Of a stretch of DNA of 64,000 bases, positions 1 to 64,000 are shown piece by piece. Made by a program: the position numbers and the translations under genes. The notes beneath the pieces were generated by a model. That model was not told the DNA's origin and did not search any database. It was given only the letters and a program-made list of their open reading frames with translations. This stretch comes from Halomicroarcula saliterrae (lineage in GTDB: Archaea; Halobacteriota; Halobacteria; Halobacteriales; Haloarculaceae), in assembly GCF_031624395.1 (NCBI RefSeq), contig NZ_JAMQON010000001.1:1116001-1180000 (forward strand), given 5' to 3'. Numbering within the stretch: position 1 is the first letter of the stretch; every line of letters starts with the position of its first letter.

Positions 1-1286
1 TCGTCGAGGGCGACGCCGCGGTGTCGCCAGCGGAGGTGTGCCGCGGGCGGGACGAGCGCGAACAGCCCGCCCAGGACCCACCAGTAGCCGCTGCCGAGCA
101 GGAACGTATCCACCGCGTAGCCGACGGCGGTCACGACGCCGGCGACGATGGCGAAGCGCGCGGCGTAGCGGCGCCGTGCGCGAGTCGGCGCACGCTCGAA
201 GTCGAAGTCGTCGAACGGCTCGATGTCGCGGGCCAGCGCGTACACGTCCGCCCGCGGTGCCATCGGGATGGCGACGCCCTGGGCGGACTCCTGACTGCCG
301 CCGCTGTAGCCCGCGGTCTCGACCACCAGCGTGGCGAGCCCGAACCGGCGCATCGCCACGTTCTCGCGTATCGAGACGGTCTGGACCTTCGAGAGGGGAA
401 TCGTCCCGCTGTACCGGCGCAGCAGGCCCCGTTCGTAGCGCAGGTCGTCGCCCTCGCGGACGAGCCGAAAGTCGTAGTACTCCACGAGCGTCAGGGCGAC
501 GCTCAGGACCAGCGCCGCGACGAGGAACTGCGCGAGCGTGAGGAGCGCAAGCGCGACCAGCCGCGGCGGGCCGAACGCTTCGAGGACGGCCAGCGAGAGG
601 CTGGGTGGGCCACCGACCACCCCCAGATTGTACCGGAGCACGGTGGTGAGGATGTCGATGCCCAGCGGGAGCCCGACCAGCAGCAAGACCGGCGCGGCCG
701 GGCGCACGGAGACGACGGCGTAGGTCAGGAGGTCACGGAGGTCGAACGCGAACAGCTCCTCGGTGTCGGGGCCGGCGGCTGGCGCGGAAGCGTCCTCGCG
801 GAGCGATTCACCGTCGGCCTCGGCGGGCGCTTCCCCGGACTCGGGCGACGTCTCGCCGTGGCGCTGGACCAGACGGCGCAGGCGGTCGGCCTCGGCCTCG
901 TCGACGGCGTCGAGTGTCGCCTCGGTCGTGGCCCCGCCGGCGGTCTCGAAGGCCACGACGGCGAGCCCGAGCAGCCGGTTCACCACCCCCTGGGTGATGT
1001 CGACGTTCTGGATTCTCCCCAGGGGAATCTCTCTGGACTGCCGGGCGAACACGCCCGAATCCACGGCCAGCGTGTCGCCCTCGATCTCGTACGTAAAGCG
1101 GTAGTACCGCGCCAGTGCGAAGCCGCCGACGAGAAGCGCCAGCGCCAGCGGCACGAGTGGGATGGTCCAGGCGGGCAGCCCCAGCACACCGACCATCGTC
1201 GTCCCGGCGATGACGCCGAAGAAGGCGCCCTGAACCAGCCCGCGACCGACGCTCACCGCTCCGCTCAGGGGATGAAGCCGTCTCAT
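1..1286 (-). CDS. PH-domain (bPH2/YdbS-like) membrane protein, 3' end outside window
   Basis: About 428 residues are visible, reading from MRRLHPLSG at 1286 to the left edge with no stop, so the C-terminus is missing. It has two similar halves, each a pair of hydrophobic segments followed by a PH-like beta domain: residues about 55-130, with the signature GRIQNVDITQGVVNRLLGLA, and about 290-370, with LSKVQTVSIRENVAMRRFGLA. This is the layout of the YdbS/bPH2 family, membrane proteins of unknown biochemical role. The ATG overlaps the stop of the upstream small PH gene (ATGA, 1283-1286), so the two are translationally coupled and probably form a complex, like bacterial YdbS/YdbT pairs. The family call rests on motif recognition; the function is unknown. 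Confidence 0.85.
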   Translation of the reverse strand, partial: MRRLHPLSGAVSVGRGLVQGAFFGVIAGTTMVGVLGLPAWTIPLVPLALALLVGGFALARYYRFTYEIEGDTLAVDSGVFARQSREIPLGRIQNVDITQGVVNRLLGLAVVAFETAGGATTEATLDAVDEAEADRLRRLVQRHGETSPESGEAPAEADGESLREDASAPAAGPDTEELFAFDLRDLLTYAVVSVRPAAPVLLLVGLPLGIDILTTVLRYNLGVVGGPPSLSLAVLEAFGPPRLVALALLTLAQFLVAALVLSVALTLVEYYDFRLVREGDDLRYERGLLRRYSGTIPLSKVQTVSIRENVAMRRFGLATLVVETAGYSGGSQESAQGVAIPMAPRADVYALARDIEPFDDFDFERAPTRARRRYAARFAIVAGVVTAVGYAVDTFLLGSGYWWVLGGLFALVPPAAHLRWRHRGVALD

Positions 1287-1744
1287 ACTGCGTCCGTGGC
1301 CTCGCTCTCGCCGGCGAGCTCGCGGAGGCGCTCGCGCAGTTCGGTCGCCCGGTCGGGCCGCAGTCCCGGAATCGTGATGTCGGCGCCGCGGGAGCCAGCG
1401 GTGTAGACCACGACGCTCGCTAGCCCGGCGGTCCGTTCGACCGGGCCGCGGGTAGTGTCGACGTGCTGGACCCGGACGTACGGCACCGAGGTGTCGGTCC
1501 GGGTCACGACCCCGCGGACGAGAAAGAGCGAATCGTCTTCCAGCGCGAACCGCCAGATTCGATGGGCGAGGACGGCGTGGACGGCGCCGACGAGGACGAG
1601 CGCGACCCACCCGCCGACGGCCAGTTCGAGGGGCACAGCGACGAACAGTCGGTCGACGGCGACGAGAAGCCCGAGCAGGACGAGACCGGCTATCGCCGAC
1701 CGACCGGCCCAGAGGAACCTGACGCGGGGATGCAGCGACTCCAT
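1283..1744 (-). CDS. Small PH-domain (bPH2/YdbS-like) membrane protein
   Basis: A 153-residue protein starting MESLHPRVRFLWAG at 1744; an in-frame ATG 18 codons upstream adds residues unlike the family. Two hydrophobic segments (about residues 15-35 and 42-62) are followed by one PH-like domain with VPYVRVQHVDTTRGPVERTAGL, matching the signature repeated in the two halves of the larger downstream protein. The basic LHPR start also resembles that partner's MRRLHPLSG. It is the first gene of a two-gene unit joined by an ATGA overlap. The family is known as bPH2/YdbS; its molecular role is not established. An inner-membrane complex with the next protein is inferred from coupling and shared fold. 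Confidence 0.85.
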   Translation of the reverse strand: MESLHPRVRFLWAGRSAIAGLVLLGLLVAVDRLFVAVPLELAVGGWVALVLVGAVHAVLAHRIWRFALEDDSLFLVRGVVTRTDTSVPYVRVQHVDTTRGPVERTAGLASVVVYTAGSRGADITIPGLRPDRATELRERLRELAGESEATDAV

Positions 1745-1932
1745 ATCGGCCAGTGGTCCGAGACGCGGATTAATCGTTTGCTCCCGCGCCGCGAACATCT
1801 AGAAATACATACACGACAGGCTGTCAGCGCCCGCCGTTCGGGCAAGTGTGAACAGCGGAAGAAAGTGTGCGGGCGTCAGACACCGATTGTGGGGGGAAAT
1901 TGGAACGGAATCGAAACGGATGTTGAAAAATC

Positions 1933-1938
1933 TATATT
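1933..1938 (+). promoter_or_regulatory. TATA element for the spondin-domain lipoprotein
   Basis: TATATT is centred 30 bases before the ATG at 1966 in an otherwise GC-rich region. That spacing fits a haloarchaeal leaderless or near-leaderless transcript. No Shine-Dalgarno sequence precedes the ATG. Confidence 0.6.
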
Positions 1939-1965
1939 CAAACCCCTGTCGTCGTCCCCACTGTA

Positions 1966-3141
1966 ATGTCAGAGAACTCGACTCGACGGAAGTTCATCGC
2001 CGCGACGGGGAGCGCGGCCGCGCTCGCCATCGCCGGCTGTAGCGGGGACACGGGGAACGGGACGCCGTCCGAGAGCACGGCGACCGGGGAGATGACCGAG
2101 GGCGACATGACCGAAGGCGGAATGGACGAGGGCGGTATGACGAGCGAGACCACCGTCACCGTTCGCATCGAGAACGTCGCGCCGACGGATTTCTACGGCT
2201 CGGACAGCCACACCGGCGGCGCCGTCTGGATAACGCCGGGGGCCTACGCCGTCCACAGCGGCGACAACCCCATCTACACCGAGGGCGAGTCGGCCTCTAT
2301 CGGGCTGGAGGCGCTGGCCGAGGCCGGCCCGCCGACGGGCTTCGAGGGCGAGCCCGGCCTCGTCGACGAGCTGGGCGGCATGGGCGACGGTGGCATGAGC
2401 GACGGTGGCATGGGCGACGGTGGCATGAGCGACGACGGTATGGGCGACGACGGCATGGGCGACGACGGTATGGGTGACGACGGTATGGGTGACGACGGTA
2501 TGAGTGGCGACATGGGCGGCGTCGCACACTCCGGGGCGTACACACCCGAAAACACCGTCGCCGACCCGAACGACCCGATGGGCGAGGTGCCCGGCGCACC
2601 ACCCATCGCACCCGGCGGTGCCTTCGAGTTCGACGTTCAGGCCACGCCCGGCCAGAAGCTCTCCTTCGCGAGCATGTTCGTCCCGTCGAACGACGTGTTC
2701 CTCTCGCCGGGCGCCGACGGCATCGCGCTGTGGCCAGAGGACGGCGAGCCGGTCTCGGGCGACGTGACCGACAGCGTCCACCTCTGGGACGCCGGCACGG
2801 AGCCAAACGGCCAGCCCGGCCAGGGACCGGACCAGGCGCCCGCCCAGAGCAGCCCCGACCAGGGCGACGACGAGGGCGGCGTCGTCCAGCGGCTCGAAGA
2901 CGTCGGTGACGGCTATCGCTACCCCGACGTGAGCAACGTCATCAGCGTGACGCTGACGCCCCACGGCTCGATGGGCGACGGCGAGTCCATGGGTGACGGC
3001 GAATCCATGGGTGACGGCGAGTCCATGGGTGACGGCGAGTCCATGGGTGACGGCGAATCCATGGGTGACGGTGAATCCATGGGCGACGGTGAATCCATGG
3101 GCGACGGTGAATCCATGACTGACGGCGACTCGATGAACTGA
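1966..3141 (+). CDS. Spondin-domain Tat lipoprotein with Met-rich acidic repeats
   Basis: A 391-residue exported protein. The N-terminus STRRKFIAATGSAAALAIAGC carries a twin-arginine motif (R7-R8) and a lipobox with Cys25, so it is predicted to be lipid-anchored on the outer face of the membrane. A spondin_N-like domain begins near residue 65 (TVTVRIENVAPTDFYG) and ends near residue 325 (VSNVISVTLTP); it includes the APGGAFEFDV and SFASMFVPSNDVF stretches typical of that domain. A pentapeptide repeat of (G/S)D(D/G)GM type interrupts it at about residues 138-182, a related xEGGM run follows the lipobox, and the C-terminus is nine MGDGES-type hexapeptides. Prokaryotic spondin proteins are secreted but have no established function. 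The repeats are the odd part and may be length-variable. Confidence 0.85.
   Translation: MSENSTRRKFIAATGSAAALAIAGCSGDTGNGTPSESTATGEMTEGDMTEGGMDEGGMTSETTVTVRIENVAPTDFYGSDSHTGGAVWITPGAYAVHSGDNPIYTEGESASIGLEALAEAGPPTGFEGEPGLVDELGGMGDGGMSDGGMGDGGMSDDGMGDDGMGDDGMGDDGMGDDGMSGDMGGVAHSGAYTPENTVADPNDPMGEVPGAPPIAPGGAFEFDVQATPGQKLSFASMFVPSNDVFLSPGADGIALWPEDGEPVSGDVTDSVHLWDAGTEPNGQPGQGPDQAPAQSSPDQGDDEGGVVQRLEDVGDGYRYPDVSNVISVTLTPHGSMGDGESMGDGESMGDGESMGDGESMGDGESMGDGESMGDGESMGDGESMTDGDSMN
2380..2514 (+). repeat. 15-base in-frame tandem repeat ((G/S)D(D/G)GM) inside the spondin gene
   Basis: About nine 15-base units such as ggcgacgacggtatg encode a pentapeptide ending in Met. Units differ mainly at third positions and at Gly/Ser and Gly/Asp, so the array has both old and recent copies. 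Confidence 0.85.
2971..3114 (+). repeat. 18-base in-frame tandem repeat (MGDGES) at the 3' end of the spondin gene
   Basis: Eight exact-length 18-base units start at 2971, 2989, 3007, 3025, 3043, 3061, 3079 and 3097; a degenerate ninth (MTDGDS) starts at 3115. Synonymous variants are clustered: ggc gag tcc early, ggt gaa tcc late. That points to local unit duplication. Confidence 0.95.
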
Positions 3142-3157
3142 GCCGTCGTCCGGACGC

Positions 3158-3781
3158 CTACACGCGCTCGCTGATCTCGTCCCCGATCCGGTCGCCGGGG
3201 CGACGCAGGTGGCCGCTCTCGACCTCGTAGACGTAGCCGGTGACGGTCACGTCGTCGGGAATCAGCGGATGAGCGCGGAGATACGCGACCTGCCGCTCGC
3301 AGGCCTCGTCGATGTCGTCAGTCATCTTGAGCCACTCGTCGAAGGTCGCGTCGCCGATATCCAGTTCCGGCAGCGACGGGTCGAGGTCGAGGTCCGACAG
3401 GTCCCCGCTGACGGCGGCTTCCAGCCCCGCGACGACGTCCTCGTCGCTGGCGCTCATCATCCCGCAGTCGGTGTGGTTGACGACGATTATCTCCTCGGTG
3501 TCGAAAAACTGCAGCGTCAGCGCCGCCGACCGAACGACGTCTGCGGTGACCTTCCCGCCGGCGTTGCGGAAGACGTGCGCGTCGCCGAGTTCCAGCCCCA
3601 GTACCTCCTCGACGGGAATCCGCTCGTCCATGCAGGCGAGGACGAACAGTCGCTTGTCGTTCGGGATGTCCTTGCGCCGGCGGCGCGCCCAGTCGTCGCG
3701 CGCGTCGACTGACTCGTCGACCCACTCGTGGACGTGACCGGCCTCGGGCGGTTCGCGGTCGTCGTGTGTGTGGTGTGCCAT
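3158..3781 (-). CDS. Beta-class carbonic anhydrase
   Basis: A 207-residue cytoplasmic enzyme that would interconvert CO2 and bicarbonate. Zinc ligands are visible as C50-M-D52-E-R54 (the CxDxR motif) and H103-T-D-C106 (the HxxC motif), with a conserved GLELGDAHVFRNAGG segment between them. The start MAHHTHDD at 3781 is preferred over the ATG 13 codons upstream, which adds a hydrophobic stretch out of place for this family. The His-rich N-terminus (AHHTHDDREPPEAGHVHEW) is an extension before the fold. An acidic insertion of about 30 residues (DLSDLDLDPSLPELDIGDATFDE, split here by DLDPS) follows the HxxC motif and is probably a halophilic adaptation. It is transcribed away from the Lhr helicase start, 60 bases from that gene's stop. 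Confidence in the family is high. Confidence 0.9.
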   Translation of the reverse strand: MAHHTHDDREPPEAGHVHEWVDESVDARDDWARRRRKDIPNDKRLFVLACMDERIPVEEVLGLELGDAHVFRNAGGKVTADVVRSAALTLQFFDTEEIIVVNHTDCGMMSASDEDVVAGLEAAVSGDLSDLDLDPSLPELDIGDATFDEWLKMTDDIDEACERQVAYLRAHPLIPDDVTVTGYVYEVESGHLRRPGDRIGDEISERV

Positions 3782-3841
3782 CAGTACCGCTACCGAAGCC
3801 AGCGTCATCACTCTTGGCACCGAACCGACACGAGCGGCGCG

Positions 3842-6577
3842 TCAGTAGTCCACCGGCACGGCGTCGTCCTCGATTTCGTCCAGTACCCGGCGGTGGAACT
3901 CCGCGAGCACCGCGGACTCGTCCTCGGCGAGTACCACGTCGCTGGCCATCAGGGTCGCGAGCCCGAAGGCCCGGGGCGACGGCGAGTCGACTCGAATCGT
4001 CCCCACAGCGACCGCGCCGCGGTCGATATCGGTAAGCACGTCCTCGATAGCGGCGACGTTGAGTTTGTCCTGCAGAATCTCCCGGTAGGTCTCCTCGACG
4101 ACGGCAAAGTCGCCGAGGTCCTCGGCGAAGCCAAGCAGCATCTCCGCGGAGACCTGCTGCTCGCTGGCCGACTTCTCGTACCCCTTGTAGCGTTTGAGTA
4201 TCATCAGCGAGCGCGTGGCGTTGATGCGGAAGTACCGCTGGAGGAGGTCGGTCCCGTCGAGGGCCGCCCGCAGGTCCGAGCGCACGTCCGCCGGGTCGAT
4301 GTCGTCGACGATGCGCTCGATATCGACCTTGCGGTTCAGCGGCATCGAGAGGGTGAAGCCGTTGTCGGCGACGGCGACCTGGACGTTGGCGCTGGCCGCC
4401 TGCGCGACCCGGTAGGCCAGCAACCGCGAGAAGCCGTCGTTGAACCGCCGACCGTAGTTCGAGTGGACGTGGTAGTGGCGTTCGTACTCGTCGTGGTCCA
4501 TCGCCTCCTCGATGACGAGGCGTTCGTCCGTGGCGACGCTCTCGCTCCCCGCGTAGGCGACCTGTTCGCGGAACATCCGAGCGATGGCCCGGACGCTGTT
4601 CTCGTCGAGGGGGAACGTCCGCAGCCAGTTGCGCACCTCGGAGAGCCCGCCGGCTTCGAGCTTCTCCAGTAGCTCCCGCTGGAAGCCGAGCAGTTCGCGA
4701 CCGAGGTCGTAGGAGAGGGGCAGCCGCTCGGAGAACCACGAGGGCACCGTCGGCCGGGCAGCGGTCGGGTCGACGTACACCTTCGAGCCCCGGCGGTACC
4801 GGTACTCGTAGTTCGACCCGCCCAGGACGAACACGTCGCCTTTCTCCAGCGTGTCGAGGTAGGACTCGTCTAACTGGCCGACCCACTCGTCGCTCCCGCG
4901 GGTGACGACGTCGCAGGTAAAGGAGTCCGGGATGGTGCCGATGTTGGTCATGTAGATGACCCGCGCGAGCCGCCCGCGCTTGCCGACGAGGTGCTCGCCC
5001 ACGTCGTACTCCTCGTAGTGGTGGTCGCCGTCGGGCGGGTCGTTGGTGTCGCGCCAGATTTTCGCGTAGACGTTTCTGTCCTCCAGCCCGGGGTAGTCGG
5101 CGGTGAGATACCGACAGAGCTGTTCCCAGTCGTCCTCGGTGTAGTTCCGGTACGGGTAGGCCCGTTCGAGGATGCCCCTGACCTCGGCCTCGGGTCGGAC
5201 CGCGTTGATGGCCATCCCGTAGACGTGCTGGGTCGCCACGTCCTGTGGGTTCTCGGGGATGAACACGCGGTCGACGAACCCGTCGGTGGCCTTCCCGAGC
5301 ATCACCGCACACTCGACCAGCTCGTCGCGGTCCAGCGCGATGACACGACCCTCGACGGTCTCGCCGAGCTGGTGGCCGGCCCGGCCGACTCGCTGGAGCA
5401 GGGCGGCGACGGACTTGGGCGAGCCGACCTGCACCACGAGGTCGATGTAGGGCATGTCGATGCCGAGTTCGAGGCTCGTCGAGGTCGTCACCACGTCGAG
5501 CTCGCCGTCCTTGAGCGCCCCCTCTATCTCGTGGCGCTTGTCCTTCGAGAGCGAGCCGTGGTGACAGCCGGAGTTCCCCTCGTCGTAGTCGTCGTAGCGC
5601 TCCCGGAGGTTCTGCAGGACCCGTTCGGCCCCAGAGCGGGTGTTCGTGAACACGAGCGTGTTCGTGTGGTCCTGCACGTGCTCGTGGAGCTGTCGGTAGA
5701 ACCGGTCCGTGACGACGCCGCTGGGGGTGTCGATGAGGTCGTCGGTCGGGCAGGACAGTTCCACGTCGAGGTCGCGGACGAAGCGGGTGTCGACGATTTC
5801 GTAGGGGCGAGCGTCGCCGCCGGGCTCGTCGCGGCCGACGAGGAACTGTGCGACCGTCTCCCGGGGCTCGACCGTCGCGGAACAGCCGATGCGCGTCGGC
5901 GACGAGTCGGCCATCGCCTCCAGTCGTTCGAGCGACACCGAGAGGTGGGTGCCCCGCTTGTTCTCGGCGAGGCTGTGAATCTCGTCGACGACGACGTACT
6001 CGACGGTTTCGAGCTTCTTCCGGAACTTCGGCGAGTTGAGTAGTATCGCCAGCGTCTCCGGCGTGGTGTTGAGGATGTGGGGCGTCGTCTCCAGCATCTG
6101 CTGGCGCTCCGCGCTACTGGTGTCCCCGTGTCGAATCGCGTGGCGAATCTCCACGTCCTCGCCGCGCTCGTCCAGCTTCTCGGAGATACCTTCGAGGGGA
6201 ACGGTCAGGTTCCGGTGGATATCGTTGGCCAGCGACTTCAGCGGCGAGACGTAGAGGCAGTAGACGCTGTTGTCGAGGCTGTCCTCGCGGGCCTTCGCGA
6301 ACAGCTCGTTGATGATCGCGGTGAAGGAGGCGAGGGTCTTCCCCGACCCGGTGGGCGCACAGACCAGCGCGTTCGTCCCCTCGTGGATGAGCGGAATCGC
6401 CTCCTTCTGGGGCGGCGTGAAGAAGCCGCCGTTGCCGGGGACGAACTCGCCGAACTGCTCGGTCCACCACTCCGCGACCACGGGCGCGAGCCGTGAGAGC
6501 ACGTCGCCGTCGTCGATGTCGACGGTCGCCACGTCGAAGTCGGGCGCTGTGGCGTCCAGCCGCGCTCGCGGGTCCAT
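3842..6577 (-). CDS. Lhr-type ATP-dependent DEAD/DEAH helicase
   Basis: A 911-residue superfamily 2 helicase. Walker A is APTGSGKT (residues 74-81), Walker B is VVDEIHS (DEIH at 198-201), and the SAT motif appears as GCSATVEP. Further motifs include LVFTNTRSGAERV, TTSTSLELGIDMP and QRVGRAGHQ (motifs IV-VI). The long C-terminal part, with a winged-helix and beta-rich region (GDVFVLGGSNYEYRYRRGSKVYV), is characteristic of the Lhr core family. These enzymes are 3'-to-5' DNA or hybrid helicases implicated in repair; the E. coli and archaeal members differ in detail. The protein is cytoplasmic. The gene stands alone, facing away from the membrane-anchored regulator at 6671. Confidence 0.92.
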   Translation of the reverse strand: MDPRARLDATAPDFDVATVDIDDGDVLSRLAPVVAEWWTEQFGEFVPGNGGFFTPPQKEAIPLIHEGTNALVCAPTGSGKTLASFTAIINELFAKAREDSLDNSVYCLYVSPLKSLANDIHRNLTVPLEGISEKLDERGEDVEIRHAIRHGDTSSAERQQMLETTPHILNTTPETLAILLNSPKFRKKLETVEYVVVDEIHSLAENKRGTHLSVSLERLEAMADSSPTRIGCSATVEPRETVAQFLVGRDEPGGDARPYEIVDTRFVRDLDVELSCPTDDLIDTPSGVVTDRFYRQLHEHVQDHTNTLVFTNTRSGAERVLQNLRERYDDYDEGNSGCHHGSLSKDKRHEIEGALKDGELDVVTTSTSLELGIDMPYIDLVVQVGSPKSVAALLQRVGRAGHQLGETVEGRVIALDRDELVECAVMLGKATDGFVDRVFIPENPQDVATQHVYGMAINAVRPEAEVRGILERAYPYRNYTEDDWEQLCRYLTADYPGLEDRNVYAKIWRDTNDPPDGDHHYEEYDVGEHLVGKRGRLARVIYMTNIGTIPDSFTCDVVTRGSDEWVGQLDESYLDTLEKGDVFVLGGSNYEYRYRRGSKVYVDPTAARPTVPSWFSERLPLSYDLGRELLGFQRELLEKLEAGGLSEVRNWLRTFPLDENSVRAIARMFREQVAYAGSESVATDERLVIEEAMDHDEYERHYHVHSNYGRRFNDGFSRLLAYRVAQAASANVQVAVADNGFTLSMPLNRKVDIERIVDDIDPADVRSDLRAALDGTDLLQRYFRINATRSLMILKRYKGYEKSASEQQVSAEMLLGFAEDLGDFAVVEETYREILQDKLNVAAIEDVLTDIDRGAVAVGTIRVDSPSPRAFGLATLMASDVVLAEDESAVLAEFHRRVLDEIEDDAVPVDY

Positions 6578-6670
6578 CGTCTGGGTTGTGGTTGGCCCGG
6601 ACGGACAAGTGGGTTCCGGGACTGAGCAGGGTCCACGAGATTCATTACGCTGGCCGTCAGTGATGGCGAT

Positions 6671-7456
6671 ATGTCCCTGCTGCCCTCCCGCGGCCCCGAC
6701 ACGAGCACGTCACAGGACGGTGAGTTGCAGATCGTCGGCGTCGACGAAGACGTCTCCGCCGTCCTCGATGCCCTCTCCTCGGAGACGGCCCGCGATATCC
6801 TCAACGAAGTCTACGACGAGCCCGGAACCCCCTCGGAGCTGGCCGAGCGGCTCGATATGTCCATCCAGAAGGTCTCCTACCACCTAGAGAAACTGGAGTC
6901 GGAGGAGCTCATCGCCGTCGCCGGCACCCAGTACTCCGAGAAGGGTCAGGAGATGACGGTGTACGAACCGCCCGAGGACCCGCTGGTGGTGTTCGTCGGG
7001 ACGCCGGACCGCAAGCGGACGCTGCGCTCGCTGGTCGAGCGGCTCGTCCCGGCTGTCGGCCTGCTGACCGCGGCGAGCGTGATGATTCAGGTCTTCTTCG
7101 GACGCCTGCCCGGACTGCTGGGCTCGCCGGAGACCGGCGGGGAGTCGTCGTCGGGGGCCGATGTCGGCGCCAACGAGACCGAGCCGACACCGGAGACGGC
7201 GCCGTCGCAGGAACCGACGGCGACTCCGGAGCCCACGTCGACGGACGGCGGCGGTGGCGGCATCCAGATTATGGAAGCCACGGAGGAACCGACCGAGGAG
7301 CCGTCCACTGTCGTCGAGATGACCGAGACGGCGACCGAGACGGTCACGAGCGCCGCGTCCGGCGGCGGGCTCGACCTCGAACCCGGCGTCGCCTTCTTCC
7401 TCGGCGGGCTGCTCGTCCTGACCGTCGTCGGTCTGACGTGGGCCTACACCGAGTAG
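6671..7456 (+). CDS. Membrane-anchored winged-helix (ArsR-like) regulator
   Basis: A 261-residue protein. Residues about 25-95 form a winged helix: DVSAVLDALSSETARDILNEVY, then SELAERLDMSIQKVSYHLEKLESEELI with the recognition helix, then a wing ending VYEPP. Two hydrophobic segments follow, at about residues 118-140 (LVPAVGLLTAASVMIQVFF) and 237-258 (PGVAFFLGGLLVLTVVGLTWAY), separated by a Thr/Pro/Glu-rich linker of about 95 residues that is probably extracellular. The architecture, a cytoplasmic HTH tethered by two membrane spans, is common in haloarchaea and suggests direct sensing at the envelope; the signal and targets are unknown. It is divergent from the Lhr helicase with 93 bases between the starts. 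Confidence 0.8.
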   Translation: MSLLPSRGPDTSTSQDGELQIVGVDEDVSAVLDALSSETARDILNEVYDEPGTPSELAERLDMSIQKVSYHLEKLESEELIAVAGTQYSEKGQEMTVYEPPEDPLVVFVGTPDRKRTLRSLVERLVPAVGLLTAASVMIQVFFGRLPGLLGSPETGGESSSGADVGANETEPTPETAPSQEPTATPEPTSTDGGGGGIQIMEATEEPTEEPSTVVEMTETATETVTSAASGGGLDLEPGVAFFLGGLLVLTVVGLTWAYTE

Positions 7457-7693
7457 GGGCATCGATAGGTCAAACGCGGTTTTGAGTCTCGGATGGACTT
7501 TTTGTCTCCCTCGTGGAAGCCATAATCGGGCCGTCACCGGGCACGCAGCCCACGTGTCCTTGCCCCCTCAGAGACGGCCACCCCCCATCGCTTCCCGGTT
7601 GGTTCCCGCCCTGAAGCCCCTCCAGTCGGCGTCCCCGCCGACGTCCCCGCTGACGCACCAACCCATTTGGCGCTCCACCCGCTTGTGACAGAC

Positions 7694-8455
7694 ATGCGAC
7701 TCACGTTTCTCGGCACCGGAAGCGCGATGCCGACCGGCCGGCGCGCCCAGTCCGGAACACTCCTGACGGCCGACGGGACGGCCCTGCTCGTCGACTGTGG
7801 CAGCGGCGTGCTCGACGCGCTCGCGCGGACCGATATCGGGTACGAAGGCGTCGATACCCTCCTGTTGACCCACCACCACCTCGACCACGTCTCCGACCTC
7901 GACGTGCTCATGAAAGCGCGCTGGCTGGCCGGCGAGACGGAGCTGACGGTAGCCGGCCCGCCCGGAACCACCGCGCTCGTCGAGGACCTGCTCTCGGTCC
8001 ACGAGTACATGCAGGACCGACTCGACCTCACGCTCGTCGACATCGAAGGGACGACGTTCTCGCTGGCGGGCTTCGAGGGCGAGCGCATGGAGACGCGCCA
8101 CTCGATGCAGTGTTTCGCCTACCGGCTCACCCCGGCGTCGGGCGGCCCGACGATAGCGCTCAGCGGGGACTCCGAGGCGTTCGCCGAGCTGGTCGAGTTC
8201 GCCGACGGGGCCGCGGTGCTCGTCCACGACTGCTCGTTTCCGGACGACGTGGACGTCTCGAACCACCCGACGCCGACGAGCCTCGGGGCCGCACTCGCCG
8301 GGGCCGACGCGGCGGTCGGACGGGTGTATCTGACCCACCTCTACCCGCACACGGAGGGACGCCACGAGGAGATGCTCGACTCGCTGGGCGAGGAGTACGA
8401 CGGCGACGTGCGCTTTGCGGAGGACGGGCTCTCGATAACGGTCGACAGCGTCTGA
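7694..8455 (+). CDS. Metallo-beta-lactamase-fold hydrolase, RNase Z-like subgroup
   Basis: A 253-residue protein with the metal-binding motif H60-x-H62-x-D64-H65 (THHHLDH), an early LGTGSAMPTGRRAQSG segment and LLVDCGSGV, both typical of RNase Z/ElaC-like and phosphodiesterase-like MBL enzymes. ALSGDSE and the late VYLTHLYPH supply the remaining metal ligands. The start MRLTFLGTG at 7694 is chosen over an ATG nine codons earlier because the fold begins exactly there. It lacks the long exosite expected of a true tRNase Z, so the substrate is uncertain. It converges on the histidine kinase at 8459 with only three bases between stops. No TATA-like element is obvious upstream. Confidence 0.85.
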   Translation: MRLTFLGTGSAMPTGRRAQSGTLLTADGTALLVDCGSGVLDALARTDIGYEGVDTLLLTHHHLDHVSDLDVLMKARWLAGETELTVAGPPGTTALVEDLLSVHEYMQDRLDLTLVDIEGTTFSLAGFEGERMETRHSMQCFAYRLTPASGGPTIALSGDSEAFAELVEFADGAAVLVHDCSFPDDVDVSNHPTPTSLGAALAGADAAVGRVYLTHLYPHTEGRHEEMLDSLGEEYDGDVRFAEDGLSITVDSV

Positions 8456-8458
8456 GAG

Positions 8459-9616
8459 TCAGGCCCGCTGGAGCGTCACACGGAAACTGGCGCCGCCCGC
8501 GTCGCTCTCGCCGACCGTCACGTCGCCGCCGTAGGACTCGGTCAGCGCGCGGACGAAGCCGAGGCCGAAACCGGTCCCGGAGCTCTCCGGGCCTTTCGCG
8601 CCCATCTCGAATATGTCGGTCCTGACCGCCTCGGGCACGCCGCTGCCGTCGTCCGCGAACGTCACGACGACGTCGCCGTCACCCGTCTCCTCGACGGTGA
8701 TACCCATCTCCACCGCGCCGTCGTTGTGGACCGCGGCGTTGGAGACGAGATTGGTGAACACCGAGTCGAGCAGGTCGCCGCTGTAGACCCGGTAAGCCGC
8801 CGTCGACGGGTCGAACTCGACGGTGAGCTCCGGGAAGTTCGCGGACACCTCGGTGACCGTGCTCTCCAGGATGGGTCGGAGGTCGCGGGGTTCGGGCTCG
8901 TCCTGGGCTTCGAGCGTGCTCACCAGGTTACCGACCCGCTCGATGAGGTCGGCGGAGCTCTCGGCGGCCCGCTGTATCTTGCCGACGTAGTCGGCGGTCT
9001 GGCCCGCCACCTCGCCCGCGACGGCGTCGGCGAAGCCGGCGATTATCTGGAGGTCGTTCCCCAAGTCGTGGCGCAACAGACGGTCGTACATCTCTATCAT
9101 CTCCTTTCGCGCCTGCAAGTCCTGCCGGGCCCGTTCGAGTCGCTCCCGCGAGCGGATGTTGCTGATAGCCGTGGCCGCGTGAGAGGCGAGGATTTCGAGG
9201 GGGCGACTGTACTCGTCACCGAACGTGTCGACCGACGTCGACCGAGTGACCAGCACCGCGGTCACCTCCCCGCCGACCTGTGCCGGTACTGCGAGTGTCG
9301 CTGTCACGTCCGAGTCCGGATCCAGTCCGGCGTCGCTGCCGGTCGTGACGACGGTCTCGCCGTCCTCGAACGCCCGCTGGGCCACCGGTCCGGGTCTCCC
9401 GCCCTGGGTCAGCCGCGGGTTCGTGCTGTGGACCACCCTGAGCTCGCCGTCCCGGACTTCGATAAACGTCGAGTAGGAGAACTGAAACAGCAGGGACATC
9501 GCCTCCAGCGTCAGCGAGACGACCTCTTCGACGGTCTCACACCGGTTGAGCGCCTGACCGTACTTGTTGAGGTCGGCTACCTGTCTGGCGAAATTCTGCT
9601 GTTCCTCGAATGACAT
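8459..9616 (-). CDS. GAF-domain sensor histidine kinase
   Basis: A 385-residue soluble kinase with no membrane segment. A GAF-type sensory domain spans about residues 20-155 (ETVEEVVSLTLEAMSLLFQFSYSTF, split here after SLTL, through LEILASHAATAISN). A helical linker follows, then a HisKA-like region with the phospho-acceptor in RLLRHDLGND (His183). The ATPase domain has the N box in NLVSNAAVHND, the G1 box FADDGSGVP and the G2 box GTGFGLGFVRAL. The missing transmembrane region suggests a cytoplasmic signal such as redox or a small ligand. No response regulator lies nearby, so it is an orphan kinase. GAF-kinase proteins of this form are abundant in haloarchaea. Confidence 0.88.
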   Translation of the reverse strand: MSFEEQQNFARQVADLNKYGQALNRCETVEEVVSLTLEAMSLLFQFSYSTFIEVRDGELRVVHSTNPRLTQGGRPGPVAQRAFEDGETVVTTGSDAGLDPDSDVTATLAVPAQVGGEVTAVLVTRSTSVDTFGDEYSRPLEILASHAATAISNIRSRERLERARQDLQARKEMIEMYDRLLRHDLGNDLQIIAGFADAVAGEVAGQTADYVGKIQRAAESSADLIERVGNLVSTLEAQDEPEPRDLRPILESTVTEVSANFPELTVEFDPSTAAYRVYSGDLLDSVFTNLVSNAAVHNDGAVEMGITVEETGDGDVVVTFADDGSGVPEAVRTDIFEMGAKGPESSGTGFGLGFVRALTESYGGDVTVGESDAGGASFRVTLQRA

Positions 9617-9626
9617 TCTACGGCAT

Positions 9627-9664
9627 CTCCTCTATCGTCTTTAATTATTTAGTTACAGTATAAA
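9627..9664 (-). promoter_or_regulatory. Promoter and Shine-Dalgarno of the GAF histidine kinase
   Basis: On the minus strand TTTATA lies at 9664-9659 inside an AT-rich block. That predicts transcription from about 9635, leaving a leader of roughly 18 bases. GAGGAG (9632-9627) sits 10 bases before the ATG, an unusually clear Shine-Dalgarno for this genome. Confidence 0.6.
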
Positions 9665-9727
9665 AAAGGGCCCCAACAATTACCAGAAACGATATCTTCC
9701 GACGGGCAGCGGCCCGCTACCGGAGAG

Positions 9728-10795
9728 TCAGTCGAGCCGATACCGCAACAGCGCGGCGATACCACCGAGGTTCGAGAGCTGCTCGCCCGGCGCGAACTCC
9801 GCCGAGAAGACCGTCACGTCCCCGCCCTTCTGTTCGGTCGTCTCGATGATGTGGTCGACGTCGACGTCCCAGTCGCCCTCGTCGGCCCGTTCCAGCCGCA
9901 GCCGCTCGTCCAGCACCAGCAGAGTCTCGATAGCGCCGAAATCGGCGGCTTTGGCGACTTCCTCGGGGCCGTAGGCGACCTCGCTTCCCTCGCCGATGCG
10001 GGCCATCAGCTCGTCGATGTGGTCTGCCTCCTCGGCGATGCGGGTCTGCTGTTGCACGTCCTCGACGGCGCCGCGTTTCAGCACCTCGTGGACGCCGCGG
10101 TCGCCCACGGACGCGGTGTCGACGACGGTGATCTGCTCGGCGATGTCGGGAATCGCGTCGCCGAAGTAGTCCAGAGCGTCCTGCTTGGTAAAGCCCGGTC
10201 CGGCGAGGATGTACGCGTCCACGTCCTGTCGTTCGAGCACGTCCGCGAGCTCCGAGAACAGCTCGTCGCGGGGGCGGGCGTAATCGCCCTTGCCGGTCGT
10301 GGACGTGATGACAGCGCGCTCCTCGGTCCCGTACTGGGCCACGGTGTGGACGTGGGCCTCGCCCTCCTCGACCGTCGCGATGGCGACGTCCGGGTTCTCC
10401 GTGGCCTCGACCGCCTCGTCGAGCCGGTCGTTCTGGTCCGGCTTCCACCGTTTCTCGATCGTCAGCTCGGTGTGTTCCTCGACGTTGAGCGTGTGGTGAA
10501 AGCCCAGCTGGTCCTCCCGAGAGCAGTCGACGATGTCGCCGCCGACCCGCAGGCGGTTGGCGAACTTCGCGAACTCCACGTCGGTCACCTCGATTTGCAG
10601 CCACATCGGCTCGCGCTCGCCGCCCTTGTCCCGGAGCGTGTCGTCGTTGCGCTGGATGCGGCGGGTCGTATCCCCGGAGACGTGGTCTCCGGGCTCGACG
10701 ACGTAGGAGAGGTGCCAGAGGTCGTCGAGCGTCTCGGGGACCAGTTCGACGCGCTCGCGACCCTCGCCGGTGGCTTGCCGGCTCTTTATCTGCAT
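9728..10795 (-). CDS. pelA: mRNA surveillance protein Pelota (Dom34)
   Basis: A 355-residue protein starting [21 protein letters not shown], typical of archaeal Pelota. The N-terminal Sm-like domain (residues about 1-130) contains [10 protein letters not shown] and [12 protein letters not shown]; the central and C-terminal eRF1-like domains follow, with [19 protein letters not shown] and [25 protein letters not shown]. The GGQ of eRF1 is absent, as expected. Pelota binds the A site of stalled ribosomes and, with an aEF1A- or ABCE1-type partner, promotes subunit dissociation in no-go and non-stop decay. An ATG eight codons upstream is rejected because the family starts at MQI. It is downstream of two DUF4013 genes and RqcH, all on the same strand, so the block is functionally themed. 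Confidence 0.95.
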
Positions 10796-10833
10796 ACCCG
10801 AACTGCGCCGCCCGACCACAAGTGCCCTGCTAT

Positions 10834-11559
10834 TCAGACCGCGGGCCGGCCGGCAGCCGCTCCCTCGTCGCTCGTCTCCGAGGCGAGTTCAGTCTCCGCG
10901 ACGCCGGCGCCGATAGCGTAGGCGCTGGCCACGTTGCCGTAGAACGTGACGAAGGGGACGAGCACGGCACCCACGAGCGTGAGCGTGAGCGCGCCGCCGA
11001 CGACCTGCGCGAGAAAGCCGATGACGAGTGCGACCAGCCAGGCGACGACGTAGCTCCCGTCGGTCCCGACCCTCCGGAGCGTCGACGGCGAGAACGCCGA
11101 CCCGAATCGCCCGGTGCGGGCGTAGGCCGCCACCGCGGCCGGGACGAGGTAAAACGCCGCCAGCAGGGCGACGATTCCGAGCAGCGTGACGGCCAGCGAG
11201 ACGAGGACGCCGAAGACGGCGACGGCGCTGCCGCCGTTGCCGCCGACCCCGACACCCACACCGACCGGCACGAGCAACACGAACAGCCCCGCGACGAGTA
11301 CCGCTGTCGGTACGAGCACGTAGACGACGGAGATACCGAACACGACCAGTCCGTCGACGAGGAGTTCCTCCCACTCGTCGAACGCCGGCGCCACGTCGGT
11401 CTCCCCCTTGGCGACCTGCCTGATGACGCGCACCAGATAGCCATAGACGAACAGTATCGGGACGAAAAACACGCCCAGGAGACTCAAGACGCCGCCGATA
11501 GCGAGCGTCTCGACGTTCCGTTCACCGGTCGACGGGTACGTGATTGCGTCTTCGAGCAT
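10834..11559 (-). CDS. DUF4013 polytopic membrane protein (copy nearer Pelota)
   Basis: A 241-residue protein beginning [23 protein letters not shown]. It has an amphipathic N-terminal tail, then about five or six hydrophobic segments (for example [56 protein letters not shown]). The loops carry the family signatures [14 protein letters not shown] and [18 protein letters not shown]4013 proteins are integral membrane proteins of unknown function, common in haloarchaea and some bacteria. It is paralogous to the next gene (11695-12396): the same MxxxAxxYP start, the same FxxFYGNVAxAYAIG C-terminal motif and the same GxAFSPxxLR loop. Position between Pelota and RqcH, all on the minus strand, is its most informative feature. 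Confidence 0.85.
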
Positions 11560-11694
11560 TGGAACCTCCGTCACTGACCCCGGTCGTCGACGGTGGAACC
11601 GAACCACCGCGCTACCGCAGGTGACAGTAACGGCTAGAGGTTCCACGACTGCAAAAATAAACGTTTGCTAACAGTACACCGGCTACCGAACCGC

Positions 11695-12396
11695 TCAGGC
11701 CGCGGGCTGGCTGGCCGGGGCGTCGCGCCCGTCGTCGACGGCGGGCATCTCCCGGACCGCCGAGCCGATGGCGTACGCGCCGGCGACGTTCCCGTAGAAC
11801 GCGATGAAGGGAACGAGCACGGTGCCGATGAAGACGGCCCCGAGCGCGCTGGAGACGATACCGGCCAGCAGGCCGATACCGAGGGCGACGGCCCACCCGG
11901 TCGCGTAGGTCTTGCTGAACGCGAGCACGCGCAGTTCACGCGGCGAGAACGCCGCGCCGAGGCTGTCCGTGCGAACCCAGGCCACGACGGCCGCAGGGAC
12001 GATGTAGGCCGAAAGCAGCGAGACGACGAACACGAGCAGCGCGGCGACGAGGGCGATGAGCCCCACGACGAGGCCGCTCCCGGCGCCGTTGCCGCCCAGA
12101 CCCAGCGTCGCGCCGCTTGCGAGCACTGCGACCACCGCGATAGCCGCGGGAATCAGCGCGTAGACGAGACCGATTGCGAACGCCTTCGCGCCGTCGGTCA
12201 GCAGGTCGCCCCAGTCGTCGAACTCCGGCGGTTCCTCCACGCCGTTCAGGACGTGTCGGAGCGAGCGGACGACGTATCCGAACGCGGCGAGTGCCGGGAC
12301 GAAGAGGAAGCTCAGGAAGAGCAGTATCCCCCCGATGGCTACGTTTTTCACCGCGCTGTCGCTGTTCCGTGGGTAGTTTAGGGCTTCTTGAAACAT
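11695..12396 (-). CDS. DUF4013 polytopic membrane protein (copy nearer RqcH)
   Basis: A 233-residue paralogue of the neighbouring DUF4013 protein, starting MFQEALNYPRNSDSAVKNVAIGG at 12396. Hydrophobic spans include ILLFLSFLFVPALAAFGYVV, AIGLVYALIPAAIAVVAVL and VALGIGLLAGIVSSALGAV; shared motifs are GYVVRSLRHVLNG, GAAFSPRELR and FIAFYGNVAGAYAIG. Upstream on the minus strand an AT-rich TATA (CTTATATA at about 12480-12473) would start a transcript with a leader of roughly 50 bases. This copy therefore probably has its own promoter, separate from rqcH. Sequence similarity to its partner shows a tandem duplication. Function is unknown; association with ribosome rescue is inferred from location only. 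Confidence 0.85.
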   Translation of the reverse strand: MFQEALNYPRNSDSAVKNVAIGGILLFLSFLFVPALAAFGYVVRSLRHVLNGVEEPPEFDDWGDLLTDGAKAFAIGLVYALIPAAIAVVAVLASGATLGLGGNGAGSGLVVGLIALVAALLVFVVSLLSAYIVPAAVVAWVRTDSLGAAFSPRELRVLAFSKTYATGWAVALGIGLLAGIVSSALGAVFIGTVLVPFIAFYGNVAGAYAIGSAVREMPAVDDGRDAPASQPAA

Positions 12397-12497
12397 GATT
12401 GTCCGATACCCGGCGGCGAGTCGCCCTGTCACACGGCTCGTCGTCTTGTACCTACCTATACTACGACCAACAAGTATATAAGGTTGCGTGAGCCGTG

Positions 12498-14636
12498 CTA
12501 TTCGTCGACCATCCGGCTCCCGCCCGGGGGCAGGAACTCCTGAATCAGGTCGGGGCTGGCGACTTTCCGGACGAACGTCTCGTCCGTGAACCGTTCCTTG
12601 AACACCCGGTAGAGCCGCTTTGCGATGTCGTTCTGGGCGTACTGGCCCGGCTCGACGGCGACGCTCGTGGCGACGTCGCCCTCGATGGCCGCCGGCGGCC
12701 CGCCGACGACCTGCGTTCGGTCCTCACAGGTGATGCCGACGGCGACGCCGACCGGCGTGTCCTCGAAGTACGTCCGGTCGCCCCGCACGGCGAACCCGCC
12801 TTTCTCCAGATACTCGCCGCTCTCCGGGGTCTTCGAGACCTGGTCAGGGTCGACCATGTACACGTCGCCGGCGAACTTCCCGTCCTTCCAGACGGAGCTG
12901 TACGAGACGGCGAACTGCGCGGCCTCTTCCAGCGAGGACTGCGGGAAGTCGACCTCTTTCGCGGCCTCGCTCGGTCCGGTGGCCTTGAGTACGGTGACCG
13001 GGCCGCCGTGGGCCTGCGCGTGGAAGAACTTGTCACCGCCTTCGAGATACTTCTGGACCAGCTGTTCGTTGTCGTCGGCGTCCCGGCCGCCGATGACCAG
13101 ATAGCCGTCGGAGGTGTGGAACCACCGGAACTGCTCGTACCACTGCTCGTTGTGGCGGACCGGAATCGACTGTTCGGCGAGCCAGTCGGTCGGTTCGTCC
13201 TCGCTGTCGTCCTCCTCGGCGTCGTGGTCGCCGTCGTCGGTCGCCCACTCGTCGCGGCGCTGTTTGACGTCGTCGAGGTCCTCCCGGGTGTCCTCGATGG
13301 CCGCCAGCGCGCCCGCTTTTTTCCCCTCGATGCGTTTGGCCTCCTTGTACAGCTCGTCGGCGTTCTTCTCGACGCCGGTGTCGGCGTCGACGGTCACGCG
13401 CGTGCCGTCGATATCGAGCGTGACCGTCCCCTCGCTGCCGTCGACGCTCACGACGGCCTCGGCGGCCGGGATGCCCCGGTCGGCGCCTTCCGCGAACTTC
13501 GCCTCGATGTCCGCCCACGGCACGTCCGCCTCGCGGGCGCTCCGGACGGTCGAGAGCACGTCGTCGACGAGGTCGTAGTTGGCATACAGGAGTTCGGCCT
13601 TCTCTCGTTCGGCCTGGGCGTCGGCCTCGAAATCGTCGATGGCCTCCTGCTGTTGCCTGATGATGTGCTCGTACTTCGATATCTCGCTCTCGAAGTCCGG
13701 TCGCTGGGTCTCGCCGCCCTCGACCTCCTCCTCGCGTTGGAAGTTGTAGAAGTAGTCGTCCAGCGCGGCGTTGAACGAGTCGAAGCGCTCGCTGTAGCGG
13801 TGTTCGTACTCCTCCAGGGCGACCGGGGTGGCGTCGACGCGGCGGCGCTCCGGGTCGCCGTCCTCGTCGGTCTCGCCGTCGAGTTCCTCGTAGTACACCC
13901 GCGGGTCGAGGGGCCCCTCGGAGAGCTTGGTCGCGAACTCCGAGACCACCTCGTAGAGGCGGTCGAGTTGCGCCTCGGTGAGCTCCTCGACGGGCTCGTG
14001 GTAGTCGATGCCGGCCCGCGTACAGAGCTCCTCCCCGTAGAGCCCGCCGAAGTTCAGCTGCGTGGCGAGCGTGCGGACGAGGTCGGCGTCGGAGTCGCGG
14101 ACGCGAGCGACGAAGCCGTCGTAGTCGACGGTCAGCGGATTGAACCGCGCCGAGGGGAACTCGTAGGGGGTCCCCGGCGCGACGGTTCTGGACTTCAGCC
14201 GAACGGTCTCCAGACAGTCGATGACCTCGCCGTGGGTGTCGAGCACTGCGAGGTTGCCGTCCCCGAACAGCTCCGCGACGAGCGTCGTCGAGCCGTCCCC
14301 GCGCTCGAACTCCAGTTCGAGGATGCGGTCGAACTCGAACTGCTCGACGCGGACGAGGTCCGCCCCCGAGAGCCGGTTGCGCAGCATCATCGCGAAGTCG
14401 GGCGGCCGGCCGGGCGCGTCCGGGACGTGGTCCGCCGCGGCGACGTAGGCCCCCTTCACGTCGCCGAGTTCGATGATGAACTCCACGCGGCCCCGGTCGA
14501 AGTCCCGCAGCTTCAGCCGCACGAGGTCGTCCTCGGCGTAGAGATACGCCTTGTCGAGTTTCGCCCCCGTGTACTCGGCGAGTTCGGCCTCGAGGGCGGC
14601 GAGGTCGACGCTCGTCAGTTCCCGCTTGTGGTCCAT
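12498..14636 (-). CDS. rqcH: Ribosome rescue protein RqcH (NEMF/Rqc2, NFACT family)
   Basis: A 712-residue cytoplasmic protein. The N-terminal NFACT-N domain starts MDHKRELTSVDLAALEAELAEY, and the family landmark MMLRNRLSGADL is at about residues 84-95. A long coiled-coil region (about residues 270-370 and 440-485) contains YNFQREEEVEGGE and RIEGKKAGALAAIEDTREDL. The NFACT-R domain (about residues 515-640) includes RWFHTSDGYLVIGGRDADDNE, with the conserved GRDA..NE segment, and FFHAQAHGGPVTVLK. Homologues bind obstructed 50S/60S subunits with peptidyl-tRNA and, in bacteria, add Ala tails to stalled chains. It ends about 100 bases before the DUF4013 pair and Pelota. An acidic insert near residue 490 (DDGDHDAEEDDSEDE) is halophile-specific padding. 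Confidence 0.93.
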   Translation of the reverse strand: MDHKRELTSVDLAALEAELAEYTGAKLDKAYLYAEDDLVRLKLRDFDRGRVEFIIELGDVKGAYVAAADHVPDAPGRPPDFAMMLRNRLSGADLVRVEQFEFDRILELEFERGDGSTTLVAELFGDGNLAVLDTHGEVIDCLETVRLKSRTVAPGTPYEFPSARFNPLTVDYDGFVARVRDSDADLVRTLATQLNFGGLYGEELCTRAGIDYHEPVEELTEAQLDRLYEVVSEFATKLSEGPLDPRVYYEELDGETDEDGDPERRRVDATPVALEEYEHRYSERFDSFNAALDDYFYNFQREEEVEGGETQRPDFESEISKYEHIIRQQQEAIDDFEADAQAEREKAELLYANYDLVDDVLSTVRSAREADVPWADIEAKFAEGADRGIPAAEAVVSVDGSEGTVTLDIDGTRVTVDADTGVEKNADELYKEAKRIEGKKAGALAAIEDTREDLDDVKQRRDEWATDDGDHDAEEDDSEDEPTDWLAEQSIPVRHNEQWYEQFRWFHTSDGYLVIGGRDADDNEQLVQKYLEGGDKFFHAQAHGGPVTVLKATGPSEAAKEVDFPQSSLEEAAQFAVSYSSVWKDGKFAGDVYMVDPDQVSKTPESGEYLEKGGFAVRGDRTYFEDTPVGVAVGITCEDRTQVVGGPPAAIEGDVATSVAVEPGQYAQNDIAKRLYRVFKERFTDETFVRKVASPDLIQEFLPPGGSRMVDE

Positions 14637-14733
14637 GTCGGTGGCTGTCGGCGCCCGCCCAAATGCCTATCGGGACGGACGCTGGGCTCGGCCGGACCGG
14701 GAAGCGTTAGGTCCTCCCCACCCTACCGCTCGC

Positions 14734-15111
14734 ATGGCAGAGGAGACGCTGTACGACCGGCTCGGTGGCCGCGACGGCATCCGCGCCGTCGTCGACGAGT
14801 TCTACGACAGGTTGCTCGCGGACGAGGACATCGGACCGCTGTTCGCGAACGCGGACATGGCCCAACTCAGGCGAACGCAGACGGATTTTCTCTGTGAGGC
14901 CGCGGGCGGGCCCGAACGATACGACGGACCGCCGGTCCGGGAGGCCCACGCACACGTCCCGTTCACACCGAGTCTCATCCAGCGGGCCATCGCATTGCTC
15001 TACGGGAGTCTCGACGCGTTCGACGTGGCGGACACGGATGCAGAGGCCGTCGTCGGGGCGGTCGCGGCCTACGAGACGGACCTGCTCGCCGGCCCGGACG
15101 ACGAGGGGTGA
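14734..15111 (+). CDS. Truncated haemoglobin (group I-like)
   Basis: A 125-residue haem protein starting MAEETLYDRLGGRDGIRAVVDEFYDRLLADE. Family landmarks are YDRLGG, the helix-B FYDRLL, and ERYDGPPVREAHAHVPFT with the proximal His most likely His72. Tyr63 and Gly65 fit the Y.G spacing of truncated globins. These two-over-two globins bind O2, CO or NO and are linked to oxygen sensing or NO detoxification. The start is the ATG at 14734; the frame is open further upstream only by GC-rich chance. Its C-terminus converges closely on the FAD enzyme at 15118, six bases apart, with no shared operon. Confidence 0.9.
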   Translation: MAEETLYDRLGGRDGIRAVVDEFYDRLLADEDIGPLFANADMAQLRRTQTDFLCEAAGGPERYDGPPVREAHAHVPFTPSLIQRAIALLYGSLDAFDVADTDAEAVVGAVAAYETDLLAGPDDEG

Positions 15112-15117
15112 GCCCGC

Positions 15118-16152
15118 TCAGTAGTCCGCCCCGATCCGCTCGCCGACGTCCAGCCCGTTCCGGACAGCCGCGTGCAGTCGCGGTTCGCTGGCCACCCAGT
15201 CGCCGGCGAAGTAGAGGTCGTGGTCGGCCGCCGGGGCGAGCGCGTCGCGGTCGACCGTGTCCTCCGGCTGCGCGTAGCGCCAGTGCTGGTGGTCCGTCCA
15301 GTCGGGGTCGGTGAGCCGGTCGTCACCGAGCAGGCGGGCGGTTCGCTGGGCGATTTCGTCGAGGATGCGGTCGGGGTGGGCGTCGTAGTTGGCGACCGAC
15401 CACGGCTCGTTCATCTGGACCAGCAGCAGTGACTCCCCCTCGGGCACGTGGCCCGCTTTGCACTCCTCCCGGGCGAGCCAGCCGATATCGTGGGCCTTGT
15501 CGGTGTTGACGGCGGCGTACCACGGCACGTCCAGCTCGAAGGGGTAGTGTAACATCCCGGAGACGACGGTCCGGTACGGCACCGAGGCGACGGTCTGGCG
15601 CAGGTCGCGACAGTCGTCGTGGTCCCAGGCCGCCTCGCCGAGCAGGTCCGCGGTCTGGGGCGCCGGCGGCGTGAGCAAGAGCGCGTCGTAGTGGCCGCGG
15701 TCTGTCCCCTCGGCGTCGAAGACGCGCCAGCCGCCGGCGTCGCGGTCCAGCGTCTCCACGCGGACGCCGTTGTGGACGGTCGCGTCGGCCGCGGCGAACA
15801 GTCGCTTTGCGAGCTGTGTGATGCCCGACTCGTAGGTCCACTTGTGCTCGTCGCTGTCCCGACCCTCGCCGACGTCGCCGTCCCGCTCGAAGGCGTAGAT
15901 GGGCGCCTCGACGTCGACGAGTCCGTCGCTCGGCAGCGTCTCGGTCACCAGCTCGGTGACGCGCTCGTCGTCGTCCTTGAGGTAGTTCGCCCCGTATTCG
16001 TAGATGCAGTCGTCCTTGCGTCTGGTGGCCGCCCGCCCACAGACACCGCGACTCTTCTCGAAGACGGTCACGTCGACCGGGTCGTCCCGGAGCGCGTACG
16101 CAGCGGCGGCGCCCGCGCCACCGGCACCCACGATAGCCAGGGTCGAGGTCAT
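15118..16152 (-). CDS. NAD(P)/FAD-dependent oxidoreductase, renalase/amine-oxidase-like
   Basis: A 344-residue flavoprotein. The N-terminal dinucleotide-binding motif is VGAGGAGAAAAYAL (G9, G11, G14), followed by VTVFEKSRGVCGRAATRR, the FAD-contacting segment of renalase-like amine oxidases, and YEYGANYLKDDDER. The C-terminal FAD-binding signature is HDLYFAGDWVASEPRLHAAVRNGLDVGERI. Members of this group oxidise amines or dihydronicotinamide isomers, or have unknown substrates; the sequence alone does not decide. It would be cytoplasmic because there is no signal peptide. The gene is convergent with the truncated globin and shares a strand with the MBL hydrolase upstream, separated by 72 bases. 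Confidence 0.87.
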   Translation of the reverse strand: MTSTLAIVGAGGAGAAAAYALRDDPVDVTVFEKSRGVCGRAATRRKDDCIYEYGANYLKDDDERVTELVTETLPSDGLVDVEAPIYAFERDGDVGEGRDSDEHKWTYESGITQLAKRLFAAADATVHNGVRVETLDRDAGGWRVFDAEGTDRGHYDALLLTPPAPQTADLLGEAAWDHDDCRDLRQTVASVPYRTVVSGMLHYPFELDVPWYAAVNTDKAHDIGWLAREECKAGHVPEGESLLLVQMNEPWSVANYDAHPDRILDEIAQRTARLLGDDRLTDPDWTDHQHWRYAQPEDTVDRDALAPAADHDLYFAGDWVASEPRLHAAVRNGLDVGERIGADY

Positions 16153-16224
16153 GTCCGAACCGACGGGTGGCGCGAGTAAATAACCCGGCCCAAACAGCCC
16201 CGAACCGTCAGCCGGCGGCCGGTG

Positions 16225-16938
16225 TCACAGCCGCCCGGCGAGCGCGCGAAGCGCCGCGTGGCCGCCGGTCACGAGCGGGTCGCCGTGACCCATCGCCGCC
16301 ACGTCGAAGGCCGGAATCCGGTCGGCGAGCGCTCCGACGCTCTCCCTGAGCTGGACCATGTCGTAGGAGTCGCCCCAGAACGGCGTCGTCAGCCCGCCGT
16401 CGTCGGCGGCCCAGACGAGGTCGCCCAGAAACGCGGCGGACGCGCCGGCGTGGTGAAACACGGTGTGGCCCGGGTTGTGGCCCGGCGTGTGGTACGCGGT
16501 GAACCCGCCCACCGTCTCGCCGTCCGACAGCGGCTCCAGCGCGAGGTCCGGGAGCGGAAAGAGCCGTCGGCTCGCCCGGTGGAACAGGCCCTTGTGGTGG
16601 AGCAGTTCGGGATGGACGCGTCGCTCCAGCAGGTCGAGGTCGTCCCGGCCCACGGAGACCGGGCCGTCGAACTCGGGGACGAGCCTGTTGAGCCCGCCGA
16701 CGTGGTCGAGGTCGTAGTGGGTTAGCAGCACGCGGTCGAGGTCTCCGGGGCCGTACCCCACTGCGTCGAGTTCGTCGGCGATGCTCGGCCGGTTCCACCA
16801 CAGCCCCGTATCTATCAGCACTAGTTCCTCGCGTTCACCCCCGAACTGGCGCTCGTCGACGAGGTAGGCGTTCGAGGCCAGCGGCGGGAGGAGCCCGAGT
16901 TCAAGCAGCCAGAGGCCAGGGCGAAGCTCTCGGACCAT
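16225..16938 (-). CDS. Metallo-beta-lactamase-fold hydrolase with HxDxDH motif
   Basis: A 237-residue cytoplasmic protein. The MBL core is seen in NAYLVD, LVLIDTGLWW, LTHYDLDHVGG, HTPGHNPGHTVFHH and AFLGDLVWA, ending in GHGDPLVTGG. The first metal motif reads H74-Y-D76-L-D78-H79, so the second His of the usual HxHxDH is Asp. Related MBL proteins with this substitution exist, but metal binding and substrate may differ from glyoxalase II or lactonases. The final metal ligands (H in GHNPGH, D in GDLVW, H in GHGDP) are retained. The start MVRELRPGLW at 16938 gives a normal family N-terminus. The function is probably hydrolytic; the substrate is unknown. Confidence 0.83.
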   Translation of the reverse strand: MVRELRPGLWLLELGLLPPLASNAYLVDERQFGGEREELVLIDTGLWWNRPSIADELDAVGYGPGDLDRVLLTHYDLDHVGGLNRLVPEFDGPVSVGRDDLDLLERRVHPELLHHKGLFHRASRRLFPLPDLALEPLSDGETVGGFTAYHTPGHNPGHTVFHHAGASAAFLGDLVWAADDGGLTTPFWGDSYDMVQLRESVGALADRIPAFDVAAMGHGDPLVTGGHAALRALAGRL

Positions 16939-17004
16939 ACCTCACAGAGGGTATCGGCGTGGAAAACGACACCGTATCGTGCGTGGTGGTCTCTGTCACG
17001 CAGC

Positions 17005-17466
17005 TCAGTCGTTCAGGAATCGCTGCCACTCGTCACCTTCGGCCACCGCACGCAGTGCCGTCGCGTGGTAGTCGATGAGCCGCTGCAAGCGCCGTCGGGC
17101 GACGGGCTCACCCGTCTTCCCGAGCGGACCGAACGGCATCGCGAACCGAACGCTGTCACGCATCAGTGTCCCACCTTCGCAGTCCTCGAACGTGTGCTCG
17201 TGAACGAGCGAGCCGAAGACGCCGGCGCGCTGCTCGTCGACGAACCTGTTCGGTCGGTCCATGACGGTCACCTCGGCGGTCAGCTCGAACGGTACGCCGA
17301 ACTGCCGCTGGCGGAAGGTAACGAAATCCCCGAGTTCCAGCAGCCCGGTCGCGCCGATCGCCTCCTCCGCCGGCATCGTCTCGACGTGAGCCTCTACGTG
17401 GCGCGCGAGGTCGAACACTCGCTTTCGGGGAGCGTCGATACGCGTTTCCCTGAGAATCCGTCCCAT
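17005..17466 (-). CDS. SRPBCC (START/Bet v1-like) family protein
   Basis: A 153-residue soluble protein with the helix-grip pattern: MGRILRETRIDAPRKRVFDLARHVEAHVETMP at the start (shown to the first 12 residues as the fold's first strand MGRILRETRIDA), a central beta region with LLELGDFVTFRQRQFG and LTAEVTVMDRPNRFVDEQ, SLVHEHTFE, then a long C-terminal helix. The fold forms a deep hydrophobic cavity for lipids or other ligands; no catalytic residues are recognisable. It sits nine bases downstream of the Elp3 stop on the same strand, so it is very likely cotranscribed with Elp3, although no functional link is established. The start codon is the ATG at 17466. Confidence 0.83.
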   Translation of the reverse strand: MGRILRETRIDAPRKRVFDLARHVEAHVETMPAEEAIGATGLLELGDFVTFRQRQFGVPFELTAEVTVMDRPNRFVDEQRAGVFGSLVHEHTFEDCEGGTLMRDSVRFAMPFGPLGKTGEPVARRRLQRLIDYHATALRAVAEGDEWQRFLND

Positions 17467-17475
17467 GGGGGAGTC

Positions 17476-19131
17476 CTACAGTCGCTTCGAGACGTACGGC
17501 CCGTCCTGCTTGTACCCCAGCTTCTCCCGGTAGTACTGCCGGACGCCGATGCCGGAGATGACGGCGATCTTCGAGAAGCCGGCGTCGCTGGCGAGTTCTT
17601 CGGCTTTCGCGAGCAGGCGCTTGCCGTACCCCTTGTGCTGGTGGTCGTCGTCGCCCGCGGTCTGGCCGACGCCGACGGAGTTGCCGTAGACGTGGAGTTC
17701 CCGGACGAGCGCGGCGTCCCGAAGCTCTCGGCGAACGGGGTCGTCGGGGAAGCGCAGCCGACAGAACCCGACCAGCACGTCCGTGTCGAAGTCCTCGAAC
17801 GAGATGAAATGCTCCGTGCCACCGCAGGCCTCGTAAGTCATGACGTCGAGTTCGACGTCTTCGGCGACCTCGTCCTTGTGGCCCGCCTCGCGACAGCGGA
17901 TACAGTCACACGACCAGTCGTGGTTCTCCATCTCCTTCCAGGCCAGCTGGCGGAGGTTGGACTTCCAGACGCCGCCCTCGATGAAGTCCGCCGGGATGTC
18001 GCGCTGGACCCGCTGGAGCCGGGTGTATCGGGGAATCATGTCCTTGATCTCGCCGACGAGCTTCGCGGCCTCCTCGTTTTGCAGCGGGTCGAAGTCGTTC
18101 TTTTTCCACCAGTCGTAGGTGACGGTGCCGGGGACGACGAGGGTCGGGTAGATCTTCAGGTAGTCGGGCTTCCAGCGCGACTCCGAGAAGAGGCGCCGGA
18201 AGTCCTCCAGACACATCTCCCTGGACATCCCGGGCTGGCCGGGCATCATGTGGAAGCCGACCTTGAACGCCGAATCCCTGAGCCGGCGGTTGGCGTCGAT
18301 GCTGGCCTGGACGCCGTGGCCCCGATGCATCTCCCGGTTGATGCGCTCGAAGGTGGTCTGGACGCCGACCTCGACTTTGGTGGCGCCCAGCCGGAGCATC
18401 CGGTCGATCTGCTCCGGGTCGCACCAGTCCGGCTTGGTCTCGAACGTGGTCGCGACGTTGCGCACGTCGGCCGTCTCGTTCTCGGCGACGACGTCCTCCA
18501 GATACCGGAACTCGTAGTCGTCCTCGGCGAAGCTGACGCCCTCGGCGGGCGAGGGGTCGGCGTCGACGTCGAAGTCGTTCATCGCCTCGATGGCCCGCTT
18601 GACGAACCACTCCTGGTAGTCGTGGCTCCGGGCGGTCATCGTCCCGCCCATGACGATGAGTTCGGCCTTGTCGACGGGGTGGCCGATCTCGCGCAGCTGG
18701 TTCAGCCGCAGCGTCACCTGTCCGTAGGGGTCGTAGTCGTTTTGCTCGCCGCGGGCGGCGGCGGGCTCGTGACCGGTGTAGGACTGGGCCGAGGAGAACT
18801 CCGAGTCCGGGCCGCCGGGACAGTAGAGACACTTCCCGTGGGGACACCGATGGGGCGAGGTCATGATGGCGATGGGCGAGACGCCCGACGCCGTCCGCAC
18901 GGGTTTGCGCTGGAGGACCTCCTCCAGCACCTCGCGGTGCTCCTGTGGCGCGTAGTCGAGCAGTTCGGAGTTCTGTGGGACCTTCGGGGCGGAGAACTCC
19001 CGACAGACGTCTATCTTGGCGCTCTCGACGTCGTCGCGCTCGACCTCGCCGGCCAGGATGCGGTCGACAAGCTCCGCACACACCTGCTGGAAGGCCTCCG
19101 TCTCCTCGGGGTCCGTCGTCTCCGTGCTCAT
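17476..19131 (-). CDS. elp3: Elp3: radical SAM/GNAT tRNA uridine-34 modification enzyme
   Basis: A 551-residue enzyme. The radical SAM cluster is C96-PHGK-C101-LY-C104 (CX4CX2C), followed by CPGGPDSEFSSAQSYTGHEP. The SAM domain continues with VMGGTMTARSHDYQEWFVKRA and VEVGVQTTFERINREMHRGH. A C-terminal GNAT acetyltransferase domain occupies about residues 400-551 (FDTDVLVGFCRLRFPDD, VYGNSVGVGQ, GYGKRLLAKAEELA). Archaeal Elp3 alone installs the carboxymethyl group at wobble U34 from acetyl-CoA. An additional Cys cluster (CDCIRCREAG, about residues 405-414) is characteristic of Elp3. The downstream SRPBCC gene begins nine bases after the stop. A TATA-like CTTATTC lies about 32 bases upstream of the ATG. 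Confidence 0.95.
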   Translation of the reverse strand: MSTETTDPEETEAFQQVCAELVDRILAGEVERDDVESAKIDVCREFSAPKVPQNSELLDYAPQEHREVLEEVLQRKPVRTASGVSPIAIMTSPHRCPHGKCLYCPGGPDSEFSSAQSYTGHEPAAARGEQNDYDPYGQVTLRLNQLREIGHPVDKAELIVMGGTMTARSHDYQEWFVKRAIEAMNDFDVDADPSPAEGVSFAEDDYEFRYLEDVVAENETADVRNVATTFETKPDWCDPEQIDRMLRLGATKVEVGVQTTFERINREMHRGHGVQASIDANRRLRDSAFKVGFHMMPGQPGMSREMCLEDFRRLFSESRWKPDYLKIYPTLVVPGTVTYDWWKKNDFDPLQNEEAAKLVGEIKDMIPRYTRLQRVQRDIPADFIEGGVWKSNLRQLAWKEMENHDWSCDCIRCREAGHKDEVAEDVELDVMTYEACGGTEHFISFEDFDTDVLVGFCRLRFPDDPVRRELRDAALVRELHVYGNSVGVGQTAGDDDHQHKGYGKRLLAKAEELASDAGFSKIAVISGIGVRQYYREKLGYKQDGPYVSKRL

Positions 19132-19285
19132 CGCTCGTACCCGAACTGGTCGTCTCTGCCGAATAAGCGTGTCGCTCGGGCGTACGCTGTGGCCCCCGTC
19201 GGGCCGGCCACCTGTCCAAGGACCGTCGATGACATATATATTGTATTATGCCAGTAGTTAAGTAGTTTAGATTTGTCCATCGGGT

Positions 19286-19420
19286 ATGAAAGAATCACCC
19301 GTCCCTCGCCGATACCAGCTCGGAATCAGCTCGATTCCGCCGCTCGACGACGATTCCGACGACTCCGCGGACGAGCCACACTGCGGAACGGACGAGCCGG
19401 ACCCCGACAGCGGCGAGTAG
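19286..19420 (+). CDS. Small acidic protein (44 aa), unknown
   Basis: Reads MKESPVPRRYQLGISS, then PPLDDDSDDSADEPHC and GTDEPDPDSGE before TAG. The composition (15 Asp/Glu among the last 25 residues, one Cys, one His) is typical of haloarchaeal coding sequence, and the reading frame uses G/C-ending codons throughout. A strong TATA-like run (catatatatt, 19228-19238) lies about 50 bases upstream and would leave a short leader. Nothing identifies the family. The alternative is a fortuitous frame in the Elp3 upstream region; the codon pattern and promoter favour a real gene. Confidence 0.45.
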   Translation: MKESPVPRRYQLGISSIPPLDDDSDDSADEPHCGTDEPDPDSGE

Positions 19421-19524
19421 CGCCGATACGCGTCGTCCAGCTATCACTCTCTCAGTCAGCGCGGAGCCGTCGCGGCGCGCTGACACGCACAGGATTGAAG
19501 ACCGCCGAGTCCTTCTGTGTGCGT

Positions 19525-19641
19525 ATGACGACTGCAGACAGCGACCGGCCGCAGTTCCGGGGCTGCGTGTTCTGTTACTCCGCGGAGTGGGCGGTCTACG
19601 GCGCGAAACGCGCCGTCGGAGCGGCGAAAACCGACGACTGA
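19525..19641 (+). CDS. Small CxxC protein (38 aa), unknown
   Basis: Reads MTTADSDRPQFRGCVFCY, then SAEWAVYGAKRAVGAAKTDD. It contains a single CVFC pair, a possible half zinc knuckle that could bind metal as a dimer, and a short amphipathic helix after it. Haloarchaea encode many CxxC micro-proteins of under 60 residues, several of which are regulatory; membership here is inferred from form only. It ends six bases before the stop of the convergent cupin gene. The frame is open upstream to 19273, but codon use before the ATG at 19525 does not look coding. Confidence 0.45.
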   Translation: MTTADSDRPQFRGCVFCYSAEWAVYGAKRAVGAAKTDD

Positions 19642-19647
19642 GCCGGG

Positions 19648-20136
19648 CTAGTCGTCCCAGTAGTCCAGTTCGGCGTGTCGGTCCAGATAGGTCGATATCG
19701 TCCGCTCGTCGCTGTCGCCGCCGGGCGCGGCGCCGGCATAGAGGCCGACCATCTCGCGGTCCGGGTAGACCGTGATGTCGGGCTCGTCCATGGTGCCACT
19801 CATCAGGAGCCGGAGGCCGTCGTCACCGGCTTCGACGTCGTGGGCGCTCTCCTCGCCGGCCGGCAGCGCGACGTAGTCGCCGGCTTCGAGGTCGTGTTCG
19901 GTCGCGTCGGGACCGAGATAGAGGGTCCCGCCGCCGTCGAGGACGAATATCGACTCCTCGTTGCCCTCGTGGTAGTGTCGCAGCCAGAGCCGTTTGCCCG
20001 CCGGCACCTCGTACAGGCTGGCGCCGAGTTCCTCGCCGCCGGCCGCCTCGGCCAGCTTCTTTCGTCTGAACTGGCGGTCGCCGTGGTCGTGTTCGGTCCA
20101 CCCGACGTCGTCCGCGTTGACGGGGCCGTCGCTCAT
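19648..20136 (-). CDS. Cupin-domain protein
   Basis: A 162-residue protein with a single cupin barrel at about residues 35-115. Motif 1 appears as RLWLRHYHEGNEESIFVLDGGG, here given in parts as LRHYHEGNEE (two His and a Glu as metal ligands) and FVLDGGGTLYLG; motif 2 is AGDYVALPAGEESAHDVEAG, with the fourth His. The C-terminus ends RTISTYLDRHAELDYWDD. Cupins of this type include sugar isomerases, dioxygenases and simple ligand-binding proteins, and nothing here selects one. No signal peptide is present. It lies alone between the small CxxC gene and the RecJ-like gene. Confidence 0.82.
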   Translation of the reverse strand: MSDGPVNADDVGWTEHDHGDRQFRRKKLAEAAGGEELGASLYEVPAGKRLWLRHYHEGNEESIFVLDGGGTLYLGPDATEHDLEAGDYVALPAGEESAHDVEAGDDGLRLLMSGTMDEPDITVYPDREMVGLYAGAAPGGDSDERTISTYLDRHAELDYWDD

Positions 20137-20175
20137 ACCGAGTCGACAGCGAGCGGGGAAAAAAGTCCTGCGTCG

Positions 20176-22389
20176 CTACAGGGCCGCCGCGAGCCGCTCC
20201 AGCGTCGCGTCGAGCACCGCGTCGCGCTCGCCGGCGAGGTATCGGATGGAGCCGTCACGAACGCTCCGGGTCGTCACACCGCCCTCGGGGACGGCCTCGT
20301 CGACGTCGGCCACCAGTTCGTGCAGGTCCACGTCGGCGTCGGTTCGGACGTACAGCGTGTCGGTGTCGACGCCGACGACGGCGTCCGCGTCACCGCGAAC
20401 CGAGCGGTGGAGCTCGTCCAGCAGGAGCGTCTCCGGCGGGAACTCGTACTGGTGGGAGTAGGCGTCCGTGTCCAGTACGGCGACCGTCGCGTCGTCGACG
20501 GTTCGGTAGTCGAGGTTGGCCTCGGCTGTCGCGACCTCTTCGTCGACCTTCTCGCGGAACTGCTCTGCCACGTGGCCGGCGAGCCCGCCCACGTCGCTCT
20601 CGTCGTCGCCGAACACGAGGTCGGTGATGAGCTCGCGCTTGTCCTCGTAGGACTGGTAGTGGGCCTCCAGCGCGACGGCCTCGCGGAGCTGTGCGACCGC
20701 CTCGGCGTCGTAGCCCGCCGCGTCGGCGAGGTCCACGTAGGCCTCTGGGGCGTCCTCCCAGAAGCTGACAGCCGGCAGGTGGCGCAGGTCCTCGCGCACG
20801 TCCCCGTTGACGTGGGCGGCGACGTTGGCCGCGAGCGCCGTCGCGGTCGTGTCGGGCGCGTCGGCCAGGCTCGGCGAGACGACGGCGTCGACGGCGTCGG
20901 TGACCGCGCCGTCGACCTCGATGTCGTCGACGACGACGGTGGGCGCGCCGTAGACGTTCAGCAGGTCGAAGCCGTCGAGGCTCTCGCGGGTGCCCCCGGC
21001 CGCGACGAAGACGAACAGCGGGAGCGCCTCGTCGTGGCGCGCGCGGTTGTCCAGCATCTGCGAGGTGTCCTTCGTGGCGTCGTCCATGTCGTAGACGCCG
21101 CCCTCAAGCGGTCGGCGGTCGAAGTAGTGGTACTGCGCGTCCGACCGCCGGTGCTGGTCGGTGACGAGCGGGAGCGTCGCACGCTCCAGCGCGCTGCCGG
21201 CCAGATAGCCGTCGGCGGTGTTGGCGTGGCGGACGATGACCGGACGGTCAGTGAGCACGGCCTTCCGAATCTCGGTGGCCGCCTCGACCAGGTCCGCGGA
21301 GAGGGCCTCGATGGTCGGGTCCTCGGCGAGCGGGGAAACGGCGTCCGGTCGGGCCTCGTCGTCCAGCGCGTCGGCGAGTCGCTGTTCGACGGCGTCCCGT
21401 TCGGCCTCGTCGAGCACGGCGAGGTCCTCGGTCTCGACCTGCAGTTCGCCGCGGCGTCGGCGCACTTCGCCGTCGAGTCGGGCGAAATCGCCCTCTTCGA
21501 CGTCGGGGTAGGCGCGGACGCCCGCTTCGACGAACGCGGCGCAGTCGACGGTGCCGGTCTCGTCGTGGAGCTCGAAGACGGTCGGGCCGGACGTCTGCCG
21601 GACGCCGACTATCTCGCCTTCGAGTCGGATGTCGTCGCCGACGTGGTCTTCGAGGCTACCGATGGCGACTGTCGCCGGGGCATCGTCGGTCGTGTCCGAG
21701 TCGGCGTCGGCTCCGTCGCCGGCCGTTCCCTCCGTGGCCGTCTCGGTGCCAGTCGACGCGACGACGGCCGTGTCGGTGGGGTTCTCGGCGTCGGTGGTCT
21801 CGCCGACCGTGCCGACGGCGGTCCCCTCGGAGTGGTCGTCGTCGGTCGCCGTCTGCTCGTCGGTCGCCTCGTCTTCAGTTCGGGGCGCCGGGTCGCTGTC
21901 GTCGGCGTCCGCTTCGACCTGGTCGGCGTCGCTCGCGTCTTCCGTCGAAGGGGACTGAGCCGACGGCCCGTCCCCGTCAGCGTTTCCCGAGTCGTCCTCT
22001 TCCTCGTCCAGCAGCGTCGAGTGCCCCACGTCGGGGTCGTCGACGAGGACGCCGCGGAACTCGCGTTCGGCCTGTCGGATGGACCAGCCGAGATCCACGT
22101 TACCGTTGTCGCGGACGTTCTTGACCTGCACGTACACCTCGTCGCCCGGCTCCCAGTCCAGCGAATCGAGTCGCTGGTCCAGTTCGCTGCGGTGGAGCAG
22201 GCCGGTGACGCTGTCACCGATGTCGACGAAGACGCCGAACTCGGCGAAGCCGTCCACGTTACCGCGGTAGTATCGACCAACGTTGAGCTGGTCGGCGCTA
22301 TTCCCTCGGAACTCGAACAACGCGTCCTCCTCGTGGAGGTCACAGATGTGTCCGTCGACGGATGTGCCGCAAATGATACACGAACCCAT
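20176..22389 (-). CDS. Archaeal RecJ-like DHH/OB protein with zinc knuckle and S1 domain
   Basis: A 737-residue protein starting MGSCIICGTSVDGHIC. An N-terminal zinc knuckle (C4, C7, C16, H19) is followed by an S1 RNA-binding domain (about residues 33-105: GRYYRGNVDGFAEFGVFVDI), an acidic low-complexity linker (120-235) and an OB-fold (about 245-325: EGEIVGVRQTSGPTVFELHD). The C-terminal half aligns in layout with the archaeal RecJ/DHH family (COG1107). The expected DHH motifs look altered: RHANTADGY (387-395) and VVVDDIEVD (485-493), with no DHH triad. It may therefore bind nucleic acid without nuclease activity. It is transcribed away from the preceding gene at 22465, on the same strand with a 75-base gap. 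Confidence 0.85.
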   Translation of the reverse strand: MGSCIICGTSVDGHICDLHEEDALFEFRGNSADQLNVGRYYRGNVDGFAEFGVFVDIGDSVTGLLHRSELDQRLDSLDWEPGDEVYVQVKNVRDNGNVDLGWSIRQAEREFRGVLVDDPDVGHSTLLDEEEDDSGNADGDGPSAQSPSTEDASDADQVEADADDSDPAPRTEDEATDEQTATDDDHSEGTAVGTVGETTDAENPTDTAVVASTGTETATEGTAGDGADADSDTTDDAPATVAIGSLEDHVGDDIRLEGEIVGVRQTSGPTVFELHDETGTVDCAAFVEAGVRAYPDVEEGDFARLDGEVRRRRGELQVETEDLAVLDEAERDAVEQRLADALDDEARPDAVSPLAEDPTIEALSADLVEAATEIRKAVLTDRPVIVRHANTADGYLAGSALERATLPLVTDQHRRSDAQYHYFDRRPLEGGVYDMDDATKDTSQMLDNRARHDEALPLFVFVAAGGTRESLDGFDLLNVYGAPTVVVDDIEVDGAVTDAVDAVVSPSLADAPDTTATALAANVAAHVNGDVREDLRHLPAVSFWEDAPEAYVDLADAAGYDAEAVAQLREAVALEAHYQSYEDKRELITDLVFGDDESDVGGLAGHVAEQFREKVDEEVATAEANLDYRTVDDATVAVLDTDAYSHQYEFPPETLLLDELHRSVRGDADAVVGVDTDTLYVRTDADVDLHELVADVDEAVPEGGVTTRSVRDGSIRYLAGERDAVLDATLERLAAAL

Positions 22390-22464
22390 TGACCGATGCA
22401 AGCAGGTGGGGCCTAAAACTGTTGTCGAATTCCGCGCGAGAGAAACGGGTGGGTACTGACGGGC

Positions 22465-22728
22465 TCAGTCTAGCACGTCGCCCTCGGATTCGAGCATTTC
22501 GAGCCCCTCTGCGACCGCTCTGGCCTGTTCGGGGAACAGGGCGACCTCTATCTCGCTCCCCTGTTCGTCCTCGAAGGCGACTTTGACGCGCTTGTCGCCG
22601 TACTCGCGCACGTCGACACCCTCGATGTCGTACATCTTCACCGTCGCCTGCTTGTTCGACGGGCCGACGTTCTTGAACGCGCCGTCTTTCAGTTCGAGCA
22701 TGAAGTCGTCGATGTCCAGCGTGAGCAT
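22465..22728 (-). CDS. Conserved haloarchaeal hypothetical protein (87 aa)
   Basis: A small acidic protein, MLTLDIDDFMLELKDGAFKN at the start and ARAVAEGLEMLESEGDVLD at the end. It is predicted to be a beta-rich domain (VKMYDIEGVDVREYGDKRVKVAFED) with a C-terminal helix and no membrane segment, Cys pair or catalytic signature. I do not recognise the family. It lies between the RecJ-like gene and the Yip1 protein, all on the minus strand, with 21 bases to the Yip1 stop, so it is plausibly cotranscribed with Yip1. Confidence 0.75.
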   Translation of the reverse strand: MLTLDIDDFMLELKDGAFKNVGPSNKQATVKMYDIEGVDVREYGDKRVKVAFEDEQGSEIEVALFPEQARAVAEGLEMLESEGDVLD

Positions 22729-22749
22729 ACCCGCCCTACGCGCCCGCGA

Positions 22750-23382
22750 CTAAAGTCCGCTCGCACTCGCCAGCGTCGTCAGGGCGTCGAAGCCCCGGAA
22801 GCCGTAGCCAAACAGTATCGCCGCCGGCACGGCACCGACGGCGACCGCTTTCGGCAGGCCGATGTCGTGGACGACGGTCGTGCCGACGACGTACAGCGCG
22901 GCCCCCCAGAGCGTGACGAGCACGCGGAGCTCCGGGAACGGGAGCCCGGCGACGACGCAGGGGGCCATCGCGTAGCACATGACCTGGACCGTCTCGCTGA
23001 TGCCGCCCCGCTCGGGCGCGGTCGGGATGAGCAGGAGTGTCTGGATAGCCGCGGTCAGGTGGACCGTGATGGGCGCGACGAAGACGATGATACCCAGCAG
23101 GGCGAGCGCGGCGACGCCGGGCGTGAAATCGCCGATAGCCGGGTACTGGAACGGGCCGGTCGAGAGGACGCCGCGGCTCGCGAGTTCGACGACTGCGTAC
23201 CGGCTGGCCTCCTCGACGAGGACCACCAGCGACGCGAAGATGAGCCCCGGCGCCTGGTCGCCCGGGGCGATGCCAGTCCGGAAGAACCGTCGCGGTCGCC
23301 GGAGGACTTCCGCCCAGGCCCGCACGATGGCCACCGGCCCGCGGTCGCGCCCCGTCCCGGTGGTCTCGACCCACTGTGTCAC
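22750..23382 (-). CDS. YIP1-family membrane protein
   Basis: A 210-residue polytopic protein starting MTQWVETTGTGRDRG. After an amphipathic N-terminal helix (AWAEVLRRPRRFFRTGIAPGD, a typical Yip1 entry segment), about five hydrophobic spans follow: APGLIFASLVVLVEEASRY, GVAALALLGIIVFVAPITVHL, VMCYAMAPCVVAGL, LVTLWGAALYVVGTTVV and AVAVGAVPAAILFGYGF. The Cys-Tyr-Ala-Met-Ala-Pro motif is characteristic of prokaryotic Yip1 proteins. Their function in archaea is not known; in eukaryotes the family is linked to membrane trafficking. A 56-base tandem repeat array lies between its start and the next gene upstream. Confidence 0.82.
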   Translation of the reverse strand: MTQWVETTGTGRDRGPVAIVRAWAEVLRRPRRFFRTGIAPGDQAPGLIFASLVVLVEEASRYAVVELASRGVLSTGPFQYPAIGDFTPGVAALALLGIIVFVAPITVHLTAAIQTLLLIPTAPERGGISETVQVMCYAMAPCVVAGLPFPELRVLVTLWGAALYVVGTTVVHDIGLPKAVAVGAVPAAILFGYGFRGFDALTTLASASGL

Positions 23383-23453
23383 GACTGTGGGTGAGGACTC
23401 GGCCAGTAAGAGAATTCCGAGTCGCAGTCAGCGGCGCCGCTCTGGCTGCCCAT

Positions 23454-23585
23454 TACGAGTTCGGGCACGAGGCCGACGCCAACCCCCCGGCACCTTCGGT
23501 GCTGACGCTTACGAGTTCGGGCACGAGCCCTACGCCAACCCCCCGGCACCTTCGGTGCTGACGCTTACGAGTTCGGGCACGAGGC
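23454..23585. repeat. 56-base intergenic tandem repeat, 2.4 copies, hairpin per unit
   Basis: Copies start at 23454 and 23510, with a partial third at 23566 (tacgagttcgggcacgag). Each full unit contains GCACC-TTC-GGTGC, a 5-bp hairpin with a 3-base loop, and the run aaccccccgg. The period is exactly 56 bases, so no reading frame is kept. The array fills most of the space between the FMN reductase stop and the Yip1 start. Confidence 0.9.
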
Positions 23586-23593
23586 CCTCACGG

Positions 23594-24172
23594 CTAATCG
23601 TCAGCACCGACGTTCTCTGTGCTCTCTAGACACGGCGGGTCGGGCTCGATGTTGGCGTACTGGACGGCCTCCTCGCCCAGCCGCGCGACCCGCTCGTCGA
23701 TGCCCTCGTCGGTAATCGTCCCGTCTTCGACGACGTCGCGGGCTCGCGGCACGGCGGCCTGGTGCGGGATGACCCAGCAGTCGAGCGCGCGACAGACCGA
23801 CCGGAGGTGTTCGAGAGCCGTGATGGGGAACCCGCCGCCGGCGACGGCCAGCAGGCCGACCGTCTTGTTCTCGAACTCGTCGAAGCCGCAGTAGTCGAGC
23901 GCGTTCTTCAGCGGCGCGGAGTACGAGCCGTGGTACACCGGCGTCCCGAGCAGTATCGAGTCGGCCTCGCGAATCCGGCGCCGTACCTCGGGCGCGTCGC
24001 CCGCTTCGCGGTCGTCCGCGTCGAAGACGGGGAGGTCGCACTCGCGGAGGTCGAGCAGTTCTGTCGTTCCGCCGGCGTCCGCGGCCGCGTCGAGGGCGCG
24101 TTCGACGGCGATGTCGGTGTAGCTCCCGTCGCGCAGGCTGCCGGCGATACCGACGACGTGCGGTCGTGCCAT
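23594..24172 (-). CDS. NAD(P)H-dependent FMN reductase
   Basis: A 192-residue flavodoxin-like protein starting MARPHVVGIAGSLRDGSYTD. The phosphate-binding loop of FMN reductases is GSLRDGSYT, and the ring-contacting segments are GTPVYHGSYSAPLKNALDY and LLAVAGGGFP. These proteins use NAD(P)H to reduce FMN, quinones or azo compounds; the substrate is not evident. The ATG at 24172 is preferred over one nine codons upstream because the beta strand HVVGIAGS should be near the N-terminus. The cytoplasmic protein is followed by the 56-base repeat region. Confidence 0.88.
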   Translation of the reverse strand: MARPHVVGIAGSLRDGSYTDIAVERALDAAADAGGTTELLDLRECDLPVFDADDREAGDAPEVRRRIREADSILLGTPVYHGSYSAPLKNALDYCGFDEFENKTVGLLAVAGGGFPITALEHLRSVCRALDCWVIPHQAAVPRARDVVEDGTITDEGIDERVARLGEEAVQYANIEPDPPCLESTENVGADD

Positions 24173-24291
24173 GCGTTGACTCAGACGGCGGCGGGCCAAA
24201 GTGGTAGCGGTCGGTCCGGGTGGCTCTCCCAGCGGCGTGGCTACGCTGTCGGAGGCTCACTTTCGTACAGCTGGCGCTCGTAGGACCTCCC

Positions 24292-24828
24292 ATGAGAGAG
24301 ACGGTTGCGGATTTCCGACCGGACCTCCCCTACCGAATTCGGCATCTGATCGGCCCGTGGCTGACCGGCGTCGCACGGCTGGTCGGCCAGCCGGAGTTCA
24401 AGCTCCACCGGTCTGGCTACGCCGGAACGGTCGAGCTACCACGGGACGAGCTCGAACGGGAACTAACCCGGGGCGGCTTCGCGTGGGGGCCAGTCAGCTG
24501 GTACCACCAGCCCGCGGTCGGCTCCGACCCGGACGGGAGCTGGACGTTCCGGCGGGCCCCGCTGTCGGACCGACAGCTTCACGTCATCCTCATCGCCCGT
24601 GCGCCCGACCGCATCGACGTCTACGCACACTGGGAGTACAGCTGGCTCAGACACCCGATCAAACACGCCAGACAGCTCGGTATCGACCGTGAGGCCGGCT
24701 CGGCGACAATGCGCAAGTGGCTCGACAGGCGCGACGTCGACTACGAGTCCAACTCACGGACCCGGCGGAAGGTCGGGCGTGCCGTCCGCCGCGTCGCGGC
24801 GCCGCTTCTCGGCCGGGTGACGCCCTGA
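24292..24828 (+). CDS. Conserved hypothetical protein (178 aa)
   Basis: Starts MRETVADFRPDLPYRIRHLIG; 178 residues without signal peptide or membrane segment. Visible features are PEFKLHRSGYAGTVELPRDE, WYHQPAVGSDPDGSWTFRR and HVILIARAPDRIDVYAHWEYSWLRHPIKHA (its core is VYAHWEYSWLRHP). The C-terminus is strongly basic (RTRRKVGRAVRRVAAPLLGR), unusual in this acidic proteome and suggesting nucleic-acid or membrane-surface binding. I do not recognise the family. An ATG 24 codons upstream is rejected because the intervening residues are not coding-like. It is divergent from the FMN reductase. Confidence 0.7.
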   Translation: MRETVADFRPDLPYRIRHLIGPWLTGVARLVGQPEFKLHRSGYAGTVELPRDELERELTRGGFAWGPVSWYHQPAVGSDPDGSWTFRRAPLSDRQLHVILIARAPDRIDVYAHWEYSWLRHPIKHARQLGIDREAGSATMRKWLDRRDVDYESNSRTRRKVGRAVRRVAAPLLGRVTP

Positions 24829-24896
24829 TAGCGGCTGCCCGATGGGGCAGCGTTCCAGCGTCGAAAACCGGGCCCCGCGGAGGGTCCCTACCTCGG

Positions 24897-24902
24897 TTTT
24901 AT
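24897..24902 (+). promoter_or_regulatory. TATA element for the APC permease operon
   Basis: TTTTAT is centred about 28 bases before the permease ATG at 24928, consistent with a leaderless transcript covering the permease and the universal stress protein. Confidence 0.6.
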
Positions 24903-24927
24903 CCCCGATGTACGGTAACACGTAACT

Positions 24928-26358
24928 ATGGGTGACAAGCCTGTCGGGCCCGAGCCCACCGGCCGGAACGTCGACGGTGAGGCGCCGGTCGAGCAGCCCG
25001 AGACTGTCACCGACGAGGCCATCGTTCACGACGAGGAGACGGAACTCGAACGGACCATCGGGCTCGTCGGTGGGCTGGCAATCGGCATCGGGACGATGAT
25101 CGGGGCCGGTATCTTCGTCTTCCCCGGGCTCGCGGCCAGTACGGCCGGCCCAGCCGCCTCCTTGTCCTTTGCGATTGGGGGTGGTATCGCGCTCCTCGTC
25201 GCGCTCCCGACCGCCGAACTGGCGACCGCGATGCCACGGAGCGGCGGCGGCTACTACTTCATCTCCCGGGGTCTGGGAACCGCCGCGGGCGCTATCGTGG
25301 GCCTCGGACTGTGGCTGGGCCTGGTGTTTGCCGCCGCGTTCTACCTCGTCGGACTGGGCCACTACGCGACCGCTGTGCTGGCCGAGGCCGGCGTCGAACT
25401 GGGCGTCGACCCCGTCGTCGCTATCGGCCTGCTGTTCGGACTGGCACTGACCGCGCTGAGCATCGGCGGGACCGAGAACACCGCCAAGCTCCAGAACGGC
25501 GTCGTCGGCGCCCTCCTCGTCGTGCTGACGGTGTTTCTCACGTACGGTGTCCTCGATGCGTTCGGTGCGTTCGGCGGGCAAAACACGCCGGAAGCGTTCT
25601 TCTCACAGGGCACCTTCCCGGTGTTGACCACCGCTGCACTCGTCTTTACGTCCTATCTCGGGTTCGCACAGGTCGCGACGGTCGCCGGCGAAATCAAGGA
25701 CCCGGGTCGGAACCTCCCGCTCGCGATGATCGGCTCGGTCCTCGTCGTCACCGTGTTCTACGTCGTCACCATCTTCGTCGCGACGAGCGCCTTCGGCGCG
25801 GACCGGCTGGGCACCTTCGGCGAGACGGCCATGGTCGAGGTCGCCCGGGAGTTTCTGGGGCTGCCCGGTGCGGTCGCGATACTGTTTGCCGGCCTGCTGG
25901 CGACCTTCTCCAGCGCCAACGCCTCGATTCTCTCGGCCTCACGGGCCGTCTACGCGTTGAGTCGTGACGCCCTGCTCCCCCGGCGGGCGAGCGAAGTGAA
26001 CCTCAGGTTCGGAACGCCACACGTCGCCCTGTTCGCGGCCGGCGGACCGATTCTCGTCCTTATCGCGACCGGACGGGTCGAGCTCCTCGCGGAGGTCGCC
26101 TCCTTCCTCCACCTCGTCATGTACGGCCTCATCTGTGTCGCGCTGGTGGTGTTGCGCCGACGGAATCCGACCTGGTACACCCCGAGCTACCGGGTCCCCG
26201 GCTATCCGGCGGTCCCCGCGGTCGGAGCGGTCGCCAGCTTCGGCCTCATCGCGTTCATGCAGCCGGCCTCCATCGTCGTCGGCGCCGTTCTTATGGTCCT
26301 CTCGTATCTCTGGTACCGGTACTACGCGAGCGGTGTCACGTTGAAAGGAGCACTCTGA
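24928..26358 (+). CDS. APC-family amino acid permease
   Basis: A 476-residue transporter. After an acidic cytoplasmic N-terminus of about 40 residues, the first span carries the APC signature [19 protein letters not shown], and around 12 hydrophobic segments follow. [21 protein letters not shown] is the conserved TM3 region, and [21 protein letters not shown] gives the substrate-binding TM6 area and the [10 protein letters not shown] loop of the family. APC carriers move amino acids or polyamines with protons or sodium; the substrate here cannot be named. The downstream universal stress protein starts two bases after its stop. In many haloarchaea such permeases are paired with UspA domains, thought to regulate transport by nucleotide state. 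Confidence 0.92.
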
Positions 26359-26360
26359 CT

Positions 26361-27086
26361 ATGACAGATCGACCGTGCATACTCGTCCCGATACGCGTCC
26401 TCGACGGTGAATCGATCCCCGATGGGGTACCGGAACTCCTGGCGAACGCGTACGTCGTCCTGCTCGGCTACCACGTCGTCCCGGACCAGACCGCGACGGG
26501 GCAAGCGAAGATGCAGTTCGAGGAGCGCGCCAACGCGCGACTGGACAAATACGAGTCGATACTCCGAGACGCTGGCGCGACTGTCGAGCGACGGCTGGTG
26601 TTCACGCACGACGGCCAGAAGACGCTCGACAGGATAAGCGACGAACACGACTGCCTGGCTGTCCTGGTTCCGAACGGGACCAGACCGCCGGAGGAGGTCC
26701 TCGTCGCGGTCCGGGGCACTGCCGGCGTGAGTCGAATCGCGGAGGCGGTCGCCGGACTGTTCAGTTCGACGGACGTCGCCGTGACGCTGTATCACGTCAC
26801 AGAGACGAACGAGACCGACGACGATATCGAGACGTTCCTGAACGGGGTGAGAGACCGGATGACGGAGCTTGGGATGGACGCGTCGGCCGTCGACACGCGA
26901 ACCGATACCGAACAGAAACGGCTGGGGGCGATTGCAACGGCGGCCGAGGAGTACGACGCCCTCGTGATGGGTGAATCGGACCCGTCACTGACGACGTTCG
27001 TCTTCGGGATGCCGGCCGAGCAGATCGCCGACAGGTTTCACGGGCCGGTGTTCGTGGTCCAGCGCGAGGCGAGCGAGTCGTCCTGA
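26361..27086 (+). CDS. Universal stress protein (UspA family), permease-linked
   Basis: A 241-residue cytoplasmic protein with two Usp-like halves. The first starts PCILVPIRVLDGESIPDG and ends in a strand CLAVLVPNGTRP. The second starts VAVTLYHVTETNETDD and ends TFVFGMPAEQIADRFHGPVFVVQ, which has the typical C-terminal strand; the canonical GxxGxxS ATP-binding loop is degenerate (MGESDPSLTTFVFG). It begins two bases after the APC permease stop, so the two are one operon and probably coupled translationally. A regulatory role on the permease is inferred from linkage and from known APC-Usp fusions. Confidence 0.87.
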   Translation: MTDRPCILVPIRVLDGESIPDGVPELLANAYVVLLGYHVVPDQTATGQAKMQFEERANARLDKYESILRDAGATVERRLVFTHDGQKTLDRISDEHDCLAVLVPNGTRPPEEVLVAVRGTAGVSRIAEAVAGLFSSTDVAVTLYHVTETNETDDDIETFLNGVRDRMTELGMDASAVDTRTDTEQKRLGAIATAAEEYDALVMGESDPSLTTFVFGMPAEQIADRFHGPVFVVQREASESS

Positions 27087-27091
27087 GAGCG

Positions 27092-28015
27092 CTACGTCCG
27101 ACTGAGTGTCGCCACGGTCGTCTCGGCGCCGTCCGTGAGTGTTACGAGCCCGTCGGCCTCCAGGTCCGAGAGCAACCCCCGCAGCCACTCCCGGCCGTGC
27201 TCGCCGTCGGGCGCGTAGTCGACGCGAATCCGCGGCCCCAGTTCGTCGAGCGCGAGCTCGTCGTATTCGTTGAGCACGCTGATGACCCGCCCCCGCATCT
27301 GCCGGCGGGACCCCTCGAACTCGGGCTGGGTCGGCACGTCCGGCGCGGTGAAATCGCCAGTCTGGTAGGCGTGACACCACTCCCGCCACGGGCACTGCGC
27401 GCCGTCGCAGTCGGGCGTCTTCTCGCAGGCGACGCCGCCCAGTTCCATGATGGCGTTGTTCCACACCTCGGACTCGCCCGCGGGCATGAGCCGCTGTGCC
27501 GTCTCCTCGAAGGCCGCGTCGTCGTCGGGCACGTCGAAGGCCCGGTAGAGCACCCGCTTGACGTTGGTATCGACGACGGCGTTCCCGTTGTTGAACGCGA
27601 AGGAAGCGACGGCGTTGGCCGTGTAGGGGCCGACGCCCATCAGCTCCGAGAGGCCGTCGGGGTCACGGGGCCACTCGCCGCCGAACTCGTCGGTCACCTG
27701 GCGGGCCGCCTCGTGGAGGTACTTCGCGCGGTTGTTGTACCCCAGAGAGTGGTCCGTCCAGAAGCCGACCACGTCGCCGCGGTCGGCCGCCGCGAGGTCC
27801 GCGACTGCGGGCCACCGCTCCAGGAAGTCCTCCCAAGCCGCGACGACGCGGTCGAGCTGGGTCTGCTGGCTCATCACCTCAGAGACGAGAATCCCGTAGG
27901 GGTCCTCGGTGCGGCGCCACGGGTAGTCGCGGTGGTCGGCCTCGTACCAGTCGACGAGGGCGTTCTGGACCGATTGTACGTCGTTCGGGAGGTACTCCCC
28001 CGACTGGTCGCTCAT
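27092..28015 (-). CDS. mutY: A/G-specific adenine glycosylase MutY
   Basis: A 307-residue base-excision enzyme. The start MSDQSGEYLPNDVQSVQNAL is followed by YPWRRTEDPYGILVSEVMSQQTQ, the family's opening catalytic segment containing the Glu of SEVMSQQT. The helix-hairpin-helix is LMGVGPYTANAVASFAF, and the catalytic Asp lies in VVDTNVKRV. The Fe-S cysteines read C-x5-C-x4-C-x5-C (CEKTPDCDGAQCPWREWC) rather than the textbook CX6CX2CX5C. The MutT-like C-terminal domain of bacterial MutY is missing and replaced by a short winged-helix-like tail. MutY removes A mispaired with 8-oxoG. It is convergent with the Usp gene. Confidence 0.92.
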   Translation of the reverse strand: MSDQSGEYLPNDVQSVQNALVDWYEADHRDYPWRRTEDPYGILVSEVMSQQTQLDRVVAAWEDFLERWPAVADLAAADRGDVVGFWTDHSLGYNNRAKYLHEAARQVTDEFGGEWPRDPDGLSELMGVGPYTANAVASFAFNNGNAVVDTNVKRVLYRAFDVPDDDAAFEETAQRLMPAGESEVWNNAIMELGGVACEKTPDCDGAQCPWREWCHAYQTGDFTAPDVPTQPEFEGSRRQMRGRVISVLNEYDELALDELGPRIRVDYAPDGEHGREWLRGLLSDLEADGLVTLTDGAETTVATLSRT

Positions 28016-28161
28016 TGTCGGCCCTTTGGCTCTCCGTGATTTGTGTGTGGTGATTGTAGTCGAGGCGAGCGTGTTCGTTTCCTCCGGGAGGGTCGGGGAC
28101 AGCCGGAGAGCCTCCCACTCTGGACTCTCGTCGACGGGCACGGACGCTAGTCGCAAGTCCC

Positions 28162-28167
28162 TTTTAC
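28162..28167 (+). promoter_or_regulatory. TATA-like element before the 28189 gene
   Basis: TTTTAC is centred 25 bases upstream of the ATG at 28189, the only AT-rich spot nearby, suggesting a leaderless transcript. Confidence 0.45.
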
Positions 28168-28188
28168 GGGCTGGCCGTTCCGACGGGT

Positions 28189-28518
28189 ATGACCCTCGAC
28201 GAACTGCAAGACGAGATGCAGGACCGGTACGACGACCTCGACGACGAGCTCTCGGTGTCGCTGGACCGCGAGACCCGCAACGAGCTGTCGATGCTGTCGG
28301 TCGCGCTCGACCCCGATGACGCCGACGAACTCGTCCGCCGGGCGATTCACATGCTGTTTCAGTCCACCGTCGAGCGGGGGACCCTCGACTTCCACCTCCG
28401 GTCGGGCTACGACTGTACGTACGACGAGTATCTGTCGGGGATGACCTTCGACGAGATGACGGGCGGCAACCAGTTCCCGCAGGCGACGGACAACGACGAC
28501 CGGCGCTACCAGTTCTAG
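28189..28518 (+). CDS. Conserved haloarchaeal hypothetical protein (109 aa)
   Basis: An acidic, mostly helical protein: MTLDELQDEMQDRYDDLDDE at the start, a helical core RNELSMLSVALDPDDADELV and AIHMLFQSTVERGTLDFHL, and a tail EYLSGMTFDEMTGG. No membrane segment, metal site or catalytic motif is visible. The DADELVRRAIHMLFQ segment resembles ribbon-helix-helix or dimerisation helices but is not decisive. It converges on the MgtC/DUF4010 gene with a four-base overlap of the two stops. I do not recognise the family. Confidence 0.72.
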   Translation: MTLDELQDEMQDRYDDLDDELSVSLDRETRNELSMLSVALDPDDADELVRRAIHMLFQSTVERGTLDFHLRSGYDCTYDEYLSGMTFDEMTGGNQFPQATDNDDRRYQF

Positions 28519-29783
28519 ACGAGGAGGGCGACGGCAAGCAGGCTCGCCCCGCCGAGGACGACGGAGCTCCAGAGGGCGACGCGACCGGCGAAGCTCCGGT
28601 CCGGACCCGGGGCCGTCAGCGCCGCTTTGACGACGATACTGGCCGCCGTGGCCAGTAGAATAGCGACCATCGCCGTCGGCTCGTCGATAGCGCCACCGCG
28701 GTACAGTAACACGGCCGAGGTGGTCGCGCCCGCGCTCGACACCAGCCCGCTGAGGGCCGACGTGACGTACAGCCCGGCCGTTCCAAAGCGCGCGTTGGCG
28801 AAGCCGCCGACGACGACGACGAGCAGGAACACGCCGCCGAAACCGAGCACGTTCCGCAGCGAGAACGGGCTCTTCAGGTCTATCTCGATATCTTCCGACC
28901 AGTCGGCGGTGTGGGCCGCCACGGCGACGCTCCCGACGATGACCGCCGCGAGCGGGAGCAGCGGCGACAGCAGGATTCCGCTCTCGACGGTGAAGAGGAC
29001 GGTAATCAGGAGATTCCGGAGCGCCATCGCGGCGTCGGCGAGCAGGATGGCGGCGACGGCGTAGGACGACGCGGCGGGCTGTTGTCGCACGTGGTCTATC
29101 ATCGTCCCGACGACCGCCGTCGAGGACGCGAGCCCGCCGAAGAAGCCGGTGACAGCGATGCCCTTGCCGCCGTAGGCCTGCACGATGGCGTAGTTGACGA
29201 AGCCGATGCCGGCGACGAACACCACCATCAGCCAGACGACCCGCAGTTCGAGCGAGATGCCGAGTAGATCGCCCGGTAGCGCCACCGGTTCGGCGGGCAA
29301 CAGCGGGTAGATGACGAAGGCGAGGATGGCGAACTCCGTTCCGGACCGGAGCTCCTGTTTGCTGAGTCCCCACGCGAAGCTGTGGAGTTCGCGTTTCAGG
29401 ACGAGCAACAGCGACGAGAAGACGGCGACGGTCACTCCTTCGAGGATGTACCCCGCCGCCACCACGGCGCCGACGCCGTAGGCGACCAGCAGCGAGACCG
29501 ACGTGGTCAGCGAGAGCGTCGCCCGCTCTTGGCGCAGACCCTGGACCGCGAGCAGAATCCCCTGGACGATGACCAGCACCCCGCCGACGACGACCAGGGA
29601 GTCGCGTCCAGTGACGGTGAAGACAGCGGCCAGCAAGCTGACCAGCGCGAAGGTCCTGATGCCCGCGGACTTCTGGGACCACTCGCGCTCGAGGCCGAGG
29701 AACATCCCGAGCGCCCCTGCAAGCAGGATGCGCAGGACCCCGGTGTCTATCGGATACGTCGCGAGCTGTAGGTATATTGTCAC
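28515..29783 (-). CDS. MgtC/SapB and DUF4010 membrane protein
   Basis: A 422-residue polytopic membrane protein with about 12 spans. The N-terminal MgtC/SapB domain (residues 1-130) begins with LRILLAGALGMFLGLEREWSQ and continues KSAGIRTFALVSLLAAVF, the conserved GLERE.....AGIRT motif. The C-terminal DUF4010 part (about 175-422) has FVNYAIVQAYGGKGIAVTGFFGGLASSTAV, given here by its core GFFGGLASSTAV, and GLYVTSALSGLVSSAGAT, an internal repeat of the same motif. MgtC domains are associated with magnesium stress and virulence in bacteria but the molecular role is debated. The gene converges on the 28189 gene and diverges from the AI-2E transporter. Confidence 0.9.
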   Translation of the reverse strand: MTIYLQLATYPIDTGVLRILLAGALGMFLGLEREWSQKSAGIRTFALVSLLAAVFTVTGRDSLVVVGGVLVIVQGILLAVQGLRQERATLSLTTSVSLLVAYGVGAVVAAGYILEGVTVAVFSSLLLVLKRELHSFAWGLSKQELRSGTEFAILAFVIYPLLPAEPVALPGDLLGISLELRVVWLMVVFVAGIGFVNYAIVQAYGGKGIAVTGFFGGLASSTAVVGTMIDHVRQQPAASSYAVAAILLADAAMALRNLLITVLFTVESGILLSPLLPLAAVIVGSVAVAAHTADWSEDIEIDLKSPFSLRNVLGFGGVFLLVVVVGGFANARFGTAGLYVTSALSGLVSSAGATTSAVLLYRGGAIDEPTAMVAILLATAASIVVKAALTAPGPDRSFAGRVALWSSVVLGGASLLAVALLV

Positions 29784-29863
29784 GTTCTCGCTACGCCCCG
29801 GAACGGCCTAATACTGCGGGACGACGAGGTAGCTTTTTCAGGTACCCTGTGATAGCCAGATGC

Positions 29864-31111
29864 ATGGCACAGTACGACGTGGATATCAACTGGCCGCGGG
29901 CCTTCTGGATCGGGTTTGGCCTCGTGCTGGCAGCCACGTTGCTGTATGTCGTGTACTCCTTTATCGGAACGTTCGTCTTCGGAATATTCCTGTACTACGC
30001 GACCCGCCCGCTCTACCGGCGGGTGTATCGCCGGGTCCGACAGCGGTCGGTGGCGGCGCTGCTGTCGCTGTTCCTGCTCGCCCTGCCCGTGCTCGTCCTG
30101 CTGTACTACACCATCGCAATCGCCGTACAGGAGTTCAGTCAGTTCGCCGAGACGACCGACCTCGGCCCGTACGCCGCGGCAGTGGAACCGTACATCAACG
30201 TCTCCGAAATCGTCCAGAACCCCCAGACGCTGCTATCGGACGCCACCGGTCCCGAGACAGTCGTGACCACGCTCGGGCAGTTCGTCGGCTATCTGGGCGT
30301 CATCGGGACCGGCCTTATCCACGCGTTCGTCATGTTCGCGCTGGCGTTCTACCTGCTCCGTGACGGCCCGCGACTCGCCGAGTGGGTGAAGGGCTTTCTC
30401 GACCACCGCGGTGTCCTCGACCGGTACTTCCACGAGGTCGACAGGAGCTTCCACAAGGTGTTCTACGGGAACATACTCAACGCCATCGTCACCGGAGCTA
30501 TCGGTGCACTCGCGTTCAGCGTCGTCGACTTCGTCGCGCCGACGGGGCTCGCGGTCCCGTATCCGGCTCTGACCGGACTGCTCGCGGGGGCCGCGAGCCT
30601 CATTCCGATTATCGGGATGAAGATCGTCTACGTCCCGATGGCGCTGTATCTCGCCGTCGACGCGGGGCTGGACGGCGGCGACTGGTGGTTCGTCGCGCTC
30701 TTCGTCGGCGTCGCGTTCGTCATCGTGGACACGATTCCGGACCTGGTCGTCAGGCCGTACGTCTCCGGCGGCGGCTCGCTCTCGTTCGGTCCCTTCGGTT
30801 CGAGCCGGGCCGAACCCGAGCCCGAGCGCAACACCGGGCTCCACACGGGGACACTCATGTTCGCGTACGTTCTGGGCCCGTTCCTCTTTGGCTGGTACGG
30901 GCTCTTTCTGGCTCCGATGATACTGGTGCTCGTCGTCCACTTCGCGCGGTTCGTCCTCCCGGTCATCGTCAGGGGCGAATCCCAACCGAGCACTGTCGAC
31001 CCGACGAACCTGGTCGGTGAGGAAGTGGGCGACCCGGAGATAGATAGCGCGACAGAGCGGCCACGGGGCGAGGAGGGCGCACCGGCTCCCGGAGCGGAAG
31101 ACCCCGGCTAG
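29864..31111 (+). CDS. AI-2E-family transporter (PerM-like membrane protein)
   Basis: A 415-residue protein starting MAQYDVDINWPRAFWIGFG. Spans include LVLAATLLYVVYSFIGTFVF, AALLSLFLLALPVLVLLYY and, in the second half, the paired helices of the family core (GAIGALAFSVVDFVAPTGLA, TGLLAGAASLIPIIGMKIVY). LIHAFVMFALAFYLLRDGP and the YPALTGLLAGAASLIPIIG segment are landmarks of AI-2E/PerM exporters. Members include Na+/H+ antiporters and possible signal exporters, so AI-2 transport should not be assumed. The start at 29864 follows the mature N-terminal pattern; an ATG 29 codons upstream overlaps the MgtC gene. Its 3' end overlaps the PadR gene stop by four bases. Confidence 0.88.
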   Translation: MAQYDVDINWPRAFWIGFGLVLAATLLYVVYSFIGTFVFGIFLYYATRPLYRRVYRRVRQRSVAALLSLFLLALPVLVLLYYTIAIAVQEFSQFAETTDLGPYAAAVEPYINVSEIVQNPQTLLSDATGPETVVTTLGQFVGYLGVIGTGLIHAFVMFALAFYLLRDGPRLAEWVKGFLDHRGVLDRYFHEVDRSFHKVFYGNILNAIVTGAIGALAFSVVDFVAPTGLAVPYPALTGLLAGAASLIPIIGMKIVYVPMALYLAVDAGLDGGDWWFVALFVGVAFVIVDTIPDLVVRPYVSGGGSLSFGPFGSSRAEPEPERNTGLHTGTLMFAYVLGPFLFGWYGLFLAPMILVLVVHFARFVLPVIVRGESQPSTVDPTNLVGEEVGDPEIDSATERPRGEEGAPAPGAEDPG

Positions 31112-31395
31112 GCGTCCGCTTCGATGTCGACGTACTGGTTCTCCCAGGACCGTCTCGCGTCGAGTTCGCGGCGACCGCGTCGAGTCAGCGTGTAGAAGTT
31201 GGTCCGTCGGTCGCGCTGCCCCTTCTCGACGAGTCCCTTATCGACCAGGGTATCGAGGTTCGGATAGAGCCGCCCGTGATGGATCTCCTTCTCGTAGTAC
31301 GCCTCGAGTTCCTCCTTTATTGCGAGCCCGTGTGGCTCCTCGTGCCCCGAGATAACGTAGAGGAGGTCCCGTTGAAACCCTGTCAGATCGTACAT
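31108..31395 (-). CDS. PadR-family transcriptional regulator
   Basis: A 95-residue winged-helix protein: MYDLTGFQRDLLYVISGHEE at the start, then PHGLAIKEELEAYYEKEIHHGRLYPNLDTLVDKGLVEKG, with the diagnostic YPNLDTLVDKGLVEK recognition segment and wing RTNFYTLTRRGRREL. It lacks the C-terminal dimerisation helix of classical two-domain PadR, so it is the short PadR-s2 type. PadR proteins repress stress or efflux genes and often their own. Two candidate TATA runs on the minus strand (31420-31411 and 31440-31431) lie upstream. Convergence with the AI-2E transporter gives no clear target. Confidence 0.88.
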   Translation of the reverse strand: MYDLTGFQRDLLYVISGHEEPHGLAIKEELEAYYEKEIHHGRLYPNLDTLVDKGLVEKGQRDRRTNFYTLTRRGRRELDARRSWENQYVDIEADA

Positions 31396-31606
31396 CTTCT
31401 GTACCTGTTCACATATAAGGGACCGAACCAGTTAAATATGTCGGATGAAAGAACATCGGCCATCGGATAGTGATACAGAACACTCACAGAGCTCCCGATA
31501 AGCCATTCTCTGAGATATAATCCAGCTGGAAGGATACATCAGCTTCTCGTCATACCCCGGACAGTAGCGCCGGTGACAGTATCTATCGTCGTTACCAACT
31601 GTTGCT

Positions 31607-31880
31607 ATGCCGGAAGAAACACTGTTGGAGACTGGACAGCTGATGGGACGTGACGCAGTGGCCGAGTACCTCCGTACGCTGGCGGACTCGCTCGAAGCCG
31701 ACTCCGGCGTGACTCTGCGCGCGGGCGAGCAGTCGGTGACGCTCACCCCGCCGGTGAGGTCGAGTTTGAGGTCAAGGCCGACGCGAAGGGTCGACTGACG
31801 GCGACGGGGAACTGAGCATCGAAGTCGAGCTGGAATGGCCGGAAAACGCCGGCCAGAGCGGCAGCTTCTCCATCGAGTAA
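31607..31880 (+). pseudogene. Amphi-Trp-domain gene broken by two -1 frameshifts
   Basis: An amphi-Trp-family protein of about 90 residues can be followed only by changing frame twice. Frame 1 (from ATG 31607) gives MPEETLLETGQLMGRDAVAE and then LRTLADSLEADSGVTLRAGEQSVTL. After the run cccc at about 31747-31750 the sense continues one base early as GEVEFEVKADAKGRLTATG. After the run gggg at about 31806-31809 it again continues one base early as ELSIEVELEWPENAG, ending at TAA 31880 with the expected ELEW signature. Adding one C and one G restores a single frame. It is either a decayed gene or a pair of homopolymer errors in the assembly. Amphi-Trp proteins are small haloarchaeal proteins of unknown function. 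Confidence 0.85.
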
Positions 31881-31948
31881 CACCACACTCTGCCGTTTCG
31901 AGCGCGGCTATCGCTGTCCGTCGAGTACTTTTCAGCGAAGTAAGTGGA

Positions 31949-31975
31949 AAGCGGCCGCCGAAAATGCGGCCGCTT
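31949..31975. repeat. Hairpin 1: 10-bp perfect stem, 7-base loop
   Basis: AAGCGGCCGC at 31949-31958 pairs with GCGGCCGCTT at 31966-31975 around CGAAAAT. It is not followed by a clear T run in either direction, so it is not a simple terminator. Confidence 0.85.
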
Positions 31976-31997
31976 GCCGCCCTGAATTGGTCCCCGC

Positions 31998-32027
31998 TGA
32001 CGCTTCGGCCCTCCAAGCGAAGCGTCA
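31998..32027. repeat. Hairpin 2: 10-bp perfect stem, 10-base loop
   Basis: TGACGCTTCG at 31998-32007 pairs with CGAAGCGTCA at 32018-32027. It lies 22 bases after hairpin 1, so the two form a tandem structured element. Confidence 0.85.
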
Positions 32028-32250
32028 TCGGAAAGAAAGTGAGTGAGTTACTTAAAAGTACCGGCACTCCGGCGATATGGTAGCTACTTGAAACGTATAG
32101 GTCACACAGCCGGGCCCCGTATTCAACGGGCTGGTAGACAGGCCAACGCTGCTGACGAGCGTCTCGCGACTGTTCGTGGCGTTCCTTCGACGGTCCGGCA
32201 GTCGCCGTGGCTCCGACGCGAGTGGGTGCGGTCGGTAAAACGGACGACGG

Positions 32251-32538
32251 TCAGCGGTTCTCGCGCTGCTCCACTTTGTTCAGCTCGATGAGGAGCCGGA
32301 ACGTCGCCTTCACCAGATTGGCGTCGACGTCGAACCGCTCCGCGTTCTCGCCCGCGCGGTCCATGACGGCCTGCTCCTGTGACTCGTCGGTCGTCGGCAG
32401 CCCCTGCTCTTCTTTGACCTCTGCGATGGTATCTGCCACGTAGGTTCGCTGGGCTATCTTCTCGACGATTTCGCGGTCGATGGTGCGTATCTCTTCGCGC
32501 AGTTCGTCCAGTGACATCTCCTCGGGGTTCGAGCTCAT
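32251..32538 (-). CDS. Chorismate mutase (AroQ class)
   Basis: A 95-residue all-helical enzyme converting chorismate to prephenate on the way to Phe and Tyr. MSSNPEEMSLDELREEIRTI is followed by DREIVEKIAQRTYVADTIAEVK, with the active-site Arg and Lys residues of the AroQ fold, and the C-terminal helix VKATFRLLIELNKVEQ. The start is fixed by a four-base ATGA overlap (32535-32538) with the shikimate kinase stop. The pair is translationally coupled, placing the final chorismate step beside an earlier one. Confidence 0.93.
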   Translation of the reverse strand: MSSNPEEMSLDELREEIRTIDREIVEKIAQRTYVADTIAEVKEEQGLPTTDESQEQAVMDRAGENAERFDVDANLVKATFRLLIELNKVEQRENR

Positions 32539-33407
32539 TCTATCTGTGTTCCCTCGGTTTGCGTGGTCGTCAGCAGCGTCTTGCCGGGCCGTTCGTCCCA
32601 GTACTCCTTGACCTGTTCCAGCGCCGCGCGCTCGCCGACGGCGGTAAACGAGGGGCCGGTTCCCGACAGCGAGACGCCCTCGACCTGCGAGATACCCTCG
32701 ACAATCGGTTCGGTGTCGAAGCCAAGCGCCGCACAGAACGCCAGCCCGTTGACCGTCATCGCCCGCTGGTAGTCGCCGTCGAGGGCCAGTTCCTCCACGA
32801 GGCGTGCCATGGGCGCGATCTGCCGACAGCGCGTGACGTCCGCGTCGGCGGAGAACGACTGCTCCGGCGGGGTCCACACCAGCACGTCCCAGTCGACGGT
32901 CTCGCGTGCGAGGAGGTCGTCACTCTCGTTGTCGGTGACGGTGACGCCGCCGAGCATCGACGCCGACGCGTCGTCGAACGCCCCCGTTATCGTGACGCCC
33001 ACGTCGCGCGCGGCCATCACGCCCAGTCGCGCCATGTCCTCGCGGGTCATCCGGTCGGTGGCGGAGAGCGCGTCGAGCGTCGCCATCACGGTCGCGTTGG
33101 CCGCCGCGCTCGAACTCTTCAGCCCGGAGGCCATCGGCACTTCGCTCTCCGTGCGGACGTGTCCGCCGGAGACGGCCGGCATCCCCACCGCCCCGCCGTG
33201 GGCATCGATGACGAACTCGACGCACCGTTCGACGAGGCGGGTGTCCGCGTCCGGCGCGCCGGCGACCTCGCCGGTCACGGCCTCGTTCTCCGTCGACAGC
33301 GTCACCGTCGCCGTGGTGTACTCGTCGATAGCGAACGCCGACCCGCGGCCCGTCGCCAGCGCGTTCAGGACCGTCCCCGCGGCCGGCGCGCGTGCTGTGC
33401 CTTCCAT
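32535..33407 (-). CDS. Shikimate kinase, archaeal GHMP type
   Basis: A 290-residue GHMP-superfamily kinase, unrelated to bacterial AroK. MEGTARAPAAGTVLNALATG and the ATP-binding loop VPMASGLKSSSAAANA (about residues 90-104) identify it; TITGAFDDASASMLGGVTVTDN is motif 2 and GVSLSGTGPSFTAVGE the C-terminal motif 3. It phosphorylates shikimate in the chorismate pathway. Its stop overlaps the chorismate mutase start (ATGA), giving a two-gene aromatic-pathway operon. The next gene upstream (33501) is divergent, so the promoter lies in the 93-base gap. Confidence 0.93.
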   Translation of the reverse strand: MEGTARAPAAGTVLNALATGRGSAFAIDEYTTATVTLSTENEAVTGEVAGAPDADTRLVERCVEFVIDAHGGAVGMPAVSGGHVRTESEVPMASGLKSSSAAANATVMATLDALSATDRMTREDMARLGVMAARDVGVTITGAFDDASASMLGGVTVTDNESDDLLARETVDWDVLVWTPPEQSFSADADVTRCRQIAPMARLVEELALDGDYQRAMTVNGLAFCAALGFDTEPIVEGISQVEGVSLSGTGPSFTAVGERAALEQVKEYWDERPGKTLLTTTQTEGTQIE

Positions 33408-33500
33408 CGCTCATCTCTCCCGCCCGCCGGTATTTACCATCTGCGGAAACGGCGACCGGGACAACGCGCCGCTTTTGCACTCGGACCCACTACGGCGCCT

Positions 33501-33929
33501 ATGAGCAACCGTTCGGACATCGCGCCCGACACCGTCTCCGTGGAACTCACCGAGGACGGCGTCGCCGTCGAGTATCTCGACGGCCGGACCGCCTTCTATC
33601 ACGGCGTCCCCACGAAGGCCGAAGAGAGCGTGACGACCGCGCCGGGGAAGGACACGCACGTCCTCATCACCGACAAGACGGAGACCTCGGGCATCCTCGT
33701 CTACGTCAACGACCTCCGGACCCACGACGACATCATCAGGGAGAGCGGCGTCGGTCGGGTCATCCTCGACGATGGCGAGGAAGACGAGCTCTTTCCGGGC
33801 GTCACGGTCACGGACCACCAGATGCGCGTCGAGGTCACCGTCGACTACGACGTGACCGACGGCCGCGTGTTCGTCTTCGAGGAGGACGAAATGGGCGAGC
33901 GGAGCTTCGAGATTGTTGCTGGGGAGTGA
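33501..33929 (+). CDS. DUF5796 family protein
   Basis: A 142-residue acidic protein starting MSNRSDIAPDTVSVELTEDG. The predicted fold is beta-rich: VAVEYLDGRTAFYHGVPTK, HVLITDKTETSGILVYVND, VGRVILDDGEEDELFPGVTV and the C-terminal FVFEEDEMGERSFEIVAGE. The composition and the strand pattern match DUF5796, a haloarchaeal family with no known function; the assignment is from recall of the family pattern. No membrane segment or catalytic motif is visible. It is divergent from shikimate kinase and followed by two T-rich runs that may end transcription. Confidence 0.8.
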   Translation: MSNRSDIAPDTVSVELTEDGVAVEYLDGRTAFYHGVPTKAEESVTTAPGKDTHVLITDKTETSGILVYVNDLRTHDDIIRESGVGRVILDDGEEDELFPGVTVTDHQMRVEVTVDYDVTDGRVFVFEEDEMGERSFEIVAGE

Positions 33930-33952
33930 GCGATTTGTTCCGGCGAGCGAGC

Positions 33953-33976
33953 CGTTTTTTGGTCCAGATTTTTGCC
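33953..33976 (+). terminator. Probable T-rich transcription stop after DUF5796
   Basis: Two T tracts (gttttttgg and gatttttgcc) follow the stop codon by about 25 bases. Archaeal termination can use oligo-T on the non-template strand without a hairpin. Confidence 0.5.
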
Positions 33977-34053
33977 GCAAGCGGTGGCCACAGGCCACTC
34001 GAAACGTCAGCGAGTGAATATAATTTAAGTTCCCACACGGACATATCGGGGTG

Positions 34054-35769
34054 ATGGCGTATCAGCTGCCACTCGTCTCCGTCGTGATGTTCGCCGCGAC
34101 GGTGCCCATGGTGGCATCCGCCGCCGTCGCGTGGCGCCATCGCGCGGTCCCGGGCGCGACCGCGTTCGTCGCGTTCGTGTGCTGTGGCGCGCTGTGGGCG
34201 GGGTCTTACGGCGGCCAGTTGCTGTTTACCTCCCTCGAAGCACAGCTGTTGTGGACGTACCCCCAGTATCCCGGCGGGCTGTTTACGTCGCTGGCTTTCG
34301 GCGTCTTCGCCCTCCACTACACCGGCCGGGACCACTACCTGACTCGCTCCCGACTGGTCGCCCTCCTCATTATCCCCGTTCTCACGTCGGTGCTCGTGTG
34401 GATTCCGAGCCTCCGGTGGCTCGTTCGGCAGGACGCGACGATGGTGACAGTCAGCTCTTACGTCGTCGCCGATATCGAGCGCGGCCCGCTGTTTCACGTC
34501 TCGGTGGCCTACTGCTATCTCGTCGTGCTCGGCGGGCTCGGGCTGCTCGGCCTGACGGCGGTCAGAACGCGCCGGCTCTATCAGAAGCAGACGGTGCTCA
34601 TCACCGCCGCCGCGGTCGTCCCGCTGGTGGGCGGGGCCGTCGCGTATCTGTTCGACTTCACCGTCATCGACTACACGCCGGTCGGGCTCTCGGTGTTCGG
34701 GGTCGGGGTGGCCGTCGCGCTGACTCGCTACCGACTGCTGGACGTGTCGCCGGTCCCGCGCAACCGTGTCATCGACCGGGTCGACACCGGTATCGTCGTC
34801 ACCGACGACCGCGACCGCGTCGTCGATATCAACCCCGCGGCCACCAGGGTCGTGGGTAGCACGGACGTCATCGGTCAACGGCTCGGGCGTATCGGAGACG
34901 TTGCCGCGGAGATGGCGTCGATGGCCGACGGAACGACCGCCGAGTTGCGTCTGGAGGACGACGACGACGCTACCTACTTCGAGTGCACCAGGTCGACGCT
35001 GGCTGCCGAGGGCGGGTTCGGTGACACGCATCTGTACATCCTCACCGAGGTGACGGCCCGACGGCGGCGCGAGCAGGCGCTCGAGGCCAAGAACGACCGA
35101 CTCGACAGCTTCGCCGAGGTGCTCTCTCACGACCTCCGGAACCCGCTGTCGGTGGCCGCGGGCTCGACCGAGCTGGCCCGCGAGGAGCCCGCCCCGGAAC
35201 ACTTCGACCGGGTGGAGCAGGCCCACGAGCGGATGGACGAGATAATCGGCAACATGCTGACGCTGGCCCGGAGCGGTCAGACGGTCGCCGACCCCGACAC
35301 CGTCGACCTCGCAACCGTCGCCCGGGAGTCCTGGTCACACGTTTCGACCGAGGACGCCGTCCTCACCGTCGAGGGGACGGCCGATATCACAGCCGACCCG
35401 AAGCGTCTGGGGCAGCTGTTCGAGAACCTCTTTCGGAACTGCGTGGAACACGGGTCCACGAGCAGTCGGACTGCGTCCGATGATGCAGTCGAGCACGGTT
35501 CGGCGGGCAGTCGGCCCGAATCCGACCACACCGAGCCTGGCGTCTCGGTTCGCGTCGGGACCACCGAGTCGGGGTTTTTTGTCGCCGACGACGGACCTGG
35601 TATCCCCGAAGACGAGCGCGAGGAGATCTTCACGCCGGGCGTGTCTTCGGCGGCCGACGGGACCGGTGTCGGACTGGCAATCGTCCGGACAGTCGCCGAC
35701 GGCCACGAGTGGTCTGTCACCGTCACCGAGAGCGCCGCCGGTGGTGCGCGGTTCGACATCGATGTCTGA
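34054..35769 (+). CDS. 7TM-PAS sensor histidine kinase
   Basis: A 571-residue membrane kinase. Seven hydrophobic segments cover residues 1-225 (the histidine-kinase N-terminal 7TM module, for example VSVVMFAATVPMVASAAVAW and YLVVLGGLGLLGLTAV). A PAS-like domain follows (about 240-330: DRVDTGIVVTDDRDRVVDINPAA). The HisKA region has EVLSHDLRNPLSVAAG with His359. The catalytic domain has the N box in NLFRNCVEHG, G1 in FVADDGPGIPEDE and G2 in DGTGVGLAIVRTVAD. A short duplication (VEHGSTSSRTASDD / VEHGSAGSRPESDH) extends the loop after the N box. The ATG at 34054 is used; a GTG at 34051 is an alternative. An AT-rich TATA candidate is at about 34017-34028. No response regulator is adjacent. Confidence 0.9.
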   Translation: MAYQLPLVSVVMFAATVPMVASAAVAWRHRAVPGATAFVAFVCCGALWAGSYGGQLLFTSLEAQLLWTYPQYPGGLFTSLAFGVFALHYTGRDHYLTRSRLVALLIIPVLTSVLVWIPSLRWLVRQDATMVTVSSYVVADIERGPLFHVSVAYCYLVVLGGLGLLGLTAVRTRRLYQKQTVLITAAAVVPLVGGAVAYLFDFTVIDYTPVGLSVFGVGVAVALTRYRLLDVSPVPRNRVIDRVDTGIVVTDDRDRVVDINPAATRVVGSTDVIGQRLGRIGDVAAEMASMADGTTAELRLEDDDDATYFECTRSTLAAEGGFGDTHLYILTEVTARRRREQALEAKNDRLDSFAEVLSHDLRNPLSVAAGSTELAREEPAPEHFDRVEQAHERMDEIIGNMLTLARSGQTVADPDTVDLATVARESWSHVSTEDAVLTVEGTADITADPKRLGQLFENLFRNCVEHGSTSSRTASDDAVEHGSAGSRPESDHTEPGVSVRVGTTESGFFVADDGPGIPEDEREEIFTPGVSSAADGTGVGLAIVRTVADGHEWSVTVTESAAGGARFDIDV

Positions 35770-35847
35770 ACTCGGCGCTCGACAGTCACGCGCTGAGGGA
35801 GTCACGGGCGCGGAGGAGACGGGTGTTACCCGAGCCAGCGGACCGGG

Positions 35848-35982
35848 TCACTGCAGATAGGAGGGGTCCTCGTCGTCGCAGTTCTCCTCGTGTTTTTTCG
35901 CGTCCTCCCGGTCGTCGAACATGAGGCCGCAGGTCTCGCACTTGTACCAGGTCATCTCGTCGCGCTCGGTAGAGACCACCAT
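35848..35982 (-). CDS. DUF7128 family small C2H2 zinc-finger protein (44 aa)
   Basis: Reads MVVSTERDEMTWYKCETCGL, then MFDDREDAKKHEENCDDEDP and SYLQ. The CETC pair with downstream H and C (C15, C18, H31, C35) forms a C2H2-like or C2HC zinc finger. This matches the haloarchaeal DUF7128 family by its TWYKCETCG core and HEENCDDEDPSYLQ end. Proteins of this size can act as DNA- or RNA-binding micro-regulators; the role here is unknown. It is transcribed opposite to its neighbours, facing the histidine kinase 3' end. Confidence 0.85.
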   Translation of the reverse strand: MVVSTERDEMTWYKCETCGLMFDDREDAKKHEENCDDEDPSYLQ

Positions 35983-36079
35983 GTGAGACAATCTAACGTC
36001 CGAGGGTAAATTGTTTTCGTGGGACAGGTCCGGCTAGCTAGCGGTCGTCGTGTCGCCGTCCACGACTCCTCGTCACTGA

Positions 36080-36093
36080 CACTGATTTCAGTG
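36080..36093. promoter_or_regulatory. 14-base palindrome upstream of the CDC48-type gene
   Basis: CACTGA-TT-TCAGTG is a 6-bp dyad with a 2-base centre, 55 bases before the CDC48 ATG. It could be an operator; the expected position of a TATA element just downstream is only weakly AT-rich. Confidence 0.4.
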
Positions 36094-36147
36094 ACAGCTG
36101 CGTGACCAACGGGAACCCTCAAGAGGAACGGAGAGCTAGCCGCTGAC

Positions 36148-38262
36148 ATGAGCGGGGAACGCGACGGCAGTGTTGAACTCACGGTCGAAGGGGCACACAA
36201 GCGCGACGCCGGCCGCGGTATCGCGCGCCTGCCCGAGTCCGTGCGGAGCGAACTCGGCGTGTTGAGCGGCTCCCCCGTCATCATCGAGGGCGAACAGATG
36301 ACCGTAGTGAAGGTGTGGCCCGGCGACACGGACGGCTCGACGGTCCGCATCGACTCGGACACGCGGGCCAACGCGGGCGTCAACATCGGTGACACCGTCC
36401 GGGTCCGGGCCGGCTCCGTGACCGAGGCGGCGGACATCAGCATCCAGCCCATGGAGCCGCTGCCGGGGACAGACGAGTACGCCCACATGGTCCGGACGCG
36501 GCTTGTCGACCAGATGGTCCAGGCGGGCGAGCGGACCCACATCGACGGGCTGGGGACGTTCCTCGTCCGGACGACCGAGCCGGACGGCGCGGTGCGAGTG
36601 ACGCCCCAGACAGCGGTGACTGTCCTGCCGACGATCGACGAACCGGACGACAGCGGCGACACCGGCAGCTCGTCGGTGCCCACACAGACCCAGTCGGCCG
36701 ACGCGGAGACCGGCGTCAGCTACGAGGACATCGGCGGGTTGGACGACGAACTGGACCACATCCGCGAGATGATAGAGATGCCGCTCTCGGAGCCCCAGCG
36801 GTTCCGGGAGCTGGGTATCGACCCGCCCAGCGGCGTTCTGTTGCACGGGCCGCCCGGCACCGGCAAGACGCTCATCGCAAAGGCTGTCGCCAACGAGGTC
36901 GACGCCTACTTCGACACCATCTCCGGCCCAGAAATCGTCTCGAAGTACAAGGGCGAGAGTGAGGAGCGACTGCGGGAGGCCTTCGAGCGCGCCGAGGAGA
37001 ACTCCCCCGCGATCCTCTTCGTCGACGAAATCGACTCCATCGCCGGCTCGCGCGACGAGGACGCGGACATGGAGAACCGCGTGGTCGCCCAGCTCCTGAC
37101 GCTGATGGACGGGCTCGAAGACCGCGGGCGCGTCGTCGTTATCGGCGCGACCAACCGCGTCGACGCCGTCGACCAGGCGCTGCGACGCGGCGGGCGCTTC
37201 GACCGCGAGATCGAGATCGGCGTGCCCGGAGAGGGCGGCCGCCGCGAGATTCTGGACGTCCACACCCGCGAGATGCCTATCGCCGACGACGTCGATCTAG
37301 ACCGCATCGCCGCCCAGACGCACGGGTTCGTCGGCGCGGACCTGGCGTCGCTGACGACCGAGGCGGCGATGTCCTCCCTGCGAGCCGACCGCGCGGAGAG
37401 CGAGGTGACCCAGTCGGACTTCGACGCGGCGCTTGCCCTCGTCGACCCGAGCGCCATGCGGGAGTACGTCGCCGAGTCCCCCGCGGTCTCGTTCGACGAC
37501 GTGGGCGGGCTCAGCGAGGTCAAGCAGACGCTCACGGAGGCTATCGAGTGGCCGCTGGAATACGGTGAGCTGTTCTCGGCGACCAACACCGACCCGCCAA
37601 GTGGTATCCTGCTGTACGGCCCGCCGGGAACCGGCAAGACGCTGCTGGCCCGGGCCGTCGCCGGCGAGAGCGACGTGAACTTCATCCACGTCGCCGGCCC
37701 CGAGATTATGGACCGCTACGTCGGCGAGAGCGAGGAGGCCGTCAGGGAGCTGTTCGAGCGCGCCCGACAGACCGCCCCGAGCATCATCTTCCTCGACGAG
37801 ATCGACGCCATCGCCAGCCACCGCGGACAGGGCAACGAGGTGACCGAGCGGGTCGTCTCACAGCTGCTCGCGGAGCTCGACGGTATCACCGAGAACCCGA
37901 ACCTCGTCGTGCTCGCGGCGACGAACCGCCGGGACATGATAGACGACGCGCTGCTCCGGCCGGGCCGACTCGAACAGCACGTCGAGGTGCCCGACCCGGA
38001 CGCCGAGGCTCGCGAGGAGATTCTGTCGGTCCACACCCGCGGGAAACCCCTCGCCGACGACGTGTCGGTCGCGGAGCTGGCAGCCGACTTGGAGGGGGTC
38101 TCCGGCGCGGAGCTGGAGGCCGTGGTCCGCGAGGCCTCGATGCTCGCCATCCGCGAGATGGCCGAAGAGATGGGGCCGGCGGAAGCCAGCGAGCGGGCCG
38201 ACGAGGTGCGTATCACGGGCGCGCACTTCCGGCGTGCGCTGGAGCGGGCACGCGACCGCTGA
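36148..38262 (+). CDS. CDC48/VCP-type double AAA ATPase
   Basis: A 704-residue unfoldase. The N-domain (residues 1-180) starts [20 protein letters not shown] and has the CDC48 double-psi barrel motifs ([29 protein letters not shown]). D1 has Walker A GPPGTGKT (residues 234-241) and Walker B VDEIDS (292-297), with the second region of homology [16 protein letters not shown]2 has GPPGTGKT (491-498), DEID (550-553) and the [16 protein letters not shown] finger. It extracts proteins from complexes for degradation, a partner of the archaeal proteasome. At 704 residues it is shorter than typical VAT-type CDC48 (about 745), mainly in the interdomain linker. It stands alone; a dyad at 36080-36093 may regulate it. 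Confidence 0.93.
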
Positions 38263-38335
38263 GGTCGGGACGGGGCGCGCGAGTTACTGTCACCCGACAG
38301 ATGGTTTGAGATACGGAGCGACGAATAGCGAAAGG

Positions 38336-38399
38336 CGGCGTCGCTGGCGAGGTGTCGTGAAAGGCTGTCCGGACAGCCTTTGGCGGACGAGCGACGCCG
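38336..38399. repeat. Nested inverted repeat around a perfect 22-base palindrome
   Basis: The outer arms CGGCGTCGCT (38336-38345) and AGCGACGCCG (38390-38399) form a 10-bp stem. Inside, 38360-38381 is a perfect palindrome with 11-base arms AAAGGCTGTCC and GGACAGCCTTT and no spacer. The rest of the 246-base gap (38263-38508) shows nothing else recognisable. Confidence 0.9.
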
Positions 38400-38508
38400 T
38401 GTGGCCGAGCAGCGAGACGGGCTAAGTAACCGGCATCGACGTGAAAAGCGCCTTGCCGGCGATAGAGGGTAACGGATGCATGGACAAAAAAGGCGCGGTT
38501 GGACCGGG

Positions 38509-39327
38509 CTAGCCGAGGTCGCCCCGCCTATCGGCGAGCGCCGGGAACTCGGACCGGACGGCCGACACCTTCTCCGGCGTCACCGTCGCGGTGACGAGCG
38601 CGGCGTCGTCGTCCGCACTGGCCAGCGTCGTCCCCCACGGGTCGTACACCGTCGAGCGGCCCAGTAGCTCCGCCTCCTCGAACCGGCCGACGCCGTTGGC
38701 CGCGGCGACGTAGCACTGGTTCTCGACCGCCCGAGCGCGGGGGAGCAGTCGCCAGTGTTCGACCCGGGGGTAGGGCCACGCGCTCGGGACCAGCACCAGT
38801 GTCACGCCGTCGTCGACCAGCCGGCGGTACAGCTCCGGGAACCGGAGGTCGTAACAGGTCGTGACCCCGACGGTAAAGCCCGCGAAATCCACCGTCGGGA
38901 CGGAGTCGCCGGCCACCAGCAGCTCCGATTCCGCCGAATCGTACCCGAAGAGGTGCTGTTTGCGGTACACCGCCCGGCGCTCCCCCGCTCGGTCGATGAA
39001 CACGGAAGTGTTTGCCAGACCCTCCGGGGCCGGCACGTCGTGGCCATCGGCCGCCGACAGTTCGAGGTCCTCGACGAAACTGCCGGCCAGCACGGCGATG
39101 TCGTGCTCGGCCGCGAGGGACTGCAGCTCGGTGAGCGTCTCCCCGCCTATCCCCTCGGCGCTTCGGGCGTAGGCCTCGAACGCGAAGTAGCCGACCGTGA
39201 ACAGCTCCGGCAGGACGACGAGCTCACAGCCGTCGGCGGCCGCCCGCTCGACGGCGTCGACTGCCCGGCGCCGGTTGCCCGACAGGTCGGCCGGCTCGAC
39301 CGCCATCTGGGCGAGTGCGAGCTTCAT
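38509..39327 (-). CDS. Carbon-nitrogen hydrolase (nitrilase superfamily, amidase-like)
   Basis: A 272-residue cytoplasmic enzyme with the Glu-Lys-Cys catalytic triad: E41 in LVVLPELFTVGYF, K123 in VYRKQHLFGYD and C158 in GVTTCYDLRFPELYR. The start MKLALAQMAVEPADLSGNRR at 39327 is fixed by a four-base ATGA overlap with the SRPBCC gene. These motifs match the omega-amidase/Nit branch, which hydrolyses alpha-keto-glutaramate or related amides; substrate identity is not certain. Coupling to an SRPBCC lipid-cavity protein is unusual for this enzyme. Confidence 0.9.
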   Translation of the reverse strand: MKLALAQMAVEPADLSGNRRRAVDAVERAAADGCELVVLPELFTVGYFAFEAYARSAEGIGGETLTELQSLAAEHDIAVLAGSFVEDLELSAADGHDVPAPEGLANTSVFIDRAGERRAVYRKQHLFGYDSAESELLVAGDSVPTVDFAGFTVGVTTCYDLRFPELYRRLVDDGVTLVLVPSAWPYPRVEHWRLLPRARAVENQCYVAAANGVGRFEEAELLGRSTVYDPWGTTLASADDDAALVTATVTPEKVSAVRSEFPALADRRGDLG

Positions 39328-39755
39328 GCTTCGACTTCGAGATACTCCCTGAGCGCCCGTTCGAGGTTCTGTAGCTCCTCGTCGAGGTTCCGCTTGAAAA
39401 AGCGCTCCACGCCGGGTAACTTCCCGTCGACGACGAAGCGGTTCGTCACCCGGGTGCCGCCGTCGTCCGTCAGTTCGAGCTCCTGTTCCCCCTGGACACG
39501 CATCACCTTCGAGCGGCCGATAAAACGGACGTACTCCGGTTCGCGTATCTCGACGTCTTCGGTCTCGACCGCGATGGTCCTGTCGACGACGGGTATGGGA
39601 AGCGAGATGTGCCAGGTCGCGCGGCCGTCGTCGTGAATCTCCCAGTCTTTCACGACGCTTATCGGTCGGGCACGCTGGTCGGGGTCGCCGATGAACTCCC
39701 AGACGCGTTCGGGGCTGGCCGCCACTGTCATCGTTCGTTCGACCCGGACAGTCAT
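39324..39755 (-). CDS. SRPBCC family protein
   Basis: A 143-residue helix-grip protein: MTVRVERTMTVAASPERVWE at the start (first strand and helix), a beta sheet with WHISLPIPVVDRTIAVETED and VRFIGRSKVMRVQGEQELEL, then RVTNRFVVDGKLPGVERFFKRN and the C-terminal helix LDEELQNLERALREYLEVEA. The fold encloses a ligand cavity and is typical of polyketide-cyclase/START-like proteins; no enzyme function follows. It is the first gene of a unit with the nitrilase, overlapping by four bases (39324-39327). Confidence 0.85.
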   Translation of the reverse strand: MTVRVERTMTVAASPERVWEFIGDPDQRARPISVVKDWEIHDDGRATWHISLPIPVVDRTIAVETEDVEIREPEYVRFIGRSKVMRVQGEQELELTDDGGTRVTNRFVVDGKLPGVERFFKRNLDEELQNLERALREYLEVEA

Positions 39756-39804
39756 ATCCTGAATCGGGGGTGCACCCGGATGAATCCACCGACTGGGACG
39801 ACGG

Positions 39805-40029
39805 TTAGCTCGTGGTGACGCGCCACGTCGTCGAGCGGGCTCGGCCCCACTTCTCGATGTCTACCTCGTCGGCTTCCTCGGCGAGTCGCGGGAGCCGGGC
39901 GCCGACCTGCTTCGAAGAGAGGCCGAGCTGAGAGGCGATGTTCTTCGCGCGGAAATAGCTCTCTCCGCGCGAGACGCTTTCCCGGAGATACTCCAGAATG
40001 CGTCGGTCCTCCTCGCTGAAATCGACCAT
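39805..40029 (-). CDS. DUF7123 family winged-helix protein (74 aa)
   Basis: Reads MVDFSEEDRRILEYLRESVS, then RGESYFRAKNIASQLGLSSK, QVGARLPRLAEEADEVDIEK and WGRARSTTWRVTTS. It is a minimal winged helix: the recognition helix is probably LSSKQVGARLPRLAEE and the wing VDIEKWGRARSTTWRV. The pattern matches the haloarchaeal DUF7123 family, which has no proven role, though the fold implies DNA binding. It is transcribed on the minus strand, 45 bases downstream of a small membrane protein. Confidence 0.85.
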   Translation of the reverse strand: MVDFSEEDRRILEYLRESVSRGESYFRAKNIASQLGLSSKQVGARLPRLAEEADEVDIEKWGRARSTTWRVTTS

Positions 40030-40074
40030 AGTCCAGATACGTGCTGCGCGTTATTAATGGTTGCTTTTAGCACA

Positions 40075-40302
40075 TCAGTCGGCGTAGACGTGAACGGCCA
40101 CGAGCGCCAGCGAGGCGGCCACTATTGCGACACCGAAGGCCAGACCGCTGTTTGTCAACAGGCCGGCTGTTTCGAGTCCCTGTGCGTCCCGAATCGCGTA
40201 GTTGTAGCTGCTGATTGCGGTCATGGCCGCAGCCCCGAGCGCGACGACGCCAAACAGCGCGCCGAGCCCCACACCCATGTCGGAAGCCGACTCAGTTGTC
40301 AT
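40075..40302 (-). CDS. Small two-span membrane protein (75 aa)
   Basis: Reads MTTESASDMGVGLGALFGVV, then ALGAAAMTAISSYNYAIRD and AQGLETAGLLTNSGLAFGVA, ending VAASLALVAVHVYAD. Two hydrophobic segments are separated by a short polar loop (SSYNYAIRDAQGLE). It may belong to one of the haloarchaeal small membrane DUF families (DUF7525 is a possibility I cannot confirm). It is divergent from the LEA14-like gene with 82 bases between the starts. Confidence 0.75.
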   Translation of the reverse strand: MTTESASDMGVGLGALFGVVALGAAAMTAISSYNYAIRDAQGLETAGLLTNSGLAFGVAIVAASLALVAVHVYAD

Positions 40303-40384
40303 GGGGACTGGTTCCGCCCTGGCGCACTTAGTTCATTCGGGGGCGGCCACAGGACATATCACGTCTCGACAGGGACGACGAGTA

Positions 40385-41473
40385 ATGGTAGCACTCGGGC
40401 GGTCGGGAAAGGTCGGCGTCGTCGCGCTCGTCCTCGTCGGGAGTATCGGCGGGGCGTTCGCGGTCGGACTCGTGGGTACACCCGGCGTCGAGACTGTCGA
40501 GAACCGGTTTACCGACATCTCGGCGAACACGACGACCATCGGGACGACGCTCACGGTGTCGAACCCCAACCCGGTCGGCGTCACGCTCGGCGGGACGGCC
40601 ATCGAGTACACCATCTCGATGAACGACGTGGCGGTCGCGAGCGGCGAGAAGACGGGTATCGCGCTGACCCGTGGCAACTCGACGCTCGATTTCAGTACCC
40701 GGATGCGAAACAGCGAGATTCCGCCGTGGTGGACCACCCACATCGCGAACGGCGAGCGGACGACGGTCCACATCGACGCCACCGTCAGCGACTCGCTGGT
40801 CGGCGAACAGTCGTTCTCGTTCACCCAGAACCGGACTATCCAGACCGATATCCTGGGCGCGTTCAACACCACCGAGACCCGGCCGGTCGACGCGAACGTG
40901 CCGTTCGTCTCGGACCCGGTGTTGTACGTCAACGAGACGCGGGGTTCCTGGGACAGGGAGAACCTCACCCGCTCGGAGACGCCGCTCGACACCGAGTTCG
41001 ACGTGTACAACCCGAAGCCGGTGCCCTACACCGTCACCAGAGTCGGTTACACGACCTACATGAACGACGTTCGCGTCGGTTCGGGTGAGACGAAGCGGGG
41101 CTACTTCATCGGGCCGGGCGAGCGCGAGACCGTGGGAGTCGACACGCGCATTCGGACGGACAGCCTCGACCGGTGGTGGGTGAGCCACCTCCAGCGCAAC
41201 CAGAACACCGAGCTGTACATCGACTTCTACCTCGTCCTCGAAGCCGGGGGCGAGCGGTTCCGGGTCGACCTCGACGCCATCGACTACGAGAAGCCTATCG
41301 AGACGGATATCTTCGGTACCAAGGCGTCGTCCCCCACTGGCAACGCGACGGCGGGCGGTGCCCCGAGCGACGGAAGTCCCGACGAGGACGGGGGCGACGC
41401 TGCCGAGGGAACGCCGACTCCGTCCGAGGGGACCGAATCCGGTGACGGTGGCCTCCTCGGCGGCGGGCTCTGA
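40385..41473 (+). CDS. LEA14/WHy-domain membrane-anchored protein
   Basis: A 362-residue protein starting MVALGRSGKVGVVALVLVGS with one N-terminal membrane span. Two WHy/LEA14-like domains follow. The first (about residues 40-170) has LTVSNPNPVGVTLGGTAIEY and MNDVAVASGEK. The second (about 195-305) has TEFDVYNPKPVPYTVTRVGY and MNDVRVGSGETK. The repeated NPxP....Y.....NDV.V.SGE pattern is the LEA_2 signature. A Gly/Asp/Thr-rich tail ends it. LEA_2 proteins are linked to desiccation or osmotic stress protection in plants and archaea. Asn-x-Ser/Thr sites (NTT, NST, NRT, NTTET) suggest surface N-glycosylation. It converges on PhoU with no gap between stops. Confidence 0.85.
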   Translation: MVALGRSGKVGVVALVLVGSIGGAFAVGLVGTPGVETVENRFTDISANTTTIGTTLTVSNPNPVGVTLGGTAIEYTISMNDVAVASGEKTGIALTRGNSTLDFSTRMRNSEIPPWWTTHIANGERTTVHIDATVSDSLVGEQSFSFTQNRTIQTDILGAFNTTETRPVDANVPFVSDPVLYVNETRGSWDRENLTRSETPLDTEFDVYNPKPVPYTVTRVGYTTYMNDVRVGSGETKRGYFIGPGERETVGVDTRIRTDSLDRWWVSHLQRNQNTELYIDFYLVLEAGGERFRVDLDAIDYEKPIETDIFGTKASSPTGNATAGGAPSDGSPDEDGGDAAEGTPTPSEGTESGDGGLLGGGL

Positions 41474-42508
41474 CTACTGAATCGTCGTGTGTTCGGACTC
41501 CTCGTCGAGTGCGAGGTTCGTCGCAATTTCCGCGTTCCGGACGGCGTACTCGGCGGTCTGCTGGAGACTCACCAGCACTTCACGCACCTGTAGCAGGCTC
41601 TCGTTGCTCATCTCCGGCAGGTCGCTGAGGATATCGTGTTCCTTGTCGCCGATCTCGGAGTAGCTCTTGCGGACCTGAATCGCGGTGTCGTAGTTGCGCT
41701 CGACGGCGGCCTGCACGGCGAGTTCGGTTATCTCGTTTACCTCCTCGGTGAAATCCCGGATGCGCCGCATCGTGGAGCTGTCGACGTCCAGCGAGTGGTC
41801 GTCGGCCTCCAGCGCGATTTCGGCGATGTCCTCGGCGTTGTCCGCCGTCAGCTCGAGGTTCTTCGCGATGGAGCGGTAGCCGATGAGCGGGAAGCCGTCG
41901 TCGAGTCCCACGGCCCGCGCGAGGTTGGGGTTCTGGTAGGAGGTGAAGATGAGCCGCAACAGGAGGACGAATATCTTGTTGGCCTGCCGTTCGCGGTTCA
42001 GCGCTCGCTGGGCGAGGTCGGGGTTGCCGTGAGCCAGCGCCTTGACTGCCTCGTTGCGCATCGTCGAGCCGGTCGATTCGAGCCGTTCGAGGAGGTTATC
42101 CAGCGTGAAGTCCTCGGGGTCGACCGAACACCGGATGGTGATGCGGTTGGGCGTCTCCTCGATGACGCCCAGCCCCATCAGCTGGGTCTCGGCGTTGTAG
42201 ACGGCGTTGATGTGGGCCGATTCGAGCGTCTGGTCCTCGGGCGCCTCGACGTGGATGATGCGGCGGCCGAGGACGTACTGGGCGACGATAGCCCGCTCGA
42301 CGGCGGCGGCATCCAGATTCTCCGCGTGGATGATCGCCTCGGACTCCTCTGTCTGTACGGATTCGGGCATCACCGTCAGCGTCCCCTTCCCACCCATCCG
42401 CAGCGACACTTCGTCTCCCTTCTCGACGTCGTGGGCGCTCGCCCATTCGGCCGGCAGCGTCATCGCCAGCGTCGACGGTCCGAGTCGTTGGACTTTCCGC
42501 GTTTCCAT
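41474..42508 (-). CDS. PhoU-domain phosphate uptake regulator with AbrB-like N-terminus
   Basis: A 344-residue protein. Residues 1-50 form a SpoVT/AbrB swapped-hairpin domain (METRKVQRLGPSTLAMTLPA, EWASAHDVEKGDEVSLRMGG). Residues about 100-330 are PhoU helices, with RLIFTSYQNPNLARAVGLDD, AIAKNLELTADNAEDIAEIA (the first Ala is Ser in the sequence: SIAKNLELTADNAEDIAEIA) and VLVSLQQTAEYAVRNAEIA. The AbrB-PhoU fusion is the usual archaeal form and suggests direct DNA binding in phosphate control. No phosphate transporter is adjacent. On the minus strand a TATA candidate GATTAAGG lies about 27 bases upstream of the ATG. Confidence 0.9.
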   Translation of the reverse strand: METRKVQRLGPSTLAMTLPAEWASAHDVEKGDEVSLRMGGKGTLTVMPESVQTEESEAIIHAENLDAAAVERAIVAQYVLGRRIIHVEAPEDQTLESAHINAVYNAETQLMGLGVIEETPNRITIRCSVDPEDFTLDNLLERLESTGSTMRNEAVKALAHGNPDLAQRALNRERQANKIFVLLLRLIFTSYQNPNLARAVGLDDGFPLIGYRSIAKNLELTADNAEDIAEIALEADDHSLDVDSSTMRRIRDFTEEVNEITELAVQAAVERNYDTAIQVRKSYSEIGDKEHDILSDLPEMSNESLLQVREVLVSLQQTAEYAVRNAEIATNLALDEESEHTTIQ

Positions 42509-42612
42509 ATGACCTTGGTTATTCGCGATAGACCTTAATCTTCACTATACACCATATAATCTGCCGGTGAGAATACAATCGCTTGAAACGACGGCCGCTC
42601 GGGACACAGCCG

Positions 42613-43686
42613 TCACGCGACGACCTCGATGAGTCGGCGTTCGTACCGACCGACGCGGACCTGAAGCCAGCCGCTGAGTTCGTCGTCGAGCTCCGGGTCG
42701 CCGGTGTCGACCCGCAGGGACCCCAGCTGGTCGAGCTTCCGCCGGGAGGCGACCACCTCGACGTCGCAGCGCTCGACGACCGCCGGGGAGAGCTGCTGGT
42801 TTCCCCGGCCGAAGACGAACCCCTGCCCGCCGATGGGCGAGACGACGATGAGGTTCCGGTCGCCCAGCGCGTCGAGGATGTCCGACTCGGCGGCGTCCAG
42901 CGCGACGACCTCACCGTCCCGCCAGACGTCGACGCCGAGCGTCGTTCCCTCGAAGCCCAGCCGTTCCTTGATGGCGCCGACCGTGCTGCCCGGCCCGAGG
43001 ACGTAGGTGACGCCCGACTCGACGCTCTCGGCGACGCCCTCGGCGAGCGTCTCGACGGTGCCCCCGCCGAGCTGCTTGGCGGACTGGCGCTGCTGGGCGA
43101 CCGGGACCGTCCCCACGGCGCGCAGCTCCGTCACCACCTCGCCGCCCCGGAACGCGTCCTCGTCGATGTCGTTGACCTCCGCGGGTTCGGTCTCGGAGAA
43201 CGTCGCGACGATGCGCCCCGCCGCTCGCGGCGAGACGCCGAAGACCGACGAGTACACCTTGACGCCGGCGGGCACGCCGAGCATCGGCGTGTCGTCGTCC
43301 AGCTCTTCGAGCGTCTCGGCCACGTCGACGGCGGTGCCGTCACCCCCGACGAAGAGGATACAGTCGACCCCGCGGTCGGCAAAGGCCCTGACTGCCGCCC
43401 GCGTGTCCGCGCTCGTCGTCGCGTCGGGGGTATCGGGCTCGCCGACGACGATCGGTTCAAAGCCCGCCGCCCGGGCGATGGACTCGCCCATGGGGTCCCC
43501 GTACGTCAGCAGTTCGAGCTCCCGGCCGACCTCGGCCAGGGAGTCGAGGGCGTCTCGGGCCCGGTCCGGCGCCCGCTGGTCCGCGCCCCGCGCCCGTGCC
43601 TCCGCGACCTTCCCGTCGGTTCCCTTCAGGCCGACGCGGCCCCCCATCCCGGCGATGGGGTTGACGACGACAGCGATACGGCGCAT
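42613..43686 (-). CDS. ATP-NAD kinase family protein (COG3199)
   Basis: A 357-residue kinase. The start MRRIAVVVNPIAGMGGRVGL has the nucleotide-binding NPIAGMGG. The key motif FVGGDGTAVDVAETL (GGDGT at residues 114-118) is shared by NAD kinases, and PMLGVPAGVKVYSSVFG and VLGPGSTVGAIKERLG follow; NLIVVSPIGGQGFVFGRGNQ is near the C-terminus. The family is separate from canonical NadK and its substrate (NAD, or another nucleotide or diacylglycerol-like group) is not settled. Cytoplasmic. It is divergent from the small gene at 43841, with 154 bases between. Confidence 0.88.
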   Translation of the reverse strand: MRRIAVVVNPIAGMGGRVGLKGTDGKVAEARARGADQRAPDRARDALDSLAEVGRELELLTYGDPMGESIARAAGFEPIVVGEPDTPDATTSADTRAAVRAFADRGVDCILFVGGDGTAVDVAETLEELDDDTPMLGVPAGVKVYSSVFGVSPRAAGRIVATFSETEPAEVNDIDEDAFRGGEVVTELRAVGTVPVAQQRQSAKQLGGGTVETLAEGVAESVESGVTYVLGPGSTVGAIKERLGFEGTTLGVDVWRDGEVVALDAAESDILDALGDRNLIVVSPIGGQGFVFGRGNQQLSPAVVERCDVEVVASRRKLDQLGSLRVDTGDPELDDELSGWLQVRVGRYERRLIEVVA

Positions 43687-43840
43687 ACCTCGCTTACTGC
43701 ACCCGGCGGCAAAAGGGGCCCGGGAGCGTGGCTCACGGACCGGTGTAGATTACGTCCGGATTGCGCCCGAAGTCGGTGCATATCGGTCACTCACTACAGC
43801 AATCCGTATCATTGAAGACAGCGGCCACAGAAGGGGCGGT

Positions 43841-43957
43841 ATGCTCCAACCTCTCGCGACGGGCGTTCAGCCCGACGTCATCAACGCCGCCGGCGCCTTC
43901 GTCAGTCTCGGCGGCATCGCACTGACTTTCGGGTGGCTGGCCTACCTCTACCGGTAG
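43841..43957 (+). CDS. Small single-span membrane protein (38 aa)
   Basis: Reads MLQPLATGVQPDVINAAGAF, then VSLGGIALTFGWLAYLYR. One hydrophobic segment of about 20 residues ends in a positively charged YLYR anchor, giving a believable N-out/C-in membrane micro-protein. Codon use is coding-like, and the gene converges on the CinA-like protein 21 bases away. The family is not recognised; it is too short for confident homology by eye. Confidence 0.55.
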   Translation: MLQPLATGVQPDVINAAGAFVSLGGIALTFGWLAYLYR

Positions 43958-43978
43958 TCACGCCGCCGCGCCTTCGTC

Positions 43979-44671
43979 TCACTCCTCGACCGGGTCGACC
44001 CGTTCGCGCAGCCACGCCGCCGCTTCCTCGACAGCCTCGGGGTCGGTCCCCGCGAACCTGACGGTGACGTACTCGCCGGGGTAGCTCCCGATTTTCACCG
44101 GAAACAGCTGTCTGACGCTGTCCATCCGGTCCAGCAGGGCGCTCTCCGGTTCGGCCGCGTCGACCGTGACGACGTGGCGCTGCTCGCCGGAGAACTCGTC
44201 GGCCACCTCGGCGAACATCCGCTTCATCTCGGTGGGGACCCCGGGCAGGACGTAGCAGTTCTCGATGACACAGCCCGGTGCGACGCCCTCGTGGTTCGGG
44301 ACGGGACTGCTTCCCGCTGGCACCTCGCCGGTCCCCTCGGCCAGGTCCGCCCGGCTGTAGCCGCCGTGTTCGGCCAGCCACGCTAACGCCTCCTCGCTCT
44401 CGACGACCGGCTGCCCGAAGGCGGCCGCGACGCCCTCGATGGTCACGTCGTCGTGTGTCGGACCGAGCCCGCCGGTGACGATGACGGCGTCGTAGTCGGC
44501 GTGGTACTCGTTGACGACGCGGGCGATATCGGCGGTCCGGTCGGGAACGACGGTCGTTCGCTCGACGGTGACACCGCGGTCCCGCAGCTGTTCGCCCAGC
44601 CACGCAGCGTTCGTGTTGACCGTCTCGCCGACGAGCAGTTCGTCCCCGACTGTGACCACCGCGACGCGCAT
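43979..44671 (-). CDS. CinA-like molybdopterin-binding-domain protein
   Basis: A 230-residue protein with a MoCF/MoaB-like fold. MRVAVVTVGDELLVGETVNT is the family N-terminus, followed by NAAWLGEQLRDRGVTVERTT. The binding motif is VIVTGGLGPTHDDVTIEGVA, and GCVIENCYVLPGVPTEMKRM is the COG1058 landmark. CinA N-terminal domains hydrolyse ADP-ribose or process NMN-related metabolites in bacteria; the archaeal single-domain proteins are poorly characterised. The C-terminal deamidase domain of bacterial CinA is absent. It precedes nothing on its strand closely; the alpha/beta hydrolase lies 134 bases upstream. Confidence 0.87.
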   Translation of the reverse strand: MRVAVVTVGDELLVGETVNTNAAWLGEQLRDRGVTVERTTVVPDRTADIARVVNEYHADYDAVIVTGGLGPTHDDVTIEGVAAAFGQPVVESEEALAWLAEHGGYSRADLAEGTGEVPAGSSPVPNHEGVAPGCVIENCYVLPGVPTEMKRMFAEVADEFSGEQRHVVTVDAAEPESALLDRMDSVRQLFPVKIGSYPGEYVTVRFAGTDPEAVEEAAAWLRERVDPVEE

Positions 44672-44805
44672 GGCCCCGGCTAGGGCTGCCGGCTACAAAT
44701 ACTGTCGGACCTGTCGATAGAGTCGTCGGAAACCGCGGCTCACAGTCAGTCGCGGGTGTCGTTCGCTGAGGACGTTCCGGCCAGCAGCGCCGCTCCGGAG
44801 GACGG

Positions 44806-45630
44806 TCAGTATTGGTCGAAGTCACTCACGACATCCGTTCCGGGATTCGAGAGCTGTGTCCCCAGAAACTCGGCGGTCCGGTCGTACGTCGCCTCGTAGT
44901 GAGCGCCGGCGAACGGGAAGCCGTGCCCGCCGGGGACGACGCGGTGTTCGACCGTCGTCAGCGGCTCCAGCGTCTCGGCCAGGACCGCAGATTGCTGGGG
45001 CGAGACGACGCCGTCGTCCTCGCCGTGGAGCAACAGCGTCGGGGGCATCGACATGTCGGCCTGCTCGACCGGCGAGGCGAGGTCGTAGGCCGCGGGTAGC
45101 TCCGCCGGCGAACCGCCCAGATACGCCTCGCTGCGGTCGCCCGGATTCAGCCGGAAATCGTAGATGCCGCTGTAGCCGACCACCGCCGACAGGGCCGACG
45201 ACGCGCCGGGGTACTGCTCGGGTTCCAGCGCCGGGTCGTCGGCCGTCGCCGCCGCCAGCACCGCCAGATTCGCGCCGGCGGAGTGGCCGACGGCGGCGAC
45301 ACGCTGCGGGTCCGCCTGCTCGCACTCGGTGCGACACCACTCGATAGCGGCCTTCACGTCGACCAGCGCGGCCGGGAATGTCCACTCGGGCGCCAGGCGA
45401 TACTGCGGTTCGACGACCAGGTAGCCGGCCTCGGCGAGGTCGATGGCCTGGCGGGCGAACTCGCCTTTGTCGCCGACCGTGAAGCCGCCGCCGCGGACGA
45501 GGACGGCGGCCGGTTTCTGCCCGGTCGCCGCGGCGTCTTCGTACGCGTCGAGTCGCAGCGTCTCGCCGGCGACCTCGTGGAACGGGATGTCCCGGCGTAC
45601 CGTGACAGTCATCTCCTCGCGTTCGTTCAC
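44806..45630 (-). CDS. Alpha/beta hydrolase (HSL/esterase-like)
   Basis: A 274-residue enzyme. The oxyanion-hole motif, usually HGGG, reads R46-GGG in AAVLVRGGGFTVGDKGEFAR. The nucleophile elbow is GHSAG (Ser117), the acid is in LLHGEDDGVVSPQQ and the catalytic His in VVPGGHGFPF. The fold is that of hormone-sensitive-lipase and carboxylesterase families, acting on short-chain esters. Two ATGs are possible (45630 or MTVTV at 45612). It lacks a signal peptide. Upstream is a 437-base gene-free region with a tandem repeat array. Confidence 0.88.
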   Translation of the reverse strand: MNEREEMTVTVRRDIPFHEVAGETLRLDAYEDAAATGQKPAAVLVRGGGFTVGDKGEFARQAIDLAEAGYLVVEPQYRLAPEWTFPAALVDVKAAIEWCRTECEQADPQRVAAVGHSAGANLAVLAAATADDPALEPEQYPGASSALSAVVGYSGIYDFRLNPGDRSEAYLGGSPAELPAAYDLASPVEQADMSMPPTLLLHGEDDGVVSPQQSAVLAETLEPLTTVEHRVVPGGHGFPFAGAHYEATYDRTAEFLGTQLSNPGTDVVSDFDQY

Positions 45631-45660
45631 GGCTGAGAGTCGGGCGAGGGAGATAAAAAC

Positions 45661-45840
45661 GCGTCGGGGTCACAGGCGACCGACGCCGCCCGCACTGCCG
45701 GAAGGGCAGTGTCCCCGAAGGCGTCGGGGTCACAGGCGACCGACGCCGCCCGCACTGCCGGAAGGGCAGTGTCCCCGAAGGCGTCGGGGTCACGGACGAC
45801 CGACGCCGCTCGTACTGCCGAGAGGGTAGTGTCCCCGAAG
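45661..45840. repeat. 60-base tandem repeat, three copies, two hairpins per unit
   Basis: Units at 45661, 45721 and 45781. In the second unit hairpin A is GGCGTCGG (45720-45727) with CCGACGCC (45740-45747), and hairpin B is CACTGCC (45753-45759) with GGCAGTG (45765-45771). The third unit differs at hairpin B (TACTGCC and GGTAGTG), where G-T wobble pairs keep the stem only on the plus strand. The first two units are identical. Confidence 0.95.
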
Positions 45841-46067
45841 GCGTCCGGTCTCAGCCCTCGATTGCGTTCGATGGTTGCCAGCGGTTCGGAACGAATCTCA
45901 CGGATACCAAGAACTGTTAGCATGCGACGATAGCCGGCCGCTCGCTGTCGAATCTGCGTCCCGACGACTCGACAAACTGACTCGTCGCCTCGGCGTGGCC
46001 GTTCGTGACAGCGTGACAGAACGTACCGGTAGAACAAAGCGGGGAAAGAAACCATGATTAGAGACTA
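45841..46067. other. Gene-free stretch between the repeat array and the second 7TM kinase
   Basis: No gene is supported here. Short open frames exist on both strands but show no coding bias. It must contain the promoter of the kinase at 46068; no clear TATA was found, the best AT-rich spot being gattagagactaatg just before the start. Confidence 0.5.
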
Positions 46068-48446
46068 ATGTACGAGCGGTTCGTTCTCTCGCTCTACGTT
46101 CTCAGCGGACTCTCCACCGTCTTCATCTGGCTGGCCTGGCGCAAGCGCACCGACCCCGGCGGGACGCCGATGGTGGTGTTCTACCTCGCGCTGGCGGTGG
46201 GCGCTGTCGCCTACGCCCGCGATATCACCGCGACGACGCTGGGAACGCAGCTGCTCTACCGTCAGATAGCGACCGTCGCACAGGGGACCGTCGCCATCGC
46301 GTGGCTCTACGCCGCGCTCCAGTACGCGAACTTCGACCGGTCGCTGACCCGTCGCGTCGTGGGCGTTCTCTCGCTCGACCCGCTGTTGCTCACAGTGGGC
46401 TTTCTCCTGCCCGGGGTCACCTTCTTCCGGACGCCGCCGACGGGGACGACCGGCTCGCTACTGCACGCTCAGGCGACCCAGCTCACGCCGCTTTTCCTCC
46501 TGCACATGGGGACCATCCTCGTCACCGCGCTGGCCGGGACGCTCGTCCTCATCCAGCTGTTTCTCCGGTCGCGCCACCTCTACCGAACCCAGGCGGCGGC
46601 GGTCCTCGTCGCGGCGCTGACCCCGTGGACCATCGCGCTCAGCCAGCAGTACTTCCTCCAGATCCCGGAGGACGCCACTATCTTCGCGTGGGGTATCTCC
46701 GGCGTCGCCATGACCGCCGGGCTGTACACGTTCAAGACACTGGACCCGGTTCCGGCCGCACAGTCGACCATCGTCGAGACGATGGGCGACGGCACCGTCG
46801 TCCTCGATATGGACGGGCGTATCAGCGACATCAACCCCGCAGCCGAGGCCCTCCTGAACGACGGCGACGCCCCTGTCGTGGGTCGTCACATCGGGGCCGT
46901 CGTCGACGGCTGGGAGGCGTTACACGAGGGCGAATCCGGCCACCGCGACTGGGAAGAGCTGTCACTGACCGTGGACGGTGACGAGCGGTTCCTGGAGGTC
47001 GAGACGACGTCGTTCACCGACCGGTTCGACGACGAGGTCGGGACCCTCGTCGTACTGCGTGACATCACCGACCGGAAGCGGCGCGAACAGCGCCTCGAAC
47101 AGTACAAGCTCATCTTCGATTCGGTCACCGAACCGGTGTACGTGCTGGACGACGACGGACGCATCCTCCGCTACAACGACCCCTTCGCCGACCTCGTTGG
47201 CTGTGACGGGACGGCGCTCGTGGGCGAGCCGATCACCGTCGTGCTCGGGCCGGAGCCGGCGGCCACCGACGGCGGGTTCAGCGACCGCATGGAGACGACA
47301 ATCAGGACAGATTCCGGGGCGGAGGTCCCCTGCGAGCTCGACCTGGCGCCGGTGGCGCTCGACGACGGCGCGACCGGCCGGGTCGGCATCATCCGGGACA
47401 TCAGCCGGCGGAAGGCCATCGAGTCGGAGCTGGCCGAGGCGACCGAGCGGCTAGAGACGCTGGTCGAAGCGTCACCCCTGGCGATAATCGCCCACGACAC
47501 CGAGGGGGTCGTCGACGTGTGGAACCCCGCGGCCGAGTCGCTGTTCGGCTGGAGCGCCGACGAGGTCCGGGGCTCGACACTCCCCATCGTCCCGGCGGAA
47601 CGGGAGAGGGAGCTGCTGGACCACCACGACCGCGTGCAGTCGGGCGAACCTCTCACCGGCTGGGAGACGGAGCTGCGCTGCAAGGACGGCCAGCGGGTGC
47701 CAGCGGCGGTCTCCGCGGCCCCGATACGGGACGGCGACGGCGAGGTCGTCGGTACCGTCGCGATAATCGCGGACATCAGCGAGCGGAAAGCCCGTCAGCG
47801 GCAGCTCGAACGGCAGAACGAACGGCTGGAGGAGTTCGCCAGTCTCGTGAGCCACGACCTCCGGAACCCGCTGCAGGTGGCCAGTGGGCATCTAGCGCTG
47901 GCGAAGACGGCCGACGGCGACGCCGCGGCCCACATCGAAGACGCGGAAGCCGCGCTGGACCGGATGGAGACGCTCATCGAGGACACGCTCTCGCTCGCCA
48001 AACAGGGCCGTGACATCGGCTCGACGGAGCGGACACCCCTTGCCACCCTCGCCGAGCGGGCGTGGGCGAACGTGACGACCGAGGGCGGCTCGCTGACGCT
48101 CGCTGAGCCACCGACCGTCGACTGTGACCCCGACCGCGTCGTCGAACTGCTCGAGAACCTCTTCAGCAACGCGATAACGCACGGTCGCCCGGCCGGAGGC
48201 GACCCGGTCACCGTCACCGTCGGTCCGCTCGACGGGGGGTTCTACGTCGCGGACGACGGCTCCGGTATCCCGGACGACGAGGCGGACCTCGTGTTCGAGT
48301 CCGGGTTCACCACCGAGGACGCGGGGACCGGACTCGGACTGGACATCGTCCAGACCATCGCGGACGCCCACGGCTGGACGGTGGACGTGACGGGGAGCGA
48401 GCACGGCGGCGCCCGCTTCGAGTTCACCGGTGTCGAGTCGCGGTGA
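46068..48446 (+). CDS. 7TM-PAS-PAS-PAS sensor histidine kinase
   Basis: A 792-residue membrane kinase, larger relative of the one at 34054. The 7TM module (residues 1-225) includes VLSGLSTVFIWLAWRKRTDP and ILVTALAGTLVLIQLFLRSR. Three PAS domains follow at about 240-340 (VETMGDGTVVLDMDGRISDI), 345-455 (SVTEPVYVLDDDGRILRYND) and 465-575 (VEASPLAIIAHDTEGVVDVW). The H box is ASLVSHDLRNPLQVASGHLA with His596. The ATPase has LLENLFSNAITHG, FYVADDGSGIPDDE and AGTGLGLDIVQTIAD. The PAS series suggests several cytoplasmic cues on one output. No response regulator is near. The next gene converges four bases away. Confidence 0.92.
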   Translation: MYERFVLSLYVLSGLSTVFIWLAWRKRTDPGGTPMVVFYLALAVGAVAYARDITATTLGTQLLYRQIATVAQGTVAIAWLYAALQYANFDRSLTRRVVGVLSLDPLLLTVGFLLPGVTFFRTPPTGTTGSLLHAQATQLTPLFLLHMGTILVTALAGTLVLIQLFLRSRHLYRTQAAAVLVAALTPWTIALSQQYFLQIPEDATIFAWGISGVAMTAGLYTFKTLDPVPAAQSTIVETMGDGTVVLDMDGRISDINPAAEALLNDGDAPVVGRHIGAVVDGWEALHEGESGHRDWEELSLTVDGDERFLEVETTSFTDRFDDEVGTLVVLRDITDRKRREQRLEQYKLIFDSVTEPVYVLDDDGRILRYNDPFADLVGCDGTALVGEPITVVLGPEPAATDGGFSDRMETTIRTDSGAEVPCELDLAPVALDDGATGRVGIIRDISRRKAIESELAEATERLETLVEASPLAIIAHDTEGVVDVWNPAAESLFGWSADEVRGSTLPIVPAERERELLDHHDRVQSGEPLTGWETELRCKDGQRVPAAVSAAPIRDGDGEVVGTVAIIADISERKARQRQLERQNERLEEFASLVSHDLRNPLQVASGHLALAKTADGDAAAHIEDAEAALDRMETLIEDTLSLAKQGRDIGSTERTPLATLAERAWANVTTEGGSLTLAEPPTVDCDPDRVVELLENLFSNAITHGRPAGGDPVTVTVGPLDGGFYVADDGSGIPDDEADLVFESGFTTEDAGTGLGLDIVQTIADAHGWTVDVTGSEHGGARFEFTGVESR

Positions 48447-48450
48447 CGGC

Positions 48451-49608
48451 CTACTCCGCCAGCAGTCCGTAGACGCCGCCCTGTTGGGAACTCAGGTACA
48501 CTGCGCCCGCAGCCAGCGCCGGCGTCTTGTTCTCGGACCCGATTGCCAGCTTCCACAGTTGTTCGCCGTTCGAGCGGTCGACGCCGAGGACCGCTGCGAA
48601 GGCCCCGCCCACGACGACGACGTTCTCCGCGACCGACGGGACCAGGACCGAATCGAACGTGCTCTCGTAACTGTAGGACCATTGCTCGGAGCCGTCCGCC
48701 CCACTGAGGGAGTAGACGCTGTTGGTAGCTCCGACGTAGAGCGTTCCGTCGGCGACGGCCGGCGTCGACAGTTCCGCCGCGTCGACGCTCACGCGCCACT
48801 GTTCCGAGCCGTCCGTCGCGTCGACCGCGACAACCCCGTCGCCGAGACCCAGATACACCGTCCCGTCGTGGTCGCTCGGCGAGGTCGTGACCTCGGTTTC
48901 GGGCTCGTAGCGCCACTGCTCCTCGCCGCTTTCGGTCCCGAAAGCGTACAGCGCCTCGTCGTCGGTGGCGTAGGCCGTCCCGTCGGCCACGGCCGTCTCG
49001 TTCGCCCAGCTCTCCAGTGAGGCCGACCACTGTTCCTTTCCGGTCTCTGCGTCGAACGCGCTCAGTCCGCTCCGGGACATGTTCATGAACACCAGCCCGT
49101 CGGCGACCGTCGGACTGGTGCTGAAAGGGGTCGGCGCGTCCGCCGTCCAGACTTCCTCGCCGTTTTCGGTGTCGAACGCGTACAGCGTCTCGTTAGAGCC
49201 GCCGATATACACCAAGCCGTTGGCCACGGCCGGCGTGTTGTTGGCGCCGTCGGAAATAGCGGCGCGCCACTGCTCCTCGCCAGTTTCGGCGTCGTACTTG
49301 TACAGCGCGCCCTCGAAATCCTCGCTGACGCCGACGTAGACGGCGCCGTCGGCCACGACGGGGTCCGACGCCACTGGGCCGCCGCCACCGTCCCACGCGT
49401 CCGTGAGTCCGTCCGAGAGGCCGGTGACAGCGAGCGAACCGGTGCCCGCCCCGTCGCCGTTTTTCATCCGCCACGAGCCGACCGCCTCCGCCGACGGCGT
49501 CGCGGTCCCGGCTCCGGGTCCATCGCCCGATCCGCCGAAACAGCCGGCCAGTCCCAGTGCACACATGGCGCCGCCGCTTCGAAGCAGCGCACGTCGAGAG
49601 TGTTCAAT
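48451..49608 (-). CDS. PQQ-like beta-propeller Tat lipoprotein (apparent ATT start)
   Basis: About 385 residues. The body is built of at least seven repeats of YAFDTENGEEVWT type (GALYKYDAETGEEQWRAAIS, GLSAFDAETGKEQWSASLES, GVVAVDATDGSEQWRVSVD), giving an eight-bladed-type PQQ-like propeller as in BamB or alcohol dehydrogenases, but with no PQQ ligand pattern. The first in-frame ATG (49566) gives only MCALGLAGC. Upstream in the same frame lies IEHSRRALLRSGGA, a complete twin-arginine signal, with no ATG, GTG or TTG before a stop. The minus-strand TATA at 49637-49632 is 26-27 bases before an ATT at 49608, so ATT is proposed as the start. Lipobox Cys follows LAG. Confidence 0.8.
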   Translation of the reverse strand: MEHSRRALLRSGGAMCALGLAGCFGGSGDGPGAGTATPSAEAVGSWRMKNGDGAGTGSLAVTGLSDGLTDAWDGGGGPVASDPVVADGAVYVGVSEDFEGALYKYDAETGEEQWRAAISDGANNTPAVANGLVYIGGSNETLYAFDTENGEEVWTADAPTPFSTSPTVADGLVFMNMSRSGLSAFDAETGKEQWSASLESWANETAVADGTAYATDDEALYAFGTESGEEQWRYEPETEVTTSPSDHDGTVYLGLGDGVVAVDATDGSEQWRVSVDAAELSTPAVADGTLYVGATNSVYSLSGADGSEQWSYSYESTFDSVLVPSVAENVVVVGGAFAAVLGVDRSNGEQLWKLAIGSENKTPALAAGAVYLSSQQGGVYGLLAE

Positions 49609-49626
49609 ATATACGGTAGAACGAGC

Positions 49627-49638
49627 ATTATAATAAAA
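49627..49638 (-). promoter_or_regulatory. TATA element of the beta-propeller lipoprotein
   Basis: On the minus strand TTTTATTATAAT runs 49638-49627. Its TTTATT core is centred 26-27 bases before the proposed ATT start at 49608, the normal leaderless spacing. Confidence 0.6.
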
Positions 49639-49693
49639 GGATTCTGAGCCGAATTAAACAGCGGCAGCCGGCTTGGCGGTGAAAACCCGTCCG

Positions 49694-51424
49694 TCAGGGA
49701 TGTGCGAAGTACGCGACCGACTCGCCGTCGGGGGCGACCCGGTCGACGCGGGCGAAGCCGATACGCTCGAACTGGAGCATGTCGTCGGCCTCGTAGTCGA
49801 GGAGACCGGGCTCGGCGATGCCAGTCACGTCGCCGTCCATCGTTCGGAGGCGGAGTTCGGGGCCGTCGGCCGGCGCCCAGTGGACCACGTCGACGCCGTC
49901 CTCGCGGACCGCCGTGATGTCCTCGCCCACGTACTCGAATGCGTCGCGAGTGTGGCGGACGCAGCCGTACCCCTTGAGCCAGACGCGCTCGCCGCGCTCG
50001 GGGAGGTCCTCGCCCTCGACGACGACGCCCGCAGTCACGGGAATCTCCCGCCGGCCCCGGTCCTCGTGGTCGGGGTGGAGCGGCGGTTCGCCCGCGTCGG
50101 GTCCGCCGACGACCTGTCGCTCGACGAGGCCGCCGAACTCCTCGTCGTCGCGGACGAAGAACGCGCGGTCGGTGTCGTCGTCGATGCGCTCGCGGTTGTT
50201 GGCGTACACCGAGGACATCGCGAGGTCGACGTTCGAGGTGGAGGTGCCCAGCTCGACCATCGCGTCGACGAGGGCCTCGCCGCGAATCCCGCGGCGTCGG
50301 AGGCTGGCGACCGTCGGTGCCCGCGGGTCGTCCCACCCGTCGAGTTCGCCCTCGGCGATGAGTTCGGCGATGGTGGATGTCGACATCGACACGTCGTAGG
50401 CGTCGACCTGGACGTGGCCCCAGTGGACGACCTCGGGGTACTCCCAGCCGAAGTAGTCGTAGACGAACCCCTGGCGTTTCGCGGAGTCCTGCAGGTCGAT
50501 ACCGCGGATGATGTGGGTGATGCCCAGCAGGTGGTCGTCGACGCCGCTCTGGAAGTCGAGCATCGGCCAGCAGCGGTACTGTGCGGCTTCCTCGCGCGGG
50601 TGTGGCGTGTCTATCATCCGGAAGGCGACGAAGTCACGCAGCGCGGGGTTCTTGTGCGTGATGTCGGTCCGCACGCGCAGCACCATCTCGCCGCTGTCGT
50701 ACTCGCCCTCGACCATCGCCTCGAACTCCTCGGTGACGGTGTCTCTGTCTTTCTCGCGGTGTGGACACGCCTCGCCGCTGTTTTTCAGCTCCGAGAACTC
50801 CCCCTGCGGACAGGAGCAGGTGTAGGCACCGCCCAGTTCGATGAGTTCGCGGGCGTGGTCGTAGTAGACGTCGACGCGGTCGCTGGCCTTGACCACGTCG
50901 TCGGGCTCGAAGCCGAGATACTCGATGGCGCCGAGGATTTGCTCGTAGGCGTCGAGGTCCGGGCGTTTCGTCTCGGGGTCGGTGTCGTCGAACCGGCAGA
51001 CGAACTCGCCGTCGTACCGGTCCTTGTAGGTCCCGATGACCGCGGCCATCCGCGCGTGACCGACGTGCCACGGCCCGTTGGGGTTGGGGGCGACGCGCAT
51101 CCGCACCTCGCCCTCCTCGGCGTCGGGCAGGTCCGGGAGCGGGTGGTCCGGGCCTTCGTCTTCGCTCTCTATCTCGTCGAGTTTCTCGGGGGCGAGCTCC
51201 GCGATACGCTCGCGTCGTTCGGTACTACTCATCCCGTTGACTCGCTCTACGACCGGCGCGATGACGCCCGGAATCTCGTCCCCGTGCTCGCGGAACTCTG
51301 GATGGTCGCCCATGAGCGGTCCCATGATGGCGCCGACCTGTGCCTCGCTGTCGTGTTTGACCGCGTTGAGGAGGGCGTTCGTCTCCGCGGCCTCCTCGAT
51401 ACGCTGGCGTAGCGCGTCGTCCAT
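49694..51424 (-). CDS. gltX: Glutamyl-tRNA synthetase (archaeal, non-discriminating type)
   Basis: A 576-residue class I synthetase. Residues 1-100 are the archaeal GluRS N-terminal extension (MDDALRQRIEEAAETNALLN). The HIGH-type motif is PNGPWHVGH (residues 115-123), and CRFDDTDPETKRPDLDAYEQ is the Glu/AMP-binding region. KMSKS is represented by VSMSTSTI. Cys residues in YTCSCPQGEFSELKNSGEAC and PHREKD may bind zinc. The C-terminal half is the beta-barrel GlnRS-like anticodon domain of archaeal and eukaryotic GluRS. Archaea use it to charge both tRNA-Glu and tRNA-Gln, followed by GatDE. The ATG at 51424 removes nine unrelated upstream residues. Confidence 0.95.
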   Translation of the reverse strand: MDDALRQRIEEAAETNALLNAVKHDSEAQVGAIMGPLMGDHPEFREHGDEIPGVIAPVVERVNGMSSTERRERIAELAPEKLDEIESEDEGPDHPLPDLPDAEEGEVRMRVAPNPNGPWHVGHARMAAVIGTYKDRYDGEFVCRFDDTDPETKRPDLDAYEQILGAIEYLGFEPDDVVKASDRVDVYYDHARELIELGGAYTCSCPQGEFSELKNSGEACPHREKDRDTVTEEFEAMVEGEYDSGEMVLRVRTDITHKNPALRDFVAFRMIDTPHPREEAAQYRCWPMLDFQSGVDDHLLGITHIIRGIDLQDSAKRQGFVYDYFGWEYPEVVHWGHVQVDAYDVSMSTSTIAELIAEGELDGWDDPRAPTVASLRRRGIRGEALVDAMVELGTSTSNVDLAMSSVYANNRERIDDDTDRAFFVRDDEEFGGLVERQVVGGPDAGEPPLHPDHEDRGRREIPVTAGVVVEGEDLPERGERVWLKGYGCVRHTRDAFEYVGEDITAVREDGVDVVHWAPADGPELRLRTMDGDVTGIAEPGLLDYEADDMLQFERIGFARVDRVAPDGESVAYFAHP

Positions 51425-51587
51425 GCCGGACAGTCGAACCGCCCCGCTCAAAACGGCGTCGGGTTCACGCTCGGGCGATGACCGTGGTAACTACGGCTCA
51501 CTCGGCGCGCAAATGCCAGCGAGTGGGCAGAACAGGAGTGTCAGGCGGTCGCATCGGTTATGATGTAGTATCTCCGATAGTTCTTCG

Positions 51588-52073
51588 ATGACACCACGCA
51601 CGAACACACCGGAACAGTCACCTCCAGCGGTCGAACTGTACCAGTTCGAGGGCACCGAGGTGTGGATGGACGACGACGAACACGCCCGGCTGAAGGGGTA
51701 CTTCCCGCTCTCGCCGGGGGCACCGAACGGCACCGACGCCGGGGCGACGGACTGTGCCATCGTCTGTCTGGAGATACAGCCCGGCGAGTACCTCCCCACC
51801 CACCGGGACAGTGCCGAGGAACTGCTACTGGTCACCGCTGGCACGGTCGAGGCCAGCGTCGGCGAGGAATCGGTCCGTCTGCCGACCGGCTCCTGCACCG
51901 TCGTTCCCGAGATGGCGCCACACAGCGTCCGAAACGTCGGCGACGAGCCCGCGCGCGTCATCGGTTACTTCCCGAGTAGCGAGATGACCGCTACGTTCGA
52001 GCGGCCGCTCCAGCCGTTCGGGACGACCGTCGTCGCTGTCGGTGGCGACGGCGAGGACACGGAGGAGATGTGA
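51588..52073 (+). CDS. Cupin-domain protein
   Basis: A 161-residue protein. A cupin barrel (about residues 55-130) has CLEIQPGEYLPTHRDSAEEL (His and Glu metal ligands), LLVTAGTVEASVGEESVRLP and SCTVVPEMAPHSVRNVGDEP (the last metal His in PHSV). A short N-terminal segment TEVWMDDDEHARLKGYFPLS precedes it. No enzyme is identified. It is followed, one base after its stop, by a SnoaL-like gene, so the two form a unit and may act on the same small ligand. Confidence 0.85.
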   Translation: MTPRTNTPEQSPPAVELYQFEGTEVWMDDDEHARLKGYFPLSPGAPNGTDAGATDCAIVCLEIQPGEYLPTHRDSAEELLLVTAGTVEASVGEESVRLPTGSCTVVPEMAPHSVRNVGDEPARVIGYFPSSEMTATFERPLQPFGTTVVAVGGDGEDTEEM

Positions 52074-52074
52074 G

Positions 52075-52506
52075 ATGGCGGCGACGGAACACCGACACAA
52101 GGAGAACTTCCGGCGGCTGATGAGAGAGACCCACGAGGGCAACATGGATGTCGTCGACGAGCTGGTCGCCGAGGATATCGTCACGCACGGCTTCTTCGGC
52201 ATGGACGCCACGGACAGAGCTGGGTACAGGTCGTTCTTCGAGGGGTTCGGGGCTGCCTTCGGCGACCAAGAGTTCGTCATCGAGGACCTCGTCGCCGAGG
52301 CGGACCTGCTCGTGGTCCACTTCACCATCTCCGCCGTCCACCGGGGAGAGATACTGGGTATCGAACCCACCGGCAGACGGCTCTCCTGGACCGGCACCGC
52401 CATCGACCGGTACGAGGACGGGAAAATCGTCGAGGCGTGGCTCTACCCCGACTACATGTCCATCCTCGGCCAACTGGACGTCCTCCCGTCGGGTGTCGGA
52501 ACCTGA
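52075..52506 (+). CDS. SnoaL-like polyketide-cyclase family protein
   Basis: A 143-residue protein, MAATEHRHKENFRRLMRETH at the start. The cone-shaped alpha/beta fold is marked by HEGNMDVVDELVAEDIVTHG, YRSFFEGFGAAFGDQEFVIE, HFTISAVHRGEILGIEPTGR and GTAIDRYEDGKIVEAWLYPD, the standard ester-cyclase/SnoaL pattern with a catalytic-site Asp/His pair near WLYPD and VTHG. In bacteria these are cyclases or ligand-binding proteins; the substrate here is unknown. Its ATG starts one base after the cupin stop, so expression is coupled. It converges on the Get3/ArsA gene two bases away. Confidence 0.87.
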   Translation: MAATEHRHKENFRRLMRETHEGNMDVVDELVAEDIVTHGFFGMDATDRAGYRSFFEGFGAAFGDQEFVIEDLVAEADLLVVHFTISAVHRGEILGIEPTGRRLSWTGTAIDRYEDGKIVEAWLYPDYMSILGQLDVLPSGVGT

Positions 52507-52508
52507 GG

Positions 52509-53438
52509 TCAGCCCCCGACGTGCTCACCGATGCGCGCCAAGGCGTCCAGTCCAGTCACCTCGCCGGACTCGTCCGGTATCGTCCACACCTCCAGTTCCG
52601 GCAGCGACTCCCGCAGCGCCGCGAGCGACTCCTCCTGAACGGCCTGTTTCCCCCGACAGCGCTCGCAGTCGCCGGGGTTCTCGATGACCTTGTTCACCAC
52701 GAGCGTCGTCACCGGCACCTCGAACTCGCGTAACTGGTCGACCAGCCGCTCGCTCTCCCGGACGGCCATCGTCTCGGGGATGGTCACGACGCGGAACTCG
52801 GTGCGCTCCGGGTCCCGAAGCACCTCGCCGACCCGTGCCATCCGCTCGCGCATCGCCGTGAAGTCGTCCGGGCCGTCGTCGCGACGGCGACCCATCGGCC
52901 CGAACATCATCGTCCGGGCGGTGTTGACCTTCCGGCGGACCTGGTCGCGCAGGTCGAGGGCCGTCGCCAACCCCTTGTCCATCACTGCCGGCAGGTCCAG
53001 GAGTCTGAGGGTGTGGCCCGTCGGCGCGGTGTCGAACACCACCCGGTCCCAGCGGTCGCTGTCGACGTAGGTCGCCAACCCCTCGACGGCGGCCAGCTCG
53101 TCGCTGCCCGGCATCACGCCGGTCGTGAACAGGTCGGCGATGGCCCCCTCGTCGAGGTGGATGCCCGCGTCATCGAACTCGTCGGCGAGCGCCTCGAACA
53201 GCGCCTCATACCGGTCGATACCCGCCTGCGGGTCCACCTCGACGCCCCAGAACCCGTCGCGTATCTCGACCGGGTCCGCGCCGACCTGCTGTTCGACCGC
53301 GTCGCCCAGCGAGTGGGCCGGGTCCGTCGAGACCACCAGCGTCTCCGCTCCCTCGCCGGCCAATCTGTGGCCGGTCGCCGCGGCGAGGGTCGTCTTCCCG
53401 ACCCCGCCTTTCCCGCCGTAGAGTACGAACTGGGTCAC
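52509..53438 (-). CDS. Get3/ArsA-family ATPase
   Basis: A 309-residue cytoplasmic ATPase. The deviant Walker A KGGVGKTT (residues 10-17) is followed by VSTDPAHSLGDAVEQQVGAD (switch I) and VVFDTAPTGHTLRLLDLPAV (switch II). The CERCRGKQ motif (about residues 263-270) matches the CxxC zinc site that holds Get3 dimers together. It lacks the second ATPase half of bacterial ArsA. Archaeal Get3-like proteins bind tail-anchored membrane proteins in vitro; an arsenite role needs an ArsB pump, which is not present here. It is convergent with the SnoaL gene, and its promoter side holds a large cruciform. Confidence 0.92.
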   Translation of the reverse strand: MTQFVLYGGKGGVGKTTLAAATGHRLAGEGAETLVVSTDPAHSLGDAVEQQVGADPVEIRDGFWGVEVDPQAGIDRYEALFEALADEFDDAGIHLDEGAIADLFTTGVMPGSDELAAVEGLATYVDSDRWDRVVFDTAPTGHTLRLLDLPAVMDKGLATALDLRDQVRRKVNTARTMMFGPMGRRRDDGPDDFTAMRERMARVGEVLRDPERTEFRVVTIPETMAVRESERLVDQLREFEVPVTTLVVNKVIENPGDCERCRGKQAVQEESLAALRESLPELEVWTIPDESGEVTGLDALARIGEHVGG

Positions 53439-53491
53439 GGCTGCCGGTAGGTGTCAGACCGCCATAACTCTCCGGTGGCCCGCGGGTGATA

Positions 53492-53631
53492 GTGTTTAGT
53501 TAAGAGATTCAGACCTAAAACAGCCAGCCGCCCCTTTCAGTCCCGCCCGTAGCCGGTTGGTCAGCCGGCAGGGGGGGACTGAACGCGGGGGTTTTCTGGC
53601 TCTCGGAACCACTCGCTGCTAAACTAAACAC
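53492..53631. repeat. 140-base nested inverted repeat (four concentric stems)
   Basis: Concentric arms are GTGTTTAGTT (53492-53501) with AACTAAACAC (53622-53631), AGCCAG (53522-53527) with CTGGCT (53596-53601), TTCAGTCCC (53536-53544) with GGGACTGAA (53575-53583) and GCCGG (53552-53556) with CCGGC (53565-53569). Every arm is perfect. No open frame crosses it, no flanking direct repeat is seen, and it sits between the Get3 start and the lipoprotein promoter. Confidence 0.9.
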
Positions 53632-53695
53632 CGCCCCCGTGGGTAGCGAACCGGTCGGTCCGGTGACGCGGCTGCTCCAGGTATAGATACACCTT

Positions 53696-53701
53696 TTTAT
53701 A
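53696..53701 (+). promoter_or_regulatory. TATA element for the small lipoprotein
   Basis: TTTATA inside ttttttatatc-like AT-rich sequence is centred 25-26 bases before the ATG at 53724, giving a leaderless transcript. Confidence 0.65.
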
Positions 53702-53723
53702 TCAGGACATATATACCGGAATT

Positions 53724-54068
53724 ATGGCACAGAACGCTGCCACTCGGAGGTACGGACTCGTCGTCACAGTCGCACTACTTGTCGGTTTGGCCGGTTGCGG
53801 TATGCTCGGCGGTGGGGGTTGTGGCCCCGGCGAAACCGAGATCACCGACGCCGCCGACGCGGACGGTTCGGTCTCCGTGACCGGCGAAGTCACCGAGACC
53901 GGACAGGTGTCGTTCGTCGTCGACGACGGCACTGCCACGGCGTTCATCCAGCGACCCGGGGACGTCTCGGAGGGCGACTGCGTGACCGTCGAGGGGCGCA
54001 CGGTCGATACGAGCAACATGGGCGGTGCCGACGTGGCGATGCAGGCGACGAACATCACTGTCAACTGA
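53724..54068 (+). CDS. Small lipoprotein with an OB-like beta domain (114 aa)
   Basis: Starts MAQNAATRRYGLVVTVALLV, then GLAGCGMLGGGGCGPGETEI: a Sec-type signal with lipobox LAGC (Cys25), so it is a membrane-anchored surface protein. The mature part looks like a small beta barrel (SVSVTGEVTETGQVSFVVDD, TATAFIQRPGDVSEGDCVTV, EGRTVDTSNMGGADVAMQAT), similar in pattern to OB-fold nucleic-acid-binding (tRNA_anti-like) domains found in secreted proteins. The ligand is unknown. A second Cys (C33) lies early in the mature chain. It converges on the polyprenyl synthase. Confidence 0.75.
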   Translation: MAQNAATRRYGLVVTVALLVGLAGCGMLGGGGCGPGETEITDAADADGSVSVTGEVTETGQVSFVVDDGTATAFIQRPGDVSEGDCVTVEGRTVDTSNMGGADVAMQATNITVN

Positions 54069-54113
54069 CAGCGCCGGGGCTACCTGCAACTGGGACCGAA
54101 AAAGAGCGGACGG

Positions 54114-55154
54114 TCAGTATTCGCGTTCGACCAGGTAATCCGCGATACCGGACAGCAGGCCACGCGCCTCGTTGTCCGGCAGGACTTCGAGGTTCTCCTT
54201 CCCGCTCGTGACCAGTTCCTGCGCCCGTTCGCTGGCGTACTCGATCGAGCCGACCTCCCGGAGCCGCTCGACGGCCGTGTCGATTTCGGCCTCCGAGACG
54301 GCTTCGACGGAGTCGGTGTCGACCAGGTTCGCCACGTCGACGCCCTGTTGGCGGGCGTGCAGCGTGACCAGCGTCTGCTTGTTCTCGACGAGGTCGGAGC
54401 CGCGTTGTTTGCCCAGTTTCTCGGACGGCGTCGTCAGGTCCAGCAGGTCGTCCTGAATCTGGAACGCCCGGCCAACGTCGAGACCGTGATTGTACAGCGC
54501 GTCGACGGTGTCCGCGTCGGCCCCGAGCAGCGTGGCCGGAATCGACGCGGTCGCGCCGTACAGCACCGCGGTCTTGAGTTCGACCATCTCCAGATACTCC
54601 TCGGGCGTGACGGCGTCGCGCTGCTCGAACTCGATGTCCAGCGACTGGCCCTCACAGATACGGGTACAGGTCTCGGACAGCCGCTTGTTCGCGGCGATGG
54701 TGCGGTCGTCGGCCGCACCGGTGCCAAGCAGATACTCGAACGCTTTCGAGTAGAGCGTATCGCCGGCCAGAATCGCCGTCGAGAGGTCGTACTCCTTGTG
54801 GACGGCCGGGACCCCGCGACGGAGGTCGTCGTCGTCCATGATGTCGTCGTGGATGAGGGTGAACGTCTGGATGACTTCGATGGCGATAGCGGCTGACAGC
54901 AGGTCGGCCTCTCCGCCGTCGAGCGTGGGGAACGTGCGGTAATCGGCCCCCAGCGGTTCGACGTCCAGCAGCGACTCCCCGACCAACAAGAGGACGGTCG
55001 GCCGGAGTCGCTTGCCGCCGGCGTCGAGCAGGTACCGAGCCGCCTCGTAGAGGTGCTCCGGTCGCGAGACCGGCAGCTCCTCGGGAAGCGCCTCGTTGAC
55101 CAGCTCACGACGGGCGTGGATGGCTCGTTCGACCTGCTGATGGCGTTCGGACAT
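54114..55154 (-). CDS. idsA: Polyprenyl diphosphate synthase (GGPP synthase-like)
   Basis: A 346-residue prenyltransferase. The first Asp-rich motif is DDIMDDDD (residues 103-110) and the second DDLLD (235-239). Phe98, five residues before the first motif, matches the pattern that limits archaeal enzymes to C15-C20 chains. KRLRPTVLLLVGE and HKEYDLSTAILAGDTLYSKA are other landmarks. It builds the isoprenoid chains for ether lipids from IPP. Four bases separate it from the RNase J stop upstream, so both are in one operon. The known haloarchaeal order mvk-ipk-rnj-idsA is present here with one extra gene inserted. Confidence 0.93.
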   Translation of the reverse strand: MSERHQQVERAIHARRELVNEALPEELPVSRPEHLYEAARYLLDAGGKRLRPTVLLLVGESLLDVEPLGADYRTFPTLDGGEADLLSAAIAIEVIQTFTLIHDDIMDDDDLRRGVPAVHKEYDLSTAILAGDTLYSKAFEYLLGTGAADDRTIAANKRLSETCTRICEGQSLDIEFEQRDAVTPEEYLEMVELKTAVLYGATASIPATLLGADADTVDALYNHGLDVGRAFQIQDDLLDLTTPSEKLGKQRGSDLVENKQTLVTLHARQQGVDVANLVDTDSVEAVSEAEIDTAVERLREVGSIEYASERAQELVTSGKENLEVLPDNEARGLLSGIADYLVEREY

Positions 55155-55158
55155 GTGA

Positions 55159-56505
55159 CTATTCCGTGAGCTGGATCATGTTGCCGTTACGGGTGATATG
55201 CAGGTCGCGCCCGACTTTGAACCCGAAGTTCTCCGCGAGGTCCACGTAGGGGGCGAAACCTTTCAGGCTCTGGTGAGCCGGGATGACGTTCTGTGGCTGC
55301 AGCGCTTCGAGCATCTGGTAGTGACCCTCCTCGCGGAGGTGGCCCGAGACGTGGATGTCGTCGTAGATGCGGGCGCCCTGCATGCCCAGCAGCTTCTCGG
55401 ACTGGTAGCGCTGGCCCTCGTTCGTCGGCTCCGGGATGACCCGGGCCGAGAACAGCACCTTGTCGCCGTCGGACAGTTCGTAGGGCGTCTCGCCCCGTCC
55501 CATACGGGTGAGCATCGCGCGGGGCTCGCCCTGATGGCCGGTGACGATGGGCAGGAAGTTCTCCTTGCCCTCGTTCATGATCCGCTTGAACGTCCGGTCG
55601 ACGGACTTTCGGTGACCGTACATCCCGAGGTCGTCCGGGAAGTCGACGAAGTCCAGTCGCTCTGCCGTCCCGGAGTACTTCTCCATCGAGCGGCCGAGCA
55701 GGACCGGCTGGCGGCCCATGTCCTCGGCGAACTCGACGAGGCTCTTGACCCGAGCGATGTGTGAGGAGAACGTAGTGGCGACGATACCGCCGTCGTAGTC
55801 CTCGATGCTCGTCATGACGTCCTTGAGGTGGCGACGGGCGACCGACTCGGAGGGCGTGCGGCCCTTCCGGCCGGCGTTCGTACAGTCCTCGATGTAACAG
55901 AGGACGCCCTCGCCCTCGCGGCCGATCTCCCGGAACCGCTTCATGTCGATGGGGTCGCCGATGACCGGCGTGTGGTCCATGCGCTTGTCCAGCCCGTAGA
56001 CAACGGCGCCTTCGGGGGTGTGCAGCACCGGGTTGATGGCGTCGATGATGGAGTGGGTGACGTTGACAAACTCCAGTTCGTTTCGCTCGCCGATCTGCAT
56101 CGTCTCGCCGGCCTCCATCTTGACGAGGTCGTTCTGGACCCCGAACTTCTCCTCGCCCTTTATCTGCTGTTTGACCAGCTCGATGGTAAAGGGCGTCGCG
56201 ACGATGGGTGCGTCGTAGCGGTGGGCGAGCTTCGAGATGGCGCCGATGTGGTCGAGGTGGCCGTGTGTCGGCACGATGGCCTTCACGTCGCCCTCGAGTT
56301 CGGACATGACGCGGTCGTCAGGAATCGCGCCCATGTCGATGAGGTCGAGCGAGTGCATCCGCTCCGTCTCGACGTTGTCGTGAATCAGTACCTTCGAGAG
56401 GTTCAGGCCCATGTCGAAGATGACGACGTCGTCGCCCGCTCGGACGGCCGTCATCTGTCGGCCCACAGCCTCGTATCCGCCAATTGTTGCGATTTCGACT
56501 TCCAT
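55159..56505 (-). CDS. rnj: Ribonuclease J (archaeal aRNase J)
   Basis: A 448-residue beta-CASP metallo-beta-lactamase RNase. The motif HGHLDH is at residues 81-86 ([12 protein letters not shown]), with [20 protein letters not shown] and [16 protein letters not shown] (motif A/B) later; [20 protein letters not shown] (HVSGH) gives another metal site and [14 protein letters not shown] follows. These enzymes have 5'-to-3' exonuclease activity on RNA and act in decay and processing. The start [20 protein letters not shown] fits the conserved N-terminus; upstream codons in frame are not coding-like. It is followed by idsA four bases later. A 361-base gap precedes it, with a likely promoter at about 56745. 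Confidence 0.94.
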
Positions 56506-56866
56506 GGTTGTAGCTCCGAGTAGGAGCCGTCCGCGAGCACGCGGTCGGGGTGGCGACGACGGTAACGGCTGAAACGGCGTCTCGGTTCCTGTGGACGGCG
56601 AGGCCAGCCGGGTACGCCCGTAGCCTCGGTGTCCGTAGTGGAAGGGACTCGTGTCCCGACGACTGTTCCCGTCGTCTGCCGGCCGCCGATTCGCGTCCAC
56701 GGGCGGCCGTGCGCTCGGTTACCGGCAACTACAACGCGAGTTCATAAAACGATGTGGGTTCGCGTGCGGTCCCGCGCTCTGTGAAAGCAAAATCGGGGCC
56801 ACGAGGACACGCGTCACGCGGTGTGAGAACCACGAATCGGGAGCGGTCGAAGCTGCCCGGTAGCGA
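56506..56866 (-). promoter_or_regulatory. RNase J 5' region with distant TATA and long leader
   Basis: No gene is supported in this 361-base stretch. On the minus strand the only TATA-like run is GTTTTATGAA (56750-56741), predicting a transcript start near 56718 and a leader of about 210 bases. Just before the rnj ATG, GGCTCC-TACTC-GGAGCT (56529-56513) forms a small hairpin that could cover the initiation region. Confidence 0.45.
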
Positions 56867-58117
56867 CTACGAATCGTCCAGCGCGTCCGAGAGCGGGTCG
56901 CCATCGGACTTCGTCTCGAAGGCCGTCGTCCCCTCGTCCGGCTCCTCGGACCCCGTCTCGTCGTCCAGCTCCTCCCCGAACAGGTCCGTCACGTCGTCCG
57001 AACTCTCGTCACTGCCGTCGAAGGACGCTGACTCGTCGTCCGCTGACTCACCGAAGAGGTCGTCGGCCGTCCGGGGGCTGTCGGCCGATTCGTCGTTCCC
57101 GTCTTCGACCGTCTCCCAGCCCGACGCCTCCGTCGTCTCCTCGGAGGCGGGCTCTTCGGACGGGACTGCGGTCTCGAACTCCGAGGGGTCCGGCGGCGAC
57201 CACTCCTCAGGCTGGGTGTCCACCGACTCCGTCTCCGGTTCGGTCTGTGTCTCTGTCGTCGAGGCCGCTTCGGTCCCGCTTTCCGTCGGTGTCTGCTCGG
57301 CCTGTTCGTCGGCCGGTGGGCTCGCGTCCGCGACCGACGCCACGTCGGCGTCGTCCGCCACGTCGGACCCGGCCATCGACCCCTCGGGAGCCTCCCATGC
57401 GGTCGGCTGCTCGTCGGCCGTCTGGTCGGAGGGGTCGGCCGTCTGGTCGGAGGGGTCGGCGGTGGGTGCGTCGGCTGTCTGGTCGGAAGGGTCGGCGGTG
57501 GGTGCGTCGGCTGTCTGGTCGGAGGGGTCGGCGGTGGGCTCGTCGGCCGTCTCGTCCGGCGCTTCGACCAGCGTCCGTTCCGTCGGGGCTTCGGTGTCCG
57601 GGTCCGAGGGCGCGCTGTCTGAGTCGGCGGCCTCGGCCGGTGTCGGCTCCGGTTCGTCGGTCGGCTCCTGCGGAGCGGTGTCCCGCTCGACGGCGTCGCC
57701 CGACTCCGATCCGTCCTCGGCCGGCGACGAGCCGTCGTCGCTCGGGGCCGCCGGGGCCTCGTCGTCCGTCTCGGGCTCGTCGGGACTCCCTTCGCCTGCC
57801 GGTTCGGCGGCGCTCGCCGAGACGACCCGCCCTCGCCTGACTCCGGTCATCGTGGCGTCGACGATGAGCTTGTACAGGAGCCCGAACAGGCCCGAGAGCA
57901 GTAGCAGGACGCCGATGGCGACGAGGGCGATAGCCGCCACCGCACCGCCGCTCGTCGCGGCCGCGGCACCGCCGGCGCCGAACGCGTCGACGAGGACCTG
58001 ACCGCCGACGACGGCGCCGCCGGCGATGAAGGCGCCGCCGACGAGACTCACTGCCAGCAGGTAGCCAACGAAGCTCACACCGTATCGGTAGGCATCCGAT
58101 AACCCAGCAGTAGACAT
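56867..58117 (-). CDS. Membrane-anchored acidic disordered repeat protein
   Basis: A 416-residue protein. Residues 1-95 hold two or three hydrophobic segments (VSFVGYLLAVSLVGGAFIAG, AVAAIALVAIGVLLLLSGLF, with FGLLYKLIVDATMTG), starting MSTAGLSDAYRYGVSF. From about residue 105 the chain is Asp/Glu/Ser/Thr/Pro-rich and predicted to be disordered. A tandem array of PSDQTADAPTAD (about residues 195-235) and the C-terminal blocks DLFGESADDE / DLFGEELDDE stand out. No enzyme or binding domain is visible. It lies inside the otherwise conserved order mvk, ipk, rnj, idsA, 361 bases upstream of rnj, all on the minus strand. The family is not recognised; similar haloarchaeal proteins are described only as hypothetical. 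Confidence 0.8.
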   Translation of the reverse strand: MSTAGLSDAYRYGVSFVGYLLAVSLVGGAFIAGGAVVGGQVLVDAFGAGGAAAATSGGAVAAIALVAIGVLLLLSGLFGLLYKLIVDATMTGVRRGRVVSASAAEPAGEGSPDEPETDDEAPAAPSDDGSSPAEDGSESGDAVERDTAPQEPTDEPEPTPAEAADSDSAPSDPDTEAPTERTLVEAPDETADEPTADPSDQTADAPTADPSDQTADAPTADPSDQTADPSDQTADEQPTAWEAPEGSMAGSDVADDADVASVADASPPADEQAEQTPTESGTEAASTTETQTEPETESVDTQPEEWSPPDPSEFETAVPSEEPASEETTEASGWETVEDGNDESADSPRTADDLFGESADDESASFDGSDESSDDVTDLFGEELDDETGSEEPDEGTTAFETKSDGDPLSDALDDS

Positions 58118-58241
58118 AGTATTACTGACGACAACGCCGGTGAAATAGGTTACGCCGGGAGTATAGTCCCGACCGGACCGGTTTCACACCGACTGCACCA
58201 CTGTCGAGCGGTCGGGTTTGCACTGATTCTCAGTGGCGACG

Positions 58242-58988
58242 CTACTCGTGTCCCTCGCCGACGACGGTCGTACCCGGTGTCGCCCCGGCCAGAAACCCGT
58301 CGAGCGCGTCGGGACCGAAGACGCTCGCCGGCGAGTCCAGCGCCAGCAGCGCCCGGATCTTCCCGGCCATCCCGCCCGAGACGTCGGTCGCGTCGCTGCC
58401 ACCGAGCACCGACGCCACCTCCCCGAAGGAGTCGATTCGGTCGACGACCGCGCCGTCGTCGTCGAGCACGCCGGGGACGGTCGAACAGACGCCGACGCGG
58501 TCGGCGTCGACGGCGGGAGCGAGTGCGACCACGAGTTCGTCGCCGCTGAGGACGCTGGCGCCCTCCCCGCGGTGGGCCACGAGGTCGCCGTGTAACACGG
58601 GTACGAACTCCTCCGCGAGCAGTGTCCTGACCTGGTCGGTGGGTAAGTCGAGGCTACCGTCGGCGTCGCGGCTGGCCGCCGAGAGCGGGTGGACCGGAAC
58701 GGCCGGGACGCCCCGGTCGGTCAGCGCCGCGACGACGGCCCCGTTCAGCCGCTTCATCGCGCCGTGAATAGCCCGGACGCCCGCGACGTCGTGGGTCCCG
58801 TCGGTCGTACTGACGCCGAACTGGGCGGCGTGGTGGTGGCCGAAGCTCCCGCCGCCGTGGACGACCACGAGGTCGTCGTCGCTCGCCGCAACGGCGTCGG
58901 CGGCCGCTGCCAGCGCGTCGTCGTCGACGGTCTCGGGCTCGCCTTTCTCGGTGATGACGCTCCCGCCGAGTTTCAGGACGACGGTCAC
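58242..58988 (-). CDS. ipk: Isopentenyl phosphate kinase
   Basis: A 248-residue amino-acid-kinase-fold enzyme. The start MTVVLKLGGSVITEKGEPET has the ATP-binding KLGGSVIT, and VVVHGGGSFGHHHAAQFGVS carries the diagnostic His cluster (His51-53) that separates isopentenyl phosphate kinase from other members. SVLSGDELVVALAPAVDADR, TVPGVLDDDGAVVD and DVSGGMAGKIRALLAL complete the nucleotide site. It makes IPP from isopentenyl phosphate, the last step of the archaeal mevalonate route. The start ATG overlaps the mevalonate kinase stop by four bases (58985-58988), so the two are translated together. Confidence 0.94.
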   Translation of the reverse strand: MTVVLKLGGSVITEKGEPETVDDDALAAAADAVAASDDDLVVVHGGGSFGHHHAAQFGVSTTDGTHDVAGVRAIHGAMKRLNGAVVAALTDRGVPAVPVHPLSAASRDADGSLDLPTDQVRTLLAEEFVPVLHGDLVAHRGEGASVLSGDELVVALAPAVDADRVGVCSTVPGVLDDDGAVVDRIDSFGEVASVLGGSDATDVSGGMAGKIRALLALDSPASVFGPDALDGFLAGATPGTTVVGEGHE

Positions 58989-59968
58989 TCCGCCCGGACC
59001 CCCTCGGTGTCGAGCGCCGCCCGGAACGCTTCGTCACAGCCGGGCGTGTACCGCAGCGCCGTCAGCGCGGCGTCCGTCTCGTCCAGCGCGACGATACAGC
59101 CCCCGCCGCCGGCGCCCGTGAGCTTCGCCCCGACTGCGCCCGCGTCTCTTGCCGCCCACACCATCGTATCGAGCGAGCGCGAGGAGACGCCCAGCGCCGC
59201 CAACAGCCCGTGGTTGAAGTTCATCAGCTCACCGAGCGTCTCCGTGTCGCCGGTGCCGAGCACCGACTCGCCCTCCCTGACGATGTCGCCGATGGCGCCG
59301 ACGGTGTCGGCCGCGAAGTCGTACTCCCCGCGCAGCGCCCGCACGCCCGCGACCAGCGCGCCGGTGTCGCCCGCGCCGCCGTCGTAGCCGATGACGAAGG
59401 GGAGGTGCTCGACACCGCCGACGCGACGGCAGTCGTCGCCCTCGACGCGGACCGCTCCGCCCATCGCCGAGCAGAACGTGTCGGCCCGGGAGGCCTCGCC
59501 GTCCTGAACGGCCGCCTCGACCTGATAGGCCCTGTCGGCGATGTCCTCGGGGTCGAGTTCGACGCCGAGTTCCCGACAGCCGGCGTCGATGGCCGCGACC
59601 GCGACGGCCGCCGACGAACCCAGCCCGGCCCCCAGCGGGATGTCGCTCTCGATCCATATCTCGAAGCCGGCGTCGGGGGCGCCAGCGGCGTCACGGACCT
59701 GCGTGACCGCCTCGTTGATGTACCCCATCGACGCCTCCAGCAGCGGTTTCGCCGCGTCGACGTCGGGCAGGTCCGTGCTGTCCCCCGTGTACTCGACGGT
59801 GAAGCCGTCGAGCTTGAGGTCCTCGGCGTGGACGACCAGCCCCTCATCTATCTCCTCGGCCGTGACGCGGGCCCGGCGCTCGATAGCGCACGGGACCGCC
59901 GGCTCGCCGTAGACGACTGCGTGCTCCCCGAACAGATACACCTTGCCGGGAGCGCTCGACGTGACCAT
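58985..59968 (-). CDS. mvk: Mevalonate kinase
   Basis: A 327-residue GHMP kinase. The start MVTSSAPGKVYLFGEHAVVY has the family N-terminal GKVYLFGEH; the phosphate-binding motif is PLGAGLGSSAAVAVAA (residues 111-126) and the C-terminal motif is AKLTGAGGGGCIVALD. It phosphorylates mevalonate, feeding IPP synthesis for ether lipids. The ATG at 59968 is chosen; a longer upstream frame has no family residues. It overlaps isopentenyl phosphate kinase by four bases and heads the mvk-ipk unit. Confidence 0.95.
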   Translation of the reverse strand: MVTSSAPGKVYLFGEHAVVYGEPAVPCAIERRARVTAEEIDEGLVVHAEDLKLDGFTVEYTGDSTDLPDVDAAKPLLEASMGYINEAVTQVRDAAGAPDAGFEIWIESDIPLGAGLGSSAAVAVAAIDAGCRELGVELDPEDIADRAYQVEAAVQDGEASRADTFCSAMGGAVRVEGDDCRRVGGVEHLPFVIGYDGGAGDTGALVAGVRALRGEYDFAADTVGAIGDIVREGESVLGTGDTETLGELMNFNHGLLAALGVSSRSLDTMVWAARDAGAVGAKLTGAGGGGCIVALDETDAALTALRYTPGCDEAFRAALDTEGVRAE

Positions 59969-60096
59969 ACCCGCTCGTGTGACCGGAGGGGGTTTAGGTG
60001 TTTTTGGAGACGGGTCGGGGTACCGACGACACCGCGGGGGTTCGAGCCGGCGGTAGTCACCTGAAAACACTTACGGGTGAGCCGGAACCGTGGGAT

Positions 60097-60930
60097 GTGA
60101 ACCGCCGAAAACTGCTCGCGTGTTGTGGCGGGAGCCTCGCCGCGCTGGCCGGCTGCCTCTCCGCATCGCCGTCCGATTCGACCGAGGAGTCTGCGCCCGG
60201 AACCGAGAGACCGACGGAACGGTCCACCGCGACACCGACGGAGTCCGCATCGAGCGTCGCCGTCGAAGACATCGCCGCACAGAAAGCCGTCAGCTACAGT
60301 TCGATGATGGGGTCCGGCGGTGTCCTCGCGGCCGCGGACCGCCAGTACGTCGTCGCCTCGGTCACCGGGACCGAGACGTACGAGCGTCCGGAGTTCGTCT
60401 TCGAGACCGACAGCGAAACGTACGATTCCGGGCTCGACGACACCGTGGGCGCCAGAAACGCGTCCGTCGCGGGCCGTCACCGGCCGTACGTCGCCTTCGA
60501 TATCCCGTCGCCCCTGTCGGCGTCGAACCCGCGGATTCGGCGGGCCGATGACGAGGACGAGACGTGGTCACTGCCCGACGACGCCGCGGCGACGCTGGCC
60601 GCGCCCGCCCCGCGATTCGAGCTCGACGAACTGACAGTGCCCGACAGCGTCTCGGAGGGCCGGCCGCTTTCTGTCTCCCTGACGGTGACGAACGTCGCCG
60701 ACACCGAGGGCCGGTTCCTCGCGGCGCTCTACTGGCCGACACGGGAAATTCAGGACGACGACGAGTCCCGTCTCGTCGAGCGGGACGTCGCGGCCGGCGA
60801 GACGACGACGGCGTCGCTCGACATCGACACCAGCTACACCGCCTCCGAGGACGGGCCGGTCACACTGTCGGTCCGGGGCCACGTCTGCGCGAGTCGCGAG
60901 GTAACACTCCAGAACGCGTCGTCCCCCTGA
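60097..60930 (+). CDS. Tat lipoprotein, unknown function (GTG start)
   Basis: A 277-residue exported protein starting with GTG: MNRRKLLACCGGSLAALAGC, containing the twin-arginine motif RRKLL and the lipobox LAGC. The mature chain begins with a Ser/Thr/Glu-rich spacer, then a domain AVSYSSMMGSGGVLAAADRQ and YVVASVTGTETYERPEFVFE. The C-terminal half (about residues 175-277) has the strand pattern of an immunoglobulin- or CARDB-like fold (VSLTVTNVADTEGRFLAALY, TTASLDIDTSYTASEDGPVT). The ATG 33 codons upstream would put the Tat motif far from the N-terminus, so GTG is preferred. It converges on the cytochrome P450. Function is not known. Confidence 0.78.
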   Translation: MNRRKLLACCGGSLAALAGCLSASPSDSTEESAPGTERPTERSTATPTESASSVAVEDIAAQKAVSYSSMMGSGGVLAAADRQYVVASVTGTETYERPEFVFETDSETYDSGLDDTVGARNASVAGRHRPYVAFDIPSPLSASNPRIRRADDEDETWSLPDDAAATLAAPAPRFELDELTVPDSVSEGRPLSVSLTVTNVADTEGRFLAALYWPTREIQDDDESRLVERDVAAGETTTASLDIDTSYTASEDGPVTLSVRGHVCASREVTLQNASSP

Positions 60931-60939
60931 CCGTCGGTT

Positions 60940-62280
60940 TCAGTTCCGCTCGACGACCCGCATCGACATCTCCTGTCGCGGGTGGGCGGTCAGCGACGGC
61001 ATGAGCTCCAGTGGCGTCTCGCCGAGGAACTCCAGCCGATACTGCTGGGCCGTGGTCGCGACGATGAGCTGTGCTTCCAGCATCGCCAGATGCTTGCCGA
61101 TACAGTGGCGCGGGCCGCCGCCGAAGGGGAAGTACGCGAATCGTGGCCGGTCGTTGGCCCGGTCGGGCTTCCAGCGTTCGGGGTCGAAGGTGTCGGGGTC
61201 CTCGTAGAACCGCTCCGAGCGGTGGACGCCCCACTGGGGGAGCATCAGCGTCATCCCACTCTCGACGGGGTACCCCGACAGCTCGACGGCCTCGATCGGC
61301 TCGCGGAACATCGTGTACACGGGCGGGTAGAGCCGCATGGCCTCCTGAATGACCCACTCCAGATAGTCGAGCTCCCGGACGTGGGCCATCCCCGGGCGCT
61401 CGTCGCCGACCACCTCGTCCAGTTCCTCGTGGACCCGCCGTTCGATTTCGGGGTGTTCCGAGAGGAGGAACCACGTGTAGGTCAGTGTCAGCGCGGTCGT
61501 GTCGTGGCCCGCAAGCAGCATCGTCATCATCTCGTCGCGGAGTTGCTCCGGGGACTCGACGCCGTCGTCGCGGGCCCGGATGAGCACCGACAGGAAGTCC
61601 ATCGGCCCGTCGTCGCCGCTCCCGGCGGTCCGCTCGCGGACCGAGATGATGTCGTCGAGTATCGCGTCGAGCGACGCCACCGCGGCCTCGAACTCGGCGT
61701 CGTCGGGCATCGGCATCCACTCCGGCGCGGCGAATCGCAGCGGGTCCGGCTCGAACCGCTGGCCGAGGGGCAACAGCTGTTGCTCTATCTCCGCGACGCG
61801 CTCCTCGCCGAGCTCGACGCCCATCATCAAGTCGAGAATGACGTCGAGCGTGGTGCGTGTCATCACCCGCTCGGCGTTGACCACGTCGCCGTCGTCCCAG
61901 CCCGCGAGCCGGTCTTCCGTGTGGTCGGTGATGCGGCCGGCCATGCCCGACAGCCGACGCATCGAGAACGCCGGGTTGGCGAGCTGTCGCTGTTGCTCCC
62001 AGGTGTCGCCCTCGGAGAGCAACAGGCCGTCACCGAGCAGGTCCCCCAGAGCGTCCCCCTGGAAGTCGGGTTTGCGAAAGCGGTCGGCCTCGGAGACCAG
62101 CACTCGCTCTATCGCGGCCGGGTCACAGAGCATCACCGTCTCCATCGGCCCCATATCGAAGTAGGCCACGTCGCCGTAGGCGTCTTCGAGCGCCGAGATG
62201 AACCGGAACGGGTCCGAGGCGTAGGTTCGACTGCTCCCGAACAGCGGTTCGCCCTTCGGTCCGGGTGGCGTTTCTGCCAT
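60940..62280 (-). CDS. Cytochrome P450
   Basis: A 446-residue haem monooxygenase. The I-helix motif is MMTMLLAGHDTTALTLTYTW (AGHDTT), the K-helix ExxR is VIQEAMRLYPPVY, the PERF region is DTFDPERWKPDRAN and the haem-binding loop is YFPFGGGPRHCIGKHLAMLE with Cys393. It oxidises a hydrophobic substrate using two electrons from a ferredoxin-type partner; the substrate is unknown and no redox partner is adjacent. The N-terminus MAETPPGPKGEPLFGSSRTY has the proline-rich P450 entry but no membrane anchor, so it is probably soluble. It converges on the Tat lipoprotein. Confidence 0.94.
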   Translation of the reverse strand: MAETPPGPKGEPLFGSSRTYASDPFRFISALEDAYGDVAYFDMGPMETVMLCDPAAIERVLVSEADRFRKPDFQGDALGDLLGDGLLLSEGDTWEQQRQLANPAFSMRRLSGMAGRITDHTEDRLAGWDDGDVVNAERVMTRTTLDVILDLMMGVELGEERVAEIEQQLLPLGQRFEPDPLRFAAPEWMPMPDDAEFEAAVASLDAILDDIISVRERTAGSGDDGPMDFLSVLIRARDDGVESPEQLRDEMMTMLLAGHDTTALTLTYTWFLLSEHPEIERRVHEELDEVVGDERPGMAHVRELDYLEWVIQEAMRLYPPVYTMFREPIEAVELSGYPVESGMTLMLPQWGVHRSERFYEDPDTFDPERWKPDRANDRPRFAYFPFGGGPRHCIGKHLAMLEAQLIVATTAQQYRLEFLGETPLELMPSLTAHPRQEMSMRVVERN

Positions 62281-62341
62281 TGGCGCGGGTTAGGACCGGA
62301 CACGTTTGAATTGCATGCCAACTCCGACCCGCTGGCTCGTC

Positions 62342-62722
62342 TCACAGCCACCGGACGGGGTCCAGATTCCACTCAGTGTGGGTCCGCGCCCACGCTCCGC
62401 CCAGCCCGCCGAGCGCGCTCAGACCGACGGTGTAGCCCAGGAAGAACGCGAAGACGAGCGCGAGAAAGAGGCCGTACCCCGGCGAGGACGGCGGGATACC
62501 GAAGCCGAGCAGCCCGGCGACGAACAGCGACGGAATAAACAGCGCGAGCAGCGGGACCATCGCGGCGACGCCGGCCAAGGTCCCGAGCCAGAGCCCGCTG
62601 GCGTACCCCCCGCCGTGGCGGTTGGCCGCGACCGCGCCGCCCACGACCGACGAGAACGGGAGTATCGACAGCGCGAGCGTCACTAGCGCACCCCATCCAG
62701 CGTCGACGAAGGTCTCGCGCAT
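62342..62722 (-). CDS. DUF5518 membrane protein (intact copy)
   Basis: A 126-residue protein of about four spans, MRETFVDAGWGALVTLALSI at the start, with LPFSSVVGGAVAANRHGGGY, LWLGTLAGVAAMVPLLALFI, FLALVFAFFLGYTVGLSALG and the C-terminal GGLGGAWARTHTEW. The repeated SALGGL....A motif and the PFSSVVGGAVA segment match DUF5518 of haloarchaea, a family of unknown function. A minus-strand TATA (TTATATA, 62757-62751) lies about 32 bases upstream of the ATG. It is followed upstream by a frameshifted paralogue at 62765-63132. Confidence 0.85.
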   Translation of the reverse strand: MRETFVDAGWGALVTLALSILPFSSVVGGAVAANRHGGGYASGLWLGTLAGVAAMVPLLALFIPSLFVAGLLGFGIPPSSPGYGLFLALVFAFFLGYTVGLSALGGLGGAWARTHTEWNLDPVRWL

Positions 62723-62764
62723 CCTGTCTGTCGGTGTCGGCAGGGGTGGATATATAATGTGGGC

Positions 62765-63132
62765 TCAGAGGTCGAGTTCGTTCTTCGCGAAGTTGCCGAT
62801 CAACCCACCGAGGGCGCTCAGACCCACGGTGTAGAGCGCACTGATGACGCCCAGAACGAGCAAAGCGACGATGCCGAGCCCGCTCACGCTCGGCGGCGCG
62901 CCCGCACCGACGGCGAACACGCCCAGGAATACGACGAAGACGAGAAACAGGGCTCCCCCGATGAGCAGGCTGATAACGCCCGAGATGGCGCCGACCTTCA
63001 CGCCGTCGTCGTCCCGCCTTCGAGGTAGCCCGCGACCGCCCCGCCCAGAACTGTCGAGAAGGGGACGAAACCCAGAACCACACTTGCGACGACGCCGATT
63101 ACCGCGTTTAGCAGGGTGTCGTGTTCTCCCAT
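62765..63132 (-). pseudogene. DUF5518 membrane protein with a single -1 frameshift
   Basis: The N-terminal half reads MGEHDTLLNAVIGVVASVVL, then GFVPFSTVLGGAVAGYLEGG, and the frame is lost at the run ccc (plus-strand 63013-63015). One base later the sense resumes as DDDGVKVGAISGVISLLIGG and continues GLSALGGLIGNFAKNELDL to a stop at 62765. Adding one base to the G run (minus strand GGG to GGGG) restores a protein parallel to the intact DUF5518 next door (shared PFS.V.GGAVA and VGLSALGGL). Either this copy is decaying or the assembly has a homopolymer error, as in the amphi-Trp gene. Confidence 0.85.
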
Positions 63133-63216
63133 CGCCACGGGGTACACGGGGCCAGTATCTATGGTTTGGTTCTGTCGGCACTGGTGACGGCTGTCGAAAG
63201 GCGAAAATCGTCGTCG

Positions 63217-64000
63217 TCAGATTTCGGACTCGAAGTCGTCGAGCCCGTAGGCGGGCTCGGCGCCGCGGCGGTCGAGCGTCTCGTTGGCCAGCAGCCAGTA
63301 GACGACCGACAGCGCCTTTCGCCCCTTGTTGTTGGTCGGGACGACCAGGTCCACGTTGGACGTGGTGTTGTTGGAGTCACACATCGCGATGACCGGGATG
63401 CCGACCGTGATGGCCTCCTTGACGGCCTGGGCGTCACCGATGGGGTCGGTGACGACCACGACGTCGGGCTCGATGTAGCCGTCGTAGTCCGGGTTCGTCA
63501 GCGTCCCGGGGATGAAGCGGCCCGTGCGGGCACGGGCACCGACGGCGTCTGCGAACTTCTCGGCCGGGAACCGGCCGTACTGGCGCGAAGACGCCACGAG
63601 AATCTGCTCGGGCTCGTAGTTGGCCAGGAAGTCCGCGGCGGTGCGGATGCGCGTGTCCGTCATCGAGACGTCCAGCACGTAGAGCCCGTCGGTCCGGACG
63701 CGGTGGATGAACCGCTCCATGTCCTGGGTCTTCTGCTGGGTCCCGATGTGGACACCGGCGCCGAGATAGTCCTCGACTGGGATGAGGAGGTCGGCCTCGC
63801 TCTGCTCGTCGGGCATGACGTCCTCGTCGAGCTGTGGGGCTTCCGCTTCCTCGGCCTCGTCGGCGTCCGCTGGTTCGGCCTCGGCCTCGTCGGCGTCGGC
63901 GGGCTGTTCGGCGTCCGTCTCGGTCTCCGCGTCGGCGTCGTCGAGCTCTTCGTCCGCTTCGGACGGGTCGAACTCGGACTCCTCGGCGTCGAGACCTTCT
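63217..64000 (-). CDS. rps2: 30S ribosomal protein S2, 5' end outside window
   Basis: The visible protein reads from the right edge through an acidic N-terminal extension (about 61 residues of Glu/Asp/Ala, ending PQLDEDV) into [20 protein letters not shown], the start of the S2 core. Further landmarks are [60 protein letters not shown] and [20 protein letters not shown], ending [10 protein letters not shown]2 binds the small-subunit head-platform junction and is required for S1 or mRNA interaction. The internal ATG at 63816 is not the start because the upstream sequence is coding-like in frame. In many haloarchaea S2 lies near the mevalonate kinase cluster, as here. Confidence 0.94.

Follow-up and report, generated by a model that had tools for sequence, protein, structure and literature searches.

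The window, a 64,000-nucleotide stretch of the Halomicroarcula saliterrae genome, carries four consecutive genes on its minus strand, as the preliminary description had reported: rqcH, two genes encoding DUF4013 membrane proteins, and pelA (Table 1). Transcription runs in the order rqcH, DUF-1, DUF-2, and pelA, with gaps of approximately 101, 135, and 38 bp, respectively. The listed open reading frames extend beyond the likely genes, to 12432 for DUF-1, 11646 for DUF-2, and 10819 for pelA, and the inner ATG starts are supported by alignment with relatives. Profile cut-offs were 177.65 bits for TIGR00111, 400 bits for NF041120, and 26.9 bits for PF13197. The pelA product scores above the Pelota equivalog cut-off, and the eRF1 equivalog gives only 65.6 bits on the same protein. 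The rqcH product likewise belongs to the archaeal RqcH equivalog, and both membrane proteins belong to DUF4013.

Table 1. Genes and predicted elements of the rqcH-pelA locus in the window
Feature	Position	Strand	Length	Profile match	Remarks
rqcH (archaeal RqcH/NEMF)	12498..14636	-	712 aa	NF041120, 811.9 bits	heads the cluster; NFACT_N and NFACT-R_1 domains
TATA-like stretch ttatatac	12474..12481	-			~80 bp upstream of DUF-1; putative own promoter
DUF-1 (DUF4013 gene 1, rqcH-proximal)	11695..12396	-	233 aa	PF13197, 129.0 bits	likely ATG 12396
AT-rich TATA-like stretch	11652..11661	-			putative; upstream of DUF-2
DUF-2 leader hairpin (predicted)	11560..11645	-			9-base perfect arms, 11645-11637 and 11568-11560
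DUF-2 (DUF4013 gene 2, pelA-proximal)	10834..11559	-	241 aa	PF13197, 122.7 bits	likely ATG 11559
pelA (Pelota/Dom34)	9728..10795	-	355 aa	TIGR00111, 311.1 bits	likely ATG 10795

Linkage of DUF4013 genes to pelA and rqcH

We then examined the neighborhoods of pelA in 144 haloarchaeal genomes, which together with that of the window (G000) gave a sample of 145; rqcH neighborhoods were covered in 16 genomes where rqcH stood apart. A DUF4013 gene was scored as linked when it lay on the pelA strand and no more than 6 kb upstream of that gene. Such linkage was found in 70 of the 145 genomes, against approximately 0.28 expected by chance, a figure that applies a mean size of 3.4 Mb to every genome and treats genomes as independent. 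Same-strand linkage to the rescue genes is thus conserved across genera, being present in 27 of 58 genera and 7 of 10 families. The preliminary description had expected DUF4013 genes to neighbor pelA or rqcH and had named the lack of any such tendency as evidence against a role in rescue; in our survey, the tendency was clearly present. After rqcH, DUF4013 was the most conserved neighbor of pelA (at least 27 genera and at least 64 genomes, with the next neighbor reaching 17 genera), and at least 85 DUF4013 genes near pelA lay on the same strand versus 3 on the opposite strand. These neighbor counts are lower bounds, the gene caller having found pelA in 133 of the 145 genomes. Spacing was operon-like: of 144 loci, 64 had less than 400 bp between the DUF4013 stop and the pelA start (median 57 bp). 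In one genus (g13), 11 of 15 genomes shared a gap of 25 bp, and an AT-rich box preceded the DUF4013 gene.

DUF4013 linkage outlasts the break-up of the rqcH-pelA operon. In 20 of the 70 linked genomes, rqcH lies more than 8 kb away and DUF4013 is still found with pelA, and in two genomes whose rqcH no longer adjoins pelA, G049 and G066, a DUF4013 gene sits 3 bp behind the relocated rqcH. Loss of rqcH linkage was not a significant predictor of loss of DUF4013 linkage (paired test, median p 0.125). On the pelA tree, DUF4013-pelA linkage changes at least 16 times versus 19 for rqcH-pelA linkage, making it approximately as stable as that accepted partnership.

No linkage was seen in the remaining 75 genomes, and an upstream same-strand DUF4013 copy was absent from all 36 genomes of one family (f3). 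Nor does DUF4013 occur wherever pelA and rqcH do: among the matches listed genome-wide, the best 150 of 296, none was detected in 25 of the 145 genomes, where both rescue genes are present. From these unlinked genomes, and those with no DUF4013 among the matches listed, it follows that rescue cannot require DUF4013 proteins. Of the approximately 296 copies, 106 are linked to pelA and the majority, approximately 190, are located elsewhere; the neighbors of six unlinked copies (L290, L291, L296, L299, L302, and L327) were mixed and pointed to no function. The search for a further membrane family, DUF7544 (PF24400), covered 11 genomes.

In 48 of 61 DUF4013-bearing genomes from outside the haloarchaea, rqcH and pelA are separated by 6-225 bp (hand count). 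The order and strand of the two neighboring genes in the window are those of most other phylum members that we examined; the difference, seen in 50 of the 145 haloarchaeal genomes, is that one to three DUF4013 genes stand in between. A hand check of the matches listed, which included none from 7 of the 61 genomes, placed no DUF4013 gene outside the class closer than 10 kb to either rescue gene. Taken as a whole, therefore, the family is not a rescue family; in this sample its linkage to rescue genes is haloarchaea-specific. Since rqcH and pelA adjoin in most of the outside genomes with no listed DUF4013 gene nearby, the membrane genes probably entered the two-gene rescue operon in haloarchaea.

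Several DUF4013 genes have a TATA-like box of their own, and the two stretches in Table 1 were recognized from sequence. The DUF-2 leader is predicted to form a hairpin whose second arm covers a Shine-Dalgarno-like GGAGG beside the ATG; the fold of 11530-11652 had an energy of -52.5 kcal/mol (z -2.45), with 4 of 200 shuffles equally stable. Predicted leader structure at the rqcH-proximal DUF4013 gene of linked loci had a mean z of -1.31 (n=45), and was weaker in the comparison folds of unlinked DUF4013 copies (-0.15, n=34) and pelA interiors (-0.12, n=88). With hardly any covariation (1 of 21 pairs) and a poor alignment of the leaders, we do not claim an RNA element.

The DUF4013 proteins

DUF-1 and DUF-2 share 44-45% identity and fall in a clade containing only Haloarculaceae, which points to a lineage-specific duplication. 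The motif FYGNVAxAYAIG, earlier described as common to the pair, is present in both as FYGNVA(G/S)AYAIG, but is not kept family-wide. In an alignment of 69 relatives, all of which match DUF4013 in Pfam scans, only the F and Y are invariant and a G near the end of the motif reaches at least 90%, and the complete motif is thus a feature of close relatives. The accompanying suggestion of two cooperating subunits does not generalize, with 42 of the 70 linked genomes having one copy, 20 having two, and 8 having three. Some linked copies bear acidic C-terminal tails, with a VQxGRxV-like motif in 25 of 37 and FxW in 24 of 37, each across 8 genera; the tails of DUF-1 and DUF-2 are short and carry neither motif. 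A literature search that covered few subscription papers found no function for DUF4013, the sole mention being in a cotton trait study, and returned no paper naming PF13197 or associating DUF4013 with pelota or RqcH in archaea.

AlphaFold2 models (mean pLDDT 94.5 for DUF-1 and 92.6 for DUF-2) predict a multi-hairpin membrane protein. Charged residues are placed at the N-terminus, in loops 51-61 and 144-161, and at the C-terminus, with the same pattern in both window copies, and the termini are probably cytosolic.

Candidate roles at the locus

The strength with which DUF4013 genes neighbor pelA and rqcH makes a link to rescue plausible, and our results suggest that ribosome rescue in these archaea may have a membrane-bound partner. 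With somewhat less than even confidence, we read the locus as a haloarchaeal rescue cluster in which DUF4013 acts at the cytoplasmic membrane together with the rescue/RQC machinery, as a receptor or holder of ribosomes. The starting point would have been an operon of just rqcH and pelA, which is almost gapless to this day in most non-haloarchaeal relatives bearing DUF4013; it would then have gained one to three DUF4013 genes, probably co-transcribed with pelA. The multi-hairpin domain, with cytosolic termini, would sit with the machinery at the membrane and receive or hold ribosomes or split large subunits stalled on secreted or membrane proteins, and Pelota and RqcH would consequently act there. 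The conserved linkage, the spacing, the hairpin model with its charge placement, and the tail motifs speak for this reading; the 75 unlinked genomes, the 25 with both rescue genes but no DUF4013 detected, the location of most copies elsewhere, the separate TATA-like boxes of several DUF4013 genes, and the short tails in the window speak against it. The topology, the co-transcription, and the functional link to rescue are steps that we infer, and the receptor or tether mechanism is the weakest of them. Its specific form, in which locus-linked DUF4013 proteins would recruit stalled ribosomes, split 50S, or Pelota/RqcH to the membrane, with the cytosolic face and, in long-tailed members, the two tail motifs as docking sites, we consider unlikely.

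A somewhat unlikely alternative is that an early haloarchaeon acquired general envelope or stress membrane genes in the space separating rqcH from pelA, with no functional tie to rescue, and that their place has been kept since pelA came under a DUF4013 promoter, leaving the membrane gene costly to lose. This would fit the unlinked state of DUF4013 in other archaea and of most haloarchaeal copies, the retention of pelA and rqcH in genomes without it, and the closeness of pelA behind DUF4013, with an AT-rich box upstream of the latter in genera g13 and g16. However, it sits poorly with a partner that is not constant (20 genomes pair DUF4013 with pelA only, G049 and G066 with rqcH only), with copies multiplied at the site (two or three in 28 of 70 genomes), with the distinctive conserved tails of linked copies, and with linkage as stable as that of rqcH and pelA. 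An insertase or holdase, shielding or extracting hydrophobic chains released by rescue and passing them to a protease, would act downstream of RqcH and not as a ribosome tether; it shares the neighborhood evidence with the rescue-cluster reading and would suit a membrane domain built of hairpins whose charged face is probably cytosolic. We regard this role as improbable. The families shown in Pfam scans of the 69 members included none of YidC/Oxa1 type, and EMC6 appeared in one member at an E of only 0.67.

We are equally doubtful that DUF4013 is a channel or transporter with a CysZ-like fold, transporting a small solute or an ion, perhaps as part of a stress response that is regulated together with rescue. 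Among 379 chains aligned to the DUF-1 model, the top two were CysZ (EI24 family), namely 6d79 (Z 8.6, rmsd 3.9, 172 aligned) and 6d9z (Z 8.2, rmsd 3.7, 176 aligned), both over model residues 1-217, but this is a weak overall resemblance, the tool itself noting that a Z of 8-9 is common among helical bundles. CysZ was not recovered among 276 chains for DUF-2, Foldseek gave no match with E <1, and a sequence search against solved structures gave no convincing match (best E 0.02). Profile comparison of the 69-row alignment with one E. coli CysZ sequence showed no similarity (probability 0.1), and PF07264 (CysZ/EI24) was absent from the families shown for the 69 members in Pfam scans. CysZ further differs in forming antiparallel dual-topology dimers, according to its description (PMC5967866); such pairing of paralogs is unsupported here, as both copies have the same loop charge distribution. 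Kinship with CysZ is therefore a weak lead.

This conserved membrane family tied to pelA and rqcH offers a concrete candidate accessory factor that can be deleted, and it would raise the question of how ribosomes that stall at the membrane are cleared in archaea. Species of Haloferax and Haloarcula, both workable laboratory organisms, carry the family.

Gene order at the window locus

The preliminary description had rqcH (archaeal RqcH/NEMF), two DUF4013 (PF13197) membrane-protein genes, and pelA (Pelota) lying consecutively on one strand, and this arrangement was confirmed, with every assignment above its curated cut-off. The listed open reading frames for DUF-1 (the rqcH-proximal DUF4013 gene), DUF-2 (the pelA-proximal one), and pelA were too long at the 5' end, and likely starts are tabulated instead. 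In transcription order, the intergenic gaps are ~101, 135, and 38 bp. The closest named relatives of DUF-1 are from Haloarcula and Halomicroarcula. In g1, the haloarchaeal genus of the window, most of the remaining genomes carry a ~345-aa same-strand gene between rqcH and DUF4013 that is absent from the window.

Strong hairpins over Shine-Dalgarno-like sequences were predicted in the window leader at 11560-11645 and in leaders of rqcH-proximal DUF4013 genes in loci L251-L329. On average, the predicted leader structure of rqcH-proximal genes was stronger than that of unlinked copies, and no covariation was seen in the DUF4013 leader hairpins; a role in translational control is possible.

Coordinates of features in the window, in fetched loci (L), and in surveyed genomes (G)
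Feature	Position	Strand	Remarks
rqcH	window 12498-14636	-	first in transcription order
DUF-1	window, likely start ATG 12396	-	second in order
DUF-2	window, likely start ATG 11559	-	third in order
pelA	window, likely start ATG 10795	-	last in order
Lhr-type helicase	window 3842-6577		recurrent near pelA
RNase Z-like MBL hydrolase	window 7667-8455		recurrent near pelA
ELP3	window 17476-19131		recurrent near pelA
~345-aa gene of genus g1	L076 6023-7072	same as rqcH/DUF4013	located between them
Non-haloarchaeal DUF4013 arrays	G212:C17, G296:C3, G299:C14, G238:C1, G200:C11		
Halorubrum unlinked DUF4013 locus	L290:7781-8401, L299:7754-8374		next gene matches "50S ribosome-binding GTPase" (PF01926)

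Linkage of DUF4013 to pelA and rqcH

Profile searches for pelota, RqcH, and DUF4013 were run on 145 haloarchaeal genomes (58 genera and 10 families, by codes). Both pelA and rqcH were present in all 145 and DUF4013 in 120; pelA cleared its cut-off in 144 of them, and in G044 the match covers only the C-terminal part. Surroundings of pelA (up to ~16 kb) were taken from the 144 genomes other than the window's, and the three families were placed in these regions, DUF4013 by a local profile made from the copies found there and refined by iteration on them (weakest final match, E < 1e-14). In 70/145 genomes, representing 27/58 genera and 7/10 families, at least one same-strand DUF4013 gene lay no more than 6 kb upstream of pelA, against a chance expectation of ~0.28 genomes, which bears out the proposed tendency of DUF4013 to adjoin pelA or rqcH. 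Copies sat between the two rescue genes in 50/145 genomes, and a named sample with the same arrangement included Haloarcula, Haloferax, Halobellus, Halogeometricum, Halogranum, Halorarius, Halorussus, and others.

Because close relatives among the genomes inflate linkage counts, three controls were applied. When gene clusters around pelA were ranked by genera, rqcH came first and DUF4013 second (27 genera), followed by an MBL-fold hydrolase (17), ELP3 (16), and an Lhr-type helicase (12); the surroundings of pelA in haloarchaea are thus a neighborhood rich in RNA and translation genes. On the pelA tree, linkage to DUF4013 required at least 16 changes and linkage to rqcH at least 19, so the two links to pelA are about equally stable. 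In broken clusters, DUF4013 accompanied pelA, with rqcH elsewhere, in 20 genomes; among 16 regions examined around an rqcH separated from pelA, two (G049 and G066) had DUF4013 3 bp downstream of the relocated gene. On cluster break-up, DUF4013 therefore often remains with a rescue gene.

Outside the class, a comparison by hand took in 61 genomes of the same phylum that carry DUF4013: no listed copy lay closer than 10 kb to pelA or rqcH, with 7 genomes lacking a listed DUF4013 row and others having extra unlisted copies. By hand count, 48 of these 61, including G147, have rqcH and pelA on one strand with 6-225 bp between them, a widespread two-gene rescue operon in this non-haloarchaeal part of the phylum. 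Most simply, rqcH-pelA would be an ancestral pair that received its DUF4013 genes by insertion in the haloarchaea. The component families are already known; as far as our searches, mostly of listings, show, a conserved membrane-gene insertion into a rescue operon is not described in the papers covered, of which one, unrelated by title, names DUF4013 and none names PF13197.

Predicted structure and subfamilies of DUF4013

AlphaFold2 models of both window copies were confident (mean pLDDT 94.5 for DUF-1 and 92.6 for DUF-2), with a predicted fold that combines short helices at the N-terminus with two long ones and another helical hairpin. In an alignment of 69 relatives, Pfam recognized DUF4013 in all 69 and no other family convincingly. 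Nearly all charges are confined to the two termini and to loops 51-61 and 144-161, and turns on the opposite side are nearly free of them; this distribution suggests that the charged side is cytosolic, with the same orientation in both paralogues. Foldseek gave no significant match. A second-look aligner ranked CysZ first and second for the DUF-1 model but did not recover it for DUF-2, and sequence comparison of DUF4013 with E. coli CysZ found no similarity; the modeled resemblance is a weak fold lead and does not indicate family membership.

Linked loci in the 70 genomes carry one copy (42), two (20), or three (8). Both window copies belong to an 11-row clade made up of Haloarculaceae (SH-aLRT 98) in a quickly built tree that has several long branches, and the tandem thus probably arose by recent duplication. 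Other linked copies, mostly from family f4, have acid-rich tails of at least 55 residues, with a VQxGRxV-like motif in 25/37 and an FxW motif in 24/37, each across 8 genera. The two could be docking motifs; neither is found in the window's copies.

Possible readings: rescue at the membrane or a positional passenger

Pelota splits stalled ribosomes, and RqcH/NEMF targets the obstructed large subunit, as described in passages of PMC8373112 and PMC8012679. A membrane-protein gene travelling with pelA or rqcH most economically suggests a site where Pelota or RqcH meets the membrane, where ribosomes stalled in secretion or membrane insertion would be rescued. We regard a functional link of this broad kind as a tentative reading, somewhat short of probable; the narrower reading of DUF4013 as a receptor or tether is unlikely.

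The main rival, which we consider somewhat unlikely, is that DUF4013 is a positional passenger and that pelA came to depend on its promoter. The pelA start lies <400 bp from the DUF4013 stop in 64/144 loci (median 57 bp), and 11/15 genomes of genus g13 have a gap of exactly 25 bp, with an AT-rich box in front of the DUF4013 gene; such spacing makes co-transcription with pelA likely in many genomes. Against a tight functional bond, linkage is absent in 75/145 haloarchaeal genomes, no same-strand copy lies upstream of pelA in any of family f3's 36 genomes, DUF4013 is undetected in 25/145 genomes that have pelA and rqcH, and ~190 of 296 haloarchaeal copies sit away from the pelA locus. Losses have occurred often, and rescue must be able to proceed without these proteins.

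Copies away from pelA and rqcH include tandem arrays of three or four neighbors outside the haloarchaea. Two Halorubrum genomes have a GTPase gene on the same strand, within ~70 bp downstream of an unlinked DUF4013 gene.
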